This document shows, in pieces, positions 1 to 64,000 of a stretch of 64,000 nt of DNA. The stretch is from assembly GCF_014158035.1 (NCBI RefSeq), contig NZ_JACFXW010000001.1, forward strand, positions 186,001 to 250,000. Direction: 5' to 3'. Position 1 is the stretch's first letter; every line of letters starts with the position of its first letter. The stretch comes from Rhizobium sp. G21 (GTDB lineage: Bacteria > Pseudomonadota > Alphaproteobacteria > Rhizobiales > Rhizobiaceae). The translations under genes were made by a program, and so were the position numbers. Below the pieces are notes generated by a model, which saw only the letters and a program-made list of their open reading frames with translations, was not told where the DNA came from and made no database searches.

Positions 1-195
1 GCCCGATTCCTGGTCGAACAACTGGCGCTCGCCGCCGGCTCGGCCGAACTCGTGCGTCTCGGCGCCGGCCGCATCGCCGACGCTTTCCTCGAAAGTCGTC
101 TGACCGGCGGCTGGCGCTCGACCTATGGCATGCTGGAATCGCGCTTTGACGCCCGGTTCATCGTGGATCTTCTGTACCCGGCGTCCGGGCATTGA
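1..195 (+). CDS. AidB-like acyl-CoA dehydrogenase, C-terminal end (partial)
   Basis: Only the last 64 codons lie in the window, in frame 1, ending at a TGA at 193-195. The readable stretch starts ARFLVEQLALAA and continues with ADAFLESRLTGGW. This matches the C-terminal helix of the AidB/isovaleryl-CoA dehydrogenase group, where a conserved ADAF-x-x-SRL-x-G-x-W segment closes the protein. Family members are flavoproteins; E. coli AidB belongs to the adaptive response to alkylation. The active-site region is outside the window, so function rests on the tail alone. A generic acyl-CoA dehydrogenase is the alternative. Confidence 0.6.
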   Translation, partial: ARFLVEQLALAAGSAELVRLGAGRIADAFLESRLTGGWRSTYGMLESRFDARFIVDLLYPASGH

Positions 196-406
196 CGTCG
201 GCCGGCTCGCCGGCCGCATTGCGCATCATGCCATAGAGACGTCTCGGCGCTGCCAGCGCTGATGCAGCCTTGCCGGGGACGACAATGGCGATCCGATGGG
301 CGTCGTCATTCCATTGATCCGCATCTGGCCGCTTGGCTGGCGTCAGCAAAAGGAAAGGCCGCGATGGATGTCCCTCGCGGCCCAGTTTTTCCAATTGCGC
401 AATCGC

Positions 407-1669
407 TCAGGGAAACAGGCCGCGGGTCTGCTTGGCCTGGGCCACCTTGTCGACGCCGATGGCCATGGCCGCGACGCGGTGGGAGATCTTGTCCTTCTCG
501 ACGCGGTCGATCACCCGCTGGAAGGCGTCGTCGAGCAGGCCGCGCAGGCGGTCGAGCACTTCGTGCCGCTTCCAGAACAGCTGCTGCAGATCCTGCACCC
601 ATTCGAAATAGCTGACGATGACGCCGCCGGAATTGCAGAGAATGTCCGGGATGACGAAAATCTCGTCGCGGCGCTGGTCGAGCACGGCGTCTGCCTCCGG
701 CGTCGTCGGCCCGTTGGCGGCTTCGGCGAGGATGCGGCAATTGAGCTTTCCGGCAACGTCGGCGTCGATCACCCGTTCGATGGCCGCCGGCACGAGGATG
801 TCGCAGGGTTGGACGAGCATTTGATCGGGATCGAAGGCGGCTTCGGTGGAAAAGCCCTTGAGCGAGCCATGTTCGGCCGTGTGCGCGATCAGCGCGTCGA
901 CGTCGAGACCGTTTCGGTCGAGATAGCATGCGGTGTGGTCGGAGACGCCGATGATCTTGACGCCCTGGCGCGCCAGTTCGATCGCCGCATAGGAGCCGAC
1001 ATTGCCGAAGCCCTGGATGATGGCGGTGGAGGCCGACGGCGTCATCTTCAGCCGCTCCATGGAACGGCCGATCAGATGGGCGACGCCGAGGCCGGTGGCT
1101 TCGCGCCGACCTTCGGTGCCGCCGGAGGAGACGGGCTTGCCGGTGACGATCTCGTTGACCGTCTTGCCCTGATACATCGAATAGGTGTCCATGAACCAGG
1201 CCATGACTTGCTCATTCGTGCCCATGTCCGGGGCCATGACGTCGATATGCGGGCCGACGAAGGGGATCATTTCCTGCATGTAGCGGCGCGACAGGCTTTC
1301 GAGCTCGCGCTTGGAGAGCGAATAGGCGTCGACCGTGACGCCGCCCTTGGCGCCGCCATAGGGCAGGCCGGCAAGCGCGCATTTCCAGCTCATCCAGATC
1401 GCCAGCGCCGAGACTTCGCCGATATCGACGCTGGGCGCGAAACGCGTGCCGCCCTTGGTGGGCCCCAGCGTCAGGTGATGCTGGACACGATAGCCCTGGA
1501 ACACGGCGACTTCACCATTGTCCATATGGATCGGGCAGGAAATGGTGATGGCGCGCTTGGGATAGAGCAGTCGGTCGCGGCGGCCCTCGGGAATTTCGAG
1601 ATAGTCGGCGACGCTGCGAAACTGGTTGCGGGCCATTTCGAACACCGGGCCGGTATAGATGCTGGACAT
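407..1669 (-). CDS. gdhA: Glutamate dehydrogenase (Glu/Leu/Phe/Val dehydrogenase family)
   Basis: Catalyses reversible oxidative deamination of glutamate to 2-oxoglutarate and ammonia in the cytoplasm. The 420-residue product has the usual length of the hexameric class. The glutamate-binding segment GPTKGGTRF is near residues 69-77, the catalytic lysine is K108 in PYGGAKGGV, and the catalytic aspartate is D148 in APDMGTNEQ. The Rossmann motif GFGNVGSYAA lies near residue 219. The frame extends upstream to 1876, but the ATG at 1669 is preceded by GGGGGAG at good spacing and begins with the family-typical N-terminus, so I prefer it. Cofactor preference (NAD or NADP) is not settled by sequence reading. 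It is transcribed away from the MFS gene. Confidence 0.93.
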   Translation of the reverse strand: MSSIYTGPVFEMARNQFRSVADYLEIPEGRRDRLLYPKRAITISCPIHMDNGEVAVFQGYRVQHHLTLGPTKGGTRFAPSVDIGEVSALAIWMSWKCALAGLPYGGAKGGVTVDAYSLSKRELESLSRRYMQEMIPFVGPHIDVMAPDMGTNEQVMAWFMDTYSMYQGKTVNEIVTGKPVSSGGTEGRREATGLGVAHLIGRSMERLKMTPSASTAIIQGFGNVGSYAAIELARQGVKIIGVSDHTACYLDRNGLDVDALIAHTAEHGSLKGFSTEAAFDPDQMLVQPCDILVPAAIERVIDADVAGKLNCRILAEAANGPTTPEADAVLDQRRDEIFVIPDILCNSGGVIVSYFEWVQDLQQLFWKRHEVLDRLRGLLDDAFQRVIDRVEKDKISHRVAAMAIGVDKVAQAKQTRGLFP

Positions 1670-2132
1670 GTCACTCCCCCTGCCGCCTCTAAATCGGCTA
1701 AACCATGGCCGGCGGCTACCATGGGTAGAAAATGAGGTCTTGCTCCGCATATGCGGATTTTTCAGAAATCGGCCTGAATCGTGACGAATTTGAGCCAAAT
1801 GTCCAGAAAAATCCAAAAATGCGGACAGAAGTGATCTAGGATCGCACGATTGACTGTAAAATCTTACAAATCGCACCCAAAATCACGATTCCTCTTGAAA
1901 ATCTGATAGCAACTATCGGTAAGATGGTCACCGCAAATTTGCCGGTTTAAACCGTAAATCATGCGGAGTGTTGCGGCTTTGCAATCAGTATGACGAATTC
2001 GCCGAGCGCGGAGTTTGCCATGGCGAAGCAGCGGCGCGAGTGATAGCCGATGGAAGTCCCGGCCGTTTCTCGCTTTGCAGGGACGCCGGAGGAGGCCGTC
2101 ATCCCCGATGGCCGGCTTTAGGGACAACCATC
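1670..2132. promoter_or_regulatory. Divergent gdhA / MFS intergenic region with two perfect palindromes
   Basis: This 463-bp region separates two divergently transcribed genes and is visibly more AT-rich than its surroundings between about 1735 and 1965. It holds a 14-bp perfect palindrome, TCCGCATATGCGGA, at 1744-1757 and a 12-bp one, CGGTTTAAACCG, at 1943-1954. Both are the right size for dimeric regulator sites. The first is about 75 bp upstream of the gdhA start. No regulator can be named. I see no supportable gene here. Confidence 0.4.
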
Positions 2133-3359
2133 ATGCATCAAACCCTGTCCGTCGGCCAACGCGCCGGCGCGCCGCCCCTGTTCGCCTTGCGCGTGGCGCT
2201 GCTGTTCTGCGCGCCGCTGATGGTCAACGGCATCGGTCTTCCCTATTTCCCGGTCTTTCTCGATTATCTCGGCATGAGCGACGCCGAGATCGGCGTCATC
2301 CTGGCCATGCCGTATCTGCTGCGCATGATCGGCACGCCCTTGGGGTCTTGGGCTGCGGACCGCGCGCCCGATCGCGTCCATGTGCTCATCTGGTCGTCGG
2401 TCGTGTCGCTGGTCACGGCGCTGGCGCTCTGCTTCAGCCAGTCGTTCTGGGCGGTGCTGATCATCTATGGTCTGCAAGGCATTGTCTATGCGCCCTATGT
2501 GCCGGTCGCCGAGGCTATTCTGGTCACCGGCGTGCGGCGCTGGGGCTTTGATTACGGCTTCATCCGGCTGTGGGGCTCTGCGGCTTTCATTCTCACCAAT
2601 CTGATCGGCGGCTGGCTGTTCGCCATCGCCGGCGGCGGCATGGTGGCGCCGGCCATGGCCGCCTTCTTCGTGCTCACCATCGTGACGGCCCTGACGGCGC
2701 CGCGGCTCGGCCGCACAGGTTTTCGCGCGAGCGCGGCGGGCGACGTGGCGCAGACGGTCGGGCCGTCTCCCTTCATGAAGCCTTATTTCATTCTCGTGGT
2801 CGCCGGCGCGGCGCTGTCGCAAGGCAGCCACGCCATGCTCTTTACCTTCGCCTCGATCTATTGGGCGAAGCAAGGCTATTCGGGCGGCGCGATCAGCCTG
2901 TTCTGGGCGGCGGGCGTGGTGGCGGAAATCCTGATGTTCTGGCTGTCCGCCCGTTTTCTGTCGCGCATTTCGCTCTGGGGGCTCATCCTGTTCGGCTGCG
3001 GCGTCGCGGTGCTGCGCTGGATCATTTTTCCGATGCATCTCGGCTTCTGGGGACATCTCGGCCTGCAATGCGCCCATGCCTTCACCTTCGCCACCGCCCA
3101 TATCGGCATCCAGCGCTTCCTGATCGCCAATGTCGATGAAAGTCGCGAAGCTTCGGCGCAGGGCTATTACACCACCATGATCGCGCTGTTCATGGCGCTG
3201 GGCACCTGGGTGTCCGGCTTTCTCTACAACGCCTGGGGCGTGCACGGCTTCTACGCCATGTCCATCGCCGCGGGACTCGGCTTTGCGATGGTGCTCGCCG
3301 CCCGGATCATTCAGCCCCAGAGCGCGGGCGCGGGCGGCGTCACGGTCGAGCCCTCATAG
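2133..3359 (+). CDS. MFS transporter, 3-phenylpropionate/LacY-like subfamily (MFS_1_like)
   Basis: Predicted inner-membrane permease of 408 residues with about twelve hydrophobic segments. The opening segment ALRVALLFCAPLMVNGIGL is followed by YFPVFLDYLG, and a GSWAADRAPDR loop sits between the second and third helices, as in HcaT-like proton symporters. The frame is open from 1968, but the first 55 codons look non-coding, and the ATG at 2133 starts directly before the first membrane segment. Its 3' end overlaps the convergent epimerase gene by 49 bp. The substrate is unknown. Confidence 0.8.
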   Translation: MHQTLSVGQRAGAPPLFALRVALLFCAPLMVNGIGLPYFPVFLDYLGMSDAEIGVILAMPYLLRMIGTPLGSWAADRAPDRVHVLIWSSVVSLVTALALCFSQSFWAVLIIYGLQGIVYAPYVPVAEAILVTGVRRWGFDYGFIRLWGSAAFILTNLIGGWLFAIAGGGMVAPAMAAFFVLTIVTALTAPRLGRTGFRASAAGDVAQTVGPSPFMKPYFILVVAGAALSQGSHAMLFTFASIYWAKQGYSGGAISLFWAAGVVAEILMFWLSARFLSRISLWGLILFGCGVAVLRWIIFPMHLGFWGHLGLQCAHAFTFATAHIGIQRFLIANVDESREASAQGYYTTMIALFMALGTWVSGFLYNAWGVHGFYAMSIAAGLGFAMVLAARIIQPQSAGAGGVTVEPS

Positions 3360-4294
3360 ACGAGACCCGGCTCGCAATCGCGCGCCAGCAGCAAGGGACC
3401 GTCGAGATCGACGAAATCGACGCCCTGGGCCAGCAGCGTCGCCGGCGCCATGGCCAGCGACGAGCCCACCATGCAGCCGACCATGATCTTGAAACCGAGC
3501 CGTTCGGCCTCGCGCTTCATCGCCAGCGCCTCGGTGAGCCCGCCGGTCTTGTCCAGCTTGATGTTGACGGCGTCGTAGCGGTCGCGGAGAGCCGCGAGAT
3601 CCTCGGTCGCATGCACGCTCTCGTCGGCGCAGACAGGCACGCGGCGATCGATCGTGGCGAGCAGGCTGTCGCGGCCGGCGGGCAGGGGCTGCTCGATCAG
3701 GCTCACGCCGCATTCGGCCGATACCGCCAGAAGCCCGGCCAGCGTCTCTTCGCTCCATCCTTCGTTCGCGTCCAGGATCAGCGCGCTGTCGGGCGCGCCG
3801 GCGCGGACGGCGCGGATGCGCGCCTCGTCGCCCTCGGCCCCGAGCTTGATCTTCAGCAGCTTGCGATGCGCATACCGAGCCGCCTGCCGTCCCATGGCGT
3901 CGGCGTCGCCGAGCGACAATGTATAGGCCGTGACGAGGGCCGAAGGCGCTGCGACGCCGATCCTGTCGGTGACGCGCCCCCATCCGAGCTTGGCTTCCAG
4001 ATCCCATAGCGCGCAATCCACCGCGTTGCGCGCCGCGCCCGGCTTCATGCGCGTCAGCAGAGCCTCACGGTCGATCCCAGCGGCCACCGCCTCGCCGATT
4101 GCGGCGATTTCGGCGGCGACGCTGTCCATCGTTTCACCATAGCGACGGTAGGGCACGCATTCGCCGCGTCCGACCGCCTCGTCGTCGCGGATCTTGCAGA
4201 CGATGACCTCGGCTTCGGTCTTGGCGCCGCGGGAAATGCGGAATTCGCCGGCGATGGGGTAGCGTTGGAATGTGATTTCCAGGGCACGCGTCAT
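3311..4294 (-). CDS. ycjG: L-Ala-D/L-Glu (dipeptide) epimerase, enolase superfamily
   Basis: Predicted to epimerise L-Ala-D-Glu released from murein, allowing peptide recycling. The 327-residue protein carries the full set of muconate-lactonizing subgroup residues: K148 and K150 in LLKIKLG, metal ligands D175 (DANEGW), E201 (IEQPL) and D224 (CADES), and K246 in NIKLDKTGG. The late DLDGP segment is the aspartate pair typical of Ala-Glu epimerases rather than muconate cycloisomerases. The last 49 bp overlap the convergent MFS gene. No murein peptide transporter is adjacent, so the exact dipeptide specificity is inferred. Confidence 0.85.
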   Translation of the reverse strand: MTRALEITFQRYPIAGEFRISRGAKTEAEVIVCKIRDDEAVGRGECVPYRRYGETMDSVAAEIAAIGEAVAAGIDREALLTRMKPGAARNAVDCALWDLEAKLGWGRVTDRIGVAAPSALVTAYTLSLGDADAMGRQAARYAHRKLLKIKLGAEGDEARIRAVRAGAPDSALILDANEGWSEETLAGLLAVSAECGVSLIEQPLPAGRDSLLATIDRRVPVCADESVHATEDLAALRDRYDAVNIKLDKTGGLTEALAMKREAERLGFKIMVGCMVGSSLAMAPATLLAQGVDFVDLDGPLLLARDCEPGLVYEGSTVTPPAPALWG

Positions 4295-4351
4295 GATAGA
4301 ATCCTAAATCGCGTCATGCTGATCCAAACAGCGCCTTGCTCCTGTGAGTAA

Positions 4352-4366
4352 ACTATTGTCAATAGT
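4352..4366. promoter_or_regulatory. 15-bp inverted repeat between epimerase and mla operon
   Basis: ACTATTGTCAATAGT is a perfect 7-bp inverted repeat around a single central T. It sits 58 bp upstream of the epimerase ATG and about 65 bp upstream of the mlaE start, in a divergent promoter region. Its symmetry and location suggest a repressor operator. No regulator gene is adjacent. Confidence 0.35.
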
Positions 4367-4416
4367 GCCCTTACGTGACTCGCCGTCCGGCGACGAAAAT
4401 TCAGTGCGAGGCGGCT

Positions 4417-5595
4417 ATGACGGCCGTCCTATCGAAGGATGACCCTATGCAGGATCAGGACACGGCCCAGGCGGCCGTCCTGAACGCCGAACAAAGCGGC
4501 GGCGCGCTCACGCTGCGTCTCGAAGGCGCGTGGGTGAACGGCACGATCGCCGTCGTCGAAGGCGACCTTCGCAACGCCGCCGAGAAAGACGCCGACCGCG
4601 TGTCGTTCGATCTCTCCGGCGTGACACAGATGGATACCGGCGGCGCGTGGATCGTCAAGCGCGCCATCTCCGCATTCGCATCCAGAAATATCTCATCCGA
4701 GCTCACAGGCGCCGGAGAGGACGTCGACGAACTCATCGCCGCTCTTCCCGAACAATTGCCGGAACCGAGTTTCGACGCATATCCGAGAAAACCGCTTTTC
4801 AACCGGGTGTTCGAACCGATCGGCAAGCTGACCGTCAGTTTCGTCGCCGATTTTCTGCGGGCCATGTCGATCATTGGCGCTGCGGTGCGCGGCGCTCAGC
4901 TCAAGCTGGGGCGCGGCAGCGGCCTGTCGCCCGCCGCCGTCTTCAACCAGCTCGAACAGATGGGCGTCAACGCGACCCCGATCATTGCGCTGATGTCGTT
5001 CCTGATCGGCGCGATCATCGCCCAGCAGGGCGCATTCCAGCTCCGCTATTTCGGGGCCGAGGTTTTCGTCGTCGATCTCGTCGGCATTCTGCAACTGCGT
5101 GAAATCGGCGTGCTGTTGACGGCGATCATGATCGCCGGCCGGTCGGGCAGCGCGATCACGGCGGAAATCGGCTCGATGAAGATGCGCGAGGAAATCGACG
5201 CGCTGCAGGTCATGGGGCTCAATCCCATCGGCGTGCTGGTGTTTCCGCGTCTCCTGGCGCTGACCATCGCTCTGCCGCTTCTGACGGTGATCTCCAATTT
5301 CGCGGCGCTGTTCGGCGCTGCGCTGGTGGCCAATGTCTATTCCGGGGTCACCTACGAGGTCTTCCTCGCTCGCCTGCAAGGGGCGATCGACCTGTCCACG
5401 ATTATCTCGGGCATGCTGAAAGCGCCGTTCATGGCGGTGATCATCGGCGTGGTGGCGTCGATCGAAGGGCTCAAGGTCGGCGGCAGCGCGGAATCGCTCG
5501 GCAAGCATGTGACGGCCTCGGTGGTGAAGTCCATCTTCGTGGTGATCCTGGTCGACGGGCTCTTCGCCATGTTCTACGCAGCAATCGATTTCTGA
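4417..5595 (+). CDS. mlaE: MlaE-family ABC permease with N-terminal STAS domain
   Basis: Inner-membrane permease of an Mla/MCE phospholipid transport complex. The 392-residue product is longer than E. coli MlaE because about 110 N-terminal residues form a STAS-like domain (segment SFDLSGVTQMDTGGAWIVKR), the role played by separate MlaB in E. coli. The permease domain follows, with the conserved EIGSMKMREEIDALQVMG coupling-loop signature and about five membrane helices. The ATG at 4417 follows GCGAGGCGG; an in-frame ATG at 4447 also has a usable ribosome site, and the frame opens at a GTG at 4375. It is followed 7 bp later by mlaF, so the genes form one operon. Confidence 0.9.
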   Translation: MTAVLSKDDPMQDQDTAQAAVLNAEQSGGALTLRLEGAWVNGTIAVVEGDLRNAAEKDADRVSFDLSGVTQMDTGGAWIVKRAISAFASRNISSELTGAGEDVDELIAALPEQLPEPSFDAYPRKPLFNRVFEPIGKLTVSFVADFLRAMSIIGAAVRGAQLKLGRGSGLSPAAVFNQLEQMGVNATPIIALMSFLIGAIIAQQGAFQLRYFGAEVFVVDLVGILQLREIGVLLTAIMIAGRSGSAITAEIGSMKMREEIDALQVMGLNPIGVLVFPRLLALTIALPLLTVISNFAALFGAALVANVYSGVTYEVFLARLQGAIDLSTIISGMLKAPFMAVIIGVVASIEGLKVGGSAESLGKHVTASVVKSIFVVILVDGLFAMFYAAIDF

Positions 5596-5602
5596 GGTGG
5601 AC

Positions 5603-6412
5603 ATGGACACCAACACGCGCCGCAACAACGTCACCGAGACACAGGACCGCGAGGTTATCCTGTCGGCGCGCGGCGTGTCCGTGGGCTTCGGCGAACATCT
5701 CGTGCTCGATCAGCTGGATCTCGACGTCTATCGCGGCGAGATCCTCGGCTTCGTCGGCGCATCGGGCACCGGGAAGTCGGTGCTGATGCGCACCATCCTT
5801 CGATTGATCCCGCGGCGCGCCGGCGAGATCCGTCTGCTCGGCGCCGACTACAGCCAGATGCCGGACAAGGAGCGCTTTCAGCTCGACATGCGCCTGGGCG
5901 TGCTGTTCCAGCATGGAGCGCTGTTCTCCGCCCTGACCGTCAAGGAGAACATCCAGTTTCCGATGCGGGAATATCTCGATCTTCCCAAGCAACTGATGGA
6001 CGAGCTCGCGCGTTTGAAGATCGAATTGGTGGGGCTGGCTCCGGAAGCTTTGGACAAATATCCATCCGAATTGTCTGGCGGCATGATCAAGCGCGCCGCG
6101 CTCGCACGGGCGCTCGCGCTCGATCCTGCGCTGGTGTTTCTCGACGAGCCGACCTCGGGCCTCGATCCGATCGGGGCTGCGGAATTCGACCAGTTGATCG
6201 CCAAACTGCGCGATACGCTGGGGCTGACGGTGTACATGGTGACCCATGACCTCGACAGCCTGTTTTCCGTCTGCGATCGGATTGCCGTGCTCGGCAACAA
6301 GCGTGTAATGGTGGAGGGGACGATCCAGGACATGCTCGGTTGCGACGATCCCTGGGTCCAGTCTTATTTCCGCGGCAAACGCGCGCGTACAATTCCGGGA
6401 CTGGTCACCTAA
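5603..6412 (+). CDS. mlaF: MlaF-family ABC transporter ATP-binding protein
   Basis: ATPase of the Mla/MCE lipid transporter, driving lipid movement between inner and outer membranes. In 269 residues it shows Walker A GASGTGKS, a Q-loop in GVLFQHGALFS (the FQHGALFS form is typical of MlaF), signature LSGGMIKRAALARAL, Walker B ALVFLDEPTSGLDP and the switch histidine in MVTHDLDS. The ATG at 5603 is preceded by TGAGGTGG, which overlaps the mlaE stop codon; an upstream GTG at 5597 is less likely. Immediate linkage to mlaE and mlaD supports the assignment. Confidence 0.93.
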   Translation: MDTNTRRNNVTETQDREVILSARGVSVGFGEHLVLDQLDLDVYRGEILGFVGASGTGKSVLMRTILRLIPRRAGEIRLLGADYSQMPDKERFQLDMRLGVLFQHGALFSALTVKENIQFPMREYLDLPKQLMDELARLKIELVGLAPEALDKYPSELSGGMIKRAALARALALDPALVFLDEPTSGLDPIGAAEFDQLIAKLRDTLGLTVYMVTHDLDSLFSVCDRIAVLGNKRVMVEGTIQDMLGCDDPWVQSYFRGKRARTIPGLVT

Positions 6413-6465
6413 CTGCAATCCTAGGGATTTTTTGAATCCTTTTTACGAATGAAACGGCTTGAGGC

Positions 6466-7835
6466 ATGGAAACGAAAGCAAATTACGCAATCGTCGGCTT
6501 GTTCACCCTGGTGGTGCTGCTGCTTGCCTTCGGCTTCGTCTACTGGATGTCCGCCTATGGACGCGAAGGCAAGATGGAGCGGCTGGTGGTGCGCATTCCC
6601 GGTTCGGCCAACGGGCTGAGCGTCGGCTCGGCGGTGCGCTTCAACGGGATCCCGGTGGGCACGGTGCGCGCGCTGGATTTCGACCGCAAGGACCCGCGCT
6701 TTTCGCTGGCCGTGACGGAAGTGCGCTCCGATGCGCCGATCTACCCGTCGACGCGGGCCGTTCTCGAGATCCAGGGCCTGACCGGGGCCGCCTATATCGA
6801 GCTTTCCGGCGGCGACACCAAACAGGAATTGCTGATCGAGAAGGCGTTGAAGGACGGCGAAGTGGCGACCCTGCTCGCCGAACAATCCGGCGTGACCAAT
6901 ATCGTCGCCACCGCATCCGAAATCATGAACCGCACCGAGACGACGCTGATCCAGCTGCAGGGCTTCGTGAACGATAATCGTAAGCCGCTGACCAGCACGA
7001 TCTCCAATGTCGAGGTGTTCTCGCAGGCGCTGAAGAACAATTCCAAGGGCATCGACGAATTCCTGCAGTCGGTGACCTCGCTGTCGGGAACGATTAAAGG
7101 TCTTTCGGGCCGGCTCGATTCCACGCTGGCTTCTGTCGAAAGCCTCCTGAAGGCCGTGGACGCCAAGAAGATCGACGCTATCCTCGCCAATGCCGAGAAG
7201 GTCAGCAAAGATCTCGCCGATGCCTCGGGCGGAGTCGGGCAGGCCGTCGCGACGTTCAACAAGACCGCCGAAGCCTATCGGGTCGTCGGCGAAAAGGCGT
7301 CGAAGACGCTCGACAAGGTCGACCAGCTGATGGCCGCTGTGGAGCCCGCCGACGTCAAGAGTTCGGTGGCCGATATCCGCGCGGCCGTCGCCGACGCCCG
7401 ACAGGCGATTCAGACCTTCCGCGGCGTCGCCTCCGATATCGAGAACCGTCGTCCCGATATCGACAAGACGATCAAGAACATTTCCGAAATGTCGGAGAAG
7501 CTCAACAAGGCCTCGACCCGCGTCGACGGCCTGCTCGCCAAGGCCGACAGCTTCCTCGGCACGGGGATTCGTCGTCGCTCTTCGCCGACGCGCGGGAGAC
7601 GTTGAAGTCCTTCAAGCAGGTGGCCGACAATCTGAATTCTCGGATCGGTCCGATCGCCGACAATCTGGCGCGCTTCTCCGGCTCCGGCCTCAAGAATATC
7701 GATGCGCTCATTTCCGATACCCGCCGCACGGTGCAGACCCTGGATTCGGCGATCACCAAACTGGATGAGGACCCGCAGCGGCTGCTGTTCGGCGGCGACG
7801 AGGTCAAGACCTACAACGGTCGGGCGCGGCATTGA
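6466..7835 (+). CDS. mlaD: MlaD-family MCE protein, frame broken once
   Basis: Membrane-anchored substrate-binding subunit of the Mla/MCE system. One N-terminal membrane helix (about residues 9-27) is followed by an MCE domain (RIPGSANGLSVGSAVRFNG) and a long helical tail of about 300 residues. The frame runs to 7605, then continues at 7602-7835. The break lies in GGGG at 7563-7566; one extra G gives a continuous 456-residue protein whose tail reads on into LLFGGDEVKTYNGRARH. I treat this as a missing base in the sequence. The stop overlaps an alternative ATG of the next gene. Confidence 0.85.
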
Positions 7836-7870
7836 TGTGGAAACGGACCAATATGACAAGGGAGCGTAGC

Positions 7871-8455
7871 GTGATCCGACTGGCGCGGGCATCTTTCATG
7901 GGCGTATGCCTGCTGGCTCTGGGCGGTTGCCTGGGCGGAACTCCCGACGACACCTTCTCATTGACGGCTGTTTCCGGCGTCGAAGGACCAAGGCTGACCC
8001 AGCGCCAGATCCTCGTTCCCGAACCGACAGCGGTCAAGGCGCTCGACTCCGAGCAGGTGGTCATCCGCGTCAGCCAGTCGGAGATCCAGTATCTCGCCAA
8101 GTCGCGCTGGAGCGACCGTCTGCCGAAACTCGTGCAGGCGCGTCTCGTGCAGGCCTTCGAGAACACCGGCCGGCTCGGCGGCGTCGGCATTCCGGGGCAG
8201 GGACTCGCCATCGACTATCAGGTGATCACCGAAATCCGCGCCTTCGAGATCCTGGCCTATGGCGGCAGCCGCGCCCAGGTGGAAATGTCCGCCAAGCTGC
8301 TCAACGACCGCAACGGCGAAGTGCGCGCCAGCCGCGTCTTCACCGCCAGCGCGCCTGTCGGCGGCTCCGGCAACGAAGCCTTCATCAAGGCCCTGGACGC
8401 CGCCTTCGCCCGTGTCACCACCGATATGGTGGGCTGGACGCTCAAGGCGATGTGA
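7871..8455 (+). CDS. ABC-type transport auxiliary lipoprotein (PqiC/ABC_trans_aux family)
   Basis: Predicted outer-membrane lipoprotein partner of the MCE complex. A short basic and hydrophobic signal ends in the lipobox LALGGC, giving an acylated cysteine about 20 residues from the chosen start. The mature part matches the ABC_trans_aux layout, with SEIQYLAKSRWSDRLPKLVQ as its characteristic helix. I chose GTG at 7871 because AAGGGAG lies 7 nt upstream and it yields an ideal short signal peptide. ATGs at 7835 (overlapping the mlaD stop) and 7853 are alternatives that lengthen the N-region. It takes the place of a periplasmic MlaC, which is absent here. Confidence 0.85.
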   Translation: MIRLARASFMGVCLLALGGCLGGTPDDTFSLTAVSGVEGPRLTQRQILVPEPTAVKALDSEQVVIRVSQSEIQYLAKSRWSDRLPKLVQARLVQAFENTGRLGGVGIPGQGLAIDYQVITEIRAFEILAYGGSRAQVEMSAKLLNDRNGEVRASRVFTASAPVGGSGNEAFIKALDAAFARVTTDMVGWTLKAM

Positions 8456-8510
8456 CGAGGCGACGAAGGCCCCGGTGAACAATCGGCTTCGGTCGCATGA
8501 GGAGATCCGC

Positions 8511-9299
8511 TTGAAGAGCACCCATTTTCGCGTGGCGCTTGCTCAGGTGACGACCGGCGCCGATGCAGACGTCGTCTGCGCCGCAGCGGCCGCGCAGCAG
8601 GCCGAGCTCATCGTTTTTCCGGAAATGTTCTCCAACGGCTATAGCCGGTTCGAACCCGACAGCCAAGCCTCCCGCAAGGCCTGGCTCGACGGGGCGGAAC
8701 CGCTGGATGGCGCTTATATCGCAGGTTTTCGAGACGTCGCCCGCAGGCGTCGACTGTCGATCGTGGCGACTTTTCTGGAACAGGGCGAAACCGCCCCCTT
8801 CAACGCCGCCGTACTGATTGATGCTGACGGCGAGATCGTCCTGCATCAGCGCAAGCGGCACATCTGCTTCTTCGATGTGCCCGAAACGGCCTGCGCGCCG
8901 GGCGATCGATCTTCAGTGGCGAGATTGAAGACGAGGGCCGGCGAGATCACTGTCGGCGTGATGATCTGCATGGATCGCGAATATCCCGAAGTCGGCGCCG
9001 ATCTGATCCGCCAGGGCGCCGACATCATCCTCGTACCCAACAGCAGCCCTTTGATCGACGATCCGACCGTCGGCGACGTCAGAGTTGCCGGCGTTCGCGC
9101 CATGGCTTTCCAATACGCCGCAGGCATCGCGGTGGCCAATTATCCTGCGCCGAAAGACGATGGCCATTCCTTCGCCGTCGATGGGCTCGGGCGGATCATC
9201 GCGATGGGCGGAGCCGAAACCGGTCTGGTGATCGCGGACTTCGACATCGAGGCTCTCAAGGCCGTCCAGCGACAGGAATGGTTTCGCCGGACCCGGTGA
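8511..9299 (+). CDS. Carbon-nitrogen hydrolase (nitrilase superfamily)
   Basis: Cytoplasmic amidase-type hydrolase of 262 residues with the Glu-Lys-Cys triad visible: E38 in VFPEMFSNGY, K115 in HQRKRHICFFD and C153 in VMICMDREYPE. The open frame reaches back to 8259, inside the lipoprotein gene, where the translation is only a shadow. The TTG at 8511 has GAGGAG 6 nt upstream and starts just before the first beta strand (RVALAQV), so it is the best start; GTG at 8475 is the alternative. The substrate cannot be predicted. It follows the Mla genes closely and may be cotranscribed. Confidence 0.8.
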   Translation: MKSTHFRVALAQVTTGADADVVCAAAAAQQAELIVFPEMFSNGYSRFEPDSQASRKAWLDGAEPLDGAYIAGFRDVARRRRLSIVATFLEQGETAPFNAAVLIDADGEIVLHQRKRHICFFDVPETACAPGDRSSVARLKTRAGEITVGVMICMDREYPEVGADLIRQGADIILVPNSSPLIDDPTVGDVRVAGVRAMAFQYAAGIAVANYPAPKDDGHSFAVDGLGRIIAMGGAETGLVIADFDIEALKAVQRQEWFRRTR

Positions 9300-9462
9300 A
9301 ACCTCGATGACGATGCAGTAAAGCGAGCATCGGTCACATTTATCGCCCGAATCTCGCCCATTCTCCGGCCGCCGCGGCGGCAGGATAGGAGCGGGGTTTG
9401 CAGACAGCGAGGGACGACCGCCCCGGAGCGGAAGGGGGCGACTGTGGCGCATCATCGTCGCC

Positions 9463-10137
9463 ATGATAGGGCGTCGTCGCTTCACGTTGAGCTTGACCTT
9501 GTCCGTCTGCGGCCATGCGACTGTTGCCGGCTTGTTGTTCTTTGGCGCCCATCAGCCTCCAGCGCCTGCGCCCGCCCGTGAAATTTCGGTCTCGCTGGTC
9601 GAGATCACGCCAGGCGTCCCGAACCGAGGGCCAAAGCGAATGAAAGCTCCGCCGCCGGTGAAGGTATCCGAGCCGGACGATCGCTCCACTCGGCCCATTC
9701 CGAACATCGCGCCCTCCAGGGAGAGGTTGCGCCCCTTCAACTCTCTCCATACGGCGCAGCATCTATACGCCACGGACGTCTTGTCCCGCCCCGACAACAT
9801 CCGGGCTCGCAAGGCTTTGCGCAGTCTGGCGTCCGACGACAGACGGATTGAGCTGTGCAATATCGAAGCGATGGAGCAATTGCGCCGGACCGGTAGAATC
9901 TCCGCCGAACTGGTCGCGCCCTATGCCTTTCAGGATCTGGCGCTTCACGCAGCGGAAATCGTCGCCGACGGTGCGGCGGTCAAAGCCGGGAATCGTTGGT
10001 TCAGGCTGCGCTACCGATGCGTGGTCGCGCGGATGGCGCAAGCGCCGTCCGAATTCGCTTTCGCGCTCGGCGACGCCATTCCCGAATCGGAATGGAGCGA
10101 GCACTTCCTCTCCGCAGGCACCGCGATCGACGAATGA
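9463..10137 (+). CDS. DUF930 domain-containing protein
   Basis: A 224-residue protein of unknown role. An N-terminal membrane segment (about residues 8-28) is followed by a proline-rich linker, a layout reminiscent of TonB. The C-terminal half contains CNIEAMEQLRRTGRISAELV and ends near FALGDAIPESEWSEHFL, which resembles the DUF930 family of Hyphomicrobiales. The family usually has a conserved cysteine before the EAMEQ helix, present here. No strong ribosome site precedes the ATG, so the start is provisional. It is convergent with the giant gene downstream. Confidence 0.65.
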   Translation: MIGRRRFTLSLTLSVCGHATVAGLLFFGAHQPPAPAPAREISVSLVEITPGVPNRGPKRMKAPPPVKVSEPDDRSTRPIPNIAPSRERLRPFNSLHTAQHLYATDVLSRPDNIRARKALRSLASDDRRIELCNIEAMEQLRRTGRISAELVAPYAFQDLALHAAEIVADGAAVKAGNRWFRLRYRCVVARMAQAPSEFAFALGDAIPESEWSEHFLSAGTAIDE

Positions 10138-10197
10138 TATCCGAATCGAAGAGGCCGCCCGGTTTCCCGAACGGCCCTTGTTCAAGTCGCTGCATAC

Positions 10198-13100
10198 TTA
10201 CGAGAAGCGGCCCGCCGCATGCGCCAGCATGGTGTAGACCTTGCCGGTGTCGGAGGTGAGGTAGCTCTGCGTCAGGGTCTTGTCGCGATCGTTGCGGGCG
10301 ACATCGTTCAGCAGTTTCTCGAAATCGTCGATGTAGCGGTCGACGGCCGAGCGGAACTCCGGCTCGCGATCATATTTGCGTTTGATCTCGTCGAAGGTCT
10401 GCTGGCCCTTCAACGTGTAGAGCCGACGGGTGAACACGTCACGCTCGCCGCGGTGATAGCGACGCCAGAGATCGACCGAGGCTTCATGGTCGATGGCGCG
10501 GGCGATGTCGACCGACAACGAATTCAGTGATTCCACCACCTGCCGCGGATTGCGGTTTTCGACGCGCGAGGCGGCCGGGGGCGCGGTGCGGGTGTCGGCT
10601 TCCGCTTCGTCGCGGGAGGCGTTGCGCAGCAGATCGCTGATCCAGCCCTGGCCTTCTTCCCGACGCGCCGTCGGCTGGGCGGGAGCAGGGCGCTCCTCGC
10701 GCGGAGCCGAGGGACGATTGAGCGGATCGACACCGAGGCTGCCGCGCAGACCGAGCGGCTCGCGGGACGGCGCGGACACGCGGCTCTCCTGGCGCGGGGT
10801 CGAAGCGAGAGGGATCGACGGGCGCTCCGCCGCCGGTTGCGCTTCGGCGCGACGCGGCTCTATCGCCGGCTGGGGCCGGCTCGCTTGCGGGGTCGCCGGC
10901 TGACGCGCTTCGGTCGGGCGCTGTTGCGGCTGCGGCTGCGGCGGCGTCGCCATGCGCTGAGGCTCCGAACGCGCCGTTTCGATCGCCGCGGGCGGCTGGG
11001 CCGGGGCCGTTGCGCGGGGAGGAGCCTGATAGGCAGGCTGCGTGTCGACGCGGGCCGGCTGGTAGGCGACCGGCTGCGCTTCCACGCGCTGCGCCTGATA
11101 GACGGGTTGCGGCTCTACGCGCGGCGCGGGCTCCTGGCGGGCCGGACGCGGCGTTTCGAAATGCGATGCGGAGACGCCGATGATGCCGGTCAGCTCCTGC
11201 AGGGCGCGGACCTGTTCGGCCACGGCCTTGCGCATCTGGGCGGCGTTCTCCTTGGCTTCTTCCGGCAGGTCGAAGGCGCCGCGCTTGAGTTCGGCGCGGG
11301 TGTCGGTCAGTTCGCGGCGGATCTCGCCGGCGGTGCGGCGGATCTCGTCGGTGGCGCCGGCGAAGCGGTTGATCGAATCCTCGATCGCAGCCTGAAGCGC
11401 CTGGCGCATGTCTTCGGCGGTCGCCGTCGAGCGGGCGCCGGTTTCGCCGAGCATGCGGTCGACATCGGCGAGCGAGCCGGATACGGCGCCCCGCAATTTA
11501 CCGGCCACCTGATCGGCCTGTTCGCTGGCCTTTCCGAGCGCGGTCTCGACCGAACGGGCCGCTTCCTGCGCCGCGGCGCCGACGGTGCCGCGCAGCGCGT
11601 TGGCCATCTGGTCGGCGCGCTGTTCGGCTTCGCCGAGCACACGGCCGATATCGGCGAACGAGGTCTGGATGCCGGTGCGCACGGTGTTGGTCACCTGGCC
11701 GGCGCGGTTTTCGGCGCGGTCGAAGGCGGCTTCCACCAGACCGGACACCGAGCGCATGGTGTTCTCGATGTCTTCGGAGCGACGGACGAGGCCGACGGCC
11801 AGCGCCTGCAGCGCTTCCTCGCGTTCGGCGAGCGTCGACACCAGGTTGGACTGCGCCGCGCCCAGCAGGTTCGAGGCCTGGCCGAGCACCTTGGAGTGAT
11901 CGTCGAAGCGTCCCACCAGCGCGCCGATCTGACCGAGCGTGTCGTTGGAGACCGAGGAAAGCCTTTCGGCATTGCCTTCCAGCAGGCGCGCCGCCGCGTT
12001 GACCGAATCCGAGGCGCGGGTCGCGCTCTCGGTGAAGCGGTCGGCGGTGCCGGTCAGAGTCTCGTCGATCGCGCCGAGGTTGGCGGCGGCTTCGGCCACC
12101 AGTTGCTTGAGGCCGGCATTGCTCTGGCCGAGCGCGTCGATGAGGCCGAGGGCGGTGGAGCGCAGCGACTGCTCGCTGTCGCCGAGCGCGCGAGCGGCTT
12201 CCTGCGTGCGGCTGGAAATGGCGTCCACCAGCGCGGCGTTCTCGCCTCGCAGCAGGGCCGCGCCCTGTTCGGCGGCGCTGCGGATGTCTTCCGCTGCCGT
12301 CTGACCCAAGCTCTGCAGGCTCTCGGCCGCCGGCCGCGCCTTTTCCTCGATCAGGCGGTTGAGTTCGGCCGAGCGGGCGGCCAGCATGGAGTTCAGCTCG
12401 CGGGTGCGATCGTCGAGCGTCGTGCGGATCGCCTCGTTGCGGGCGGCCAGCGCCTGCTCCGCCGAGGTGAGGCTCTGGCTGATCGCGGCGCCGTCGTTCA
12501 TCACCTTCTGCTGCGCCGCGCCCACCTGTTCGGCGAACTGGCTGGCGTTGCGGGCGAAACTGCTGGTCAGCGAGTCGGTCTGCGTGGCGAGCTTGCCCGT
12601 GAAGGTTTCGGCTTCGCCGGCGATGCGGCCGGTGAAAGCCTCGGCGTCGTGGACGAGCTTGCTCGCGAAGCTTTCGGTCTCGGTCGCCAGCTTGCCGGTG
12701 AAGGCGTCGGCGCCGGAGGCGAGCTTGCCGGCATAGGCGTCGGCTTCCGACACCATCCGGTCCGAGAACCGATCCGCCTCGCTGGAGAGACGCGCGCTGA
12801 TGAGTTGCGCGTCACCGGTGAGCCGGGTGGCGAACTGATCGGCGTTGCTCTGCACGGTGCTGGCGAAGCTCTCGGCTTCTTCGGTGAGGCGGCTCGAGAA
12901 GCCGGCGCTGCGCGCGGCCATCTCGTCGGCATATTCGAAAGTCTTGCCGGAGATCTGGTCGATCGCCCGCCGCGCTTCGTCGTCCATCGATTGCGCGGCG
13001 TCGATGACGGCGGAACGGAGGGTGGAGGCGAGGCCGGACGCTTTGCCGTCTATGGTGCGCGACACGTTTTCGAGACCGATCGTCAGCGCGCGGTCCATCG

Positions 13101-16100
13101 TCTCCAGCCGTTCGTCGAGATGCGCCGTATGGCTTTCGAGCGTTTCGAGATCCGGCTCGCGCCGGTTTCGGTGACGCGGTCGAAGGACTGGATCTGCGTT
13201 TCGATCAACGAGCCCAGTTTCACGCCGGCTTCGTCGATGGTCTGGGCGAAGCGGCCGGCGTCGTCGCGGATGCCGGTCTCCAGGCGGTCGAAGCTGGTGA
13301 GGATGCGGCCGCCGGTCTCGTCGAAGCGGCTCGACACCGTCTCCAGCGCGCCGTCGATTCGCTGGCTGAAGGTTTCGGCGACATTGGCGATTTCCGCCGC
13401 TCTTTCGCCGAAGCGATCACTGAGAGCCTGCGTGGAGCGGTTCATCGACTGGTCGAGATCCTCGGAGGCCGTCGCGATCGCCTGCTTCAGCGCATTTTCG
13501 CGTTCTTCGAGCTTCATGTCCAGCATCATGATGTTGGACAGCATCGAGGCCGCGCCGCTTTCGAGCCGTTCGTCGATCGACACGGTCGAGGCTTCGATGG
13601 TTTCCTGCAGCGCCTGTCGATGGGCGGAAATCTGCGCCGACAGGCGCTCCGCCATTTCGTTGAGCGTCAGCGTGCTGTCGTTCAGCGTATCGCGGATGGC
13701 GCCATGGCTGAGTTCGACGCCGGCGTTCAGATTGGACAGGGCCGAGAGGAACTGGTCGTCGAGCGACTGCGCCACCCCTTCCACGGCGCGGATCATCGAG
13801 TCCTGCCGTTCGGCGAGACCGCTTTCCAGACGTTCGGTCGCGCCGGTCAGCGCCTGACGCAGAGAAGCTTCGCCCTGGCTCAGCGTGGCGTCGAGACGCT
13901 CGATATGGCCGAGCACGGCGTTGGAGCCGCGCTGGAAGCGCTTGTCCAGCGCTTCGCCGGACTGCTCGAGAGCCTGGATCAGAATCTCCTGCCGCAGCGA
14001 CAATTCGCCGTCGAGGCGGCTCGTCGAGACTTCGATCGCCTCGCGCATAGACTGTTCGCGCGCCTCCAGCGTCATGTCGAGCGACATGATGTTGGACAGC
14101 AGGTCCGTCGCGCCGCTGTCCATCTTTTCGCCGATGGTGCGCGCGGTGGCGTCGAGCGATTGCAGCAGGCTCTCCTGGCGCTGGGCGAGATCATGGTCCA
14201 GTCGACCCGTCGACTCCGCGATCGTTTGGCGAAGCTCAGCTTCGCGCTCGCCGAGCCTCGCGTCGAACTGATCCACGGAAGAGGAGATGGCCGCCGCGCC
14301 CGTGTCCAGCCGCTCGCCGATCGCGCGCGTCGTCGCGTCCAGCGTCTGCGCCAGGCCTTCCTGACGGCGGGCGAGATCGCCGTCCAGCCGGGCGGCGGAG
14401 GATTCGATCGCGTCGCGCAGCGAAGCTTCGCGGGCTTCGAGCGTCATGTCCACCGACATGATGTTGGAAAGAAGATCGGCCGCGCCGGTGTCGAGCCGTT
14501 CGCCGATCGCCCGCGACGTCGCATCGAGAGACTGGACGAAGGTTTCCTGGCGGCGGGCGAGATCGCTGTCGACGCGCTCCACCGAGTCGGAAATCGTCTG
14601 CGTCAACGCGATTTCGCGCGCGCCGAGTTTGGCGTCGAACTGGTCGATCGACGTCGCAATGGCCGAGACGCCGGCGTCGAGCCGGTCGTTGATTGTCCGC
14701 GACGTCGCGTCCAGCGACTGGACGAGGCTCTGCTGATGCAGGCCGAGCTCGCTTTCGAAGCGATTACTCGCCGCGGCCACGGCGTCGCGTAGAGCCGCCT
14801 CGCGCTCTTCGAGTTTCATGTCCAGCATCATGATGTTGGACAGCATGTTGGCCGCGCCGGTTTCCAGCCGTTCGTCGATCGAATGGGCGGAGGCGTCGAC
14901 CGTGTCGCGCAGAGCGTCGCGGTGCGACGCGATCTGGGCGATCAGCCGTTCGGCGGTTTCTTCGAGCGTCAGGCCGCTTTGGCCGAGCGTCTGGCGCAAA
15001 GCGTCATGGCTGCGCTCGACATCGGCGTTGAGCCCGCCCACGGTGGCGATCAGGCGCTCGTCGAGCGACTGGGCGAGATTTTCGATCGCGGTGGCGAGGC
15101 TCGCTTCGCGTTGCGCCAGCGTGTCTTCGATCTTACGGGCATTGGCGTTGAGCGCCATGGCGCTCGCCTGCATGCGGCTGTCGAGCGAATCCGCGGTCGC
15201 GTCCAGCACCTGGCGCAGGCTGCGCTCGCGCTCGGCGATCTTGTCGGAAAAGCTGCCGGCGCTGGATTCGAAATCGGTCGCGCTGCGGGACAGCGCATCC
15301 TTCAGCTGGCCGGTGGTCTGCTCCACCGACGAGGTCAGCGAATCGGTGGCGCCGTCCACCGCCGAGGTCAGTTTCTGGGTGGATTGCTCCACGACCTCGC
15401 GCAGACGGCTTTCGCCGTCCTCGAACGACATTTCCAGCATGCTCGCGCCCATGGCGATGCTGGCGCCGATTCCGGTGGCTTGTTCGTTGATGGTGTCGTC
15501 GAGCTGCTTGCGGCCTTCTTCCAGCGCGACGGTGATCGCGTTGGAGCGGTCTTCCAGCGTCTGGCGGATCAGGTCGTGGGTGGTGGCGAGCTGGATGCCG
15601 AGATCGGCGCCGCCGTTTTCAAGCGCTTCGGAGATGTCGCGCACGCCCTGTTCGATCGCGCCCTGCACGAAGCGGGCGCTTTCCTGGGACGAGGTCGCGA
15701 TGCGGTTCGCGCCGTCGCCGAGCGTCTGCTCGATTTCGCCCGTCAGCTCGCGCAGCGTCTCGTCGATCCGCTTCTGATGCTCGCCGTAGACGGCGGCGAT
15801 GGTGATGGCGTTTTCGCCGAGCGTCTTGGCGAGCCGCGAGCGGGCGTCTTCGGATGCGCCGGTGATCAGTTCGGAGCCGCGCGTCATTGCGGTGTCCAGA
15901 CGCTGCTGGTTGTCGGCGAGCGTCCGTTCGATCGCCTGACCCTTTTCGTCGAGCATGCGGGCCAGATGCTCCGGCGTCGAGCCGATGGCGTTTTCGATGC
16001 GGGCTCCGCCTTCGGCCAGCGACTTCTCCAGCCGTTCGCCGCCGGTGGCGACCGCGGTTTCGATGCGCGCGGCGCTGTCGGCCAGCGACCGTTCGAGGCT

Positions 16101-18133
16101 GGAGCCGCGTCCGTCGATCAGATCGGAGAGGCGGCGTTCGCCGTCGCCGATGGTCTCGGATATGGTTTTTCGGTCTTGTCGAAGGCGGAGATCAGCGCGC
16201 CCGAGCGTTCGGACAACAGCGCGCCGAGACGCTGCTCGCCGCCCGACAGCGTCTGGTCGAGCTTGCGATTGGTTTCGTCGAACGCCGCCGCAATTCCCGA
16301 CGAACGGTCGTCGAGCAGGCTCGACATGCGATCATGGCCGGTGGAGATGGCGGTTTCGATCGCCTGGGTGCGTTCGGCGATCTTCTGCGCCAGAGCGTCG
16401 GCGCGCGCGCCGAAGCCGCTGTCGAGTTCCTGATTGGCGCGGCCGATGACCTGGGTGATGTCGCCGACCTTGGCGTCGAGGGCGGTCTCGATGACCTCCT
16501 GGCCCGCGCCGAGCGCCGTCTCGATGGCCACGGCCTGCCCCATGAAGGATTGGGCGATCCGTTCGAGCGAGGATTCCAGCGTGCTGGACAGCGCGTCCTG
16601 GCCCTGGCCGAGCGCCTTGTTGATGCGGGTGAGGCTTTCGTTGAGCTTGGCGTCGAGCGAGCCGCTGCGTTTGTCGAAGGCGTCGGCGAATTCGCCGAGC
16701 CGGCCGTCGAAGGCCGACGACACCTGGTCGACCGAAGACTTGAGACGCTCGTCGAGGAAGGCGGTGCGGACGTCGAGATCCATGATCGCATCGTCGGCCG
16801 TCGTCTTGAGCGCCTGGCGGAAGCTCTGATTCTTCTGGTCCAGCGTCGCGTTCAGCGATTTCAGCATCGATTCCAGCGAATTGCTGATGACGCCGCCGCT
16901 GTTGGTCAGCGTCTCGTTGATCTGCCGGGTGCGGGCGATCAGCGTCTCGTTGAGCTGCCGGGTGCGGTCGGCGAGCGCCGCGTTCAATTTCTCCGTTGTG
17001 GCGTCCACCATCGAGGCGCGTGTCTCGAATTCGGACAACAGCTTGTTGCCGCGCTCGTTGATCGTCACGCCCAGCGTTTCGATGCGGGTGTCGAATTCCT
17101 CGGTCAGCGCCAGGCCGGAGGTTTCGAGCGCGCCGACCAGTTCTTCGGTCTTCTTGGACAGGACCGAGCCGATCGTATTGGCGACATTGCCGCTCTTCTG
17201 CATGATGATCGCGGCTTGGGTGTCGATCATCTGGGCGACGGCTTCGCCCGACGTGGCGATGTTCTTGGCGATGGTCAGGCTGGCGCTGGCGAGTTCGTCG
17301 CGGAGCAGGTCCTGTGCGCCGGTGATCGAGGACCGCACGCGCTCGGCATGGCCGATGATCGCCTCGCGCTCGCTGCCGAGTTCCTGCACCAGGCTGCGGA
17401 CGCGCAGTTCGTTGTCGCTGTAGCTGCGTTCGAGAGCGTTCACTTCGGAATGCACCAGCGTTTCGAGTTCGGAAGCGCGCGCGATCGTGCGCTCGATGCC
17501 CTCGTTCATGGCCGAGACTTCGCGACGCACAGCCTGGCCGACGGTCATGATGCGCTCGGCGGCGATGTTTTCCGGCTCGGCCAGTCTGAGGGCGACTTCG
17601 GCCATCGAGCGGGCGGCGTTCTTGAGTTCCTGCGCCCGCGCGATCATCGAGGCGAAGGCGAAGAAGATCATGATCGGGAAGAGGATGCCGATCAATGTCG
17701 CCAAGGCGCCCGGAATGGCGCCGAGATCGCGCAGAGACGAGATCTGCCAGATTTCCGGCGCGTAGAGAAAATGCGCGGCGACCAGCCCCAGAATGACCCA
17801 GAGCGCGGAAATGGCCGCGGCGATCCGCATGGGCGATTTCGAGCGCGGCGTGTCGAAGCCGCGGGTGAGGGCGGCCGAAGCCGTGGGAAGGGGATCGTTG
17901 GCGGGGCGGTGAGAGGGCGCTCTCGGCGCGGGCTCCGGGCCGAGCGAACGCGCATTGTCCGCCTTGCGCTGCTGCGCAGTCTTCCCGGTCTGGTTTGCAA
18001 CGTCGGACACACGGCTCTCCCGCTTTTGCGGCTGCGTTCCGGAATGGTCGTCCTGAAAGTCGATCGCCAGGGCCTCTTCCAACGCCCTGTAGGCGTTTTC
18101 CGACACGGCGTCGTTTTCGCTCTTAATCGTCAT
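10198..18133 (-). CDS. Giant coiled-coil membrane protein, growth pole ring (GPR/RgsE)-like; frame broken twice
   Basis: Three overlapping minus-strand frames (18133-16118, 15956-13083, 13098-10198) form one gene. Adding one base in T5 at 16166-16170 and one beside 13149 gives exactly 2,646 codons, 2,645 residues. Order: basic/Pro cytoplasmic N-terminus; two membrane helices at about 104-124 and 139-163; about 2,150 residues of amphipathic helix; nine tandem 62-residue repeats at about 1017-1574; eleven 11-residue repeats at about 1753-1873; a Pro/Gln-rich linker at about 2324-2491; a compact C-terminal domain of about 115 residues (SVDLWRRYHRGERDVFTRRL). This matches Agrobacterium GPR, a ~2,100-residue apolipoprotein-like protein forming a ring at the growing pole. 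The product is probably structural and required for polar growth. Assignment rests on architecture; no alignment was run. Confidence 0.8.
12517..12879 (-). repeat. Eleven consecutive 11-residue (33-bp) repeats in the GPR-like protein
   Basis: Reading from 12879 downward, the protein divides into eleven units of 11 residues, for example GADAFTGKLAT, ETESFASKLVH, DAEAFTGRIAG and EAETFTGKLAT. The pattern is acidic start, aromatic at position 5, basic at 8 and hydrophobic at 9. An 11-residue period is the hendecad of apolipoprotein A-type helices and gives a nearly straight amphipathic stripe. Confidence 0.8.
13413..15086 (-). repeat. Nine tandem 62-residue (186-bp) repeats in the GPR-like protein
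   Basis: Starting at 15086 and reading down, the translation divides without gaps into nine 62-residue units ending at 13413. Units begin IENLAQSLDERL, VDASAHSIDERL, LDATSRTINDRL, LDATSRAIGERL, LDATTRAIGERL, LDATARTIGEKM, LEQSGEALDKRF, VEGVAQSLDDQF and IEASTVSIDERL. Alternate units share LLSNIM or MLSNIM plus LDMKLEERE, so DNA words recur at 372 bp (14073, 14445, 14817) and 558 bp (13515 to 14073). 62 equals five hendecads plus one heptad. Confidence 0.88.
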
Positions 18134-18562
18134 TCCGAACTGCCTCGTTTTACTACCTCGCCGCGGCCGCTCCGAGCGGAAGCGAAACGTCGAGGCCCTG
18201 TATCCGATCCGGAGATTGTCGCATGCCGCGCCTCATGCGGCGATGGATGCGCTTCCCGGGACCGTCACTTTCGCGGCCGCTGGTTAAGGACGGCCTTTTT
18301 ACCCACGTTACGTAGTGGCACAGAAGCCGTTTTGATACAATCACTTGTGGGGAAGCTCCGCGCAAGGTTGAGGAGATATTAACGACAATTTTGCCGCGCC
18401 CGCTCAAAAAACCAAGCGTTTAGGCGCGTTTAGATATCGTTAACCATCTTTGCAGAATGCCTTCCCTGAAAACGCCCCAATTAAGCGTTCTTGCGTCCAT
18501 CGCTGCGACACTGCCGATCATAAGAAAACTCGCATGTGTCACAAACAAACAAGAACAGGGAA
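18134..18562. promoter_or_regulatory. Divergent GPR-like / Hpt promoter region with CtrA-like boxes
   Basis: This 429-bp intergenic region has no supportable gene. At 18429-18444 it contains TTTA-N7-TTAAC, one mismatch from the CtrA consensus TTAA-N7-TTAAC. A weaker TTAA-N7-TTTGC lies at 18379-18394. CtrA is the master cell-cycle regulator of this order, and both flanking genes are plausible cell-cycle functions. Binding is inferred from the motif only. Confidence 0.4.
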
Positions 18563-18937
18563 ATGAACATGGCAGCCGCATCCGTCGCCTTCGAAGCCCC
18601 CGACAACTACGCCTCCGTCGCGCCTTCGCGGGCTCGCCCCATCGATCTCGTCCATCTGGCGCGCCAGACGTCGGGCGACAAGAACCTCGAGCTCGAAGTC
18701 CTCAACATCTTCGCCCGCCAGGCGCGTAACTGCATGGCGGAACTGTCGTCGTCGGCAAACGACAATCGCTCGGCCATCGCGCACCGCCTCAAGGGCGCCG
18801 CGCTCGCCATCGGCGCCTTCAGCGTCTCCACCGTCGCCGAGAAGGTCGAACATGACGCCGACGACGCCGCGGCGCTCGCCATGCTCGGCGCAGCCGTCAT
18901 CGAAGCCGAAAATTTCATTCTCAAGCTGTCGCGTTGA
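18563..18937 (+). CDS. Hpt (histidine phosphotransfer) domain protein
   Basis: Small stand-alone phosphotransfer protein of 124 residues, expected to relay phosphate between a hybrid kinase and a response regulator. The phospho-accepting histidine is H74 in AHRLKGAALAIGA, the H-x-L-K-G core of Hpt domains. The following ALAIGAFSVSTVAEKVEHDA forms the expected helix with a small-residue face. The ATG at 18563 follows CAGGGAA; an in-frame GTG at 18536 is weaker. No kinase or receiver gene is adjacent, so partners are unknown. Its divergent placement from the GPR-like gene suggests a cell-cycle link, which is inference. Confidence 0.82.
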   Translation: MNMAAASVAFEAPDNYASVAPSRARPIDLVHLARQTSGDKNLELEVLNIFARQARNCMAELSSSANDNRSAIAHRLKGAALAIGAFSVSTVAEKVEHDADDAAALAMLGAAVIEAENFILKLSR

Positions 18938-18977
18938 TCTCCCCGGGCTTTCTCAGCCGTTGTTGACGCATTTCTGA

Positions 18978-19346
<369 letters not shown>

Positions 19347-19365
19347 CGGCGTTCCGGAGTCCGGC

Positions 19366-19403
19366 AAAAAAATGCCTCGCTCGACGGTGAAGGCGAGCGA
19401 GGC
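19366..19403 (-). terminator. Intrinsic terminator, minus strand
   Basis: The hairpin at 19374-19403 has an 8-9 bp GC-rich stem and, read on the minus strand, is followed by seven T residues. It also lies 27 bp after the ferredoxin stop on the plus strand, but there no T run follows, so it is directional to the minus strand. Confidence 0.7.
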
Positions 19404-19530
19404 AAGTAAGACGCATCGTCAAACAGGCGAGGGAGGAGACACCTGTTGCCACTCCAATGCGTCGGGGAAACCACACATGACACCGTAAGGAAGGCTGCTC
19501 TACGCTGCGACCGCTTCGACCTGTTCAGTG
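19366..19530 (-). ncRNA. Candidate small RNA ending in an intrinsic terminator
   Basis: On the minus strand a stem GCCTCGCT/AGCGAGGC (19374-19403) is followed by a run of T (19366-19372), a typical intrinsic terminator. No supportable minus-strand CDS ends between it and the DUF922 gene, whose stop is 273 bp upstream. The intervening DNA contains a plausible promoter-like TTGAAC with an AT-rich stretch around 19535-19565. Either an sRNA of about 150 nt or a long 3' trailer of the DUF922 gene would explain it. Boundaries are approximate. Confidence 0.3.
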
Positions 19531-19676
19531 ATTGAGAACCTATTTAAGTTAGTCCGCAAGTTCAATTGGGACAAATGGCGGGCCAATTAACAGGAAGTGC
19601 GCAAGCTACGCGCAAGCCTGTTACTCCATTTGGGCGGATTTTGCGGATTCGAGAGCGCCCGAAACGGCCGGGATCG

Positions 19677-20282
19677 TTATTCGGCGCGGCCGGTCGCCCG
19701 ATAGCGCAGCAGGCGCGTCATCCGAGCGCTGAAATTTGCGGCTTCGATTCGGTCGAATCGCTTCTGATCCGCGTCATGCGCTTCGAGTGCCTCTGCGGTG
19801 ACCCGCGAGACCTGGGCCTTGAGCGTTTCGCAATCGCGTTCAGGCCGAAGCGCGCGCAGCGCCTTTTCGAGCGCGCGGGCATGGTTGCGGGCGATTTCCG
19901 CATGCCGCTCCTCATGCCGTTTGATGTCGGCCGACAGCGTGTCCCACAGCAACCCCATGCGGGCGTCGGCCTTCGAGCGGTTTCTCCATCGCGGCAGCGT
20001 CATCTTCGTGGTCAGCAGAATGCGCGCCTCGCCGATGCTGCAACGACCTTTTTCCGCCACGTAGGACGCCTTTCCGGAAAAAGTGACGCGCGTCGCGCCG
20101 GGATGCCGACGCCCAGTGCCGAGCAGCGGGCCGCGTTCGGCCATTTCCCGGTCGAGGTCGGCGGCCGTCTTTCCGCCGATGCTGAAATAGGTGACGGTCT
20201 TGCGCGCGATCATTTCGGATTGTGCGGAGGGAGCGATCGCGAGAACGGCGGCGACAAGCGCGAGGCGGGCCATTCTCTTCAT
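19677..20282 (-). CDS. DUF922 family secreted protein, HExxH metalloprotease-like
   Basis: Exported protein of 201 residues. The N-terminal signal peptide is MKRMARLALVAAVLAIAPSA, with cleavage expected after SAQS or nearby. The mature part carries RHEERHAEIA, an HExxH zinc-binding motif, in the position expected for DUF922 (annotated as possible Zn-dependent proteases). I chose the ATG at 20282 because GAGGAG sits 7 nt upstream and it starts the signal peptide; the frame itself is open to 20363. It is divergent from folP. Protease activity is inferred from the motif. Confidence 0.75.
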   Translation of the reverse strand: MKRMARLALVAAVLAIAPSAQSEMIARKTVTYFSIGGKTAADLDREMAERGPLLGTGRRHPGATRVTFSGKASYVAEKGRCSIGEARILLTTKMTLPRWRNRSKADARMGLLWDTLSADIKRHEERHAEIARNHARALEKALRALRPERDCETLKAQVSRVTAEALEAHDADQKRFDRIEAANFSARMTRLLRYRATGRAE

Positions 20283-20398
20283 CGGTTCACTCCTCGCATC
20301 CCCGGCGCGTCTATGCCGTCCGCCGGCATTTTCGGTGATTGTCTGTCGGCGCGCAATATGCAATCAGCAACCCAGCACATTCCGAGCGGAGATCCCGG

Positions 20399-21271
20399 AT
20401 GACCTCGCCCTTCGCGCCCTTCGACTGGAAACTCGCGCATGGACGCAGCCTGACGCTGGGTCCGGACGCCGTGATCATGGCGGTGATCAACGTCACGCCC
20501 GATTCCTTCTCCGACGGCGGCCGAAATCTCGCGCTCGACAGCGCCGTGGAGAATGCTCTGCAGGCAGTGAGGGACGGCGCGGCGATCATCGATATCGGCG
20601 GCGAATCCACCCGGCCCGGCGCAGCCCCCGTATCGGCCGAGGAGGAGCAGGCGCGCATCCTTCCGGTGATCGAGCAACTGGCGCGCCGAACCGACGCGCT
20701 GCTGTCCGTTGACACCTACAGGGCGGAGACCGCGCGGTCGGCGATCCGCGCCGGCGCGCATATCATCAACGATATCGAGGGGTTGCAGAAAGATCCTCAG
20801 ATGGCCCCGGTGGCGGTGGAGGCCGGCGCCGGCGTGATCGCCATGCATACCGGAAGAGGTCGCGAAAAACTGGCCGATCCCATCGAGGATCAGCGGCATT
20901 TCTTCTCGGCGACGCTCGCCGTCGCGAAGGCGGCCGGACTTGCTCGGGAACGGATCGTGCTCGATCCCGGTTTCGGCTTCAACAAGGAAACGCCCTCCGA
21001 GAATCTGGCGCTGATGGCCCGGTTTGACGAGTTGATCGCACTCGGCTATCCGCTTCTGGCGGGAACGTCGCGCAAACGGTTTCTCGGCGCGCTGACGGGC
21101 CGCGAACCTGCCGAGCGCGACGTGGCCACCGCGGCGACGAGCGCCCTTCTCAGAATCTCGGGCGCGGCCATTTTCCGCGTCCATAATGTCGCAATCAACC
21201 GCGACGCCCTGCGCGTCGCCGATGCTATTCTCAAGGCCCGCGAAACGGATGGGCGAGGAACACCTGCATGA
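20399..21271 (+). CDS. folP: Dihydropteroate synthase
   Basis: Condenses p-aminobenzoate with 6-hydroxymethyl-7,8-dihydropterin diphosphate in folate synthesis. The 290-residue TIM-barrel shows the two family signatures, VINVTPDSFSDGG (pterin/phosphate loop) and IDIGGESTRPGA, plus the C-terminal GTSRKRFLG loop. The ATG at 20399 has GGAG 7 nt upstream; an upstream TTG-type start at 20339 would add a non-conserved stretch. Its stop overlaps the folB start as ATGA, so the two are translationally coupled. Confidence 0.96.
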   Translation: MTSPFAPFDWKLAHGRSLTLGPDAVIMAVINVTPDSFSDGGRNLALDSAVENALQAVRDGAAIIDIGGESTRPGAAPVSAEEEQARILPVIEQLARRTDALLSVDTYRAETARSAIRAGAHIINDIEGLQKDPQMAPVAVEAGAGVIAMHTGRGREKLADPIEDQRHFFSATLAVAKAAGLARERIVLDPGFGFNKETPSENLALMARFDELIALGYPLLAGTSRKRFLGALTGREPAERDVATAATSALLRISGAAIFRVHNVAINRDALRVADAILKARETDGRGTPA

Positions 21272-21642
21272 CTGGCACTTACACGATCACACTCGCCAAC
21301 TGCGCCTTCTTCGCGCGCCACGGCGTCATGGACGAAGAGGAAGTGCTCGGACAGCGCTTTTTCGTCGACGCCGAGCTCGAAGTCATGCCGGCCGGCCCGC
21401 TCGAGCACGACGCGCTGGAGACGACGGTCGATTACGGCGTCGCCTTCAAGTTGATCGAGAAAATCGTGACGGGCCGCCGTTATTACCTGATCGAGGCGCT
21501 GGCCACTGAGATCGCCCGGGCGCTCGCCCAACAGTTCCCGCAGATCGTGCGGGCCAAGATCACCTTGCGCAAGCCGAATGCGCCGATTTCCGGCGTTCTC
21601 GATTATGTCCAGGTGTCCGTCGAGCATCATGCCCAACGCTGA
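21268..21642 (+). CDS. folB: Dihydroneopterin aldolase
   Basis: Converts dihydroneopterin to 6-hydroxymethyl-dihydropterin and glycolaldehyde. In 124 residues it shows FFARHGVMDEEEVLGQRFFVD, which includes the conserved H-G-V and acidic residue of the substrate pocket, and YYLIEALATEIA with the conserved E, followed by a KPNAPI segment holding the catalytic lysine. It overlaps folP by 4 bp and folK by 14 bp, consistent with one folP-folB-folK operon. Confidence 0.95.
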   Translation: MTGTYTITLANCAFFARHGVMDEEEVLGQRFFVDAELEVMPAGPLEHDALETTVDYGVAFKLIEKIVTGRRYYLIEALATEIARALAQQFPQIVRAKITLRKPNAPISGVLDYVQVSVEHHAQR

Positions 21643-22144
21643 GGCCGTCGCCTATCTCGGGCTCGGCGGCAATCTCGGCGATCCCGTCGCCAATATGGCC
21701 GAGGCCTTGAGACGCGTCGACGAACGCCCTGACTGTCGGGTGGTCTCAGTGTCGCGCCTCTACCGGACGCCGCCCTGGGGCAAGACCGATCAGGACTGGT
21801 TCTTCAACAGCGCGGCGGAGATCGCCACCACGTTGGAGCCCTTGTCGCTTCTGCGTCTCTGTCTGGAGATCGAGCGGTCGATGAAGCGCATCCGGGTGGA
21901 GCGCTGGGGCCCGCGCACGATCGATCTCGATGTGCTCGCCTATGGCGACCTGCAGATGTCGACGGATGACTTGACCCTGCCGCATCCACGGATGACCGAA
22001 CGCGCCTTCGTGCTCCAGCCGCTCGCGGACGTCGCCCCGGGCCTGATGATCTCCGATCGTCCGGTCACCGCATGGCTCGCCGAAGTCGACGCCGCGAGCA
22101 TCGAACTGGCCGACGCCGATCGAGACTGGTGGCGGCGCGCATAA
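21629..22144 (+). CDS. folK: 2-amino-4-hydroxy-6-hydroxymethyldihydropteridine diphosphokinase
   Basis: Transfers pyrophosphate from ATP to hydroxymethyl-dihydropterin, supplying the folP substrate. The 171-residue product has YLGLGGNLGDP at the N-terminus, the HPPK signature RWGPRTIDLDVLAYG and the LPHPRMTERAFVLQPLADVAP tail. I chose the ATG at 21629, which overlaps the end of folB, because the conserved first strand begins 8 residues later; the frame is open further back inside folB only as a shadow. Confidence 0.95.
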   Translation: MPNAEAVAYLGLGGNLGDPVANMAEALRRVDERPDCRVVSVSRLYRTPPWGKTDQDWFFNSAAEIATTLEPLSLLRLCLEIERSMKRIRVERWGPRTIDLDVLAYGDLQMSTDDLTLPHPRMTERAFVLQPLADVAPGLMISDRPVTAWLAEVDAASIELADADRDWWRRA

Positions 22145-22172
22145 AACAAAAAGGCCGGCGCATCCGCCGGCC
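22143..22172 (-). terminator. Intrinsic terminator of the secreted-protein gene
   Basis: GGCCGGCG-CATC-CGCCGGCC at 22153-22172 is a perfect 8-bp stem with a 4-base loop. Read on the minus strand it is followed by TTTTTGTTTTAT, so it terminates the gene ending at 22200. It sits 8 bp after the folK stop and may also slow plus-strand transcription. Confidence 0.75.
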
Positions 22173-22199
22173 GATATTCAGATCATCGAGTTCAAGCTT

Positions 22200-22745
22200 T
22201 CACTCGACCGAGCCGACCGCGATCTCATCCGTCTGGCGGTTCAGCGACATGCCGATCACCGGGATCATCGTTTCGTCGACCTTGACCGAAATCGTCACGG
22301 TCATGGAATTCTTGCCCTGCAGGCGGGCGATCATCGCTCCGTTCAGACGGGCGCGGGTGATGCCGACGACCATCTTCTGGCCTGTCACGTTGCCCGAGAC
22401 GATGTCGAGGCCCTTGCCGGCCGCGCCGTCGAGGAACTTGCCCTTATAGCTGCGTCCGTCGGCCATGATGGTCGCCTTCATCGGCTGCTTGAAGAAGCCG
22501 ACGCGGCAATGGCCGTCGAGCGTCATGCCGGTGGACTTGCCCTCGGTGACGCCGGTGAGCGTGCATTTGAACTTGGTGCCCTTGTACTTGCCGGCGACGA
22601 TTTCGCCCGGGCCGCTCCACTCGCCGGCGACGCCCTCGAAGAACACCTTGTCGCGGCTGCCGGCTTCCGCCGGCGCAACCATCGCCGACCCGAAGGCGAC
22701 GAGGCTCGCAAAGCCAAGGACGAATGGGGTAACGCGCGAAAACAT
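22200..22745 (-). CDS. Secreted protein of unknown function
   Basis: A 181-residue exported protein. MFSRVTPFVLGFASLVAF and the following residues form a signal peptide that ends in VAPAEA, a good signal peptidase I site. The mature domain is small, beta-rich by eye and contains GEWSGPGEIVAGKYKGTKFK and FKQPMKATIMADG. I do not recognise a named family. The ATG at 22745 is preceded by GGAAGGAAG, a strong ribosome site; the frame extends to 22928 without coding character. It is transcribed alone, with its own terminator. Confidence 0.75.
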   Translation of the reverse strand: MFSRVTPFVLGFASLVAFGSAMVAPAEAGSRDKVFFEGVAGEWSGPGEIVAGKYKGTKFKCTLTGVTEGKSTGMTLDGHCRVGFFKQPMKATIMADGRSYKGKFLDGAAGKGLDIVSGNVTGQKMVVGITRARLNGAMIARLQGKNSMTVTISVKVDETMIPVIGMSLNRQTDEIAVGSVE

Positions 22746-22943
22746 TGAGCTTCCTTCCGGGTCAGCCGCTACTGGAACTAAGGCGAGTTTTGGCCGATAT
22801 TGGTTAACGGAGAGTTTCGATATAGTCGTATTTAGCCGTCTCTCTCCGCGGATGGGAAGCGTTTCAGGCCGCGAGCGAGTCTCCCGCCGCCATAGGCCGC
22901 GGGGGCTGTTGCGCGGTTGCAACGGCAAGCCGTCCGAGATCGT

Positions 22944-23975
22944 TTATCCACCGGAATATCCGGTCAGATCCCCTACGAAATCACTGACGCCGGGCCGCCG
23001 CTGGGCGCGGAATGGAAGCGGACGCAGCAGATCCATGGCCGCGATGCCGATTCGCGCCGTCATCAGGCCGTTGACGACGCCTTCGCCGAGGCGCGCGGAA
23101 ATCTTGGAAGCGACACCGTGGCCGAGCACCTGTTGGGCGATGCCGTCGCCGACCGCGATCGAACCGGTGACGGCGAGATGGGCGATCACGTCGCCGAACA
23201 GCCGCAGCATGCCGAGACGGCCCGGCCGGGTGCCATAGGTCTCGGCCACCGTCCGCACCAGCCGCGCCGATTCGAACAGCACATAGCCGAGATCGACGAT
23301 GGCGCGCGGGCTGACCGCGGTCACGATCGACACCCGTTTGCTGGCGTCGAGGATCAGCCTTCGCGCGCGGCGGTCGGCGGGAGAGAGCAGTTCGAGCTCG
23401 GCAAGCCGGATCAGGCCCTCTGGATCGATGACGTCCTGTTCTGTCGCCGCCAGCGCCTTGCGGCCCGATTCGGTTTCCGGGATAGACGCCGACAGCGCCA
23501 CGAGCCGCGCCACGACGGCGCGGGCATGGGCGGGTTTGCGGTCGGCGAGGGCGATTTCCGCCTCTCGCTTCAGGTCCTGCACCGACGACAGCCGGCGCAG
23601 CGCCCAGATCTCGCGGCCGACCATGCCGAGCGCGGCGAGCACGGCCACGACTGTCAGCGTCAGCGCCGTGTAGCCGAGCCAGTCGGCGCGGGCGTAGAGA
23701 TCGCGGATCAATCCGTCGAGCCACAGCGCGAAGGCGGCTGAAAACAGCAGGCCCAGCGCGCCCGTGAGGATGGAAAGCAGCGGCAGACCTCTGCGGCGCG
23801 GCGCGGCCACCGGCGGTTCCGCCATCTGCTCGGCCAGAAACGGGTCGTCCTGCGCCGCGGTCAGCGTCACGTCGGCGTCGAAGGCGGCCGGCGCCCGCGG
23901 CGATTTCGGCGCGGCCGGCTGCGGTTCGTTCAGGGAAAACGCCTGGGGAGGGCGGCTCCGCTTATCGTCGGTCAT
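22944..23975 (-). CDS. ycjF: YcjF family (UPF0283) inner-membrane protein
   Basis: A 343-residue protein with a Pro-rich cytoplasmic N-terminus, two adjacent membrane helices (about residues 65-88 and 100-122) and a C-terminal DUF697-like domain with segments such as GVASKISARLGEGVVNGL and TARIGIAAMDLLRPLPF. YcjF is a conserved partner of YcjX and belongs to the phage-shock-associated set in enterobacteria; its function is unresolved. Its start overlaps the ycjX stop by 4 bp (ATGA), so the two are coupled. Confidence 0.88.
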   Translation of the reverse strand: MTDDKRSRPPQAFSLNEPQPAAPKSPRAPAAFDADVTLTAAQDDPFLAEQMAEPPVAAPRRRGLPLLSILTGALGLLFSAAFALWLDGLIRDLYARADWLGYTALTLTVVAVLAALGMVGREIWALRRLSSVQDLKREAEIALADRKPAHARAVVARLVALSASIPETESGRKALAATEQDVIDPEGLIRLAELELLSPADRRARRLILDASKRVSIVTAVSPRAIVDLGYVLFESARLVRTVAETYGTRPGRLGMLRLFGDVIAHLAVTGSIAVGDGIAQQVLGHGVASKISARLGEGVVNGLMTARIGIAAMDLLRPLPFRAQRRPGVSDFVGDLTGYSGG

Positions 23976-25444
23976 GTCAGCCGGTCTCCGATGAGGAACT
24001 GGAGGGCGCGGTCGAGGCGGATATGCGGCAGCGACAGTTTCACGCCGCCGCCGGTGGCTTCGATCTCGGGCGGCCTGAACCTGACGATGTTGATCTGCGG
24101 CGGTGCGGTCGCCGCGACCTGTTCGTCGCGGTCGAAATAGACGTCGGGGTTCGACGGCAGGTCGCCCGGAAACACCGCCGTCTTCTTTTCGCCGTCGAAG
24201 GTCTCGCCGCCGATCTTCTCGCCCAATATCGGGGTGCCGACGATCACCGGCAGCGTGTCGCCGTCGCGGGACACGGTCGCCTCGCGGGTGGCGCGCACCG
24301 AGGCGAGAGCGATCACGTCGATGCCCGCCCCGGTCCGGCCGATGCGCTTGACGGCGCGATCGACCATGCGACGGGTGATGGCTTCCAGCCGGTCATGACT
24401 TTCATGATGCAGGTGATCGGCTTTGGTGGCGGCGATCAGGACCTTGTCGATCTTCCGCGTCAGAAGCGAGCCGAGAAAGGAATTGGCGCCGGGGCGGAAA
24501 GAAGCCAGCACGTCGCCGAGCGCCGATTCGAGATCCTCGATCGCATCCGGCCCGCCATTGATCGCCTGCAACGCGTCGACGAGCACGATCTGTCGGTCGA
24601 GACGCGTGAAGTGGTCGCGGAAGAACGGCTTCACGACATGCGCCTTATAAGCCTCGAAGCGCCGCTCCATCATCGCCTGGAGACTGCCTTTCGGCGCCTT
24701 GCCGGGCAAGAGCTTGACGAGGGGCGCAAAGGTGAGCGCCGGCGAGCCGTCGAGATCGCCGGGCATCAGAAAGCGGCCAGGAGCCAGCGAGGAGAAGGCC
24801 TGTTCATCGTCCTTGCAGGCGCGCAGGTAAGCGGTGAAATCCTGGGCCAGATCCCGAGCCGTCATCTCGTCGGCCGCCGCATCCGGCGGGATCCGTTCGG
24901 CGCGCGCCAGCCACTCCCGGGCGAAGGCGGCGCGGCGCGGTTGGCGCGCGAGCCGCGCGGCCTGTTCGCAGAAGCCTGCGAAATCCTGCGTCAGCAGCGG
25001 CAGGTCCATCAGCCATTCGCCGGGGTAATCGACGATGTCGATCGACAGCTTTCCGGGCGACAGCCAACGCCCCCAACCCGACGCGCTCTGATAATGCAAG
25101 GTGATGCGCAGCTCGGAAATCGCCCGCGTCGATCCCGGCCAGATCCGTTTTCCGACCAGCGCCTTGACATGATCCTCATATTGAAAGCGCGGCACGGCGT
25201 CGTCGGGCTGCTCCTCAAGCGCCACCGATTTGATGCGCCGGGACCTTTGCGCTTCGAACAACGGCAGACGGCCCTCGTTGAAGAGATTGTGGATCAGCGT
25301 CGTGATGAACACGGTCTTGCCGGCGCGGGAAAGGCCGGTCACGCCCAGGCGTATGGAGGGATTCAGCAGCCCGGCGGCTTTGTCGCCGAGATTTTCGAGC
25401 GCGATCCGAGCTTCATCGGTGAACGAGGTGGGGGAAGGAGACAA
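23972..25444 (-). CDS. ycjX: YcjX family GTP-binding protein (DUF463)
   Basis: Predicted P-loop GTPase of 490 residues. Walker A is GLSRAGKTVF near residue 38, and IDIVDYPGEWLMDLPLL provides the DxxG-type switch with the family's PGEW. The ATKADHLHHESHDRLEAI segment looks like the G4 specificity motif (TKAD). YcjX proteins are stress-associated and linked to the psp regulon in enterobacteria. It is the first gene of a two-gene ycjX-ycjF unit. Confidence 0.9.
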   Translation of the reverse strand: MSPSPTSFTDEARIALENLGDKAAGLLNPSIRLGVTGLSRAGKTVFITTLIHNLFNEGRLPLFEAQRSRRIKSVALEEQPDDAVPRFQYEDHVKALVGKRIWPGSTRAISELRITLHYQSASGWGRWLSPGKLSIDIVDYPGEWLMDLPLLTQDFAGFCEQAARLARQPRRAAFAREWLARAERIPPDAAADEMTARDLAQDFTAYLRACKDDEQAFSSLAPGRFLMPGDLDGSPALTFAPLVKLLPGKAPKGSLQAMMERRFEAYKAHVVKPFFRDHFTRLDRQIVLVDALQAINGGPDAIEDLESALGDVLASFRPGANSFLGSLLTRKIDKVLIAATKADHLHHESHDRLEAITRRMVDRAVKRIGRTGAGIDVIALASVRATREATVSRDGDTLPVIVGTPILGEKIGGETFDGEKKTAVFPGDLPSNPDVYFDRDEQVAATAPPQINIVRFRPPEIEATGGGVKLSLPHIRLDRALQFLIGDRLT

Positions 25445-25498
25445 GGCGACATCCGCATGCGTTTCTGTGAGTTCAATATAGGTCGCCTGGATCGGAGA

Positions 25499-26002
25499 TC
25501 AAAGCGGCGCGATCATGTCTACGACCGCCGCAGCTTTCGGCCTCAGGCGCGCGGGACGCTCAAAATCGAGAACCAGCAATCCGGCCGTCGGGTAGCCGAA
25601 GGCCAGTTCCGCCGGCTGCTCTTTCGCAAATTGCCCGGCAAGCGCCTCGATCATCGGGTTATGGCCGACGATCATCAGCGCCGGCTCGCTCACATGGCGT
25701 TCGATCAGCCGGCGGTAGGCGTCGGGACCCTGATCGTACAGCGCTTCGTCGAAATCCACTTTCGCGGCCCCGAACACGTCGACGACGGCCAGCGCCGTCT
25801 CCCGGCAGCGACGCGCCGGCGAGGCGATGATCCGGTCGGGCTGGTAGCCGGCGGCATAAGCGCGTATGGCGACGTCGCGGATGTCGGCCTGTCCCTTGCG
25901 ATCGAGCGCGCGGTCGAAATCGCGACCGCCCGGCTCAGGCCAGGCGGCGTTTGCGTGGCGCAACAGGAAAAGACGGAAAAACGGACTTATGGGCGACGTC
26001 AT
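25499..26002 (-). CDS. sixA: SixA-type phosphohistidine phosphatase
   Basis: Histidine phosphatase superfamily protein of 167 residues. The catalytic RHG-like motif is LLRHANA with H16, followed by D-R-x-L-D-x-K-G-Q-A-D (the RALDRKGQADI segment). A second histidine lies in MIVGHNPMIEALA. E. coli SixA removes phosphate from Hpt-type phosphohistidines; here the substrate might include the Hpt protein at 18563 or PTS proteins, which is speculation. The gene is divergent from dksA. Confidence 0.85.
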   Translation of the reverse strand: MTSPISPFFRLFLLRHANAAWPEPGGRDFDRALDRKGQADIRDVAIRAYAAGYQPDRIIASPARRCRETALAVVDVFGAAKVDFDEALYDQGPDAYRRLIERHVSEPALMIVGHNPMIEALAGQFAKEQPAELAFGYPTAGLLVLDFERPARLRPKAAAVVDMIAPL

Positions 26003-26308
26003 CTCGTTCTATCCGGCTCGCTACGGCATGATCGTCGTTTAAACCAGCCGTGCCGGGAAAGGTCAATCCTGTGCCGGATCGGGACGCGATGTCACGGGCC
26101 GGTGAATTGCGTCGCCTCTGACGCAGCGTAACGCAGTCCGCCTGCGGCCGCCCATTGGCAAGAAAGGTAATTCTTGCACGAAAAATAACCACTTAGCACA
26201 AGAATATGACAGATTTAAAATTTGTTAAAGCCGCGCTTTCCGCTTGAAACCAAAAGGCGGCGGAGCTATAGAGCCGCCTTGTACGGGTTGTTCTTCAGGA
26301 GAAGCGCG
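26003..26308. promoter_or_regulatory. sixA / dksA intergenic region with dksA leader hairpin at 26254-26280
   Basis: The 306-bp region becomes AT-rich at 26165-26235, a likely dksA promoter area. Downstream, AAGGCGGC and GCCGCCTT (26254-26261 and 26273-26280) form a perfect 8-bp stem with an 11-nt loop, ending 20 nt before the dksA ribosome site. There is no T run, so it is not a simple terminator; a leader structure affecting translation or mRNA stability is possible. Confidence 0.45.
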
Positions 26309-26728
26309 TTGAGTGAGAGTATCGATCTTACGAACTATGTTCCCTCGGAAAACGAAGAATTCATGAACCCGAGACAGCGAGCATATTTCCGGACCAAACT
26401 GATCGCCTGGAAAAACGAGATCCTGCGCGAGGCGCGCGAGACGCTCGGCCATCTCGCCGAAGAGAGCGCCAACCATCCCGATCTCGCCGATCGCGCGTCT
26501 TCGGAAACCGACCGCGCCATCGAACTTCGGGCGCGCGACAGGCAGCGCAAGCTGATTTCCAAAATCGACGCCGCCGTGCAGCGTATCGACGACGGCACCT
26601 ACGGCTACTGTGAGGAAACCGGCGAACCGATCAGCCTCAAACGTCTCGACGCAAGGCCGATCGCCACGCTGTCGATCGAAGCGCAGGAACGCCACGAGCG
26701 CCGCGAAAAAGTCTACCGCGACGAATGA
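26309..26728 (+). CDS. dksA: RNA polymerase-binding transcription factor DksA (single-cysteine form)
   Basis: Binds the RNA polymerase secondary channel and acts with ppGpp in the stringent response. The 139-residue protein has the coiled-coil tip motif D58-x-x-D61-R-A (DLADRAS) needed for activity and the ELRARDRQRKLISKI second helix. The zinc-finger region GYCEETGEPI keeps only C101; the other three zinc ligands are replaced, as in other alphaproteobacterial DksA-type proteins. I chose TTG at 26309 because AGGAG lies 7 nt upstream and it gives the conserved SESIDLTNYVPSENEEFM N-terminus; a downstream ATG at 26363 would remove it. Confidence 0.93.
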   Translation: MSESIDLTNYVPSENEEFMNPRQRAYFRTKLIAWKNEILREARETLGHLAEESANHPDLADRASSETDRAIELRARDRQRKLISKIDAAVQRIDDGTYGYCEETGEPISLKRLDARPIATLSIEAQERHERREKVYRDE

Positions 26729-26736
26729 TGTTCAAG

Positions 26737-26758
26737 GCCGCCTCCGAGCGGCTTTTTT
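26737..26758 (+). terminator. Intrinsic terminator of dksA
   Basis: GCCGC-CTCCGA-GCGGC (26737-26752) is followed by six T residues, 9 bp after the dksA stop. Confidence 0.85.
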
Positions 26759-27001
26759 ATTGTTCCGCTGCGCTTCGGCTTCGTTGGCGAAGGGCGCCTT
26801 CCGCCACATAGTCGGTTGCTTTCCTTTTCGGCGTGACCGGGCGTCAGAAAGTTGTTTTGAAAGAATATTTCAGGCTTGAGCGATATCCAGCGCAAATTTT
26901 GCGCGCGCTTCTCTCGGCAGACGTTATAGTCGCCGTTGCACAATCATCACGGCGTTTCCGGGATATGTCTTTTCGGAACGCGCCGACCAAGGGAGGACTT
27001 C

Positions 27002-28285
27002 ATGAGCAAAGACAATCCGGGCTTTTCCACGCTCGCCGTACACGCCGGCGCGCAGCCTGATCCGACCACCAAGGCGCGCATCACCCCGATCTATCAGACG
27101 ACGAGCTTCGTGTTCGACAATGCCGATCACGCCGCCGCTCTGTTCGGCCTGCAGCAGTTCGGCAATATCTACACCCGCATCATGAACCCCACCCAGGCCG
27201 TGCTCGAAGAGCGCGTCGCCGCGCTCGAAGGCGGCACCGCCGCTCTGGCCACGTCTTCCGGTCACGCCGCACAGTTGCTGATCTTCCACACCATCATGAA
27301 CCCGGGCGACAATTTCATCGCCGCCAAGCGCCTCTATGGCGGCTCGATCAACCAGTTCGGCAACGCCTTCAAGAGCTTCGACTGGCAGGTGCGCTGGTCC
27401 GACATGTCCGATCCCTCCGCCATGGAAGCGCTGATCGACGAAAAGACCAAGGCGGTGTTCATCGAAAGCCTGGCCAATCCCGGCGGCACCTTCGTGGATA
27501 TCGCGGCCATCGCCGAGATCGCCCACAAGCACGGCCTGCCGCTGATCGTCGACAACACCATGGCCTCGCCCTATCTCGTGCGCCCGATCGAGCACGGCGC
27601 CGACATCGTCGTCCACTCGCTGACCAAGTTCATGGGCGGCCATGGCAATTCCATGGGCGGCATCATCGTCGACGGCGGCACCTTCGACTGGTCGGCCTCC
27701 GGCAAATATCCGATGCTGTCGGAGCCGCGTCCGGAATATGCCGGCGTGATCCTGCACCAGACCTTCGGCAACATCGCTTTCGCGATCGCCGCCCGCGTGC
27801 TGGGTCTGCGCGATTTCGGCCCGACGATCGCGCCGATGAACGCCTTCCTGCTGATCACCGGCATCGAGACGCTGCCGCTGCGCATGCAGCGCCATTGCGA
27901 AAACGCGCTCGCCGTCGCCAAGTGGCTCAAGTCGCATCCGAAGGTCGGTTGGGTCAGCTATGCCGGTCTCGAGGATGATCCGAACAACGCGCTGCAGAAG
28001 AAATATTCGCCCAAGGGCGCGGGCGCCGTCTTCACCTTCGGCCTGAAGGGCGGCTACGATTCGGGCAAGACGCTGGTCGAAAGCCTGACGCTGTTCTCGC
28101 ATCTCGCCAATATCGGCGACACGCGCTCGCTCGTCATCCATCCGGCCTCGACCACGCACCGCCAGCTCACCCCCGAGCAGCAAATCGCCGCGGGCGCCGG
28201 CCCGGATGTGGTGCGACTGTCGGTCGGCATCGAAGACGCCTCCGACATCATCGCCGATCTCGAACAGGCTCTGGAAAAAGCATGA
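27002..28285 (+). CDS. metY: O-acetylhomoserine sulfhydrylase / aminocarboxypropyltransferase
   Basis: PLP enzyme that makes homocysteine from an activated homoserine and sulfide in methionine synthesis. The 427-residue length and the internal segments PRPEYAGVILHQTFG and KYSPKGAGAVFTFGLKGG are typical of MetY rather than the ~390-residue MetB/MetZ. The PLP lysine is K209 in VVHSLTKFMGGHG, and the active-site tyrosine lies in NIYTRIMNPT. The ATG at 27002 follows GGGAGGACTT. I looked for a SAM riboswitch in the 240 bp upstream and saw none. Its stop overlaps the cupin start (ATGA). Confidence 0.93.
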   Translation: MSKDNPGFSTLAVHAGAQPDPTTKARITPIYQTTSFVFDNADHAAALFGLQQFGNIYTRIMNPTQAVLEERVAALEGGTAALATSSGHAAQLLIFHTIMNPGDNFIAAKRLYGGSINQFGNAFKSFDWQVRWSDMSDPSAMEALIDEKTKAVFIESLANPGGTFVDIAAIAEIAHKHGLPLIVDNTMASPYLVRPIEHGADIVVHSLTKFMGGHGNSMGGIIVDGGTFDWSASGKYPMLSEPRPEYAGVILHQTFGNIAFAIAARVLGLRDFGPTIAPMNAFLLITGIETLPLRMQRHCENALAVAKWLKSHPKVGWVSYAGLEDDPNNALQKKYSPKGAGAVFTFGLKGGYDSGKTLVESLTLFSHLANIGDTRSLVIHPASTTHRQLTPEQQIAAGAGPDVVRLSVGIEDASDIIADLEQALEKA

Positions 28286-28629
28286 CCAACTACGCCCTCG
28301 GCTTCGATCTCTCCTCCGTCACTCCGGAAACCGGCGCGCCTGCGCCGGACAGGCTGATCGCGGGAGAACCGGTTTTCACAACCTGGAACATCGAAGAGGC
28401 CGAGGGCGGCCTCTATGCCGGCGTGTGGCGATCCACACCCGGCAAGTGGCGTATCGTCTATGACGAGTGGGAATATTTCCATATCCTCGAAGGCTATTCG
28501 ATCGTCACGGAGGAAGGGGGCGAACCGATCCACCTCCGCGCCGGCGACAGACTTATCCTGAGGCCCGGTTTCATCGGGACATGGGAAGTGGTCGAGACGA
28601 CGACGAAGGATTATGTGATCCGGGTGTAG
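28282..28629 (+). CDS. Cupin domain protein (DUF861/EutQ-like)
   Basis: A 115-residue single-domain cupin with W-R-I-V-Y-D-E-W-E-Y-F-H-I-L-E-G and the second motif in AGDRLILRPGFIGTWEVVE. The short GKWRIVYDEWEYFHILEG run matches the Cupin_3 group, where metal ligands are often incomplete; only one histidine is clear here. It begins inside the metY stop (4-bp overlap), so expression is probably coupled to sulfur assimilation, but the reaction, if any, is unknown. Confidence 0.8.
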   Translation: MTNYALGFDLSSVTPETGAPAPDRLIAGEPVFTTWNIEEAEGGLYAGVWRSTPGKWRIVYDEWEYFHILEGYSIVTEEGGEPIHLRAGDRLILRPGFIGTWEVVETTTKDYVIRV

Positions 28630-28686
28630 CGTCGCTGGTGCCGAATGGGTCTTTCGAAAAGGGCGTTTCGGGCGTCAGCAGATTCG

Positions 28687-29703
28687 TCAGCGCAAGTCGA
28701 CCCTTACAAACTGCTGTGTTCGGAGAGCCCAGGCATAAAGAATATACCCGTTCTCAAGTTGCACAGTCATCGAGGCATGATTGTGATCAGGATTATATGC
28801 GAAGGGAATGGGGGGCGCCCGTGCGGTTAGGAAGCTCATGTCCCACCGGGATGTGAGCGGACGACCGCGGGAGGCGAGCCAATAGGGTTTGCCCATAGCC
28901 ACCTGCTCAGCTTGAGAGGCAAAGCTGTCCGCCGTGTATGCCGCAAGGCATACCAAAACGACAATACCTGCGGTTAGCCCGAAGCCGACGCTTGCAAGGG
29001 AAAAAGATCGCATCCTTCGGCCGGCAAAGCCGATCGTCGCTGCGGCGATGCCGATCGAGATGAGCACGAGATAGACGGCTTTTCCAGGCCATTCCGAAAA
29101 GACCCCGAAATAGCCGATCTCAACGGAGACGAGAAATCCGGCGCCGAACAATACAGCATTATCGACAGGCAGTTTCTCGATCGATCGGGCGATCTTTGGG
29201 GTATCAATCCATTCATATCGAGCCAGTTGTCGTGGTAGCATGATGAGCGGAGCGCCTGCCAAAGCAAGAAACGCTGCTAAGTCCACCATGCCAAACCGCA
29301 TATTCGGCGTTAAGAACAAGGCTCCACATATCGTGAAAACGACAGCTGCCGTGAAAATCCAAAACAACGCGCCGGTCAGCATCGCGTGCACCAGTGAGCT
29401 GCCAAGGGGAACAATATCTGGCTTCGTGCGGGCATTAGCGGCATTCACCGCAAGCGCGATTACCATAGCCGCCGAGACGGAAATCGGAACGAAGTAAATT
29501 CCAAATGGCGCCGCCTGCCAATCCTCCAAAATGGCGAAACTGTAGATTTCGGAAACGCCAATGGTGAGATAGAAGGCTAGATACAACCAGCATACTTTGC
29601 GCCATGCACCGTGCAGAAACGTGAGGCATGCATAAGTAACAAGCGCTGGCCAGATGAAGATCAGAGTATAAAACAGAGTTTCTCCAAGTCTGTCTTCCGT
29701 CAT
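28687..29703 (-). CDS. Polytopic membrane protein of unknown function, atypical composition
   Basis: A 338-residue protein with about eight hydrophobic segments, including LFYTLIFIWPALVTYACLTF at the N-terminus, and a soluble tail of about 75 residues. I recognise no family. Codon use differs from its neighbours: third positions are less GC-biased, and the local GC content is visibly lower than in the flanking metY and P450 genes, which suggests recent acquisition. The frame is uninterrupted and spans the whole stretch between cupin and P450, with 42 bp to the P450 stop. The start at 29703 is provisional. Confidence 0.6.
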   Translation of the reverse strand: MTEDRLGETLFYTLIFIWPALVTYACLTFLHGAWRKVCWLYLAFYLTIGVSEIYSFAILEDWQAAPFGIYFVPISVSAAMVIALAVNAANARTKPDIVPLGSSLVHAMLTGALFWIFTAAVVFTICGALFLTPNMRFGMVDLAAFLALAGAPLIMLPRQLARYEWIDTPKIARSIEKLPVDNAVLFGAGFLVSVEIGYFGVFSEWPGKAVYLVLISIGIAAATIGFAGRRMRSFSLASVGFGLTAGIVVLVCLAAYTADSFASQAEQVAMGKPYWLASRGRPLTSRWDMSFLTARAPPIPFAYNPDHNHASMTVQLENGYILYAWALRTQQFVRVDLR

Positions 29704-29744
29704 TCACGAGATCTTTCTTCGATGATCGTCTTTCTTTGCTTACC

Positions 29745-30992
29745 TCACCACTCCAGATCAAGCCGCTCCAGTCCGTGGAAGTGATACACGTCCTTCACCA
29801 CGGGCTCCCGGGCGATCCGCATCTTCGGCAGCCGCTCGAACAGGATCGGCAGCGCGATGTTCATTTCCAGCCGCGCGAGCGGCGCGCCGATGCAGAAATG
29901 GATGCCGGCGCCGAAGGAAAGGCTGAGGCCTTCGTCGCGATCCGGCTTGAAGGCGAGGGGATCCGAGAACTTTTTCGGATCGAGATTTGCCGCGGCGAGG
30001 ATCAGGCCGATCTCGTCGCCCTTGCGGAGTTGCACGCCGTCGACTTCGACATCCTCGAGCGCCCAGCGCTTGAAGATATGGACGGGGGCGGAAATTCGGA
30101 AGCTTTCTTCGACGGCCAATTCGGTGCTCTTCGCGTCTGAAAACAGCGTCTTCGGGTCGTGCTCGGAGCCGAGGATGATGTTTACCGCATTGCCGATCTG
30201 GTGAACGGTCGCCTCGTGGCCCGCGTTCAACAGCACGATCGCCGTCGAGACGAGTTCGTCCTCGGTCAGGAACTGGCCATCGCGGGCCGGAGACAGCATC
30301 AGCGTGAGAAGGTCATCCTGCGGATTGGCGCGCTTTTCCTTGGCGAGCGTCTTCACATAATCGGCGAATTCCCGCGCCGCCTTATTGGCCAGCGTTTCAT
30401 CTTCCGCGGTGCGGCCGAACATGTACATCCGCACGTAGTCGTGGCTCCAGTCGAGCAATTGCCGCCGCATGTCCATCGGCACGCCCATCATGGCCGCGAT
30501 GATGGTGACGGGGATGACCTCGGCGAAGGAGGACAAAAGCTCCGTGCCGCGGTCGGGCGCAAAGCCGTCGATCAGTTCGTGACAGAGCGAGGTGATCTCG
30601 GGCCGGAGCTTCTCGATCTGGCGCGACACGAAAGCGCGGTTCACCAGCGTGCGCAGCCGGGTATGCTCGGGCGCTTCGAGCGACAGAAGCGATTTCGACT
30701 CGGCGCGATCGAAATCGGCGAGATCGGCGCGCGGCTCCGCCCAGCCCAACTCTTCGCGGCTCATCACATGGGTGATCTGCCGGCCGAAGCGGCGGTCGCG
30801 CAGGAAGGCGTTCACCGTGTCATAGCCGGTGAAATACCACTGCTTTTCTTCCTCCCACCAGAAGGTGGGCGAGGCGGCGTGCATGGCCGCGTAAGCGATG
30901 TTCGGATCGCGGTAGAAGTCTGGATTGCGGGCGTCGAGCGACACGCGGCGATTGCCAGCGTCGAATTTGAAATAGGAAGGGAACTGGGACAT
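29745..30992 (-). CDS. Cytochrome P450
   Basis: Soluble bacterial monooxygenase of 415 residues. The heme-binding loop is FGAGIHFCIGAPLARLEM with the thiolate C367. The I-helix has LLNAGHEATVHQIG, where the acid-threonine pair of the usual AG-x-E-T-T is shifted to E-A-T, and the K-helix ExxR is EESFR. An EAPEHTRLR segment is the usual C-helix signature. It needs a ferredoxin and reductase, none of which is adjacent. The substrate is unknown. The ATG at 30992 is the only good start. Confidence 0.93.
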   Translation of the reverse strand: MSQFPSYFKFDAGNRRVSLDARNPDFYRDPNIAYAAMHAASPTFWWEEEKQWYFTGYDTVNAFLRDRRFGRQITHVMSREELGWAEPRADLADFDRAESKSLLSLEAPEHTRLRTLVNRAFVSRQIEKLRPEITSLCHELIDGFAPDRGTELLSSFAEVIPVTIIAAMMGVPMDMRRQLLDWSHDYVRMYMFGRTAEDETLANKAAREFADYVKTLAKEKRANPQDDLLTLMLSPARDGQFLTEDELVSTAIVLLNAGHEATVHQIGNAVNIILGSEHDPKTLFSDAKSTELAVEESFRISAPVHIFKRWALEDVEVDGVQLRKGDEIGLILAAANLDPKKFSDPLAFKPDRDEGLSLSFGAGIHFCIGAPLARLEMNIALPILFERLPKMRIAREPVVKDVYHFHGLERLDLEW

Positions 30993-31099
30993 GCGGGGGT
31001 ACTCGTGTGACTTCGCCGGGACTTTATGGACAGGCCCGCGAAAATTGCAATGGCGCCGCTCCTGTCCTATATTCAGTCCTGTTGAGCGGGAGAACGGCC

Positions 31100-31354
31100 A
31101 TGCGTCATGTGAGCCTGCCGGAAGCGGAAGAAAACTTCAGCGACTTGATGTCGGCCGCCGAGAGCGGCGAGACGATTATCGTTGAAAAGGCGGGCAAGCC
31201 CGTGGTGCGTTTCGAGCCAGCGGAAAAAGCTCCTCGCCGACCGCGCCGTTTAGGCTTTCTCGATGGCCAGATGAGCGTTCCCGACGATTTCGACGCCATG
31301 TGTCAGGACGAGAGCATTGCGCTTTTCGAGGGGCGCGATGAACTGCCTCGTTGA
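31100..31354 (+). CDS. Phd/YefM-type antitoxin
   Basis: An 84-residue protein beginning MRHVSLPEAEENFSDLM, with AAESGETIIVEKAGKPVVRFEP, the standard Phd/YefM N-terminal DNA-binding fold. The C-terminal part (FLDGQMSVPDDFD) is the usual toxin-neutralising tail of the type paired with PIN toxins. It overlaps the toxin start by 17 bp, the usual antitoxin-first arrangement. It likely autoregulates its promoter. The frame is open to 31007, but only the ATG at 31100 fits the family N-terminus. Confidence 0.85.
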   Translation: MRHVSLPEAEENFSDLMSAAESGETIIVEKAGKPVVRFEPAEKAPRRPRRLGFLDGQMSVPDDFDAMCQDESIALFEGRDELPR

Positions 31355-31724
31355 CACCAACATCTTGATTTGGATGTCGATGCAGTCGGCTCGATTGTCC
31401 AGGGACACGACGGAAATTCTGGAGAACTCCGGCAACACTGTCTGGTTCAGCGCGATCTCGGTCCTTGAGGCGGCGATCAAGCAATCGCCGAGGAAGGCGG
31501 ACTTCAATGTCGACCCATAAAGGCTGAGGTCGATGCCGATCGCCGAAGGCTACGAGGAACTCCCCGTCACCGGCGCCCATGCGGTTCGCGTTCTGGATCC
31601 GCCGCTCATCCACCGCGACCTGTTTGATCGGCTGCCGATCGCCCAGGCGCCGGCCGAAGATCTGCTGCTGATGACGTCGGACCATGTGATAGCCGAATAT
31701 CCCGTCCGCCATCTCCGCGTCTGA
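31338..31724 (+). pseudogene. vapC: VapC-type PIN toxin interrupted by an in-frame stop
   Basis: The reading frame starts MNCLVDTNILIWM, with the first catalytic aspartate in LVDTNIL, and continues through FSAISVLEAAIK (conserved Glu). At 31518-31520 a TAA stops it after 60 residues. The same frame, unshifted, then runs on with HRDLFDRLPIAQA and MTSDHVIAEYP, the remaining PIN acid residues, to a stop at 31722-31724. One substitution explains the break. HRD-x-FDRL normally has proline where leucine stands here, suggesting further decay. The truncated product would lack two catalytic acids. Restart at the ATG at 31533 is possible but would not be a toxin. Confidence 0.75.
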
Positions 31725-31943
31725 TTTTGACGCGGCATTTCATAGATTGTTCACCGTGACGGCCAATTCCGGTGCAGGCATGCCCCGCCGTAATCTGACC
31801 TTAAGTGCGAATCGTACAGGGATAGCGCAATTTCCGCGCATGGCTTGAAGTCCGGGGACGGACACTCTATGTATGGGAAAAGAGAAAAGGTTGATTCCCG
31901 AGAAAATAACCGATCTCCGGGGAGTTTATGTGAAGGATGGACA

Positions 31944-32574
31944 TGAGAGATCCGATTGAAACCACCATGGCGATTATTCCCCAGGTGATCGAGCAGACCA
32001 ATCGCGGCGAACGTGGTTGGGACATCTTCTCGCGGCTGCTTCGGGAGCGGATCATCTTTTGATCGGCCCGGTGGACGACACGATGGCGGCGCTCGCCTGC
32101 GCGCAGCTTCTGTTCCTGGAGTCGGAAAACCCGAAGAAGGAAATCTCGCTCTACATCAATTCGCCGGGCGGCTATGTTACGGCCGGCATGGCGATCTACG
32201 ACACGATGCAGTTCATTCGTCCGCCGGTCTCGACGCTCTGCGTCGGCCAGGCCGCGTCCATGGGCTCGCTGCTGCTGACCGCCGGCACAAAGGGCCTGCG
32301 TTTCGCCACGCCGAACGCCCGCATCATGGTCCACCAGCCCTCCGGCGGCTTCCAGGGCCAGGCGGTCGACATCGAACGTCACGCCCGCGACATCCTCAAG
32401 ATGAAGCGCCGCTTGAACGAGATCTACGAGAAGCACACCGGCCGCTCTTACGAGGAAGTCGAACGCGCTCTCGACCGCGACAATTTCATGACCGCCGAGG
32501 AAGCCAAGACCTGGGGTCTGGTGGACGACGTGATCACCACCCGCGCCGAACGCGAGGGCGGCGAGGAGGCCTGA
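31944..32574 (+). CDS. clpP: ATP-dependent Clp protease proteolytic subunit, frame broken twice
   Basis: Serine protease barrel of the ClpXP degradation machine. Two single-base gaps split the frame: one C in CCC at 31980-31982 and one T in TTTT at 32057-32060. With both restored the product is 210 residues, the normal length, with triad S106 (GQAASMGS), H131 (MVHQPSGG) and D180 (ALDRDNF). Without them no chain longer than a few dozen residues contains the N-terminus. The ATG at 31944 has AAGGA upstream and gives the family start MRDPIET. It is followed by clpX, the usual order. Confidence 0.93.
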
Positions 32575-32905
32575 GGCTCATGGCCGGGCGAAATGCTTCG
32601 ACTGGAAGAGCGGCGCGTCCGCTCTTCGCTTGACAAGCCCTGTTCTTGACAAGATTGTGTCCGATAGCAGTTTGCGTGGAAGCCTTGGGCGTTTAGGAAT
32701 AGCATTAAGCCTATGTTGAAGAATTGTGACATAGGCTTCCCATTGAGCAATGGGGACATGTTGCTGTTTTCTGGCGAATGTGCTGCGTTACGCCGAACCA
32801 TCTGTCCCCCAGGCCTCGTGTAACAGCGGAATGCCGCTTCATGCCGGGGTGTCATGATCGACCCCGCGTTCCTTTCTGGTCGCGGCGTGCTGGAAGGAAG
32901 TGAAA
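32575..32905. promoter_or_regulatory. clpP-clpX intergenic region with two adjacent hairpins at 32707-32754
   Basis: No gene is supportable in these 331 bp. AAGCCTATGT pairs with ACATAGGCTT (32707-32716 and 32729-32738; 10-bp stem, 12-nt loop), and directly after it CCCATTG pairs with CAATGGG (32739-32754; 7-bp stem). Neither has a following T run. Two TTGACA hexamers lie near 32630 and 32647 and could belong to a clpX promoter; a strong ribosome site GGAAGGAAG precedes clpX. Confidence 0.5.
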
Positions 32906-34186
32906 ATGAGCAAAGTCAGCGGAAGCAACAGTGGCGACTCGAAGAACACGCTTTATTGTTCTTTCTGCGGCAAGAGCCAGCATGAGGTGCGCAAGCTGAT
33001 CGCGGGGCCAACCGTGTTCATCTGCGACGAATGCGTCGAACTCTGCATGGACATCATCCGCGAGGAAAACAAATCCTCCATGGTTAAGTCGCGGGAGGGC
33101 GTGCCGACCCCGCAGGACATCATGAAGGTTCTCGACGAATATGTCATCGGCCAGAAGACGGCCAAGCGCATTCTCGCCGTCGCCGTGCACAATCACTACA
33201 AGCGGTTGGCGCACGCCTCCAAGAGCCAGGACATCGAACTGGCGAAGTCTAACATCCTGTTGGTCGGCCCCACCGGATGCGGCAAGAGACCTATCTCGCC
33301 CAGACGCTGGCCCGCATCATCGACGTGCCGTTCACCATGGCGGACGCCACGACGCTCACCGAAGCGGGTTATGTCGGCGAAGACGTCGAGAACATCATCC
33401 TGAAACTGCTGCAGGCTGCCGACTACAATGTCGAGCGCGCCCAGCGCGGCATCGTCTATATCGACGAAGTCGACAAGATCAGCCGCAAGTCGGACAACCC
33501 CTCGATCACCCGCGACGTGTCGGGCGAGGGCGTCCAGCAGGCGCTGCTGAAGATCATGGAAGGCACCGTGGCTTCGGTTCCGCCGCAGGGCGGCCGCAAG
33601 CATCCGCAGCAGGAATTCCTGCAGGTGGACACGACCAACATCCTGTTCATCTGCGGCGGCGCTTTCGCCGGCCTCGAAAAGGTCATCTCGGCGCGATCGG
33701 AGAAGACCTCGATCGGCTTCGCCGCCAAGGTCGCGGCTCCGGACGATCGTCGCGTCGGTCACGTGCTGCGCGATCTCGAGCCGGAAAGATCTGGTCAAAT
33801 TCGGCCTCATCCCGGAATTCATCGGTCGTCTGCCCGTCGTGGCGACGCTGGAAGACCTCGACGAGGACGCGTTGATCCAGATTCTCAGCGAACCGAAGAA
33901 CGCGCTGGTGAAGCAGTATCAGCGCCTGTTCGAGATGGAAGACGTGGAACTGACCTTCCACGAAGCGGCGCTTCGCGAAATCGCCCGCAAGGCGATCATC
34001 CGCAAGACCGGCGCCCGCGGCCTTCGCTCGATCATGGAAAAGATCCTGCTCGACACGATGTTCGAACTGCCGGCCATGGACGGCGTCCAGGAAGTGGTGA
34101 TTTCGGAAGAAGTGGCCAAGGGCAGCGCCCGTCCGCTCTACATCTATGCCGATCGCCGCGACGAAAAGGCTCCGGCCTCCGCTTGA
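32906..34186 (+). CDS. clpX: ATP-dependent Clp protease ATP-binding subunit ClpX, frame broken twice
   Basis: AAA+ unfoldase that recognises substrates and feeds ClpP. The N-terminal C4 zinc domain (LYCSFCGKS ... ICDECVELC) is intact. The frame breaks inside Walker A at about 33287 (GCGKT, one C missing in what should read AAGACG) and again at 33785-33787 (one extra A in GAAA). Correcting both gives 426 residues with Walker [11 protein letters not shown], the sensor region and [11 protein letters not shown]. The two errors cancel, so total length is a multiple of three. ClpX is a single-copy core protein, so the breaks are unlikely to be biological. Confidence 0.93.
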
Positions 34187-34536
34187 GGTCATGACCGCCG
34201 ATATCCGACCTGAAGCCCGGCTCCGGCCGGGCTTTTTGCGTCCGAGACGCGGTTTGGCGAGCCGATGGCGAAAAACGCGTTGCCTTGGCGGCCGTATGGG
34301 CGCAAAACTCTCGTGAGATTCCGGCGATGCTAATACGCGGCGACCGCGTAAGCTTCGGACCATCCGGATCGTATTGAATGTTCACGGGGATATGACGGAT
34401 TTTTGACGGCAGGCAATTGGGGGCGCTCGTTTCAGTCTTGAATTGCATGCTTAGGATCTCCACCTCTACCCCGAACAGGCCGATGGCGCGGACCACTCTC
34501 CGGCAGTCATAGGGGTCTGGACTGAAAGGGAAACAA
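34187..34536. other. clpX-lon intergenic region
   Basis: 350 bp without a supportable gene. It carries the clpX terminator at 34214-34237. A CTTGAA hexamer near 34437 could be part of a heat-shock (sigma-32) promoter for lon, but no convincing matching -10 element follows. Confidence 0.5.
34214..34237 (+). terminator. Intrinsic terminator of clpX
   Basis: AGCCCGGC and GCCGGGCT (34214-34233) form a GC-rich stem followed by TTTTT, 28 bp after the clpX stop. Confidence 0.88.
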
Positions 34537-36956
34537 ATGACCAAAAAAACATTCCCGACGGAAGAAAGCCAGCAGAACTATCCCGTCCTGCCGTTGCGCG
34601 ACATCGTGGTGTTTCCACATATGATCGTGCCGCTGTTCGTCGGCCGCGAGAAGTCGATCCGCGCGCTGGAGGAGGTTATCGGCACCGATCGCCAGATCCT
34701 TCTGGTCACGCAGAAGAACGCCACCGATGACGATCCGTCGCCCTCGGCGATCTTCGAGGTCGGAACCGCAGCCAACGTGCTTCAGCTTCTGAAGCTGCCC
34801 GACGGCACCGTCAAGGTGCTGGTCGAAGGTCGCGGCCGCGCGAAGATCGACAGCTACACAGATCGCGAGGATTACTACGAGGCCGCCGCCAGCGTTCTGG
34901 TCGAGCCGAAGGAAGACGCCGTCGAGATCGAGGCTCTGTCTCGCTCCGTTGTGTCCGAGTTCGAGAACTATGTGAAGCTCAACAAGAAGATCTCGCCCGA
35001 AGTGGTCAACGCCGCCGGCCAGATCGACGACTATTCCAAGCTCGCCGACACCGTGGCCTCGCATCTGTCGATCAAGCTGACCGACAAGCAGGGCATGCTG
35101 GAAACCGTCAGCGTCAAGGAACGGCTCGAGAAGGCGCTGGGCTTCATGGAAGGCGAGATTTCCGTCCTCCAGGTCGAGAAGCGCATCCGCTCGCGCGTGA
35201 AGCGCCAGATGGAAAAGACCCAGCGCGAATATTACCTCAACGAACAGATGAAGGCGATCCAGAAGGAACTGGGCGACGAGGACGGCCGCGACGAGATGGC
35301 CGAAATCGAAAGCCGGATCGCCAAGACCAAGCTGTCGAAGGAAGCGCGCGAAAAGGCCGACGCCGAATTCCGCAAGCTCAAGCAGATGAGCCCGATGTCG
35401 GCGGAAGCCGCCGTCGTGCGCAACTATCTCGATTGGCTGCTCGGCCTGCCCTGGGGCAAGTTCTCGCGCGTCAAGACCGACCTGCTGAACGCCGAGAAGA
35501 TCCTCGACACCGATCACTTCGGCCTCGACAAGGTCAAGGAGCGCATCGTCGAATATCTCGCCGTGCAGGCGCGGTCGACCAAGATCCGCGGCCCGATTTT
35601 GTGCCTCGTCGGCCCTCCGGGCGTCGGCAAGACCTCGCTGGCGCGTTCGATCGCCAAGGCCACCGGACGCGAATATGTCCGCATGGCGTTGGGCGGCGTG
35701 CGTGACGAGGCTGAAATCCGTGGTCATCGTCGGACCTATATCGGCTCCATGCCCGGCAAGGTCGTGCAGTCTATGAAGAAGGCGAAGAAGGCCAATCCGC
35801 TCTTCCTGCTCGATGAAATCGACAAGATGGGCATGGACTTCCGCGGCGATCCGTCTTCGGCTCTGCTCGAGGTGCTGGATCCGGAACAGAACTCCACGTT
35901 CATGGACCACTACCTGGAAGTGGAATACGACCTGTCCAACGTGATGTTCATCACCACGGCGAACACGCTGAACATCCCTGCGCCTTTGATGGACCGCATG
36001 GAGATCATTCGCATCGCCGGCTACACCGAAGACGAAAAGCTCGAAATTGCCAAGCGGCACCTGATTTCCAAGGCCATGCGCGATCATGCGCTGCAACCGA
36101 AGGAATTCTCGATCACCGACGAAGCGCTGCTCGAGGTCATCAGGTCCTATACCCGTGAAGCGGGCGTTCGAAATTTCGAGCGCGAGATCAGCAAACTGGC
36201 CCGCAAGGCCGTGACCGAAATCCTGCGCACCCGCGTGCTCAAGGTCGAAGTCACCAAGGATAATCTGTCCGATTATCTCGGCGTGCCGCGCGCTTCCGTC
36301 ACGACGAGGCCGACAAGGAAGACCAGGTCGGCGTGGTCAACGGTCTCGCCTGGACCGAGGTCGGCGGCGAATTGCTGATGATCGAAGGGCTGATGATGCC
36401 GGGCAAGGGCCGCATGACGGTCACCGGCAATCTGAAGGACGTGATGAAGGAATCGATTTCCGCGGCGGCGTCGTATGTCCGTTCGCGCGCCATCGATTTC
36501 GGCATCAAGCCGCCCTTGTTCGAAAAGCGCGACATCCACGTGCACGTTCCGGATGGAGCGACGCCCAAAGATGGTCCGTCCGCCGGCATCGGCATGGTCA
36601 CCGCCATCGTCTCGGTGATGACCGGCATTCCGGTTCGTCACGACGTGGCGATGACCGGCGAGATCACCCTGCGCGGGCGCGTTTCGCCGATCGGCGGGCT
36701 CAAGGAAAAGTTGCTGGCGGCGCTGCGCGGCGGCATCAAGAAGGTGCTCATTCCGGCCGACAACGCCAAGGACCTGGCGGACATCCCGGACAACGTGAAG
36801 AACAATATGGAGATCATTCCGGTCTCCAGAATGGGCGAGGTGCTGGAGCATGCTCTGGTGCGTCAGCCGGTTCCGATCGAATGGGACGAATCTTTCGAGA
36901 ACGCGCCGGCCAAGGCCGACGCCGACGGCGACGCGACGGTGTCGATCGCTCACTGA
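34537..36956 (+). CDS. lon: Endopeptidase La (Lon protease), frame broken once
   Basis: ATP-dependent protease that removes misfolded and regulatory proteins. An N-terminal substrate-binding LON domain ([20 protein letters not shown]) is followed by the AAA+ domain with [13 protein letters not shown] and FLLDEIDKM, and the protease domain with the Ser in [10 protein letters not shown] and the Lys about 43 residues later. The frame breaks at about 36287-36293 (CGCGCGC), where YLGVPR should run on into [20 protein letters not shown]; removing a GC repeat or adding one base gives 805 or 806 residues, both normal. In this order Lon also degrades the cell-cycle methyltransferase CcrM, by analogy with Caulobacter. 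Confidence 0.94.
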
Positions 36957-36989
36957 TGCCGCGACGCCTCAGAATGATCCGAAAACACG

Positions 36990-37016
36990 ATGGCCGGTCG
37001 AAAGACCGGCCATTTC
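36990..37016 (+). terminator. Probable terminator of lon
   Basis: ATGGCCGGTC-GAAA-GACCGGCCAT (36990-37013) is a perfect 10-bp stem closed by a GAAA tetraloop. Only a short TT-C-G-TT run follows, so efficiency is uncertain. Confidence 0.65.
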
Positions 37017-37149
37017 GTTATGGAAAAAGCGTTGAACAGGCTGGATTCGCCGGGTTTTTCGTATAACAGAGTTGCCGCCGGGCAGCCTATGACTATTCTG
37101 CCCATCGCGTTACGAATCGTTTCATACCAACCAAGAAAGGGGTGGAAAC

Positions 37150-37425
37150 ATGAACAAGAGTGAACTCGTGGCGGCTGTCGCCGAACGCTCTGGCCTCAGC
37201 AAGGCCGATGCAGCGACCGCTGTGGATGCGGTGTTCGACACCGTGCAGGACGAGCTCAAGAAGGGCGGCGAGATTCGCCTCGTGGGTTTCGGCAACTTCT
37301 CCGTTAGCCGCCGCGAAGCCTCCGTCGGCCGCAATGTTTCGACCGGCGAAAAAGTGGACATCCCGGCGCGCAACGTGCCGAAGTTCACGGCAGGCAAGGG
37401 CCTGAAGGACGCGGTCAACAGCTGA
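37150..37425 (+). CDS. hupB: DNA-binding protein HU
   Basis: Histone-like nucleoid protein of 91 residues. MNKSELVAAVAERSGLSKADA is the standard N-terminus, and the beta-arm signature is GFGNFSVSRREASVGRN, followed by PARNVPKFTAGKGLK with the DNA-intercalating proline region. The ATG at 37150 follows GAAAGGGGTGG. Location directly after lon is the widespread lon-hup order. It is probably expressed from its own promoter in the 130 bp upstream. Confidence 0.96.
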   Translation: MNKSELVAAVAERSGLSKADAATAVDAVFDTVQDELKKGGEIRLVGFGNFSVSRREASVGRNVSTGEKVDIPARNVPKFTAGKGLKDAVNS

Positions 37426-37452
37426 TCGCTTCCGCCTAGATTTGGCGCAAGG

Positions 37453-37486
37453 CCCGGCCCTTCACATGGCCGGGTTTTGTTTTTTG
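37453..37486 (+). terminator. Intrinsic terminator of hupB
   Basis: CCCGGCC and GGCCGGG (37453-37459 and 37468-37474) form a stem followed by TTTTGTTTTTT. It overlaps the last codons of the convergent MFS gene. Confidence 0.9.
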
Positions 37487-38705
37487 CGGCCCGGCGTGGA
37501 CGGCGCGATCAGGCCCCGCCAGGCCACGAAGGCGATCAGCGCCAGGAGCGCCACGCCGCCATGGGCGAGATAGGCGAGGCTGTAGCCGCCCTGTTTGGTC
37601 AGGAAACCGGCGGCGATATTGCTCAGTGAGGCGCCGACGCCCTGCACCGTCATCACGGCTGCAAGTCCGGTGTTGAAACGGCCCGTGCCCGCCAGGATCC
37701 GCTCCGCCGCGATCGGCGTCGCGATGCCGATCAGGCCAGCCCCGACGCCGTCGAGGATCTGGATCGGATAGACCATGACGAAACCTTCGGTGAGACCGGC
37801 GAGCGCCCCGCGGAGCGGCAGGGCCGCCAACGCGACGATGAACAGCGCCGGCAGGCCGAAGCGTTTGAGGGCAAACGGCGCCAGCGCCGCCATCACGATC
37901 ATCGACAGTTGCGACACGCCGGTGGTGATGGCCGTGGTCTGGAAGGGCGAGCCGAGTTCGATCGAAAATTGCTGGGCGATCAGCCGGCTGATCGGCGCGT
38001 TGCCGAAATGGAAGATCAGCAACACCACCGCCAGCCGCCAGAGGCCCGGCGCCGACAGGGCCTGGCGGAAGCCCTGATCGCCGCCGTCGTCTCCGCCGCG
38101 CGCCGCCTCATGGTCGATCTCCTCGCCGCGAATGGCGCCGGCCGCAGCGCTCGCCGCCAGCGCCGTGAAGATCATCAGGCCGATCACGCCCGACAGGCCG
38201 AACATCATGCTGGCCACGAAGACTGCCGCCAGCGAGGCGACATTGCCTGCGTGGTTCCAGATTTCGTTACGCGCAACCTGATGGGAACCCTTTCGCCCAC
38301 CAATCCCAAAGACAGCCCCATCACGGCCGGGCCGATCACCGCGCCGACCACGGCGGTCAGCGCCTGGCCGCCGAATACGGAGATCGGGTTGGGCGCGATC
38401 AGCGTCCACAGCGCAGCCGCCGTCACCAGCACGATCGGACAGACGATCAGCAGTCTCTTTCGCGTGCTCTTGTCGACCAACGCCCCGAAGAACGGCGTGG
38501 CGGCCATGCCCAGCAACCCGCCCATGGTGGCGATAATCCCGAGCGTGAAGGGGGACCATCCGCGCGTGGCCAGAAAACCATCGAGAAAGGGCCCCAACCC
38601 GTCGCGGGCGTCGGCGAGAAAGAAGTTGAGGAAAGCGAGAGCGATCAAGGACCGGGTGGAGGGGAGGAGGCCATGAAAAAAATCCGAATCTGGAGCCGCG
38701 CCCAC
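37462..38705 (-). CDS. MFS transporter, frame broken once
   Basis: Predicted twelve-helix permease of 414 residues after correction. The first half (38705-38205) has LIALAFLNFFLADARDGLGPF and an MGGLLGMAATPFFGALVD loop-helix; the second half runs to 37462. The break lies in GGG (minus strand) at 38288-38290, where GLVGER should continue into SHQVARNEIWNHAGN; one extra G fixes it. The RNE-x-x-NHAGN segment is typical of a subgroup of bacterial MFS drug/metabolite exporters. The start codon at 38705 is GTG with a weak ribosome site, so the true start may differ. Substrate unknown. Confidence 0.75.
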
Positions 38706-38822
38706 CTCAACGCGCCGATCCGAAAGCGGTTCCCCGTCGCCGCACCGTGGATCGTTGGTCCCGTGCAGCCTTGATCTCTCGCCGTGGCGGCGCTACATCT
38801 GCCGCGCCGGGCGACCGGCGAC

Positions 38823-38957
38823 GTTCTCAGGGCGGGGTGAAATTCCCCACCGGCGGTAAAGGAGAAATCCAAGCCCGCGAGCGGCCTCTGTCAAAAGGAG
38901 GCGTCAGCAGATCTGGCGCAATTCCAGAGCCGACGGTCACAGTCCGGATGAAAGAGA
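38823..38957 (+). promoter_or_regulatory. FMN riboswitch (RFN element)
   Basis: The canonical RFN sequence blocks appear in order: TTCTCAGGGCGGGGTGAAAT, then CCCCACCGGCGGTAAAGG, AGCCCGCGAGCG, GTCAGCAGATCTGG, CAATTCCAGAGCCGACGG and TCACAGTCCGGATGAAAGAG. It ends 102 bp before the ribN start. FMN binding would reduce expression of the downstream gene. The spacer contains GCGCA/TGCGC complementary segments that could form the expression platform. Confidence 0.97.
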
Positions 38958-39059
38958 GCGGGTTTGACAATGGCTGCCGGGAACGCGCTCTGCGCATCTG
39001 CGGTGAAATTGCGCATCCTCGTGCGCCCTGATTTGTGTTGGCCCCGATGGGATAGGAAC

Positions 39060-39957
39060 ATGAATCAGTCTGGTTTGAATACAATATCTTCGCCCGCCTT
39101 CCGGGGCGCGGCGTTCATGGTGCTGGCGGGCCTCGGCTTCACGCTTGTGAATGTGGTGACGCAGCATGTCACCATGAATCTCGGCCTTCCCCCACCGCCG
39201 ACGCTTTCTGGCAATACGGCTTCGCGCTGTTGTTTTCACTGCCTGTCGTGGTGAAAGCCGGTTTTCGCGCGCTGGCGACCCGGCGGCCGCTGACGCATCT
39301 GGCGCGCGTGGCGCTGTCGGTGCTCGGCGTGCAGGCCTGGGTGATGGGGCTGGCCAATGGCGTGCCGATCTGGCAGGCCATCGCGCTGGTGATGACCTCG
39401 CCCTTCTTCGTCACATCAGGCGCGGCGCTGTTTCTGGGTGAAAAAGTGACGGTGGAGCGCTGGGGGCGATCACGCTCGGCTTCACGGGCGCGATGGTCAT
39501 CCTCAGCCCGTGGTCCGACGCCTTCTCGCTCTATTCCCTGGCGCCGGTGCTGGCGGCGGCCTTGTGGGGCGGCGCGTCGCTTCTCACCAAAAGCCTGCTG
39601 CCCGAGGAGAGTTCGGCGACGGTGACAGTCTGGCTGTTGCTGTTGCTGACGCCCGTCAACGCCGCCTTCTCGGTCGCAGCCGGCTTCCAGTGGCCCAGCG
39701 GCGAGGTTCTCGGTTGGGTGGCGCTGTCGGGGCTCGTGATGGCGCTTGCGCAGTATTGGCTGGCCAAGGCCTATGAAAGCGCCGACGCCGCCTATGTGCA
39801 GCCTTTCGACGATCTCAAGCTGCCTCTCAATGTCGCGGCCGGCTGGATCGTCTTCGGTTACGCGCCTGAAGGCTATCTCTGGCTCGGCGCAGCGATGATT
39901 CTCGTCGCCTCCATGGCCAATATCGCCGTCGAACAGCGACGCATCAGGGCTGTGTAA
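39060..39957 (+). CDS. ribN: Riboflavin transporter RibN (EamA/DMT family), frame broken twice
   Basis: Predicted ten-helix inner-membrane importer of riboflavin. RibN (formerly ImpX) is the DMT-family protein found under FMN riboswitches in Rhizobium and other proteobacteria. The frame breaks in CCCCC at 39189-39193 and GGGGG at 39462-39466; one extra base in each gives 299 residues, reading PPTADAFWQYGFALLFSLP and ERWGAITLGFTGAMVILSP across the joins. Two EamA halves are visible, the second from about 39560. The ATG at 39060 has AGGA upstream. Identification depends on family plus riboswitch; the fold alone would say only DMT permease. Confidence 0.88.
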
Positions 39958-40072
39958 GGGTCGCCCGTTCACCATGGCGCGTCGGTCACCTTGATTGCGA
40001 CACAAGCCCATTCTATATCGCCTGGGCGGCTTCGTCAGGGGCCGCCTTTCCTTGGCGACATAGGGTGCTTTC

Positions 40073-41719
40073 TTGGCCAACAGCGCGGCTTCCTCTTCCG
40101 ACATTCACGTTCTCGAACAGCTCGCGGGCGTCTTTCGCCGGCGCTGGAAGGGACTGGCTGTTTTGACGCTTCTCGGTCTGGCCGCCGGCGGCCTCTACGC
40201 CGCCAGCCAGCCGCCGCGCTATAGCGCCGCCGCCACCGTCATGGTCCGCTCCGGCTTCGCCGTCGATCCCCTGCGTCAGGGCGCAGTGACCACGACGCCG
40301 GAAGAAGAAGGCCAGTTCCTCAGCCAGATGGAGCTCGCCAAGTCCTCTCTGGTGATCCGCAAGGTCGCCGCCGGTCTCGGCGCGGACGAGCGCACCGCTC
40401 TGTTGAACGGCGGCGAGCCGTCGCTGCTCGAAAAAGTGCTCTCGGGACTGGAAACGCATGCGCAAACCGCCGTTGCGCCCGCTGCCGACAAGATCGAAAG
40501 CGCGCTGAAATCCGGCGTCAGCGTTACCCGTCAGGGCCGCACCTATGTCGCCGCCATCGGCTTTTCACATGGCGATCCCGCCGTCGCCCGCGCCATGGCG
40601 CAGGCCTTTGCCGAAGCCTTCCGCGCGACGTTGACCGAAACCACCGACGCCGCCAACGCCCGCATCCGCACGACGATCGAGGCCGAACTCGTCAAGGCGA
40701 CCGGCCCGGCCCGCGACGCGCTGGACGCCAGACTGCAGGACATCGCCGTTTCCCGCGCTCTGCCCGGCGTCGACGCCGTCATCATTTCAGACGCGAGACA
40801 GCCCGGCGCGCCGATCGCGCCGCGCAAGGGCTTCCTGCTGGCTGTCGGCGCCATTCTCGGCGCGGCGCTCGGCTGCCTGTTCGCCGCCTGGCGGGAGATG
40901 CGCGATCGCGGCTTGCGCGACGGCGATGCGCTCGCCCGCAGCCTCGGCGCCCGCTTCCTCGGTTACATGCCCGTGGTCCCCAAGGAGCGCCGCCGCGCCG
41001 GCTCCACAACCGTCTCCGAATTCAGCCTCCCCGCCGGCGCGCGCCGCTCGGTCGATCAGCTCTACAACCGCTTCGCCGAGACGCTGCGCGCCGCTGGCGT
41101 CGCCGCTCTTCCCACGCCTCAGGACAAAGCCCGGATCATCGGCGTCACCTCGGTTCTCCCAGGCGAGGGCAAGACCGTGTTTGCCGCCAATCTCGCCGCA
41201 TTGCTCGCCAATCAGGGCCGCCGCGTGCTGTTGGTCGATGGTCATCTTCGCGATCCCGATCTCACCAACTGGCTGGCCGGCCGTCCCGCAGGCGGCATCG
41301 TCGACGCCGTGATGGTGGATGCGCCGCTCGATCAGGCCGCGCTTCATGACCGCAAGAGCAATCTGACGCTGCTGCCCGTGGGCGAGGGGCGCAAGGCCGA
41401 TCCCGCAGCGCTGTGGACCGGCGACAAATTCCGGGAATTCCTCGCCAAGCAGGTCGGCGAGCACGACGTCGTCATCATCGACCTGCCCGCCATCGCCTCC
41501 GCTTCCGACGCTTCCGCCATCGCCCCCGTGGTCGACGGTTTCGTGCTGGTGTCGGAGTGGGGCGGCGCGCCGGCCGATCTGATCACGTCGGTGCTGGCGG
41601 GCGAGCCGACGATCAAGTCCAAGCTGCTGGGCGTGGCCGTGTCGAAGACCCGCCTCGGCAAATTGTCGCGCTATGTGTCGGGGGCGTCTCGCGGCGCCTA
41701 TCAGCATCGCATCGGGTGA
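40073..41719 (+). CDS. Polysaccharide chain-length / BY-kinase-like protein (Wzc family)
   Basis: A 548-residue inner-membrane protein that likely controls exopolysaccharide polymer length. A Wzz domain is flanked by two membrane helices (about 28-45 and 245-265), followed by a cytosolic P-loop ATPase with VTSVLPGEGKT (Walker A). Walker A' reads LLVDGHLRDP rather than the usual LLVDADLRxP, and Walker B is VVIIDLPA. The C-terminus has only two tyrosines (RYVSGASRGAYQHR), not the Tyr cluster of autophosphorylating kinases, so kinase activity is doubtful. The start is TTG at 40073. It is convergent with the polysaccharide operon. Confidence 0.82.
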   Translation: MANSAASSSDIHVLEQLAGVFRRRWKGLAVLTLLGLAAGGLYAASQPPRYSAAATVMVRSGFAVDPLRQGAVTTTPEEEGQFLSQMELAKSSLVIRKVAAGLGADERTALLNGGEPSLLEKVLSGLETHAQTAVAPAADKIESALKSGVSVTRQGRTYVAAIGFSHGDPAVARAMAQAFAEAFRATLTETTDAANARIRTTIEAELVKATGPARDALDARLQDIAVSRALPGVDAVIISDARQPGAPIAPRKGFLLAVGAILGAALGCLFAAWREMRDRGLRDGDALARSLGARFLGYMPVVPKERRRAGSTTVSEFSLPAGARRSVDQLYNRFAETLRAAGVAALPTPQDKARIIGVTSVLPGEGKTVFAANLAALLANQGRRVLLVDGHLRDPDLTNWLAGRPAGGIVDAVMVDAPLDQAALHDRKSNLTLLPVGEGRKADPAALWTGDKFREFLAKQVGEHDVVIIDLPAIASASDASAIAPVVDGFVLVSEWGGAPADLITSVLAGEPTIKSKLLGVAVSKTRLGKLSRYVSGASRGAYQHRIG

Positions 41720-41760
41720 ACCTCGAGGGGCGTGCGCCGCCCCTCATCCCCTGCCGGGAC

Positions 41761-41843
41761 CTTCTCCCCGCGCGAGCGGGGAGAAGGTGGACGTGGCACG
41801 GACGGCGCTCCATTGCCCTTCTCCCCGCAAGCGCAGGGAGAAG
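41761..41843. repeat. Two REP-like palindromes
   Basis: Two 26-bp imperfect copies, each starting CTTCTCCCC and ending GGGAGAAG, lie at 41761-41786 and 41818-41843. They fold into hairpins with 8-11 bp stems. The motif resembles short intergenic palindromes common in rhizobial genomes. A third hairpin (GAGGGGCG/CGCCCCTC, 41725-41745) follows the wzc-like stop and may help terminate it. Confidence 0.6.
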
Positions 41844-41901
41844 GTGGCGGCAGCCGGTTGGGGCTATGCACGCCGGCCAGATCACCAAGTGACGCCCAGG
41901 C

Positions 41902-42462
41902 TTAAAACCTCTTCCGCTCCCGGATCTTCTTCGCCGGGTTTCCCGCATAAATCACCCAGGGCTCCAGATTCTTCGCCGCCACGCCGCGCGCGCCGAGAAT
42001 CGCGCCTTCGCCCACCGTGACCCCGGGGCCGACGAAGGCCTCCGCCGCCACCCAGGCCTTGGGCTCGATGGTGACAGGCTTGGGCTGGATCTGGAAATGC
42101 GGGTCATCCGGATCATGCGTGCCGCCGCAGAGATGGGCGCGCTGGGAGATGATCGCGTAAGCGCCGATTTTCATCGGTCCCATATTGTAGAGAATCACGC
42201 CCGGACCGACCAGCGCATGGTCGTCCATGGTCAGATTGGGCGGATACCAGATCGTGGTTTTCGGATAGATCCGCGCCTTGGGTGACAGTTTTGCGCCGAA
42301 GGCGTTGAGCAGGAAGCGCCGCCAACTGTGGAGCGGCACCGGCGTCCAGCTGCCGGCGACGGCCCAGGTCAGGTTCCAGGCGGCGCGGAACAGCCGGTGT
42401 TTCAGCGAAAAGCTCGGGCCGCCCTCGCGCGGATTGGCAGATTTGGCGTCGAGAACGCTCAT
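41902..42462 (-). CDS. WcaF-type colanic acid biosynthesis acetyltransferase
   Basis: A 186-residue left-handed beta-helix acyltransferase predicted to O-acetylate the sugar repeat unit. The N-terminus (SLKHRLFRAAWNLTWAVAGSWTP) and the sequence CGGTHDPDDPHFQIQPKPV are characteristic of WcaF-like enzymes, with the catalytic histidine expected in CGGTHD. Hexapeptide repeats such as VGPGVTVGEGAILGARGV follow. It starts by a 4-bp overlap with the glycosyltransferase upstream and is the last gene of the six-gene minus-strand cluster. Confidence 0.87.
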   Translation of the reverse strand: MSVLDAKSANPREGGPSFSLKHRLFRAAWNLTWAVAGSWTPVPLHSWRRFLLNAFGAKLSPKARIYPKTTIWYPPNLTMDDHALVGPGVILYNMGPMKIGAYAIISQRAHLCGGTHDPDDPHFQIQPKPVTIEPKAWVAAEAFVGPGVTVGEGAILGARGVAAKNLEPWVIYAGNPAKKIRERKRF

Positions 42463-43621
42463 CGTTTCACCCTCTTCCAATCGATGGCCGCCTGATAGAG
42501 ATCGAGCAGGCCGTTGCGCACGCTTTCCTCGGAGAACTCTTCCGCCGCCAGCGCCTTCGAACGCTCTGACGCCGCATCCCAGTCCGTATCCGGCAGCGCA
42601 TGGGCGGCCTGCAGCGCCGGATAGATCGTCTCGGGCGTAAAGCCGGTTCGGTAGGCCGCGCCGCGCTCGAAGCCGATGGCGAGATTGCATTCCGGCGTCA
42701 GGATACAGGGCACGCCCGCCGCCCAGGCTTCGAGCACCGCCATCGGCAGCCCCTCGCTCTTCGACGGCAGCAGGAAATAGCGGGCCGAGGCCATGGAGCG
42801 CGCCTTATCATGTCCATATTGCGGGCCGGCGAACAGCACATTGCCGAATTTACGGTTGAGCTCGCCTGCGCGCCTCTCGAAACCCTCGATGCCGTCGTTC
42901 CAGCCGCAGAACACGAGCAGCGACGAGCGGGCGAAATCTGGATTGTCGAGCGACAGCTTCTCCCAGGCCTGCATCAGCTCCATGCAGCCCTTCTTCTCGT
43001 GGATGCGGCCGAGAAACAGATAGACCTTGCGGCCCTCATACTCAGGCTTCATCCAGGAGGGCGGCTGGCCGTCGCTGGCAAAGGCCTGGGCGAAGTTGCG
43101 GATGATCCGGCTCGGCTGGCCCGTCACGAATTCGGCGACATCGCCGCCTTCCTTGTCGGTCAGCAGGTGAAAGCCGGCAGCCTTGCGCAGGAACCGGTTC
43201 TGGTAGAGTTTGGACACCGCACCTTTGAGTTGGGGGAGCGCGCCCGGATCCACGGCTCCAGCATCCCATGCGGGCTCACCACATAGGGACGCCCCGTCAG
43301 CATCGACCAGGCATAGACGGCGGCACATTGAAACTGCCAGACGCCATGCACATGGACGAGGTCGGGATTGGCCTTGAGCAGCGAGACAAGCGCTCCGGGC
43401 GCGAAACTATAGCTCTTCGGCCCGAAGAAGCGATGCAGATGCAGTTCCGCCGCCCGCCATTGCTCGGGATCGACCTTCTCGGTCGAGTCGTCCACGGCAT
43501 GCACGCTGATTTGCTCGAATCCCGCCGGCGCGAGCGCCGACAGATGCAGCCGCACCGCTTCCGACACGCCGCCGCCAAGCGGCGAGATGGTGGGCAGCGT
43601 CAGCGCCAGCCGCCTGATCAT
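42459..43621 (-). CDS. Glycosyltransferase family 4, frame broken once
   Basis: GT-B fold transferase of 387 residues after correction. The N-terminal half has SPLGGGVSEAVRLHLSAL and VVSPHGMLEPW; the C-terminal half has VYLFLGRIHEKKGCMELMQAW and the GT4 ExxxE-type motif SKSEGLPMAVLEAWAAGVP. The break lies in CCC (plus strand) at 43243-43245, where EPWIR should run into GALPQLKGAVSKLYQ; adding one base restores it. Sugar donor and acceptor are unknown. It overlaps both neighbours by 4 bp. Confidence 0.85.
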
Positions 43622-44859
43622 GCGCGGCTCCCGATCTTAGCGAGAATGTCCTGCAGCCGGGTGAAATTGGTCTGGTAGACCTTCACCGCATTCTGGATCT
43701 CGGCCTCGGATGCGGCGAGATCGGCGTAATCCTTCGACACCCGCTCGATCAGATAGGCGTAGTCGATCTTGTCGATCGGCGTATGCCGGTGGCTGAGCTT
43801 GAGGTCGTTCATGATATATTCGGTCTTCGGAAGATAGGCGATGGCGAAGGTCGGCCGGCCCGCCATCATCGCGAAGATGCAGGAATGAAAGCGCGTGCCG
43901 AGAAACACGCTCGAGCGGCGGATCAGCGCCCGCAGGATATCCGGCTCGCGGCTCACCGCATCGATCACCACCGGATGCTTGGCCTTCTTCTGCACGTCGT
44001 AAGCCGTCGGCAGGTCTTCGGAGACCTGATTGAAGATCACCGGCGTCACGCCGTGCGTCTCGCTCATATGGTCGGCGGCCCGCGCCACGGCGTCGGTATA
44101 GCGCTCATAATCGGCGCGCGGCTCCTTCGATTTCGGGAAGGACCAGTTGACCACCGTCATGCCGAAGATCGGCCTGGCCGGATCGACGCCGATCTGGCGA
44201 TAGATGCCGTCGACGAGGTCCGCGTCATCCTCGACGCGGTCGTTCCAGAAGGCGCTGTCGCCGGTGCGGAAGATCTGCTTTTCCGGCAGTTTGAGCTCAT
44301 GGGCGAGGAAGTCGTAGGAATAGCTTTCTCGCGCGCAGAGGAAGGGCACCTTGCCGAGCACATGGCGGGCGACGGCGCGCGACAGCGGCCGCTCGATCGG
44401 CCCGACGCTTTGCGGCGCGAGTATCACAGTCTTTTTGTAGAGCGTGCCTAGATGCACATGCAAAAGCGCGATGAAATAGGCGAAATTGGTGTCGTGGATA
44501 TAGCCGCCCGGCGCTGAAATCACCACATCGGCGTCGCGGATGGCGGCCAGCGTCTCGCGCTGCGCCGGCGGCAGCAGCTTTTCGAGACCGAGAAAGGGCA
44601 GATAGGGCGACAGCCAGGCCGCCAGCAGATAGACGAGCGACTTCAGCCGGTTGACGAGACCGCCGCCGCCGGTATTGCCGATGCGTTCGGACCAAGCCAC
44701 TTTCGGGTGCACGGCGGCCGCGTCGGCGATGCCTTCGAAGACCGCGCCGGCGATCTTCGCATCCGGATAACGCGCGCGGATTTCGTGGATGCATTCGTCG
44801 AGCAGGACGGAGTCGCCGCGGTTCGAACGCCCGAACGCGTTGACGATCATGAACTTCAT
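43618..44859 (-). CDS. Polysaccharide pyruvyl transferase family protein
   Basis: A 413-residue protein predicted to add a ketal-linked pyruvate to the exopolysaccharide, giving it negative charge. The N-terminus MKFMIVNAFGRSNRGDSVLLD is the family-typical NxGD-like start, ISAPGGYIHD holds the glycine loop, and RSSVFLGTRFHSCIFAMMAG carries the conserved R-x-H-S-x-I-F motif. PEP is the usual donor. The ATG at 44859 was chosen from the family start; the frame is open to 44898. The ribosome site is weak. It is coupled to the downstream glycosyltransferase. Confidence 0.9.
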   Translation of the reverse strand: MKFMIVNAFGRSNRGDSVLLDECIHEIRARYPDAKIAGAVFEGIADAAAVHPKVAWSERIGNTGGGGLVNRLKSLVYLLAAWLSPYLPFLGLEKLLPPAQRETLAAIRDADVVISAPGGYIHDTNFAYFIALLHVHLGTLYKKTVILAPQSVGPIERPLSRAVARHVLGKVPFLCARESYSYDFLAHELKLPEKQIFRTGDSAFWNDRVEDDADLVDGIYRQIGVDPARPIFGMTVVNWSFPKSKEPRADYERYTDAVARAADHMSETHGVTPVIFNQVSEDLPTAYDVQKKAKHPVVIDAVSREPDILRALIRRSSVFLGTRFHSCIFAMMAGRPTFAIAYLPKTEYIMNDLKLSHRHTPIDKIDYAYLIERVSKDYADLAASEAEIQNAVKVYQTNFTRLQDILAKIGSRA

Positions 44860-44918
44860 CGGTGGTGGTTCTCCGAAATGAGGGCAGGGCGGCGTCAAAC
44901 GATCATAATGCGGTGAGA

Positions 44919-46283
44919 TTAAGTCGGTTCCGGCTGTTTTTCCTGCCAGACCGGGTCGTCGCTGTCAAAAGTATCGGTGATTTTCCGATTCCGTCTGCGC
45001 ATCAGCATCAACAAACCGAAAAAGGCTGGCCAGAGCGGATTGGCGATCAGGAAGTTCGACGCCGGAAATGCGAAGACGATGGTGTAGATCAGGTAAAAAT
45101 AGAAGAACAGCGCGATATCGTCGAGCCGGCCGCGGGACAGATCGGCAAAGAACATGCCGAATATTGTCACGATCAGCCCGCCGACCAGCGCCAACCCCGC
45201 GAAGCCGAATTTATGGAAGATGGCGAAGTGCAGGAAGTGGATATTGTGCACTTCCGTCGCGCCGAGCAGCGCATGCTGTCCCGGCGTCTTGTCGGCGGCG
45301 CCGGTCATGTCCACGGTGCGGCCCAGGCCCATGCCGAACAGCCATTCGGCGTCCGTGGCGTCGCGATAATCCTCCATCACCATCTGGCCTTCATAGACGC
45401 GCTGATAGGAGGAGACGTGATTGTAGACGTCGTCTCCTTTCATCAGCATGATGGCTTCCTTGATGTTGCGCGGCAGAGTCTCCACCGTCTCGTCGTCGAG
45501 CGACAGCGCGTAACCGATCGAACCGAGCGCGGCGAAGATCAGGAAGAACAACACGACGAGATGCCGGCGCGACAGCAGATAGAGGACGCCGATCGCGCCC
45601 ACCGCCAGGATCGAGGCGCGGTTGATCTCCACCTGCACGAAACCGTCGTTCGAACCGAGATGGATCAGCAGATAGATGATCGCGCCGAAGGCCTTGTCGA
45701 ACAATCGCGGCCGCACCAGCATGCCGTAGAGGGCGATCACCTCGAACAGCATATACTGGTAGTGATTGTCCTTGTTGAACACCGAAAGGAAGGCGAAGAC
45801 CAGCGCAATCGCCAGGAAGGGCGGCGAATAGAGCAGCTTCACCACAGTGTCGGCGTCGCGCTCCACTCTGGGATTGCGGAAGAACTGAAACACCAGCACG
45901 GCGGTGACGATATAGAGGCTCCAGGCGACGATATATTGTTGCGCATTGCCGTTCAGCAGGCCGGTCACGGCGGCGATGAAGCCTGTGAGCAGAAACAGAA
46001 TCGCAAAGGGATGCGGCAGGAAGTAGCGGATCGTCACCTTGTTGAGCGCAAGCCCCGCGGCCACGAAGCCGAGAGCGTAGAGATAAGACGCGGCGTTGAG
46101 ATAGGGCGCCTTGGCGAAACCGACGATGCCCGCGACATGTTCTAGCGACAGCGACACCGCGCCATAGAGCAGGATGAAGCCGGCCAGAAACAGCGTGAAC
46201 GGCTCCATCCGCGCGAGCCGACCAATCAGGCCCGCGCGCTCCGCCGTTTCGGGGTCCAAGCCGCCGCCATCAGTTCCTGTCAC
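44919..46283 (-). CDS. Wzy-like polysaccharide polymerase / O-antigen ligase-type membrane protein
   Basis: A 454-residue polytopic protein with about eleven membrane helices and one large polar loop (about residues 265-350), the layout of Wzy polymerases and WaaL ligases. The loop contains GMGLGRTVDMT and a late conserved-type histidine in EVHNIHFLHFAIFHKFG, as in the O-antigen ligase family. It overlaps the flippase gene by 14 bp. Polymerase is favoured over ligase because of the adjacent flippase and glycosyltransferases. Confidence 0.8.
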   Translation of the reverse strand: MTGTDGGGLDPETAERAGLIGRLARMEPFTLFLAGFILLYGAVSLSLEHVAGIVGFAKAPYLNAASYLYALGFVAAGLALNKVTIRYFLPHPFAILFLLTGFIAAVTGLLNGNAQQYIVAWSLYIVTAVLVFQFFRNPRVERDADTVVKLLYSPPFLAIALVFAFLSVFNKDNHYQYMLFEVIALYGMLVRPRLFDKAFGAIIYLLIHLGSNDGFVQVEINRASILAVGAIGVLYLLSRRHLVVLFFLIFAALGSIGYALSLDDETVETLPRNIKEAIMLMKGDDVYNHVSSYQRVYEGQMVMEDYRDATDAEWLFGMGLGRTVDMTGAADKTPGQHALLGATEVHNIHFLHFAIFHKFGFAGLALVGGLIVTIFGMFFADLSRGRLDDIALFFYFYLIYTIVFAFPASNFLIANPLWPAFFGLLMLMRRRNRKITDTFDSDDPVWQEKQPEPT

Positions 46284-47541
46284 CTCTCTTCAGCCAATAG
46301 AATGTCAGCGAAATCACCAGCATATGCGACAGAAGATCCGACAGGATGAACACCTGCGGTCCGAGGCTGCGCGCCAGAGCATAGCCGAAGATCGTGGCGG
46401 CGACCACCGCCGTCAGCCGCGCCAGGCCCGCGCCATGGATGCGCCCGCGCGCGAACAATCCTTGCACCAACCCCTGTCCGACGGATTCGCTGAGGATCGT
46501 CACCGAAAACAGCGCCAAGAAGGTCCAGGCTTCCACACTGAAGCCCGAGGCGAAAGCCTTGACGACGAAGCTGGTCGCCACGACGCCCAAAAACAGCACG
46601 ACGGCGATCGCGAAGGAGCCTTTCTGCATCATCATCAGCGGCCCGACGCCGAGCGAAGGGTTGCGCTCCAGCGCCTGCACCATGCGCGGAAATTCGATGC
46701 GCCGGGCAAAGGCCGCGACCTGGCTCGCCGCGCCGATGATCTGCTTGGCGTAGACCAGCATGGCCGTAGGGGTCGCGCCGAGAAACAGCGAAGAGATCGC
46801 CAGTTGGGCGCGGAAATAGAGCTGACCGGGCAGAAGCCCCATCAGCATCGAGCTTTCCTCTATGAAAGCCTTGCGGATGCCGACTGCGCTGGGACGCGCC
46901 CAGGCAGGCCGCCAGCCGAAAGCCGAAAGCGCTATAAACTGGGAGAGAACGGTGACGGCGTAACCGAGGCTCAGCGCCCCGCCGGTCACATAGCCGGCGG
47001 TCTCAGGATCGAGATCGAGAGAAAGCACAAGCGCCACGGCTGAGGCGACATAGGCGATCGCGCCGGTGAGGCCGCTGACGCCGCTCTTCTGCAAGCCGTC
47101 CAGAAAGCCCGCGCCGTTGAAGGCCCAGACCGCGAAGGCTGGCAGGATCGACATCACATAGGCGCGGGAAAAAGCGGGCAGGGGCAGGAACGCGACGGTC
47201 AGGAGAGACCCGACAATCAGCATCGCCGCCATGGTGAGGCGGAAGGTCGTGGTCTCCCAGTAAAGCCGCCACAGGTCGCGCGTCTCGCCGCCGGAATGCA
47301 GCAGTCTTGCGATCTGCGCCGCCAGAATCGTCAGCGATCCCGCTTCGACAGCGATAATGCCGAGCATGGCGAAGGAGAAATGCGTGCCGAACAGCGCCAA
47401 GAGTTCGGTGCGGCCGGTGGCGACCAGATAAGACTGTGCGAGAAAGATGGAGCCCTGGCCGGCGCCGAAGCCGCCGATCAGCAGGCCCAAATTGACAAGG
47501 CGCCGAAAGGCGCCTTGCTCGGTCGATCCGGATTGCGGCAT
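46270..47541 (-). CDS. Wzx-like oligosaccharide flippase
   Basis: A 423-residue membrane protein with about twelve helices and MATE/MOP-type organisation, expected to flip the lipid-linked repeat unit to the periplasm. Features include the N-terminal LVNLGLLIGGFGAGQGSIFLA and a central GLLPGQLYFRAQLAISSLFLG, typical of Wzx/RfbX. Strict family motifs are absent, so assignment rests on topology and neighbours. It lies 5 bp downstream of the WcaI-like gene and overlaps the polymerase gene. Confidence 0.78.
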   Translation of the reverse strand: MPQSGSTEQGAFRRLVNLGLLIGGFGAGQGSIFLAQSYLVATGRTELLALFGTHFSFAMLGIIAVEAGSLTILAAQIARLLHSGGETRDLWRLYWETTTFRLTMAAMLIVGSLLTVAFLPLPAFSRAYVMSILPAFAVWAFNGAGFLDGLQKSGVSGLTGAIAYVASAVALVLSLDLDPETAGYVTGGALSLGYAVTVLSQFIALSAFGWRPAWARPSAVGIRKAFIEESSMLMGLLPGQLYFRAQLAISSLFLGATPTAMLVYAKQIIGAASQVAAFARRIEFPRMVQALERNPSLGVGPLMMMQKGSFAIAVVLFLGVVATSFVVKAFASGFSVEAWTFLALFSVTILSESVGQGLVQGLFARGRIHGAGLARLTAVVAATIFGYALARSLGPQVFILSDLLSHMLVISLTFYWLKRGDRN

Positions 47542-47546
47542 CGGGC

Positions 47547-48772
47547 TCAGCCCGTGACGGCGTTGATGAACAGAATGCAGCCGTCCTGCTTGGACAGTTT
47601 GCGCGACAGGTCGGCGCGGCGATCCTTGAAATCCTCGCGATCGCCCTTCGAGGCGTTCTGGATGGCGCGGGTCAGCGCGTCGACATCGCCGGGCGGGGTG
47701 ATCAGCGCGCTGTCGCCGAGGAAGTTGGCGAGTTCCGTGCCCATGTCGGCGGTCACAACCACCGGGGCGCCGGAGGCCAGCATGCCGCCGAGCTTGGAGG
47801 GCAGCACGAGGTCGGCTGCGCCGCGCTCCTGCGGCAACGCATGCAGGCTGGCGAGGTTCATGAATTCGTTGAAGCGTTCATAAGGCTGGAACGGCAGGAA
47901 CTGCACATTGGTCAACCCTGCGTATTTGGCCATCAGCGATTTTTTCGCCGGGCCTTCGCCGGCCACGACGAACTTGATCTTGCGATGGCTGTCTTCCAGC
48001 TTGCGGGCGGCTTCGAGCAGCGTGTCGAGACCCTGCTTGGCGCCGATATTGCCGGAATAGAGCACGATGAAATCATCGTCGGCATAGCCGAGTTCCTGGC
48101 GATAGGCCGAGGTCCGGCCGAGCGGATAGATATGTTCGAGATCGACCCAGTTGCGGACGATCACCACCTGTTCGGGATTGCCGGTCTTCTCGGCGAGCTT
48201 GCCCGCCATACGCTCGGAAATCGTGATGATGCGGTCGAACATCTTCAGCGTCGTCTTCTCGAACAGGAAGGCGGCTTTCTGCAGCCACTTGTTCGCTTTC
48301 AGGTGACCGACGGCGAATGCCGCGTCGACTTCTAGATCCTGCGAATGCAGCACGGTGCGCGCGCCGACCGCCTTGGCCGCCAGGATGGCGAGCGGGGCGG
48401 CGAACAAGGTCGGCTCGATGCAGATGACGATATCGGGACGATGGCGCAGGATACGCCAGAGCGCCACGGGCGCCGAGGTCAGCGCGAAGGAGAGGGGCGC
48501 GATCAGCCGCCAGACGCCGCTCATATTCTCCTTCAGGAAGAGCGGCACGCGGAAGACCTTCACGCCCTTGCGGCTTTCTACCGAATAGGCGTTCTTGTAG
48601 CCGTCGCGCACGGCCCAGCCGGGATAATGCGGCGGCGTGGTCACGACGGTGACATCGGCATTCTGACCGCTCAGATATTCCGCGATTTCGCCGGTGTATT
48701 TGCCGACGCCCGCGATCTCGGGGAGAAATTCATCCCGTAAATCAGGACTTTCTTTCCTTCGATATCGGTCAT
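47547..48772 (-). CDS. WcaI-like glycosyltransferase, frame broken once
   Basis: First gene of the polysaccharide operon, 408 residues after correction. The N-terminus KKVLIYGMNFSPEIAGVGKY and the following TTPPHYPGWAV match the WcaI colanic-acid glycosyltransferase group; LYSGNIGAKQGLDTLLEA and PSKLGGMLASGAPVVVTAD are GT-B donor-site segments. The break lies in GGGG (plus strand) at 48720-48723; one added base fuses the frame ending near 48671 to the one from 48644. The ATG at 48772 is chosen from the family start; ATGs at 48817 and 48823 are in frame and could extend it. Confidence 0.85.
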
Positions 48773-49620
48773 CTCCGCCTTGGCGGCGCGAGAGAAGGAG
48801 GTCGGCGAGACATTCATCGTCATGTTGTGGAACCCGTTAGACGCAAGCAGCGAGGGACGAATCTGGTGTTTTCGATCGATAATCAAGGTTTCGGGCAAGA
48901 GTCTGTCGAATTTGCGGTTTTAACGCGCCGCCGTCGGCGCTGGTTCCATAAGCCTTGTGCGGCGCCCCTAACTGAGGGCCTCAACAGTGCATGGCCGGCA
49001 AATTGTCTGGTCGGCTCCCTTGCATTCGCGTTCGTATCGTCCTTGCGCCTCCGATCTCCTGGACGCGGCTATCCGCCAGCCGACGCGTCTCACCGGCCGG
49101 CGCCGTGTCGGATCACGACAGGGCACGACCGCCGGTGCGGCGGCGATGGATATGCGCGGGCTTGACGAGAGGCGCATGGGGCGGCTCTTCCAAGCCGACC
49201 ACATTCAACTCCAAGCGGTTGAAATACGGTCGATTTATGACGTGGGAAAGCCGTGGCTCACAATTACGTGAAATCTGTTTTTTCCGCAACGCGGCGCCGA
49301 AAAAAAATCTGTTCGAAAATGCATGCCTTTCGCGGTTTTTTAACGGCTCGAAAACGGATTGATCCAGGTCATTGAAAAGTCCTTTTCCGTGCCCATATCT
49401 CCTCGCGCCGGCGGCGACCAAACGCCGCCCGGTTCGCAATCCAGATCAGGGAGGCAAGCGAATGAAAATCGATGATCGTTCCGCTTCTTCTTGCGGCCGC
49501 TCCATGACGGCCGGCTGTACCGGATACAGTCGCTAGCGCGGGTTTCCCGCCTCCAGTGATTTCACTCCCCAGCAGAACGACAGAGCGACCTGCACAACAG
49601 GCGCAATGGAAAGGAATGCC
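48773..49620. other. Upstream region of the polysaccharide operon, no supportable gene
   Basis: About 850 bp with only short or low-quality open frames. The right part (about 49250-49380) is AT-rich with runs of A and T and could hold the divergent promoters for the minus-strand operon and the small gene at 49621. A 24-codon frame at 49462-49536 has a good ribosome site (GGGAGGC) but no other support. Confidence 0.5.
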
Positions 49621-49908
49621 ATGGAAAAACAAGTCATCGAACATGCCGGTCAACCGGTCGGCGTTGCGCTTCACCACGACGGCAAGGTCAAGTTCATGGC
49701 CGTCAAATATCACGTGATGGATCTCGACGACGTCGTCTTCAATTCCGTCACGGAACTGCGCGGCGCCCTGGCGCGGCTCAAATCTCCCCCAGCCTCGCGC
49801 CGCGGCCTGACGGTCGATAATCCTCTCGCGGGCCGCCGAACGGGCGGCCCTTCGTCGTCGTCGATTCGACGGCTTTCATCGGCGCAAAGCCGTCGCGACT
49901 GCGTATAA
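49621..49908 (+). CDS. Small hypothetical protein
   Basis: A 95-residue frame starting at an ATG preceded by AAGGAATGCC, a good ribosome site. The first ~53 residues (MEKQVIEHAGQPVGVALHHD onward) look like a compact domain with alternating hydrophobic positions; the last ~40 are Arg/Ser-rich and low-complexity, so the genuine protein may be shorter with a lost stop or shifted frame near 49790. I recognise no family. It lies between the polysaccharide operon and the outer-membrane factor. Confidence 0.5.
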   Translation: MEKQVIEHAGQPVGVALHHDGKVKFMAVKYHVMDLDDVVFNSVTELRGALARLKSPPASRRGLTVDNPLAGRRTGGPSSSSIRRLSSAQSRRDCV

Positions 49909-50360
49909 TCGTGGTAAATCCGCAACAATCCCGCGCAAAAGATAGTGTGTGCTACGACCGGCTCGATGAGCGGTGATCGCTATCGATTTTGACTAAATTT
50001 CTAAGCATGAATAGTAAATCCGGTGGGTTTCCCGCATCGCGGCGAACGCGCCCGGCCCGCCCAGCGACGAAAGTCGACCGAATCAGCGGCTTGGGCTTGC
50101 GAGCCGGCATCGGGAGCCGTGTGGACAAATCTTAAATTTTTGTTGAATTCCTGTCATCCGCGCTGAATAAAAGAGTATGGTTCCGGAACTCGGCGCGGAG
50201 GAAGCCGCGCTGCTCGTTTTGCGTGATGTGCCGGTCGCGGCTTTTGCATTCTGCTGGTTCGCCAGCATCCAGTTAGGTTCGCGCTTTCGCATGTGCGGGA
50301 GAAGCGCATTTCACAATGCCTCGGGGAATGATTCCTGGGGATCAGGAGTTCGTCTGATCC
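49909..50360. other. Intergenic region before the outer-membrane factor gene
   Basis: 452 bp with no supportable gene. Segments 49985-50020 and 50125-50170 are AT-rich, with TTTGACTAAATTTC and TTAAATTTTTGTTGAATTCC, and could contain promoter elements for the plus-strand gene at 50361. A direct match to a sigma-factor consensus was not found. Confidence 0.4.
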
Positions 50361-51752
50361 ATGTCGAAAAATCTTGTCGCGCTGGCCGCTTTCGCAGCCC
50401 TGATGTCGTCCTGCAGCACCAATTTCATCGCCGGGCCCGACATTGCCCTGACGCCGCATTTCAAGGAACGAGTGACGACCAAGGGTGAGACCATCCAGCC
50501 GACCACGACCTGGTGGGCGAATTTCGGCGATTCCAATCTCAATCGCCTGGTCGACGAAGCGCTCGCGCAAAACCTCAACGTCGAGACGGCCCGCGAGCGT
50601 GTTCGGCAAGCCCGGATCGTGGCGCGCGTCAATGTCGGCGCCTATCTGCCGGCCGGCGGCCTGAACGCGTCGATCACGCGCAGCCACACCAATCCGGAAG
50701 GCCAGCCCAGCACGACGTTCACCAACAATTCCGCCACGGTCGGTCCGACCTGGACCCTCAATCCGTTCGGCTGGGCGAAAACGTCCGAGCGCGAAAAGGC
50801 CAATATCGAAGTGGCCAAGGAAAACCTCAACGACGCCCGCCTGACGGTGATCGCCAATATCGCGACCGCTTATATGAATGCGCAGGGCACCGGTCGTCAG
50901 ATCGAGATCGCCAAGAAGTCGCTGGCGGTGCAGAACAATACGACGCAGATCACCAAGGCCAAGCTCGAAGCCGGATCGGCGAGCGCGCTCGACGAAGCCC
51001 AGGCCTCCGCTCAGGCTGCGCTGACGGCCGCCGATATTCCGCAGCTGGAGCAGGCGCGTCTGCAATATATCAACCAGATCGCCATCCTGCTCGGCAAGGA
51101 GCCGGCGGCGCTCGACAATCTCTTCACCAAATACAACGCCATCAAGCGTCCCAAGGTGAAGTTCAACGAAGGCATCCCGGCCGACCTCCTGCGCAATCGC
51201 CCCGATGTGCGCTTGGCGGAGCAGGATCTCAATTACGCGCTCGCCGATATCGGCGTGGCCGAAGCCGACCGCCTGCCGACGATCACCCTGTCCGGCTCTG
51301 TCGGCCCGGGCCGTTCGAACGGCGTGTCCTACAACGGCTGGAGCTTCGGCCCGTCGCTGAACATCCCGATCTTCAATCAGGGCACGCTCAAGGCCGCGGT
51401 CGATCTCAACAAGTCCACCGCCAAGGTCCAGTATCTCGCCTATAAGAGCGCGGTGCTGACGGCGGTCAAGGATGTCGAGGATGCGCTGGTGGCGCTGCGC
51501 AAGGAACGCGAGCACTATTCACGCCTTTCGGTCGCGGTGAGCGAATATCGCCGCGCGCTGGAACTCGCCCAGCAGCTCTACGACGCCGGCAACACGGAAT
51601 TCTCCGACGTGCTTCTGGCGCAGGATTCGCTCTACACGGCCGAGCTGCAGCTCGCCCAGAGCTCGCAGCAGCTGGCGCTGAACTATATCGCGCTGTGCCA
51701 GGCGCTCGGCGGCGGCTGGGCCGGCGACGAACAGGTGATGGCGTCCAACTAA
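50361..51752 (+). CDS. Outer-membrane factor of efflux/secretion systems (NodT/TolC family lipoprotein)
   Basis: A 463-residue outer-membrane channel protein with two repeated OEP domains. The signal ends in the lipobox ALMSSC (acylated cysteine near residue 18). WWANFGDSNLNRLVDEALAQNLNVETARERVRQAR is the usual first helix pair (quoted in part), and LLRNRPDVRLAEQDLNYA marks the second. No membrane-fusion or inner-membrane pump gene is adjacent, so it is an orphan; its place next to an exopolysaccharide cluster could suggest a secretion role, but efflux is equally possible. Its stop overlaps the convergent regulator gene by 4 bp. Confidence 0.9.
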   Translation: MSKNLVALAAFAALMSSCSTNFIAGPDIALTPHFKERVTTKGETIQPTTTWWANFGDSNLNRLVDEALAQNLNVETARERVRQARIVARVNVGAYLPAGGLNASITRSHTNPEGQPSTTFTNNSATVGPTWTLNPFGWAKTSEREKANIEVAKENLNDARLTVIANIATAYMNAQGTGRQIEIAKKSLAVQNNTTQITKAKLEAGSASALDEAQASAQAALTAADIPQLEQARLQYINQIAILLGKEPAALDNLFTKYNAIKRPKVKFNEGIPADLLRNRPDVRLAEQDLNYALADIGVAEADRLPTITLSGSVGPGRSNGVSYNGWSFGPSLNIPIFNQGTLKAAVDLNKSTAKVQYLAYKSAVLTAVKDVEDALVALRKEREHYSRLSVAVSEYRRALELAQQLYDAGNTEFSDVLLAQDSLYTAELQLAQSSQQLALNYIALCQALGGGWAGDEQVMASN

Positions 51753-52762
51753 ACCGGCGCGTTGAACGGCGTCACCACATCCAGTTTCGACAGAATCGGC
51801 CCCCGATCGGGGCCGATTTTTTTGTGCCAGTCGAGAAAGGCGCGAAACACCGACGCCGCGTCCCGACGCAGGTCGTGCCATAGAACGAAATTCACCCGCT
51901 CCTGCGCAAGCAGATCGCGATTGTCCTCGTCGAGATCATGCGCCACGAAACAGGCGATCTTTCTGCTTAGGGCGTCGAATTCCGCCAGGATCGACCTGTT
52001 GCCGCCGCCGATCGAATAGACGGCGTTGACATCGGCATGGCGGCGAAGCGCGGCGCGCACGATCTCGCCCGTCGCCCGATCCCGGCCGTATCCTTCGCTC
52101 GCCTCGACGATTGCGAGATGCGGCCAGCGCGCCCCGAGCAACCTGCGAAAGCCCGCGATCCGCTCCTCTTCGCCGCGGAAGCGGCTGGACGACAGGGTGA
52201 CCAGGACCGCGCCCTTTGCCAACGTCGAGCCGATCAGATAGGCGGCGGTTTCCCCGGCCGCGCCATTGTCGGCGCCGGCATAGGCGATCCGCACGGAGCC
52301 CGGCAGGTCGGTGGCGATGGTGACCACCGGAATGCCCGCCTGCGCGAGATCCGCGACGGCCTGGTTGACCAGAGGCGTATCGGCCGCCTTCAGCACCACG
52401 CCATGGCTGCCGCGGCTGCGCACCCGGGCCAGTAATTTCACCAGCGCCGCGTCCTCGATGCGCTCGGAAAAGTGAAAACGCGCCCGCAGCACCGCCGGCG
52501 GAGAAATCGCCGCCTCCTGTTCGAAGGCCTGCCGCACCGCCGTCGAGAACCGGTCGGGCGTTTCCATGATGACGTCGAAGACGTAGGTCCGCCCGGCCAG
52601 CGCTTGAGCCTGTTCCTGCTGCCTCAACTCCTCGATCGCCGCCTGCACCCGGTTGAGGGTTTGCCGCCGCACGCCGCCGCGGCCGTTTATCGCCCGATCG
52701 ACTGTGGCGGTGGAGAGACCGGCCTGAAAGGCGATGTCCTTGATTAGAAAGTCATGCGCCAT
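51749..52762 (-). CDS. LacI family transcriptional regulator
   Basis: Helix-turn-helix regulator of 337 residues with a periplasmic-binding-protein-like effector domain. The HTH is LIKDIAFQAGLSTATVDRAI, with the hinge GRGGVRRQTLNRVQAAI following. Typical LacI proteins have S/P-x-T-V-S-R; here it is T-A-T-V-D-R, a variant found in sugar-acid and polyol regulators. It is divergent from the PhyH-SDR pair, 101 bp apart, and so likely controls them. The effector is unknown. Confidence 0.88.
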   Translation of the reverse strand: MAHDFLIKDIAFQAGLSTATVDRAINGRGGVRRQTLNRVQAAIEELRQQEQAQALAGRTYVFDVIMETPDRFSTAVRQAFEQEAAISPPAVLRARFHFSERIEDAALVKLLARVRSRGSHGVVLKAADTPLVNQAVADLAQAGIPVVTIATDLPGSVRIAYAGADNGAAGETAAYLIGSTLAKGAVLVTLSSSRFRGEEERIAGFRRLLGARWPHLAIVEASEGYGRDRATGEIVRAALRRHADVNAVYSIGGGNRSILAEFDALSRKIACFVAHDLDEDNRDLLAQERVNFVLWHDLRRDAASVFRAFLDWHKKIGPDRGPILSKLDVVTPFNAPV

Positions 52763-52863
52763 ACGCGCCCCGATATGATGGATTTTTGATGGATCTCGCC
52801 CCTGTGCCTATCACGACGCGCGCCTATACTGAACTCACATTCGTCAAGCTCGGGGAGGAGCGC

Positions 52864-54057
52864 ATGAAGACCGATAATCCCAAGGCCGTCAGGGCAAACC
52901 GCGTCTGGTATCGCGAGACCGATTGCGATCTCGACGATTTCGCCGCGCTGGTCAGCCGGACCACCGACCTCACTGACTATCCGCATGCGAGCGCGGTCGA
53001 GAAGAATGTGCTGATCTACGACGCCCGGGACATCGTCGAGGCCTGCGCCACGGAGGAGGGGCGTCGCGACGTTCTGGCCGAGATCTGCGACGTTTTCGCT
53101 CACGGCCCCGGCGTCGCCGTGTTCAAGCGCGCCTACATGGATCTCGGCGCGATCGATCGCGCCACGCAGATCTTCGCCGACATCATCGAGGAACAGCATC
53201 GCAGCAAGACCGGCGGCGGCGATCACTTCGCTAAGCCCGGCGCAAACGATCGCATCTGGAATTCGCTGGAAAAGCACTGCCTCGCCGACGCGGAGAATTT
53301 CGCGCATTACTACGGCAACCCGATCGTCGCGCTCGCGTCCGAAGCCTGGCTCGGCCCGCATTACCAGATGACGGCGCAGGTCAACCGGGTCAATCCGGGC
53401 GGGGCGGCGCAAAAATTTCACCGCGACTACCATCTCGGCTTCCAGTCGGCCGCCGAGATCGAGCGCTATCCCGCCCATGTCCACCACCTGTCGCCGGTGC
53501 TGACGCTGCAGGGCGCGGTCGCCCATTGCGACATGCCGCTCGAAAGCGGCCCGACCTTGTTCCTGCCCTATAGCCAGCTTTACCCGCTCGGCTATCTGGT
53601 TTCGGCGCGGCAGGAGTTTCAGGACTACTTCACCGCCCATCACGTTCAATTGCCGCTGGAGAAGGGCGACGTGGTGTTCTTCAATCCGGCGCTCATCCAT
53701 GCGGCGGGAACCAACCGGTCGGAGAATATTCTGCGCACCGCCAATCTCCTGCAGGTCTCCTCGGCTTTCGGACGCGCGATGGAATCGGTCGGCCGGGAAA
53801 AGATGTCGGCGGCGCTCTATCCGGCGCTGAAGGCCATGCTCGCTTCCGGCCGGATCAGCGACGCAGCGGCTGACAACGCCATCGCCTCCTGCGCCGAAGG
53901 CTATTCCTTCCCGACCAATCTCGATCGCGATCCTCCGCTCGGCGGCCTCGCGCCCAAGACGCAGGCGCAGTTGTTCCGCGAAGCGCTCGCATCCGACATG
54001 ACGCCGGATGACTTCGTAAAAGCACTGACCGATCAGTCTGAGAAAAAGCTGACCTGA
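52864..54057 (+). CDS. Phytanoyl-CoA dioxygenase (PhyH) family protein
   Basis: Predicted Fe(II)/2-oxoglutarate-dependent oxygenase of 397 residues. The facial triad is visible as H-x-D in KFHRDYHLG and the distal H in FNPALIHAAGTNRSEN, with the Arg that binds 2-oxoglutarate following. I chose the ATG at 52864 because GGGGAGGAG precedes it; the frame is open to 52786. It sits between a divergent LacI regulator and an SDR dehydrogenase, an arrangement suggesting catabolism of a small hydroxylated compound. The substrate is unknown and probably not phytanoyl-CoA. Confidence 0.82.
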   Translation: MKTDNPKAVRANRVWYRETDCDLDDFAALVSRTTDLTDYPHASAVEKNVLIYDARDIVEACATEEGRRDVLAEICDVFAHGPGVAVFKRAYMDLGAIDRATQIFADIIEEQHRSKTGGGDHFAKPGANDRIWNSLEKHCLADAENFAHYYGNPIVALASEAWLGPHYQMTAQVNRVNPGGAAQKFHRDYHLGFQSAAEIERYPAHVHHLSPVLTLQGAVAHCDMPLESGPTLFLPYSQLYPLGYLVSARQEFQDYFTAHHVQLPLEKGDVVFFNPALIHAAGTNRSENILRTANLLQVSSAFGRAMESVGREKMSAALYPALKAMLASGRISDAAADNAIASCAEGYSFPTNLDRDPPLGGLAPKTQAQLFREALASDMTPDDFVKALTDQSEKKLT

Positions 54058-54248
54058 CCACCCCTTTCGTCTGCGCCGCCGACCGATCGGCGCAGGCGTC
54101 GAGCCGGGGCGCGTTCCGGCTCGCACAAGCGGGGATCAAAATCCCCGCATGGGCATTTCCCGCAAATACGCCAAGCTTTGCATGGGGAAATGCTCCGGAC
54201 GTCCGTCTCCTGTCGCGGTTTCTCCCCGCGTCCGGACGTCGTCAAAGA

Positions 54249-54281
54249 CCCTCCCCGGCGCCGGGGAGGGTTCTTCGTTTT
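54249..54281 (+). terminator. Probable terminator between PhyH and SDR genes
   Basis: CCCTCCCCGGC/GCCGGGGAGGG (54249-54270) is a perfect inverted repeat with no spacer, followed by TTCTTCGTTTTT. A weak T run suggests partial termination. The direct repeat TCCGGACGTC also occurs just upstream, near 54196 and 54230. Confidence 0.5.
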
Positions 54282-54317
54282 TGGATCGGGTCACCGCGAA
54301 GTGACCAAGGAGGACGC

Positions 54318-55139
54318 ATGACTGACAACGCCGCCCGTCTCACGGGCAAGATCGCCGTCGTCACCGGCGGAACGCAGGGACTGGGCGCCACCGTAGCGCG
54401 GCTGTTCGCCGAACGCGGCGCGGAAGGACTGGTGATCTGCGGCCGCAACCAGGCCAAGGGCGAGGCCAAGGCGCGCGAGATCGAAGCCGCCACCGGCGTC
54501 AGCACCATCTATCAGCCCGCCGATCTGGAGCGGGTGGAGGACGCGCGCGCTGTGATCGCCCGCGCCGACTCCGAATTCGGCCGGATCGATTGCCTGGTCA
54601 ACGCCGCCGCTATCACCGATCGCGGCACGATCCTCGACACCAGTCCCGAGCTGTTCGACCGCATGTTCGCCATCAATGTGCGCGCGCCGTTCTTTCTGAT
54701 GCAGGAGGCGATCGGGCTGATGCGAAGGGAAGGGACAGAAGGCGCGATCGTCAGTATCGGCTCGATGTCGGCCATGGCCGGACAGCCCTTCCTGGCCGCT
54801 TATTGCGCCTCCAAGGGCGCGCTGGAGACGCTGACCAAGAACACGGCCTATGCCGTGCTGCGCAACCGCATCCGCGTCAACGGGCTCAATATCGGCTGGA
54901 TGGCGTCGGAGGGCGAGGATCGCATCCAGCGCGAATTCCATGGCGCCCCCGCCGACTGGCTTGAAAAAGCGGCGGCAGGCCAGCCCTTCGGTCGCCTGGT
55001 GGATCCGCAGGAAGTGGCGCGCGCCTGCGTCTATCTCTGCTCGCCGGAATCCGGTTTGATGACGGGGTCGGTGATCTGCCTCGACCAGTCGATCTGGGGC
55101 GCCTATGATGGTTCGCCTCATCCCGTCGCACCGCTCTGA
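54318..55139 (+). CDS. Short-chain dehydrogenase/reductase (SDR)
   Basis: NAD(P)-dependent oxidoreductase of 273 residues. The cofactor loop is VVTGGTQGLGATVA, the NAAA motif appears as LVNAAAITDRG, and the catalytic set is S (SIGSMSAMAG) with Y-x-x-x-K in AAYCASKGALE. The unusual tail DQSIWGAYDGSPHP is seen in SDRs of sugar/polyol catabolic clusters. The ATG at 54318 follows AAGGAGGACGC. Its gene is 260 bp after the PhyH gene, in the same direction, with a probable terminator between. Confidence 0.9.
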   Translation: MTDNAARLTGKIAVVTGGTQGLGATVARLFAERGAEGLVICGRNQAKGEAKAREIEAATGVSTIYQPADLERVEDARAVIARADSEFGRIDCLVNAAAITDRGTILDTSPELFDRMFAINVRAPFFLMQEAIGLMRREGTEGAIVSIGSMSAMAGQPFLAAYCASKGALETLTKNTAYAVLRNRIRVNGLNIGWMASEGEDRIQREFHGAPADWLEKAAAGQPFGRLVDPQEVARACVYLCSPESGLMTGSVICLDQSIWGAYDGSPHPVAPL

Positions 55140-55154
55140 CCCGGGCAGGGCGCG

Positions 55155-56072
55155 TCAGATCTGCATCTGTCGCGCCTCTTCCACCACCCATTCGCGAAAC
55201 GCGGCGATGCGGGCGTCGCCGGCGTTCTGCTGCGGATAGACGAGGAAATAGGCGTATTCCGAGGGCGCGCGGATGCTGAGGTCGAACGGCCGGATCAGCT
55301 TGCCTTCCGACAGGTCGCTGGCCACCATGGCGAAATCCGCCAAAGCCACGGCTTCGCCGGCAAGCGCCGCCTCGACCGCGTCGGTCGAAGTGCCGAAGAC
55401 GATGGTGCGGCTGTCGTCGAAATCCGCCACGCCGGCGGCGGCCATCCACATTCGCCAGTTCGGCCAGGTCACGCCGGGGCGCGACCATTCGATATGCGCC
55501 AGCGTGTGCAGTTGCAGGTCGCGCGGCTCCTTCAACGGCTTGCCGGAATCGAGCAGCCGCGGGCTGCAGACGGGCACGATGATGTTGTCGAACAGGCGAT
55601 GCGACCCCAGCCCGGCATATTTGCCGGAGCCGTAACGGATCGCGACATCGACGTCGTCGAGATCGAAGTCGCGCACTTCGTAGGACACGTCGAAGCGCAG
55701 TTCGATTTCGGGATGCCGCTTGCGAAATTGATCGACGCGGCGCATCAGCCATTTGGTGGCGAATTGCGGATCGACGGTGACGCGCAGATAGTCGGCCCCG
55801 CGCGCTTTCTTGCGCGCCCGCGACACGGCTTTCTCCAAAACGTCGATCGCTTCCTTGGCGGCGTCGAACATGATCGCGCCGGCTTCGGTCAGGCGAATGG
55901 AGCGGCTCGTTCTGACAAACAACTGCGCGCCGACCTGATCCTCGATTTCCTTGATCTGGTAGCTCACCGCCGCCGGCGTCAGGCCGAGTTCGTCGGCCGC
56001 GCGTGTAAAGTTGAGGTGATGTCCTGCGGCCACCAGCGTTCGCAATGCTCGGGCGCCGGGTGCGGCTCGCAT
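55155..56072 (-). CDS. LysR family transcriptional regulator (GcvA-like)
   Basis: A 305-residue regulator. The winged HTH is LNFTRAADELGLTPAAVSYQIKEIEDQVG, quoted here in part (FTRAADELGLTPAAVSYQI), and RSIRLTEAGAIMFDAA is the linker wing. The effector domain has the GcvA-type segment DVDVAIRYGSGKYAGLGSH. It is convergent with the SDR gene and divergent from the small protein at 56192, which may be a target. The start at 56072 is the only ATG that gives a full HTH; the ribosome site is weak. Confidence 0.88.
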   Translation of the reverse strand: MRAAPGARALRTLVAAGHHLNFTRAADELGLTPAAVSYQIKEIEDQVGAQLFVRTSRSIRLTEAGAIMFDAAKEAIDVLEKAVSRARKKARGADYLRVTVDPQFATKWLMRRVDQFRKRHPEIELRFDVSYEVRDFDLDDVDVAIRYGSGKYAGLGSHRLFDNIIVPVCSPRLLDSGKPLKEPRDLQLHTLAHIEWSRPGVTWPNWRMWMAAAGVADFDDSRTIVFGTSTDAVEAALAGEAVALADFAMVASDLSEGKLIRPFDLSIRAPSEYAYFLVYPQQNAGDARIAAFREWVVEEARQMQI

Positions 56073-56191
56073 ATTGGACCTTCAAAAAATGCTTGAAATT
56101 AGATTGAGAATTACTCGTTTCCCCAATTCCCGTCAATGCGTCATAACAGGACCATCAAATCAGCTTAAAGAAAAACTTGATGGAGCAGGCT

Positions 56192-56422
56192 ATGTCTACC
56201 TCTTTCGCCACGCATCACGCCGGCCATGTTTCCCTCGATTGGAGCAATGCGCTCAATCGCATCGCAGCCCTGTTCGGCGCAGACGAGACCACCGCAGCGG
56301 CGCCGGAACTTCCGGCCGAATTGCGCCGGCTGTCGCCGCATCTGCTCGCCGATATCGGCGTGGACCCGCGCTTCGTCACGGACGACGATTTCTCCCGGCG
56401 CGGCACCTCGCCCGGCCTCTGA
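56192..56422 (+). CDS. Small DUF1127-like protein
   Basis: A 76-residue protein whose C-terminal part, LRRLSPHLLADIGVDPRFV, resembles the DUF1127 (YjiS-like) pattern of L-x-x-L-x-x-x-L-L-x-D-I-G. The N-terminal half is low in recognisable features. The ATG at 56192 follows GGAGCAGG; an in-frame ATG at 56180 is less likely. DUF1127 proteins are often small Arg-rich RNA-binding or stress-linked proteins, but this one is not Arg-rich, so I make no functional claim. Convergent with the next LysR gene. Confidence 0.55.
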   Translation: MSTSFATHHAGHVSLDWSNALNRIAALFGADETTAAAPELPAELRRLSPHLLADIGVDPRFVTDDDFSRRGTSPGL

Positions 56423-56431
56423 GCGTTCCCG

Positions 56432-57340
56432 TCATCGGTCGCGGACCGCGCGCGCCGTCTCCGCGATCCGGAGAAACTCGCGCGCCGCGGTCGGCAGGGA
56501 AGATCCCCTCCGCCAAACGAGCCCGACCTGAACGACGGGCAAAGCGCCGGAAACATCCCGGCTTTCGATCCTGTCGCCTTCCAGTGACCACGGTCGATAG
56601 ACGAGGTCGGGGAGCAGCGCGACCCCGGCGCCGGTGGCGACGAGGCTGCGCACCGCTTCCACCGATCGCGTCCGGAAGGCGACATGCGGCTTGGCGCCCA
56701 ACGCCGTCAACAGCTTGCCGGTATTCTCCTCGATTTCATCGACCGTCAACATGATCAGCGGTTCGCGCGCGATGTCCTTCACCGAAATGATGTCGGCGCC
56801 GCCGAGCTTGTGGCCCATCGGCAGCCAGAGCCGATAGGGCGAGGTTTCGATGATCTCCGCCTGCAACGCCATGCGGTCGCGCAGGTTGGAAATCGTCATC
56901 ACGGCTATGTCCAACTCGCCGCCGACCAGCAGATGTTCGAGGTAAGAGCCGTTGTCCTCCATGGCGGTCACGTCGACGCCCGGATAGGCGCGCCTGTAGC
57001 GGCGGAGAAGATCCGACAGAACGTAACCTGCGACCAGCGAGGTGACGCCGAGATTGAGCGCGCCGGAGACATCCTGCTTCTGTTCGGAAAAAGCCCGGCG
57101 GGCGTCCGACACCTGCGAAAGAATGTTGGTGGCATGGCGCAGGAACTGATGGCCGTTATGGGTGATCGTCAGCCCGCGCGAATGCCGCTCGAACAGCGCC
57201 ACGCCGAGATCGCTTTCGAGTTCCTTGATCGCTTCGGTTATCGAGGATTGCGAGATAGACAACATCTGCGCCGCCCCGGATACGGTGCCCTGTTCGGCGA
57301 CGGCGATGAAATATTGCAATTGTCTGAGCGTGAAGGCCAT
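56432..57340 (-). CDS. LysR family transcriptional regulator (CysB/CbbR-like)
   Basis: A 302-residue regulator starting MAFTLRQLQYFIAVAEQGTV. The HTH is SGAAQMLSISQSSITEAI, with LFERHSRGLTITHNGHQFL as wing. TSLVAGYVLSDLLRRYRRAY opens the effector domain. LSxSQSSIT is the HTH variant of the CbbR/CynR subgroup; no Calvin-cycle genes are adjacent, so a target is not assigned. It ends 9 bp after the stop of the convergent small gene. Confidence 0.87.
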   Translation of the reverse strand: MAFTLRQLQYFIAVAEQGTVSGAAQMLSISQSSITEAIKELESDLGVALFERHSRGLTITHNGHQFLRHATNILSQVSDARRAFSEQKQDVSGALNLGVTSLVAGYVLSDLLRRYRRAYPGVDVTAMEDNGSYLEHLLVGGELDIAVMTISNLRDRMALQAEIIETSPYRLWLPMGHKLGGADIISVKDIAREPLIMLTVDEIEENTGKLLTALGAKPHVAFRTRSVEAVRSLVATGAGVALLPDLVYRPWSLEGDRIESRDVSGALPVVQVGLVWRRGSSLPTAAREFLRIAETARAVRDR

Positions 57341-57415
57341 GGGACGAGTTTAAAGCACATCGCCCCTGACGGCGCAGCAAGTTTCCGCCCGGTTTCGCGG
57401 CGGCATTTTATGAGA

Positions 57416-57631
57416 TCACTGCAGCTCCAGAATCTTCTGCAGCACGCGCTGGGCTTCGTCCTGATCCGGCTCCCAGAAATGGATGCTGGCGCTGTCTTCC
57501 GAGCCCAGCGAAATATGGAACGCCTCGCGGTCCATGCCGAGTTCGACCATGCGCGCCTCGATCCGGCTGGCGTCGGCGGGAACACCGTTGAATTTCAAGG
57601 TGGCGCTATACTGAGCTGCGTGGCTGGACAT
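57416..57631 (-). CDS. Small hypothetical protein
   Basis: A 71-residue, acidic protein (LGSEDSASIHFWEPDQDEAQ) with no signal or membrane segment. GGGAGGAAAACGG precedes the ATG at 57631, a good ribosome site. I recognise no family. It lies upstream of the LysR gene at 56432 in the same direction, 75 bp apart, and could be cotranscribed with it. Confidence 0.6.
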   Translation of the reverse strand: MSSHAAQYSATLKFNGVPADASRIEARMVELGMDREAFHISLGSEDSASIHFWEPDQDEAQRVLQKILELQ

Positions 57632-57740
57632 CCGTTTTCCTCCCGTATTCCTTGCAGAATGCTATCGTATATAGAGAGAATTTTCGCAATGTGAAGGTTT
57701 TGTTAACCTTAATAACGCGGCCAACTATAAGTAATACTAT

Positions 57741-58654
57741 TTATATTTTACTTTTGGCAGGTTCGAGGCAAGTCTTGGCGGCCTGGGCGATTGCAGCGGT
57801 GAGTTGCACGAGCTGGTCCGCCGCCATACGGTTGATCTGCCAGAACAGGGGAATGTCGAGATGCGCGCCGGGCACGAGTTCGACGAGCCGTCCGGCTTTG
57901 AGATGGTCGCGCACCAGCAGATCCGGATTCATGCCCCAGCCCAGCCCCAACAGGCAGGCGTCGACGAAAGCCTGGGTCGACGGCAGCCAATGACCCGACA
58001 GCGCCGCCTCGCAGCCGAGCGCGACTTTCGCCCATTGTTCCTGCAACAGGTCTTTCTGATTGAAGGTCAGCGACGGCGCGTCCGCCAGCGCCTCCGCGGT
58101 GACGCCCGACGGAAAATGCCGGGCGAGGAAGGCGGGGCTGGCGGTGGCCCTGTAGCGCAGGGCGCCGAGCGGCAAAGCCCGGCAGCCGGACACCGGCTTG
58201 GCGAGGCTCGTGACCGCGGCCAGCACCTGGCCGCGCTTCAGCCATTCCGCCGTGTGATCCTGATCGTCGACGGTGACGGCGAGCAGATGCCCGGCGCGCT
58301 CGGAAAACCGGGCCGCCGCCGGCAGGAACCAGGAGCCGAGACTGTCGGCATTGACCGCCACCGCCACCGTGGCGCGCAGGTTTTGCCGTCGCCGTCCTCA
58401 AGTCCCGGAAGTTCGCGAAACAGGTCCTGCTCGAGCAGGCTGACATGCTGCATGTGCCGGCACAGCCAGGCGCCTTTTTCGGTGGCGACGCAGGGCGCGC
58501 CGCGGACGATCAAGGCCGCCCCGATCCGGTCTTCCAATTGTTTGACGCGCTGCGACACGGCCGAGGGCGTGACATTCAGCTGTCGCGCGGCCTTCTCGAA
58601 GCTGCCGGTCTCGGCCACTGCGGCCACGGCGCGCAGCGAGGCGTAGTCGATCAT
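57741..58654 (-). CDS. argP: ArgP/LysG-type LysR regulator, frame broken once
   Basis: Activator of the divergent amino-acid exporter gene. The HTH is SFEKAARQLNVTPSAVSQRV with the ArgP-typical LVRGAPCVATEKG wing. The frame breaks in TTTT (plus strand) at 58381-58384; one added base joins DGDGKNLRATVAVAVNADSL and gives 304 residues, the usual ArgP length. The effector domain has SLTFNQKDLLQEQW, the ArgP-family helix. The argP-argO divergent pair supports the call; lysG/lysE nomenclature is equivalent. Confidence 0.88.
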
Positions 58655-58746
58655 CGTGATTAGCCCTGCTTAATCCGAGTAAGATTGTTTAACTAGCCTA
58701 AATCAACTGGCCGCGCTAGCACAGCTCCGACCGCAAAGGAGCGCAG

Positions 58747-59355
58747 ATGACATTGCCTATTTTCTTCACCGGTTTCGGCGCCGGTCTCGGCCTGATCGTG
58801 GCCATCGGCGCGCAGAACGCCTTCGTGCTGCGGCAGGGACTTCTGAAACAGCATGTGCTGGCCGTCTGCCTCGCCTGCGCGCTGTCGGACGCGGCGCTGA
58901 TTGCGCTGGGCGTCTCGGGCTTCCGGCTGGTGTCCACGGTGATGCCCTGGCTCGACCCCGCCATGCGCATCGGCGGCGCGCTGTTTCTCCTCTGGTATGG
59001 AGCCCGCAGCTTTCTCTCCGCCTGGCGCGGCGGCGCGGCGCTGCTGGCCGAGCAGGGCTTGACACGTCCGCTCTGGCCGACGCTTCTCACCTGTCTGGCG
59101 CTGACCTGGCTCAATCCGCATGTCTATCTCGACACGGTGGTGCTGCTGGGCGCGATCTCCACCCGCTATGACGGCGCCGAACATGTCTTCGGCCTCGGCG
59201 CCGTCACGGCGTCGTTCGCTTTCTTCTTTTCGCTCGGCTACGGCGCGTGCCTGCTCCGGCCGCTATTTGCCCGCCCCAATGCCTGGCGGATCCTCGACGC
59301 CCTGATCGGCGTGGTGATGTGGACGATTGCGCTCACCCTCGTCGCCGGTCGGTGA
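58747..59355 (+). CDS. argO: LysE/ArgO family amino acid exporter
   Basis: Inner-membrane exporter of lysine or arginine, 202 residues with six hydrophobic segments. The family signature is GLIVAIGAQNAFVLRQGLLK, with the conserved C-x-x-S-D-A in ALSDAALIALGVSG and TWLNPHVYLDTVVLLGAIS. AAAGGAG precedes the ATG at 58747. Divergent pairing with argP indicates induction by basic amino acids. Confidence 0.93.
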   Translation: MTLPIFFTGFGAGLGLIVAIGAQNAFVLRQGLLKQHVLAVCLACALSDAALIALGVSGFRLVSTVMPWLDPAMRIGGALFLLWYGARSFLSAWRGGAALLAEQGLTRPLWPTLLTCLALTWLNPHVYLDTVVLLGAISTRYDGAEHVFGLGAVTASFAFFFSLGYGACLLRPLFARPNAWRILDALIGVVMWTIALTLVAGR

Positions 59356-59403
59356 TGCCGGCGCGACAGCGCCCGGAAAGCCAGCGCCCGGAACGCCAAT
59401 GTT

Positions 59404-61302
59404 TCAGCGCGGCAGCGCCGGAACGTCGATATGATCGGGCGCCAGCCCCCGCCGCGCCCGCTCCGCCATCATGTCGTACGCCGTTTCGAGATGTCGCGTC
59501 ATCCTGACGGGATCGAACAGCGGCGAAATGACCCTGGCCGCCTCCAGCTTCGCCCGGTAGCCGGCGCGCCTGTGGCCGTCGCCGATCAGCTGAAGCGCCA
59601 GCCGCACATAATCGCGCTCCGTCCCCGCCGCCAAGTCCTCGCAATCGGAGTGCTTCAGCAGCGCCCAGCTGACCCGGGAATGATAGGATTGCCCGCGCAT
59701 GGTGACGAGCGGCGTTCCGGCCCGAAGGATATCGGCGCTGGTCGAATGACCGTTGTAAGGCAGGGTGTCGAGCGCGAGATCGGCGAGCGCGATCTGGCCG
59801 AGATAGACCGGATGCGGCGCAGGCCCGTCGATGAAAAAGATCCGGTCTGACGTCACACCCTGCCGCGCGGCTTCCGCCAGCAGCGAGCGCTGCGCCTCCG
59901 GATTTCGACACAGGATCCACAGCACCGCCTCCGGCGCTGCGCGCAGGATCTGCATCCAGAGATCGAACAGTTTCGGCGTCATCTTGCGCGGCGCGTTGAA
60001 GGCGCCGAGAATGACCTTGTCCGCCGGCAGGCCGACATCGGCGCGGCTGACCGTGCGGATACCGGCGGCGTCGAAGGCGCGGTTCGGCATTTGCGTTTCC
60101 GGCAAGCGGCAAAGCTTTTCGCGATACTGCGCCTTTGCGTCGTCCGGCGTCACGAGCCGGTCGGTGACGGCGTAATCGAAATCGCCGCCGGGCACGCTGG
60201 CGGGATAACCGAGATAGACGGCCTTGACCGGCGCGCCGCAAAGGCGGGCGATGTTGAGGCGGGCGTTGCGGGTGAAACCCTTGAGATCGACGAGAATGTC
60301 GATCCCCTCGGCATCGATCCTGTCGGCCGCCGCCTGGTCGTCGAGACCCGACAGATCGATATAATCGGGCTCGAGCGCGCCGAGCCGTTTGTCGGCGATT
60401 TTTCTCGAGCCATAACCGAACAACCGGATCTCGAACCGCGCGCGGTCATGGGCCAGAAACACCGGCTCCATCACGTCGAAGACGATGAAATTTCCGAATT
60501 CGTCGCTGAGATAGCCGATGCGGACCTTGCCTTGCGGCTGCATGGTTCGGCGTGGACGCGGAGCGGGGCCTGTCTTCGCCATCTGCCGCAGCCGCAATTC
60601 ATCCGCCGACGGCGCGCTCTGCTTCGCCGGGTCGTCGAGCCAGTACAGCCGGTCGAGCGCCGCCTGGTGGGTAAACACGGCTTCGGCGAAAGGCGTGCGC
60701 GGCGGCGTCATCATCGCGTCGAAACCGTGCATCGTGTCGAAATCCATCATGGCGCGGGCCGACGAGATCAGTTCTACGGTCAGCATCACATCGTCTGGAT
60801 GATGGGCGAGCGCCGCCTTCAGGCAGTCGCGCGCCGCCGCCATCCGCCCGATCGCCTTGAAGCAATTGGCTTTGAAGAAGGCCTGCGCCGGCGTCTCGTC
60901 GCTGAGCCGATTGAGAAGGGCGGGCAGCGCATCGACGTTCCCGCGGGCCTGCAGGGCGCGAATGAGCGCCGTCACCAGCTTGGGCTCCGGCGCGGGCAAA
61001 GCCGCGATCAGCGGCGCGACCCGGTCGAGATCGTCACCGGCGCCGGCTTGCAGAAACAGCTGGCAGGCCAGTGTGGTGAAGGCGTTCGCTTTGTCGGGGA
61101 CCAGCGCGCCGAGCTGTTCATAGAGCCGGCCCGCCTCGATCGTCCGGCCGGTTTTGGCGAGACTCGCCGCGAGCGCGCCGATCAGCGCCGGCTCGCCCGC
61201 CGCCTCCGGCAGCGGCGACAACAAGTCGACGACGCGCGGATGATCACCGCTCTGCTGCAACTGGCGGATATCGGTGAGCAGGGAAATGAGGTCGGGGCGC
61301 AT
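59404..61302 (-). CDS. TPR and GT41 protein, O-GlcNAc-transferase-like (SPINDLY family)
   Basis: A 632-residue protein. The N-terminal ~220 residues are TPR-like helices (LYEQLGALVPDKANAFTTLA), and the rest is a GT41 catalytic domain with IGYLSDEFGNF, DILVDLKGFTRNARL, GYPASVPGGDFDYAVTD and the nucleotide-binding LDTLPYNGHSTSADILRAG. Conserved GT41 segments PVKAVYLGYPA and LVTMRGQSYHSRVSWALL are present. Bacterial members modify proteins or glycans; the acceptor is unknown. It is not coupled to other glycan genes here. The ATG at 61302 starts the TPR helix. Confidence 0.88.
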   Translation of the reverse strand: MRPDLISLLTDIRQLQQSGDHPRVVDLLSPLPEAAGEPALIGALAASLAKTGRTIEAGRLYEQLGALVPDKANAFTTLACQLFLQAGAGDDLDRVAPLIAALPAPEPKLVTALIRALQARGNVDALPALLNRLSDETPAQAFFKANCFKAIGRMAAARDCLKAALAHHPDDVMLTVELISSARAMMDFDTMHGFDAMMTPPRTPFAEAVFTHQAALDRLYWLDDPAKQSAPSADELRLRQMAKTGPAPRPRRTMQPQGKVRIGYLSDEFGNFIVFDVMEPVFLAHDRARFEIRLFGYGSRKIADKRLGALEPDYIDLSGLDDQAAADRIDAEGIDILVDLKGFTRNARLNIARLCGAPVKAVYLGYPASVPGGDFDYAVTDRLVTPDDAKAQYREKLCRLPETQMPNRAFDAAGIRTVSRADVGLPADKVILGAFNAPRKMTPKLFDLWMQILRAAPEAVLWILCRNPEAQRSLLAEAARQGVTSDRIFFIDGPAPHPVYLGQIALADLALDTLPYNGHSTSADILRAGTPLVTMRGQSYHSRVSWALLKHSDCEDLAAGTERDYVRLALQLIGDGHRRAGYRAKLEAARVISPLFDPVRMTRHLETAYDMMAERARRGLAPDHIDVPALPR

Positions 61303-61359
61303 GCGGGGCTCGATTCGGTTGCGCCGATGCTACATCAGGCCGCAGGCGGTCGAGCGAAC

Positions 61360-61397
61360 AAAAAAATGACCGGACGGGCAGGGGAGGCCGTCCGGTC
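61360..61397 (-). terminator. Intrinsic terminator of the small membrane protein gene
   Basis: GACCGGACGG and CCGTCCGGTC (61368-61377 and 61388-61397) form a 10-bp stem followed on the minus strand by seven T residues. A second hairpin, GCGCGGGTG/CACCCGCGC at 61405-61439, precedes it on that strand. Confidence 0.85.
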
Positions 61398-61463
61398 AAG
61401 AAAAGCGCGGGTGATGCGGGGAGGGGAACGCACCCGCGCTGGGGGAGGAGGTCAGTTGGTTGT

Positions 61464-61610
61464 TTAGAAGGCGGCGCGGCGAAGGGCGGCGCGGCGGGCG
61501 GCGTCGTTCTCGCGGATGGAGGTGACGATCGACGACACGGCGGTCGCGACGAACATTACGGTGATCAGGCCTGCCATTGCTGTAAGGGTCATGTACATCA
61601 TCTCGTTCAT
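61464..61610 (-). CDS. Small single-pass membrane protein
   Basis: A 48-residue protein, MNEMMYMTLTAMAGLITVMF at the start, with a membrane helix about residues 8-31 and a basic C-terminal tail (ENDAARRAALRRAAF). The ATG at 61610 follows CGAAAGG and the gene has its own intrinsic terminator, which supports it being expressed. No family is recognised. The in-frame extension to 61715 lacks coding character. Confidence 0.6.
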   Translation of the reverse strand: MNEMMYMTLTAMAGLITVMFVATAVSSIVTSIRENDAARRAALRRAAF

Positions 61611-61920
61611 CCTTTCGTCAGACCGTTTGTCCGCCTGGCCACTCTTATGGCCGATTTCGCGGGTCTTGCCTGTTTCCTGGGGAACACCGGCTGAGTTCCG
61701 GACTTTCCCTCTCATCGGCGTTGATTAGAACCGATCAGCCTTGAAGCGCCGCTGAATGCTTCGTTCAGATAACGTTCAGCCTATAAAAAAAGTTTCGGGT
61801 CTTTCGAAAATTTAGTTGACAGGGGCGAGCGGCTGGCGCAGCCGCCCGCCCGTCCTTGTGTGAAAGGCCTATGAATATCCTGCAGGAATCGGCTAGTTTG
61901 CCTCCAGATAGGAGATGCCG
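61611..61920. other. Intergenic region between the small membrane protein and GH114-like genes
   Basis: 310 bp without a supportable gene. It has an AT-rich patch at 61770-61820 (CTATAAAAAAAGTTT) and the repeat CGTTCAG near 61761 and 61773. Divergent promoters for the two flanking genes are expected. Confidence 0.4.
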
Positions 61921-62891
61921 ATGCCCCGCTACAAAACCCGCGACGGATGGATCGAGGTCGACAATTGGGGTTACCAGCTCCAGGGCCGCAACGCGCCGCT
62001 GTCGGTGGAGGCGCTCGCCCGCCAGCCGCATGACATGCTGGTGATCGACGCCACCCGCGACGGAACCGACGCGACCCGCTTTTCCCGCAGGGATGTCGCC
62101 GCCATGCAAGACGGCCCGGACGGCCGCCGTCTCGTCGCATCCTATATCTCCATCGGCGAGGCCAGCGATTTCCGAGATTACTGGGACGAGGACTGGACGA
62201 CCACCGGCAAGGCGACCGGCAGGCTCACCGCCGACGCCCCCGACTGGCTCGGCCCCGTCAATCCCGATTGGCCCGAAAGCCGCAAGGTCCGCTACTGGGA
62301 CGAGGATTGGCAGGACATCCTCTTCAACGACAAGCGAAGCGGCGATCTCGACAATATCGTCAAGGCCGGCTTCGACGCCGCCTATCTCGACATCGTCGAC
62401 GCCTATTACTTCTGGGGTTCGGAGGTGAAGAAATCCGACCGCCAGCCCGGCGACCCGAAAACGACACCCACGCCGCCGACCGCATGGTCGAGTTCATCAA
62501 GGACATGACCGACCACGCCCGCGAGAGAAACGACGATTTCTTCGTCATCCCGCAGAACGGCGCCTGGATCATCGACGCGCTGAAGGACGGAGGCCGGGCT
62601 TATCGCGACGAGATCGCCGACTACTATGCCTCCATCGGCGGCATCGGCATCGAAGACCTCTATTTCCGCGGCGACAAGGACGAAAACAACCGTTTTCGCC
62701 CCGACGAAGACACGATCCGCATCCTCAAGCGCGACTTCCTCGCCCACGACATCCCCGTCTATGTTACGGATTACATCACCGGCGACAAACGGGTCGCGAC
62801 GTTCCAAGCGGCGGCTGCGGAGGATGGATTCATCCCCTATGCGGCGCCGGACCGGGATCTGGACCGGATGGGGGATGGGTGGGAGATGTGA
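61921..62891 (+). CDS. Glycoside-hydrolase-like TIM-barrel protein (GH114/TM1410 type), frame broken once
   Basis: A 323-residue protein after correction. YQLQGRNAPLSVEALARQPHDMLVIDAT, cited in part (PHDMLVIDAT), and VASYISIGEASDFRDYW fit the endo-alpha-1,4-polygalactosaminidase/TM1410 barrel, in which SIGE holds a candidate catalytic acid. GFDAAYLDIVDAYYFW and DDFFVIPQNG are further barrel strands. The frame breaks in AAAA at 62458-62461; one more A joins PGDPKNDTHAADRMVEFI. I chose the ATG at 61921 because AGGAG lies 6 nt upstream. No signal peptide is evident, so a cytoplasmic role or an unseen export route remains open. Confidence 0.72.
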
Positions 62892-63110
62892 GTTCCAGCA
62901 CACGACCTGCGCTGCCCGGCGACGCTGATGCGAAGCGCAGGGTCGATGCGCGACCTGCGGGCCCTGACTGATCGACCAAGTCGCCGCCGACGACTGCATG
63001 GAGACGTTTTGGAAAGCGGCGGAGGGCCGATCACTCCCGGCGCCGCGCCGGACCAGGATGGATGTCGGCATTTGGCCCTGAGCGGACTTGGCGGGAAATC
63101 GGCGCGGACA

Positions 63111-64000
63111 TCATTTCAATAGCCCGGCTTTACGCAAGGCGTCGTTTATGACCTTGCCGACACCCTGCTCCGTCGAACGGTCGCCACGAGTCTGGCCGCC
63201 TTTGCTCTTCGCGAAGTCGAGCGCCCTGGCCACGAGGGATTCTATCCGGTCGTGCCCGGCGTCGACGTTCCGGATGGTGGTGGACTGTTCATACATGGAT
63301 ACGTCGTTCGCATCGGCCAGCCCCCAGGACATGGCGATTCGAGCCGTAGACGATATGCCGGCGCTCAGCATGTAAGGTCCCGCCTTACCCAATGCAGTGT
63401 CGGCCGGCGATGCCAGGGGAACGCCATGCGCCATGCCTTTGACGAGATAGAGCTCGACCAGCGTCCGCCCATGCGGGTCCGACCAAGCCTGGCGCAGATG
63501 GCCATTGATCGTCTCTTCGCTCGGCAAGCCCAGCAGTTCGTGAGCGCCGCGCCATTGATCGGCGATCTGTTCGGCATTGAGAGATTTTACGGTCTGGTCA
63601 TGCGTGCCGTGCCAGATGGAGACGGACGGCAATCGCCGAGGTCTCGTCGATATGGTCGCCAGCGCCTTCCGCAACGTCTTGCTGCTCGGCGGATTTCTGC
63701 CATGCATACGCTCGAAAGCCTGGGCAACGCCGGAGGACACCCCGTAAGGCAGCCCGCCAATGATGGCGCCGCCCGCGAAGAGATCGATAGGCTGCAAGCA
63801 TCACATTGGCCATAGCCCCGCCTGCCGATAGGCCCGTGACGTAAATGCGGTCCGAGTCCAGTCCATGCGATTGCATGACGTGGTCGACCATCTCTTTGAT
63901 GGAGGCGGCTTCGCCAACATCTCTGCGGATGTCGCCCGGCTCGAACCAATTGAAGCAGAGATTCGCATTGTTCGATCTCTGCTGTTCTGGAAACAGCACC
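63111..64000 (-). CDS. PHB depolymerase-like esterase (partial, frame broken once)
   Basis: Runs off the right edge, so the N-terminus is missing. FPEQQRSNNANLCFNWFEPG, DSDRIYVTGLSAGGAMANVM (nucleophile Ser in GLSAGGA) and a later WHGTHDQTV with the likely catalytic Asp/His region are those of the esterase family of extracellular PHB-depolymerase type. The frame breaks around 63786-63793, where AAYPDLFAGGAIIGG should run; two missing bases or one extra base explain it. Secreted family members cut short-chain polyesters or feruloyl esters; the substrate is unknown here. Confidence 0.78.

What the first reader, a model, noticed from the sequence alone, without database searches (positions are those of the whole stretch)
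10198..18133. Giant GPR/RgsE-like polar-growth protein, larger than the described Agrobacterium protein
Seen: three overlapping minus-strand frames become one 2,645-residue protein when two single bases are restored, and the total is then exactly divisible by three. Architecture (two N-terminal membrane helices, about 2,000 residues of helical repeats, a Pro-rich linker and a compact C-terminal domain) matches Agrobacterium growth pole ring protein, which has about 2,100 residues. This version appears several hundred residues longer. Inference: it scaffolds the growing pole, and repeat number sets its span. Copy-number differences between species could tune ring size.
Basis: partly seen in the sequence, partly recalled or inferred. 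Interest (0 to 1): 0.75.

Follow-up and report, generated by a model that had tools for sequence, protein, structure and literature searches.

The report
Long GPR/RgsE polar-growth rod protein
This is a Rhizobium-like bacterium's copy of a known giant scaffold protein of the growing cell tip; it most likely looks split only because this genome sequence holds many small errors, and its long rod has changed length over evolution almost only in steps that keep the helix in phase (multiples of eleven residues, or such a multiple plus seven).

Summary
Window 10198-18133 (minus) carries three overlapping open frames that align end to end with one uninterrupted frame in the two closest relatives (2,666 and 2,668 codons stop to stop; 85-96% identity). 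The two frame changes are best read as sequence error: 18 of 66 genes intact in both relatives are broken in this genome, against 2 of 52 and 3 of 52 the other way. The protein is an ortholog of Agrobacterium GPR / Sinorhizobium RgsE: membrane hairpin, about 2,100 helical residues, Pro-rich linker, a 111-residue C-terminal domain, conserved neighbours. At about 2,645 residues it is long but not exceptional (78 relatives: 1,784-2,956 codons). Not found in print in the searches made: the rod is a nearly untwisted eleven-residue (hendecad) repeat with a narrow hydrophobic stripe, and 43 of 45 rod indels between close relatives are 11n or 11n+7 residues, against 8 of 68 in the linker. The C-terminal domain occurs in 284 of 297 genomes of the order; the window copy matches no Pfam model and its model found no PDB fold. 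Unit number drifts while helical phase is kept, which speaks against a precise ring-size ruler.

The parts
10198..18133 (-). gpr/rgsE ortholog, about 2,645 residues, read in three frames in this assembly
16121..18133 (-). first piece: start, membrane hairpin, first part of the helical rod (671 residues as it stands)
17630..17836 (-). two hydrophobic membrane helices (residues about 100-126 and 136-168)
13086..16331 (-). second piece: middle of the helical rod, with a stretch that repeats every 62 residues (up to 60% identity)
10201..13416 (-). third piece: end of the rod, linker, C-terminal domain
12586..12744 (-). tandem array of 33-bp units (4.8 copies, 66% matches), the DNA form of the 11-residue repeat
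10534..11151 (-). Pro/Gln-rich linker with a short GWISDLL motif that begins at 10647
10201..10533 (-). 111-residue all-helical C-terminal domain, widespread in Alphaproteobacteria

Best explanation
It is the GPR/RgsE growth-pole scaffold of a Rhizobium-like bacterium, one gene that sequence error has split into three frames. A membrane hairpin anchors it in the inner membrane. About 2,100 residues of hendecad helix then form a nearly untwisted rod that self-associates along one narrow hydrophobic stripe. A Pro-rich tether ends in a conserved helical domain that most likely docks partners of the polar growth machinery. Shown here: orthology, the error background, the periodicity, the stripe, the phase-kept indels and the spread of the C-terminal domain. 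Known from papers for the relatives: growth-pole localisation, the hexameric ring in Agrobacterium, RgsE interaction with RgsA, RgsS and TolQ in a two-hybrid test. Inferred: that the rod self-associates by this stripe, and that the C-terminal domain is the docking part.
For: End-to-end alignment to intact orthologs. Same neighbours: Hpt gene in 78 of 79 loci, ferredoxin 75 of 79, DUF922 72 of 79, including named Agrobacterium and Sinorhizobium loci. C-terminal domain 88-98% identical to the window copy in the other 24 sequences aligned, which were 24 of the 79 loci held. Error background 18/66 against 2/52 and 3/52; Fisher p 4.8e-5 for 18/66 against the pooled 5/104. Hydrophobic period peak at 3.66 in 6 of 6 relatives tested, power 58-101 there against 2.8-4.7 at the heptad value 3.5; mean period after phase drift 3.643-3.649 in 4 relatives. 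In those 4, 51-62% of 33-residue windows beat the 99th percentile of shuffles for the eleven-residue stripe. Stripe 90% ILVMF at its centre, 51-60% at 30 degrees, 19% or less from 60 degrees on, pooled over 10 relatives. Rod indels in 29 close pairs: 35 of 45 multiples of 11, 8 more 11n+7; linker 1 of 68 and 7 of 68. Simulated random deletions recovered exactly in 444 of 444 cases, so the alignment does not create this.
Against: Atu1348 and SMc00190 themselves were not held; orthology rests on other Agrobacterium and Sinorhizobium loci. Reads were not seen, so a true double frameshift in this strain is not excluded. The rod model has low confidence (mean pLDDT 68.8, pTM 0.20, 3 sequences). Oligomeric state is untested. 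A local stripe test on L007 did not separate 11/3 from 18/5 (93% and 95% at the centre; heptad 81%). Pfam files the region as apolipoprotein, and the published view favours a lipid role. No MreB match over the cut-off was found in this genome (0 of 1; four weaker matches), as expected of a polar grower, but in an 86%-complete genome with many broken genes that says little.
Confidence: 0.85

Rival explanations
1. The helical region is an apolipoprotein-like lipid-binding surface: GPR sorts or holds lipids at the growth pole, as Zupan et al. 2021 consider.
For: PF01442 matches all three pieces (E 1.5e-15, 1.5e-32, 2e-24; only the middle one over the curated cut-off). An 11/22-residue periodicity is a known trait of apolipoproteins (recalled). 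PMC8262873 (abstract and passages) reports modelled similarity of two domains to apoA-IV and supports a role as organising centre for membrane synthesis.
Against: The stripe is narrow; tryptophan 0.0%, Phe 1.8%, Tyr 0.2%; basic residues lie mainly on one flank while acidic ones fill the rest of the polar face; net charge -5.8 per 100. PF01442 also rings below its cut-off in 7 of 14 control genomes, so the match may reflect periodicity alone. The comparison with true apolipoprotein faces is recalled, not computed.
Confidence: 0.2
2. The three frames are real: this strain has a decayed or split gpr.
For: The window sequence as held reads in three frames.
Against: 18 of 66 genes (27%) intact in both close relatives are broken in this genome. 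The frame sets listed there imply about 18 frame changes in 25,561 codons, so about two in a gene this long. The genome scores 86% complete in 5 contigs while G003 and G008, which match the two close relatives, score 98 and 99. All three pieces keep 85-96% protein identity.
Confidence: 0.06
3. Repeat number is a ruler that sets ring diameter, so species tune ring size by copy number.
For: Rod length does vary by whole units, from 1,324 to 2,367 residues in 78 relatives.
Against: Length changes between near-identical proteins and open frames differ by 382 codons inside one genus, not the pattern expected of a precise ruler. A fully extended 2,100-residue helix (about 315 nm at 0.15 nm per residue, my arithmetic) is longer than the published 200-nm ring is wide. 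No ring sizes from other species turned up in the papers seen; no search was made for that alone.
Confidence: 0.07

Closest known systems
Agrobacterium tumefaciens GPR (Atu1348; 2,115 aa; PMC8262873)
   Same: Two N-terminal membrane helices, long helical PF01442-type region, Pro-rich region, essential C terminus; the locus of A. tumefaciens MEJ076 (L031) shares gene neighbours and the 111-residue end
   Different: About 530 residues longer; the two closest relatives of the window show a 62-residue higher-order repeat where MEJ076 shows 22
Sinorhizobium meliloti RgsE (SMc00190; 2,089 aa; PMC7327166)
   [quoted passage not shown] a S. fredii locus (L077) shares neighbours and the C-terminal domain
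   Different: About 556 residues longer
Scy / FilP of Streptomyces (PMC9858780)
   Same: Works-like: long, mostly hendecad rod of a polar-growth scaffold
   Different: Lacks the DivIVA-like GYDxxEVD motif (0 of 3 pieces, 0 of 78 relatives); Scy model match only E 1.7e-4, 19.2 bits against a cut-off of 1040; has a membrane hairpin and another C-terminal domain
Caulobacter TipN
   Same: Polar landmark protein; one paper passage calls GPR similar to TipN (PMC8546619), another analogous (PMC13170164)
   Different: 882 aa in that passage; relation not tested here

Membership tests
GPR/RgsE | Two N-terminal transmembrane helices | tested here: met
   hydropathy, residues about 100-126 and 136-168
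GPR/RgsE | Long Pro-poor helical region matching PF01442 | tested here: met
   all three pieces match; the middle one is over the curated cut-off (113.3 against 90 bits), the other two are under it (57.8, 86.8)
GPR/RgsE | Pro-rich low-complexity linker before the C terminus | tested here: met
   10534-11151
GPR/RgsE | Conserved C-terminal domain shared with Agrobacterium and Sinorhizobium copies | tested here: met
   89% (L031) and 91% (L077) identical to the window copy
GPR/RgsE | Conserved gene neighbourhood | tested here: met
   Hpt 78/79, ferredoxin 75/79, DUF922 72/79 loci
GPR/RgsE | Direct alignment to Atu1348 / SMc00190 | not testable with these tools
   neither sequence was among the loci held
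GPR/RgsE | Growth-pole localisation and growth defect on loss | not testable with these tools
   bench work
Apolipoprotein A1/A4/E (as lipid binder) | Wide non-polar face with basic residues on both edges (recalled) | tested here: not met
   narrow stripe, basic residues mainly on one flank; no true apolipoprotein was run alongside
DivIVA/FilP/Scy | GYDxxEVD motif | tested here: not met
   0 of 3 pieces and 0 of 78 relatives
DivIVA/FilP/Scy | Extended hendecad rod | tested here: met
   a property of the rod, not proof of kinship

The most novel reading that the evidence does not exclude
GPR is not a lipid-carrying apolipoprotein but a nearly untwisted hendecad rod, a counterpart in Rhizobiales of the Streptomyces Scy rod reached independently. 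Selection holds its helical phase (about 3.645 residues per turn) while letting the number of units drift, and it is capped by a so far unnamed C-terminal domain that, in the genomes searched, was found only in Alphaproteobacteria.
Probability: 0.5. Interest if true: 0.55.

Novelty: new member of a known kind. Interest (0 to 1): 0.4.

Why it matters
Polar growth in most Rhizobiales works without MreB (PMC7327166, passage), and GPR is a leading candidate for its scaffold, yet no solved structure turned up for the rod or the C-terminal domain. A hendecad reading gives testable predictions: a straight bundle, phase-breaking changes harmful, whole-unit changes tolerated. It offers another explanation for the apolipoprotein label. 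The C-terminal domain gives an order-wide handle for finding and naming these proteins.

Tried and rejected
Heptad coiled coil: power at period 3.5 is 2.8-4.7 against 58-101 at 3.66 in 6 of 6 relatives. NCBIfam matches to ZorA, SMC-like coils and Scy are all far below their cut-offs and taken as coil similarity. PDB sequence searches gave nothing convincing: for the C-terminal profile 3 weak hits, best E 0.32; for the rod 0 at E 0.1. Foldseek with the C-terminal model gave 76 matches at E 10 or better, 0 at 0.001, best 2.4. A first frameshift count was confounded by antisense frames in GC-rich DNA (20.8-43.5% broken in every direction) and was replaced by the three-way test; there 66 of 111 genes had a homolog in the stretch fetched, and 4 of the 18 broken ones show only an in-frame stop, which may partly be alignment ends. 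A first indel count lost 43 of 78 proteins for want of an anchor and was replaced, which put 76 of 78 proteins into 38 pairs, each protein used once. The 9 more distant pairs gave 65 rod gaps: 45 multiples of 11, 8 of 11n+7 and 12 others; their linkers gave 2 and 3 of 61. Two linker gaps of 110 and 113 come from my rod-end rule. Inserted segments of 7 or more residues: 16 of 44 are at least 70% identical to a neighbour, 13 of 44 under 45%, so recent tandem copying explains only part. NCBIfam scans of six distant relatives gave no name for them. TipN kinship was not tested. Literature: a search joining the growth pole ring with hendecad or 11-residue terms gave 30 papers holding two of the terms, 10 listed, none of those 10 holding 'growth pole ring'; one joining hendecad, indel and length-variation terms gave 161, 10 listed, none on GPR by title. 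So absence from print is only weakly supported. The 2019 GPR paper is not held. That RgsE length varies was known in practice: Krol et al. widened their size filter to 50% for it (PMC7327166, passage).
Full report
Observation. The three minus-strand frames are in the sequence. Without joining them, each was aligned to the single open frame of the two nearest relatives, Rhizobium sp. SG_E_25_P2 (L006) and FKL33 (L007). They tile those proteins in order at 85-96% identity.

Why it is split. The window lies in a 4.29-Mb contig of a 5-contig genome scored 86% complete. I took genes intact in two of three genomes and asked whether the third breaks them: 18 of 66 in this genome, 2 of 52 in G008 and 3 of 52 in G003. 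Fisher p is 4.8e-5 for 18/66 against the pooled 5/104. The frame sets imply about 18 changes in 25,561 codons, so about two in a gene this size. The 8 other genomes of the genus that were searched read the matched parts of the gene in one frame with no stop inside. Sequence error is the ordinary explanation; without reads it is not proven.

What it is. Two hydrophobic helices, a Pro-poor helical region, a Pro-rich linker and a C-terminal domain match the published GPR and RgsE (2,115 and 2,089 residues; PMC8262873, outline with abstract and passages; PMC7327166, passages). The divergent Hpt gene, ferredoxin and DUF922 genes accompany it in 78, 75 and 72 of 79 loci. The C-terminal domain is 111 residues long in all 78 relatives with a full frame; the 79th locus, L067, did not give a full frame.

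Length. Open frames in those 78 relatives run from 1,784 to 2,956 codons, median 2,236.5, stop to stop; three reach 2,666. Inside the genus the range is 2,286-2,668. The window protein is long, not extraordinary. About 87% of the length variance goes with the rod (covariance share).

The rod. Hydrophobic residues recur with a period of 3.66 and hardly any heptad signal in 6 of 6 relatives. Allowing for phase drift, the mean period in 4 relatives is 3.643-3.649 residues per turn (the script prints both signs of the drift, and the sign follows from its definition). That is close to the 3.63 of an undistorted helix given in PMC9858780 (passages), so little supercoil is expected. The eleven-residue stripe beats the 99th percentile of shuffles in 51-62% of windows, so it is strong but not everywhere. 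Pooled over 10 relatives the stripe is narrow, basic residues lie mainly on one flank and acidic ones over the rest of the polar face, tryptophan is 0.0% and proline 0.2%. In 29 close pairs, 35 of 45 rod indels are multiples of 11 residues and 8 more are 11n+7, which turns the stripe by only 33 degrees; the two others are 3 and 58. The linker in the same pairs gives 1 and 7 of 68. Random deletions of 1-100 residues put into the same rods were recovered exactly in 444 of 444 simulations at 5-17% divergence. The window DNA itself holds a 33-bp tandem array. Selection for phase and copying between repeats may both contribute; these were not separated. The fold of a 500-residue rod piece shows two long helices at low confidence.

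The C-terminal domain. It is found in 131 of 385 genomes of the class with a narrow profile and in 284 of 297 of the order with a wider one. In a draw of 398 genomes of the phylum all 106 matched genomes are of the same class; how many of the 398 lie outside the class is not shown, and nothing outside the phylum was searched. In the 27 distant relatives whose ends were read it closes the protein or nearly so. The window copy has no Pfam match at E 0.1; the best match among 35 members is E 0.0009. The model is all-helical (mean pLDDT 81.7, pTM 0.75) with no PDB match at E 0.001.

How it most likely works. Anchored by its hairpin, the protein projects a straight hendecad rod into the cytoplasm, bundles through its stripe, and presents the C-terminal domain on a flexible tether to partners. 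Published work gives a hexameric 200-nm ring in Agrobacterium; deleting 221 or 332 C-terminal residues strongly blocks complementation, while paired foci still form without the last 332 (PMC8262873, passages), which fits a docking rather than an assembly role. RgsE interacts with RgsA, RgsS and TolQ in a two-hybrid test in Sinorhizobium work (PMC7327166, passages). Bundling and docking are inference. The lipid-binding view remains open and should be tested directly. The published coiled-coil predictions in GPR cover 21-residue stretches (PMC8262873 abstract); programs built for heptads might miss hendecads, which is my suggestion, not a test.

Ruler. The data show unit-wise drift, which speaks against a precise ruler but does not exclude a loose effect on ring size.

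Noticed in passing
18536-18937 (+): Small Hpt-domain protein with an HRLKG motif, divergent from gpr and kept beside it in 78 of 79 loci; a possible phosphorelay link to polar growth.
   Followed up: partly
19369-19523 (-): Match to Rfam Atu_C7 sRNA, 67.2 bits against a gathering score of 45.
   Followed up: no
38819-38963 (+): FMN riboswitch, 117.5 bits.
   Followed up: no
9463-10137 (+): TonB-like protein with DUF930 just downstream of gpr, found near it in only 2 of 79 loci.
   Followed up: no
L062: Xaviernesmea oryzae has the longest copy among the 78 relatives, 2,956 codons stop to stop.
   Followed up: no
genome G000, C1:190000-290000 or so: Widespread gene breakage in this assembly (18 of 66 genes tested); other split genes in the window should be read with care.
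   Followed up: yes
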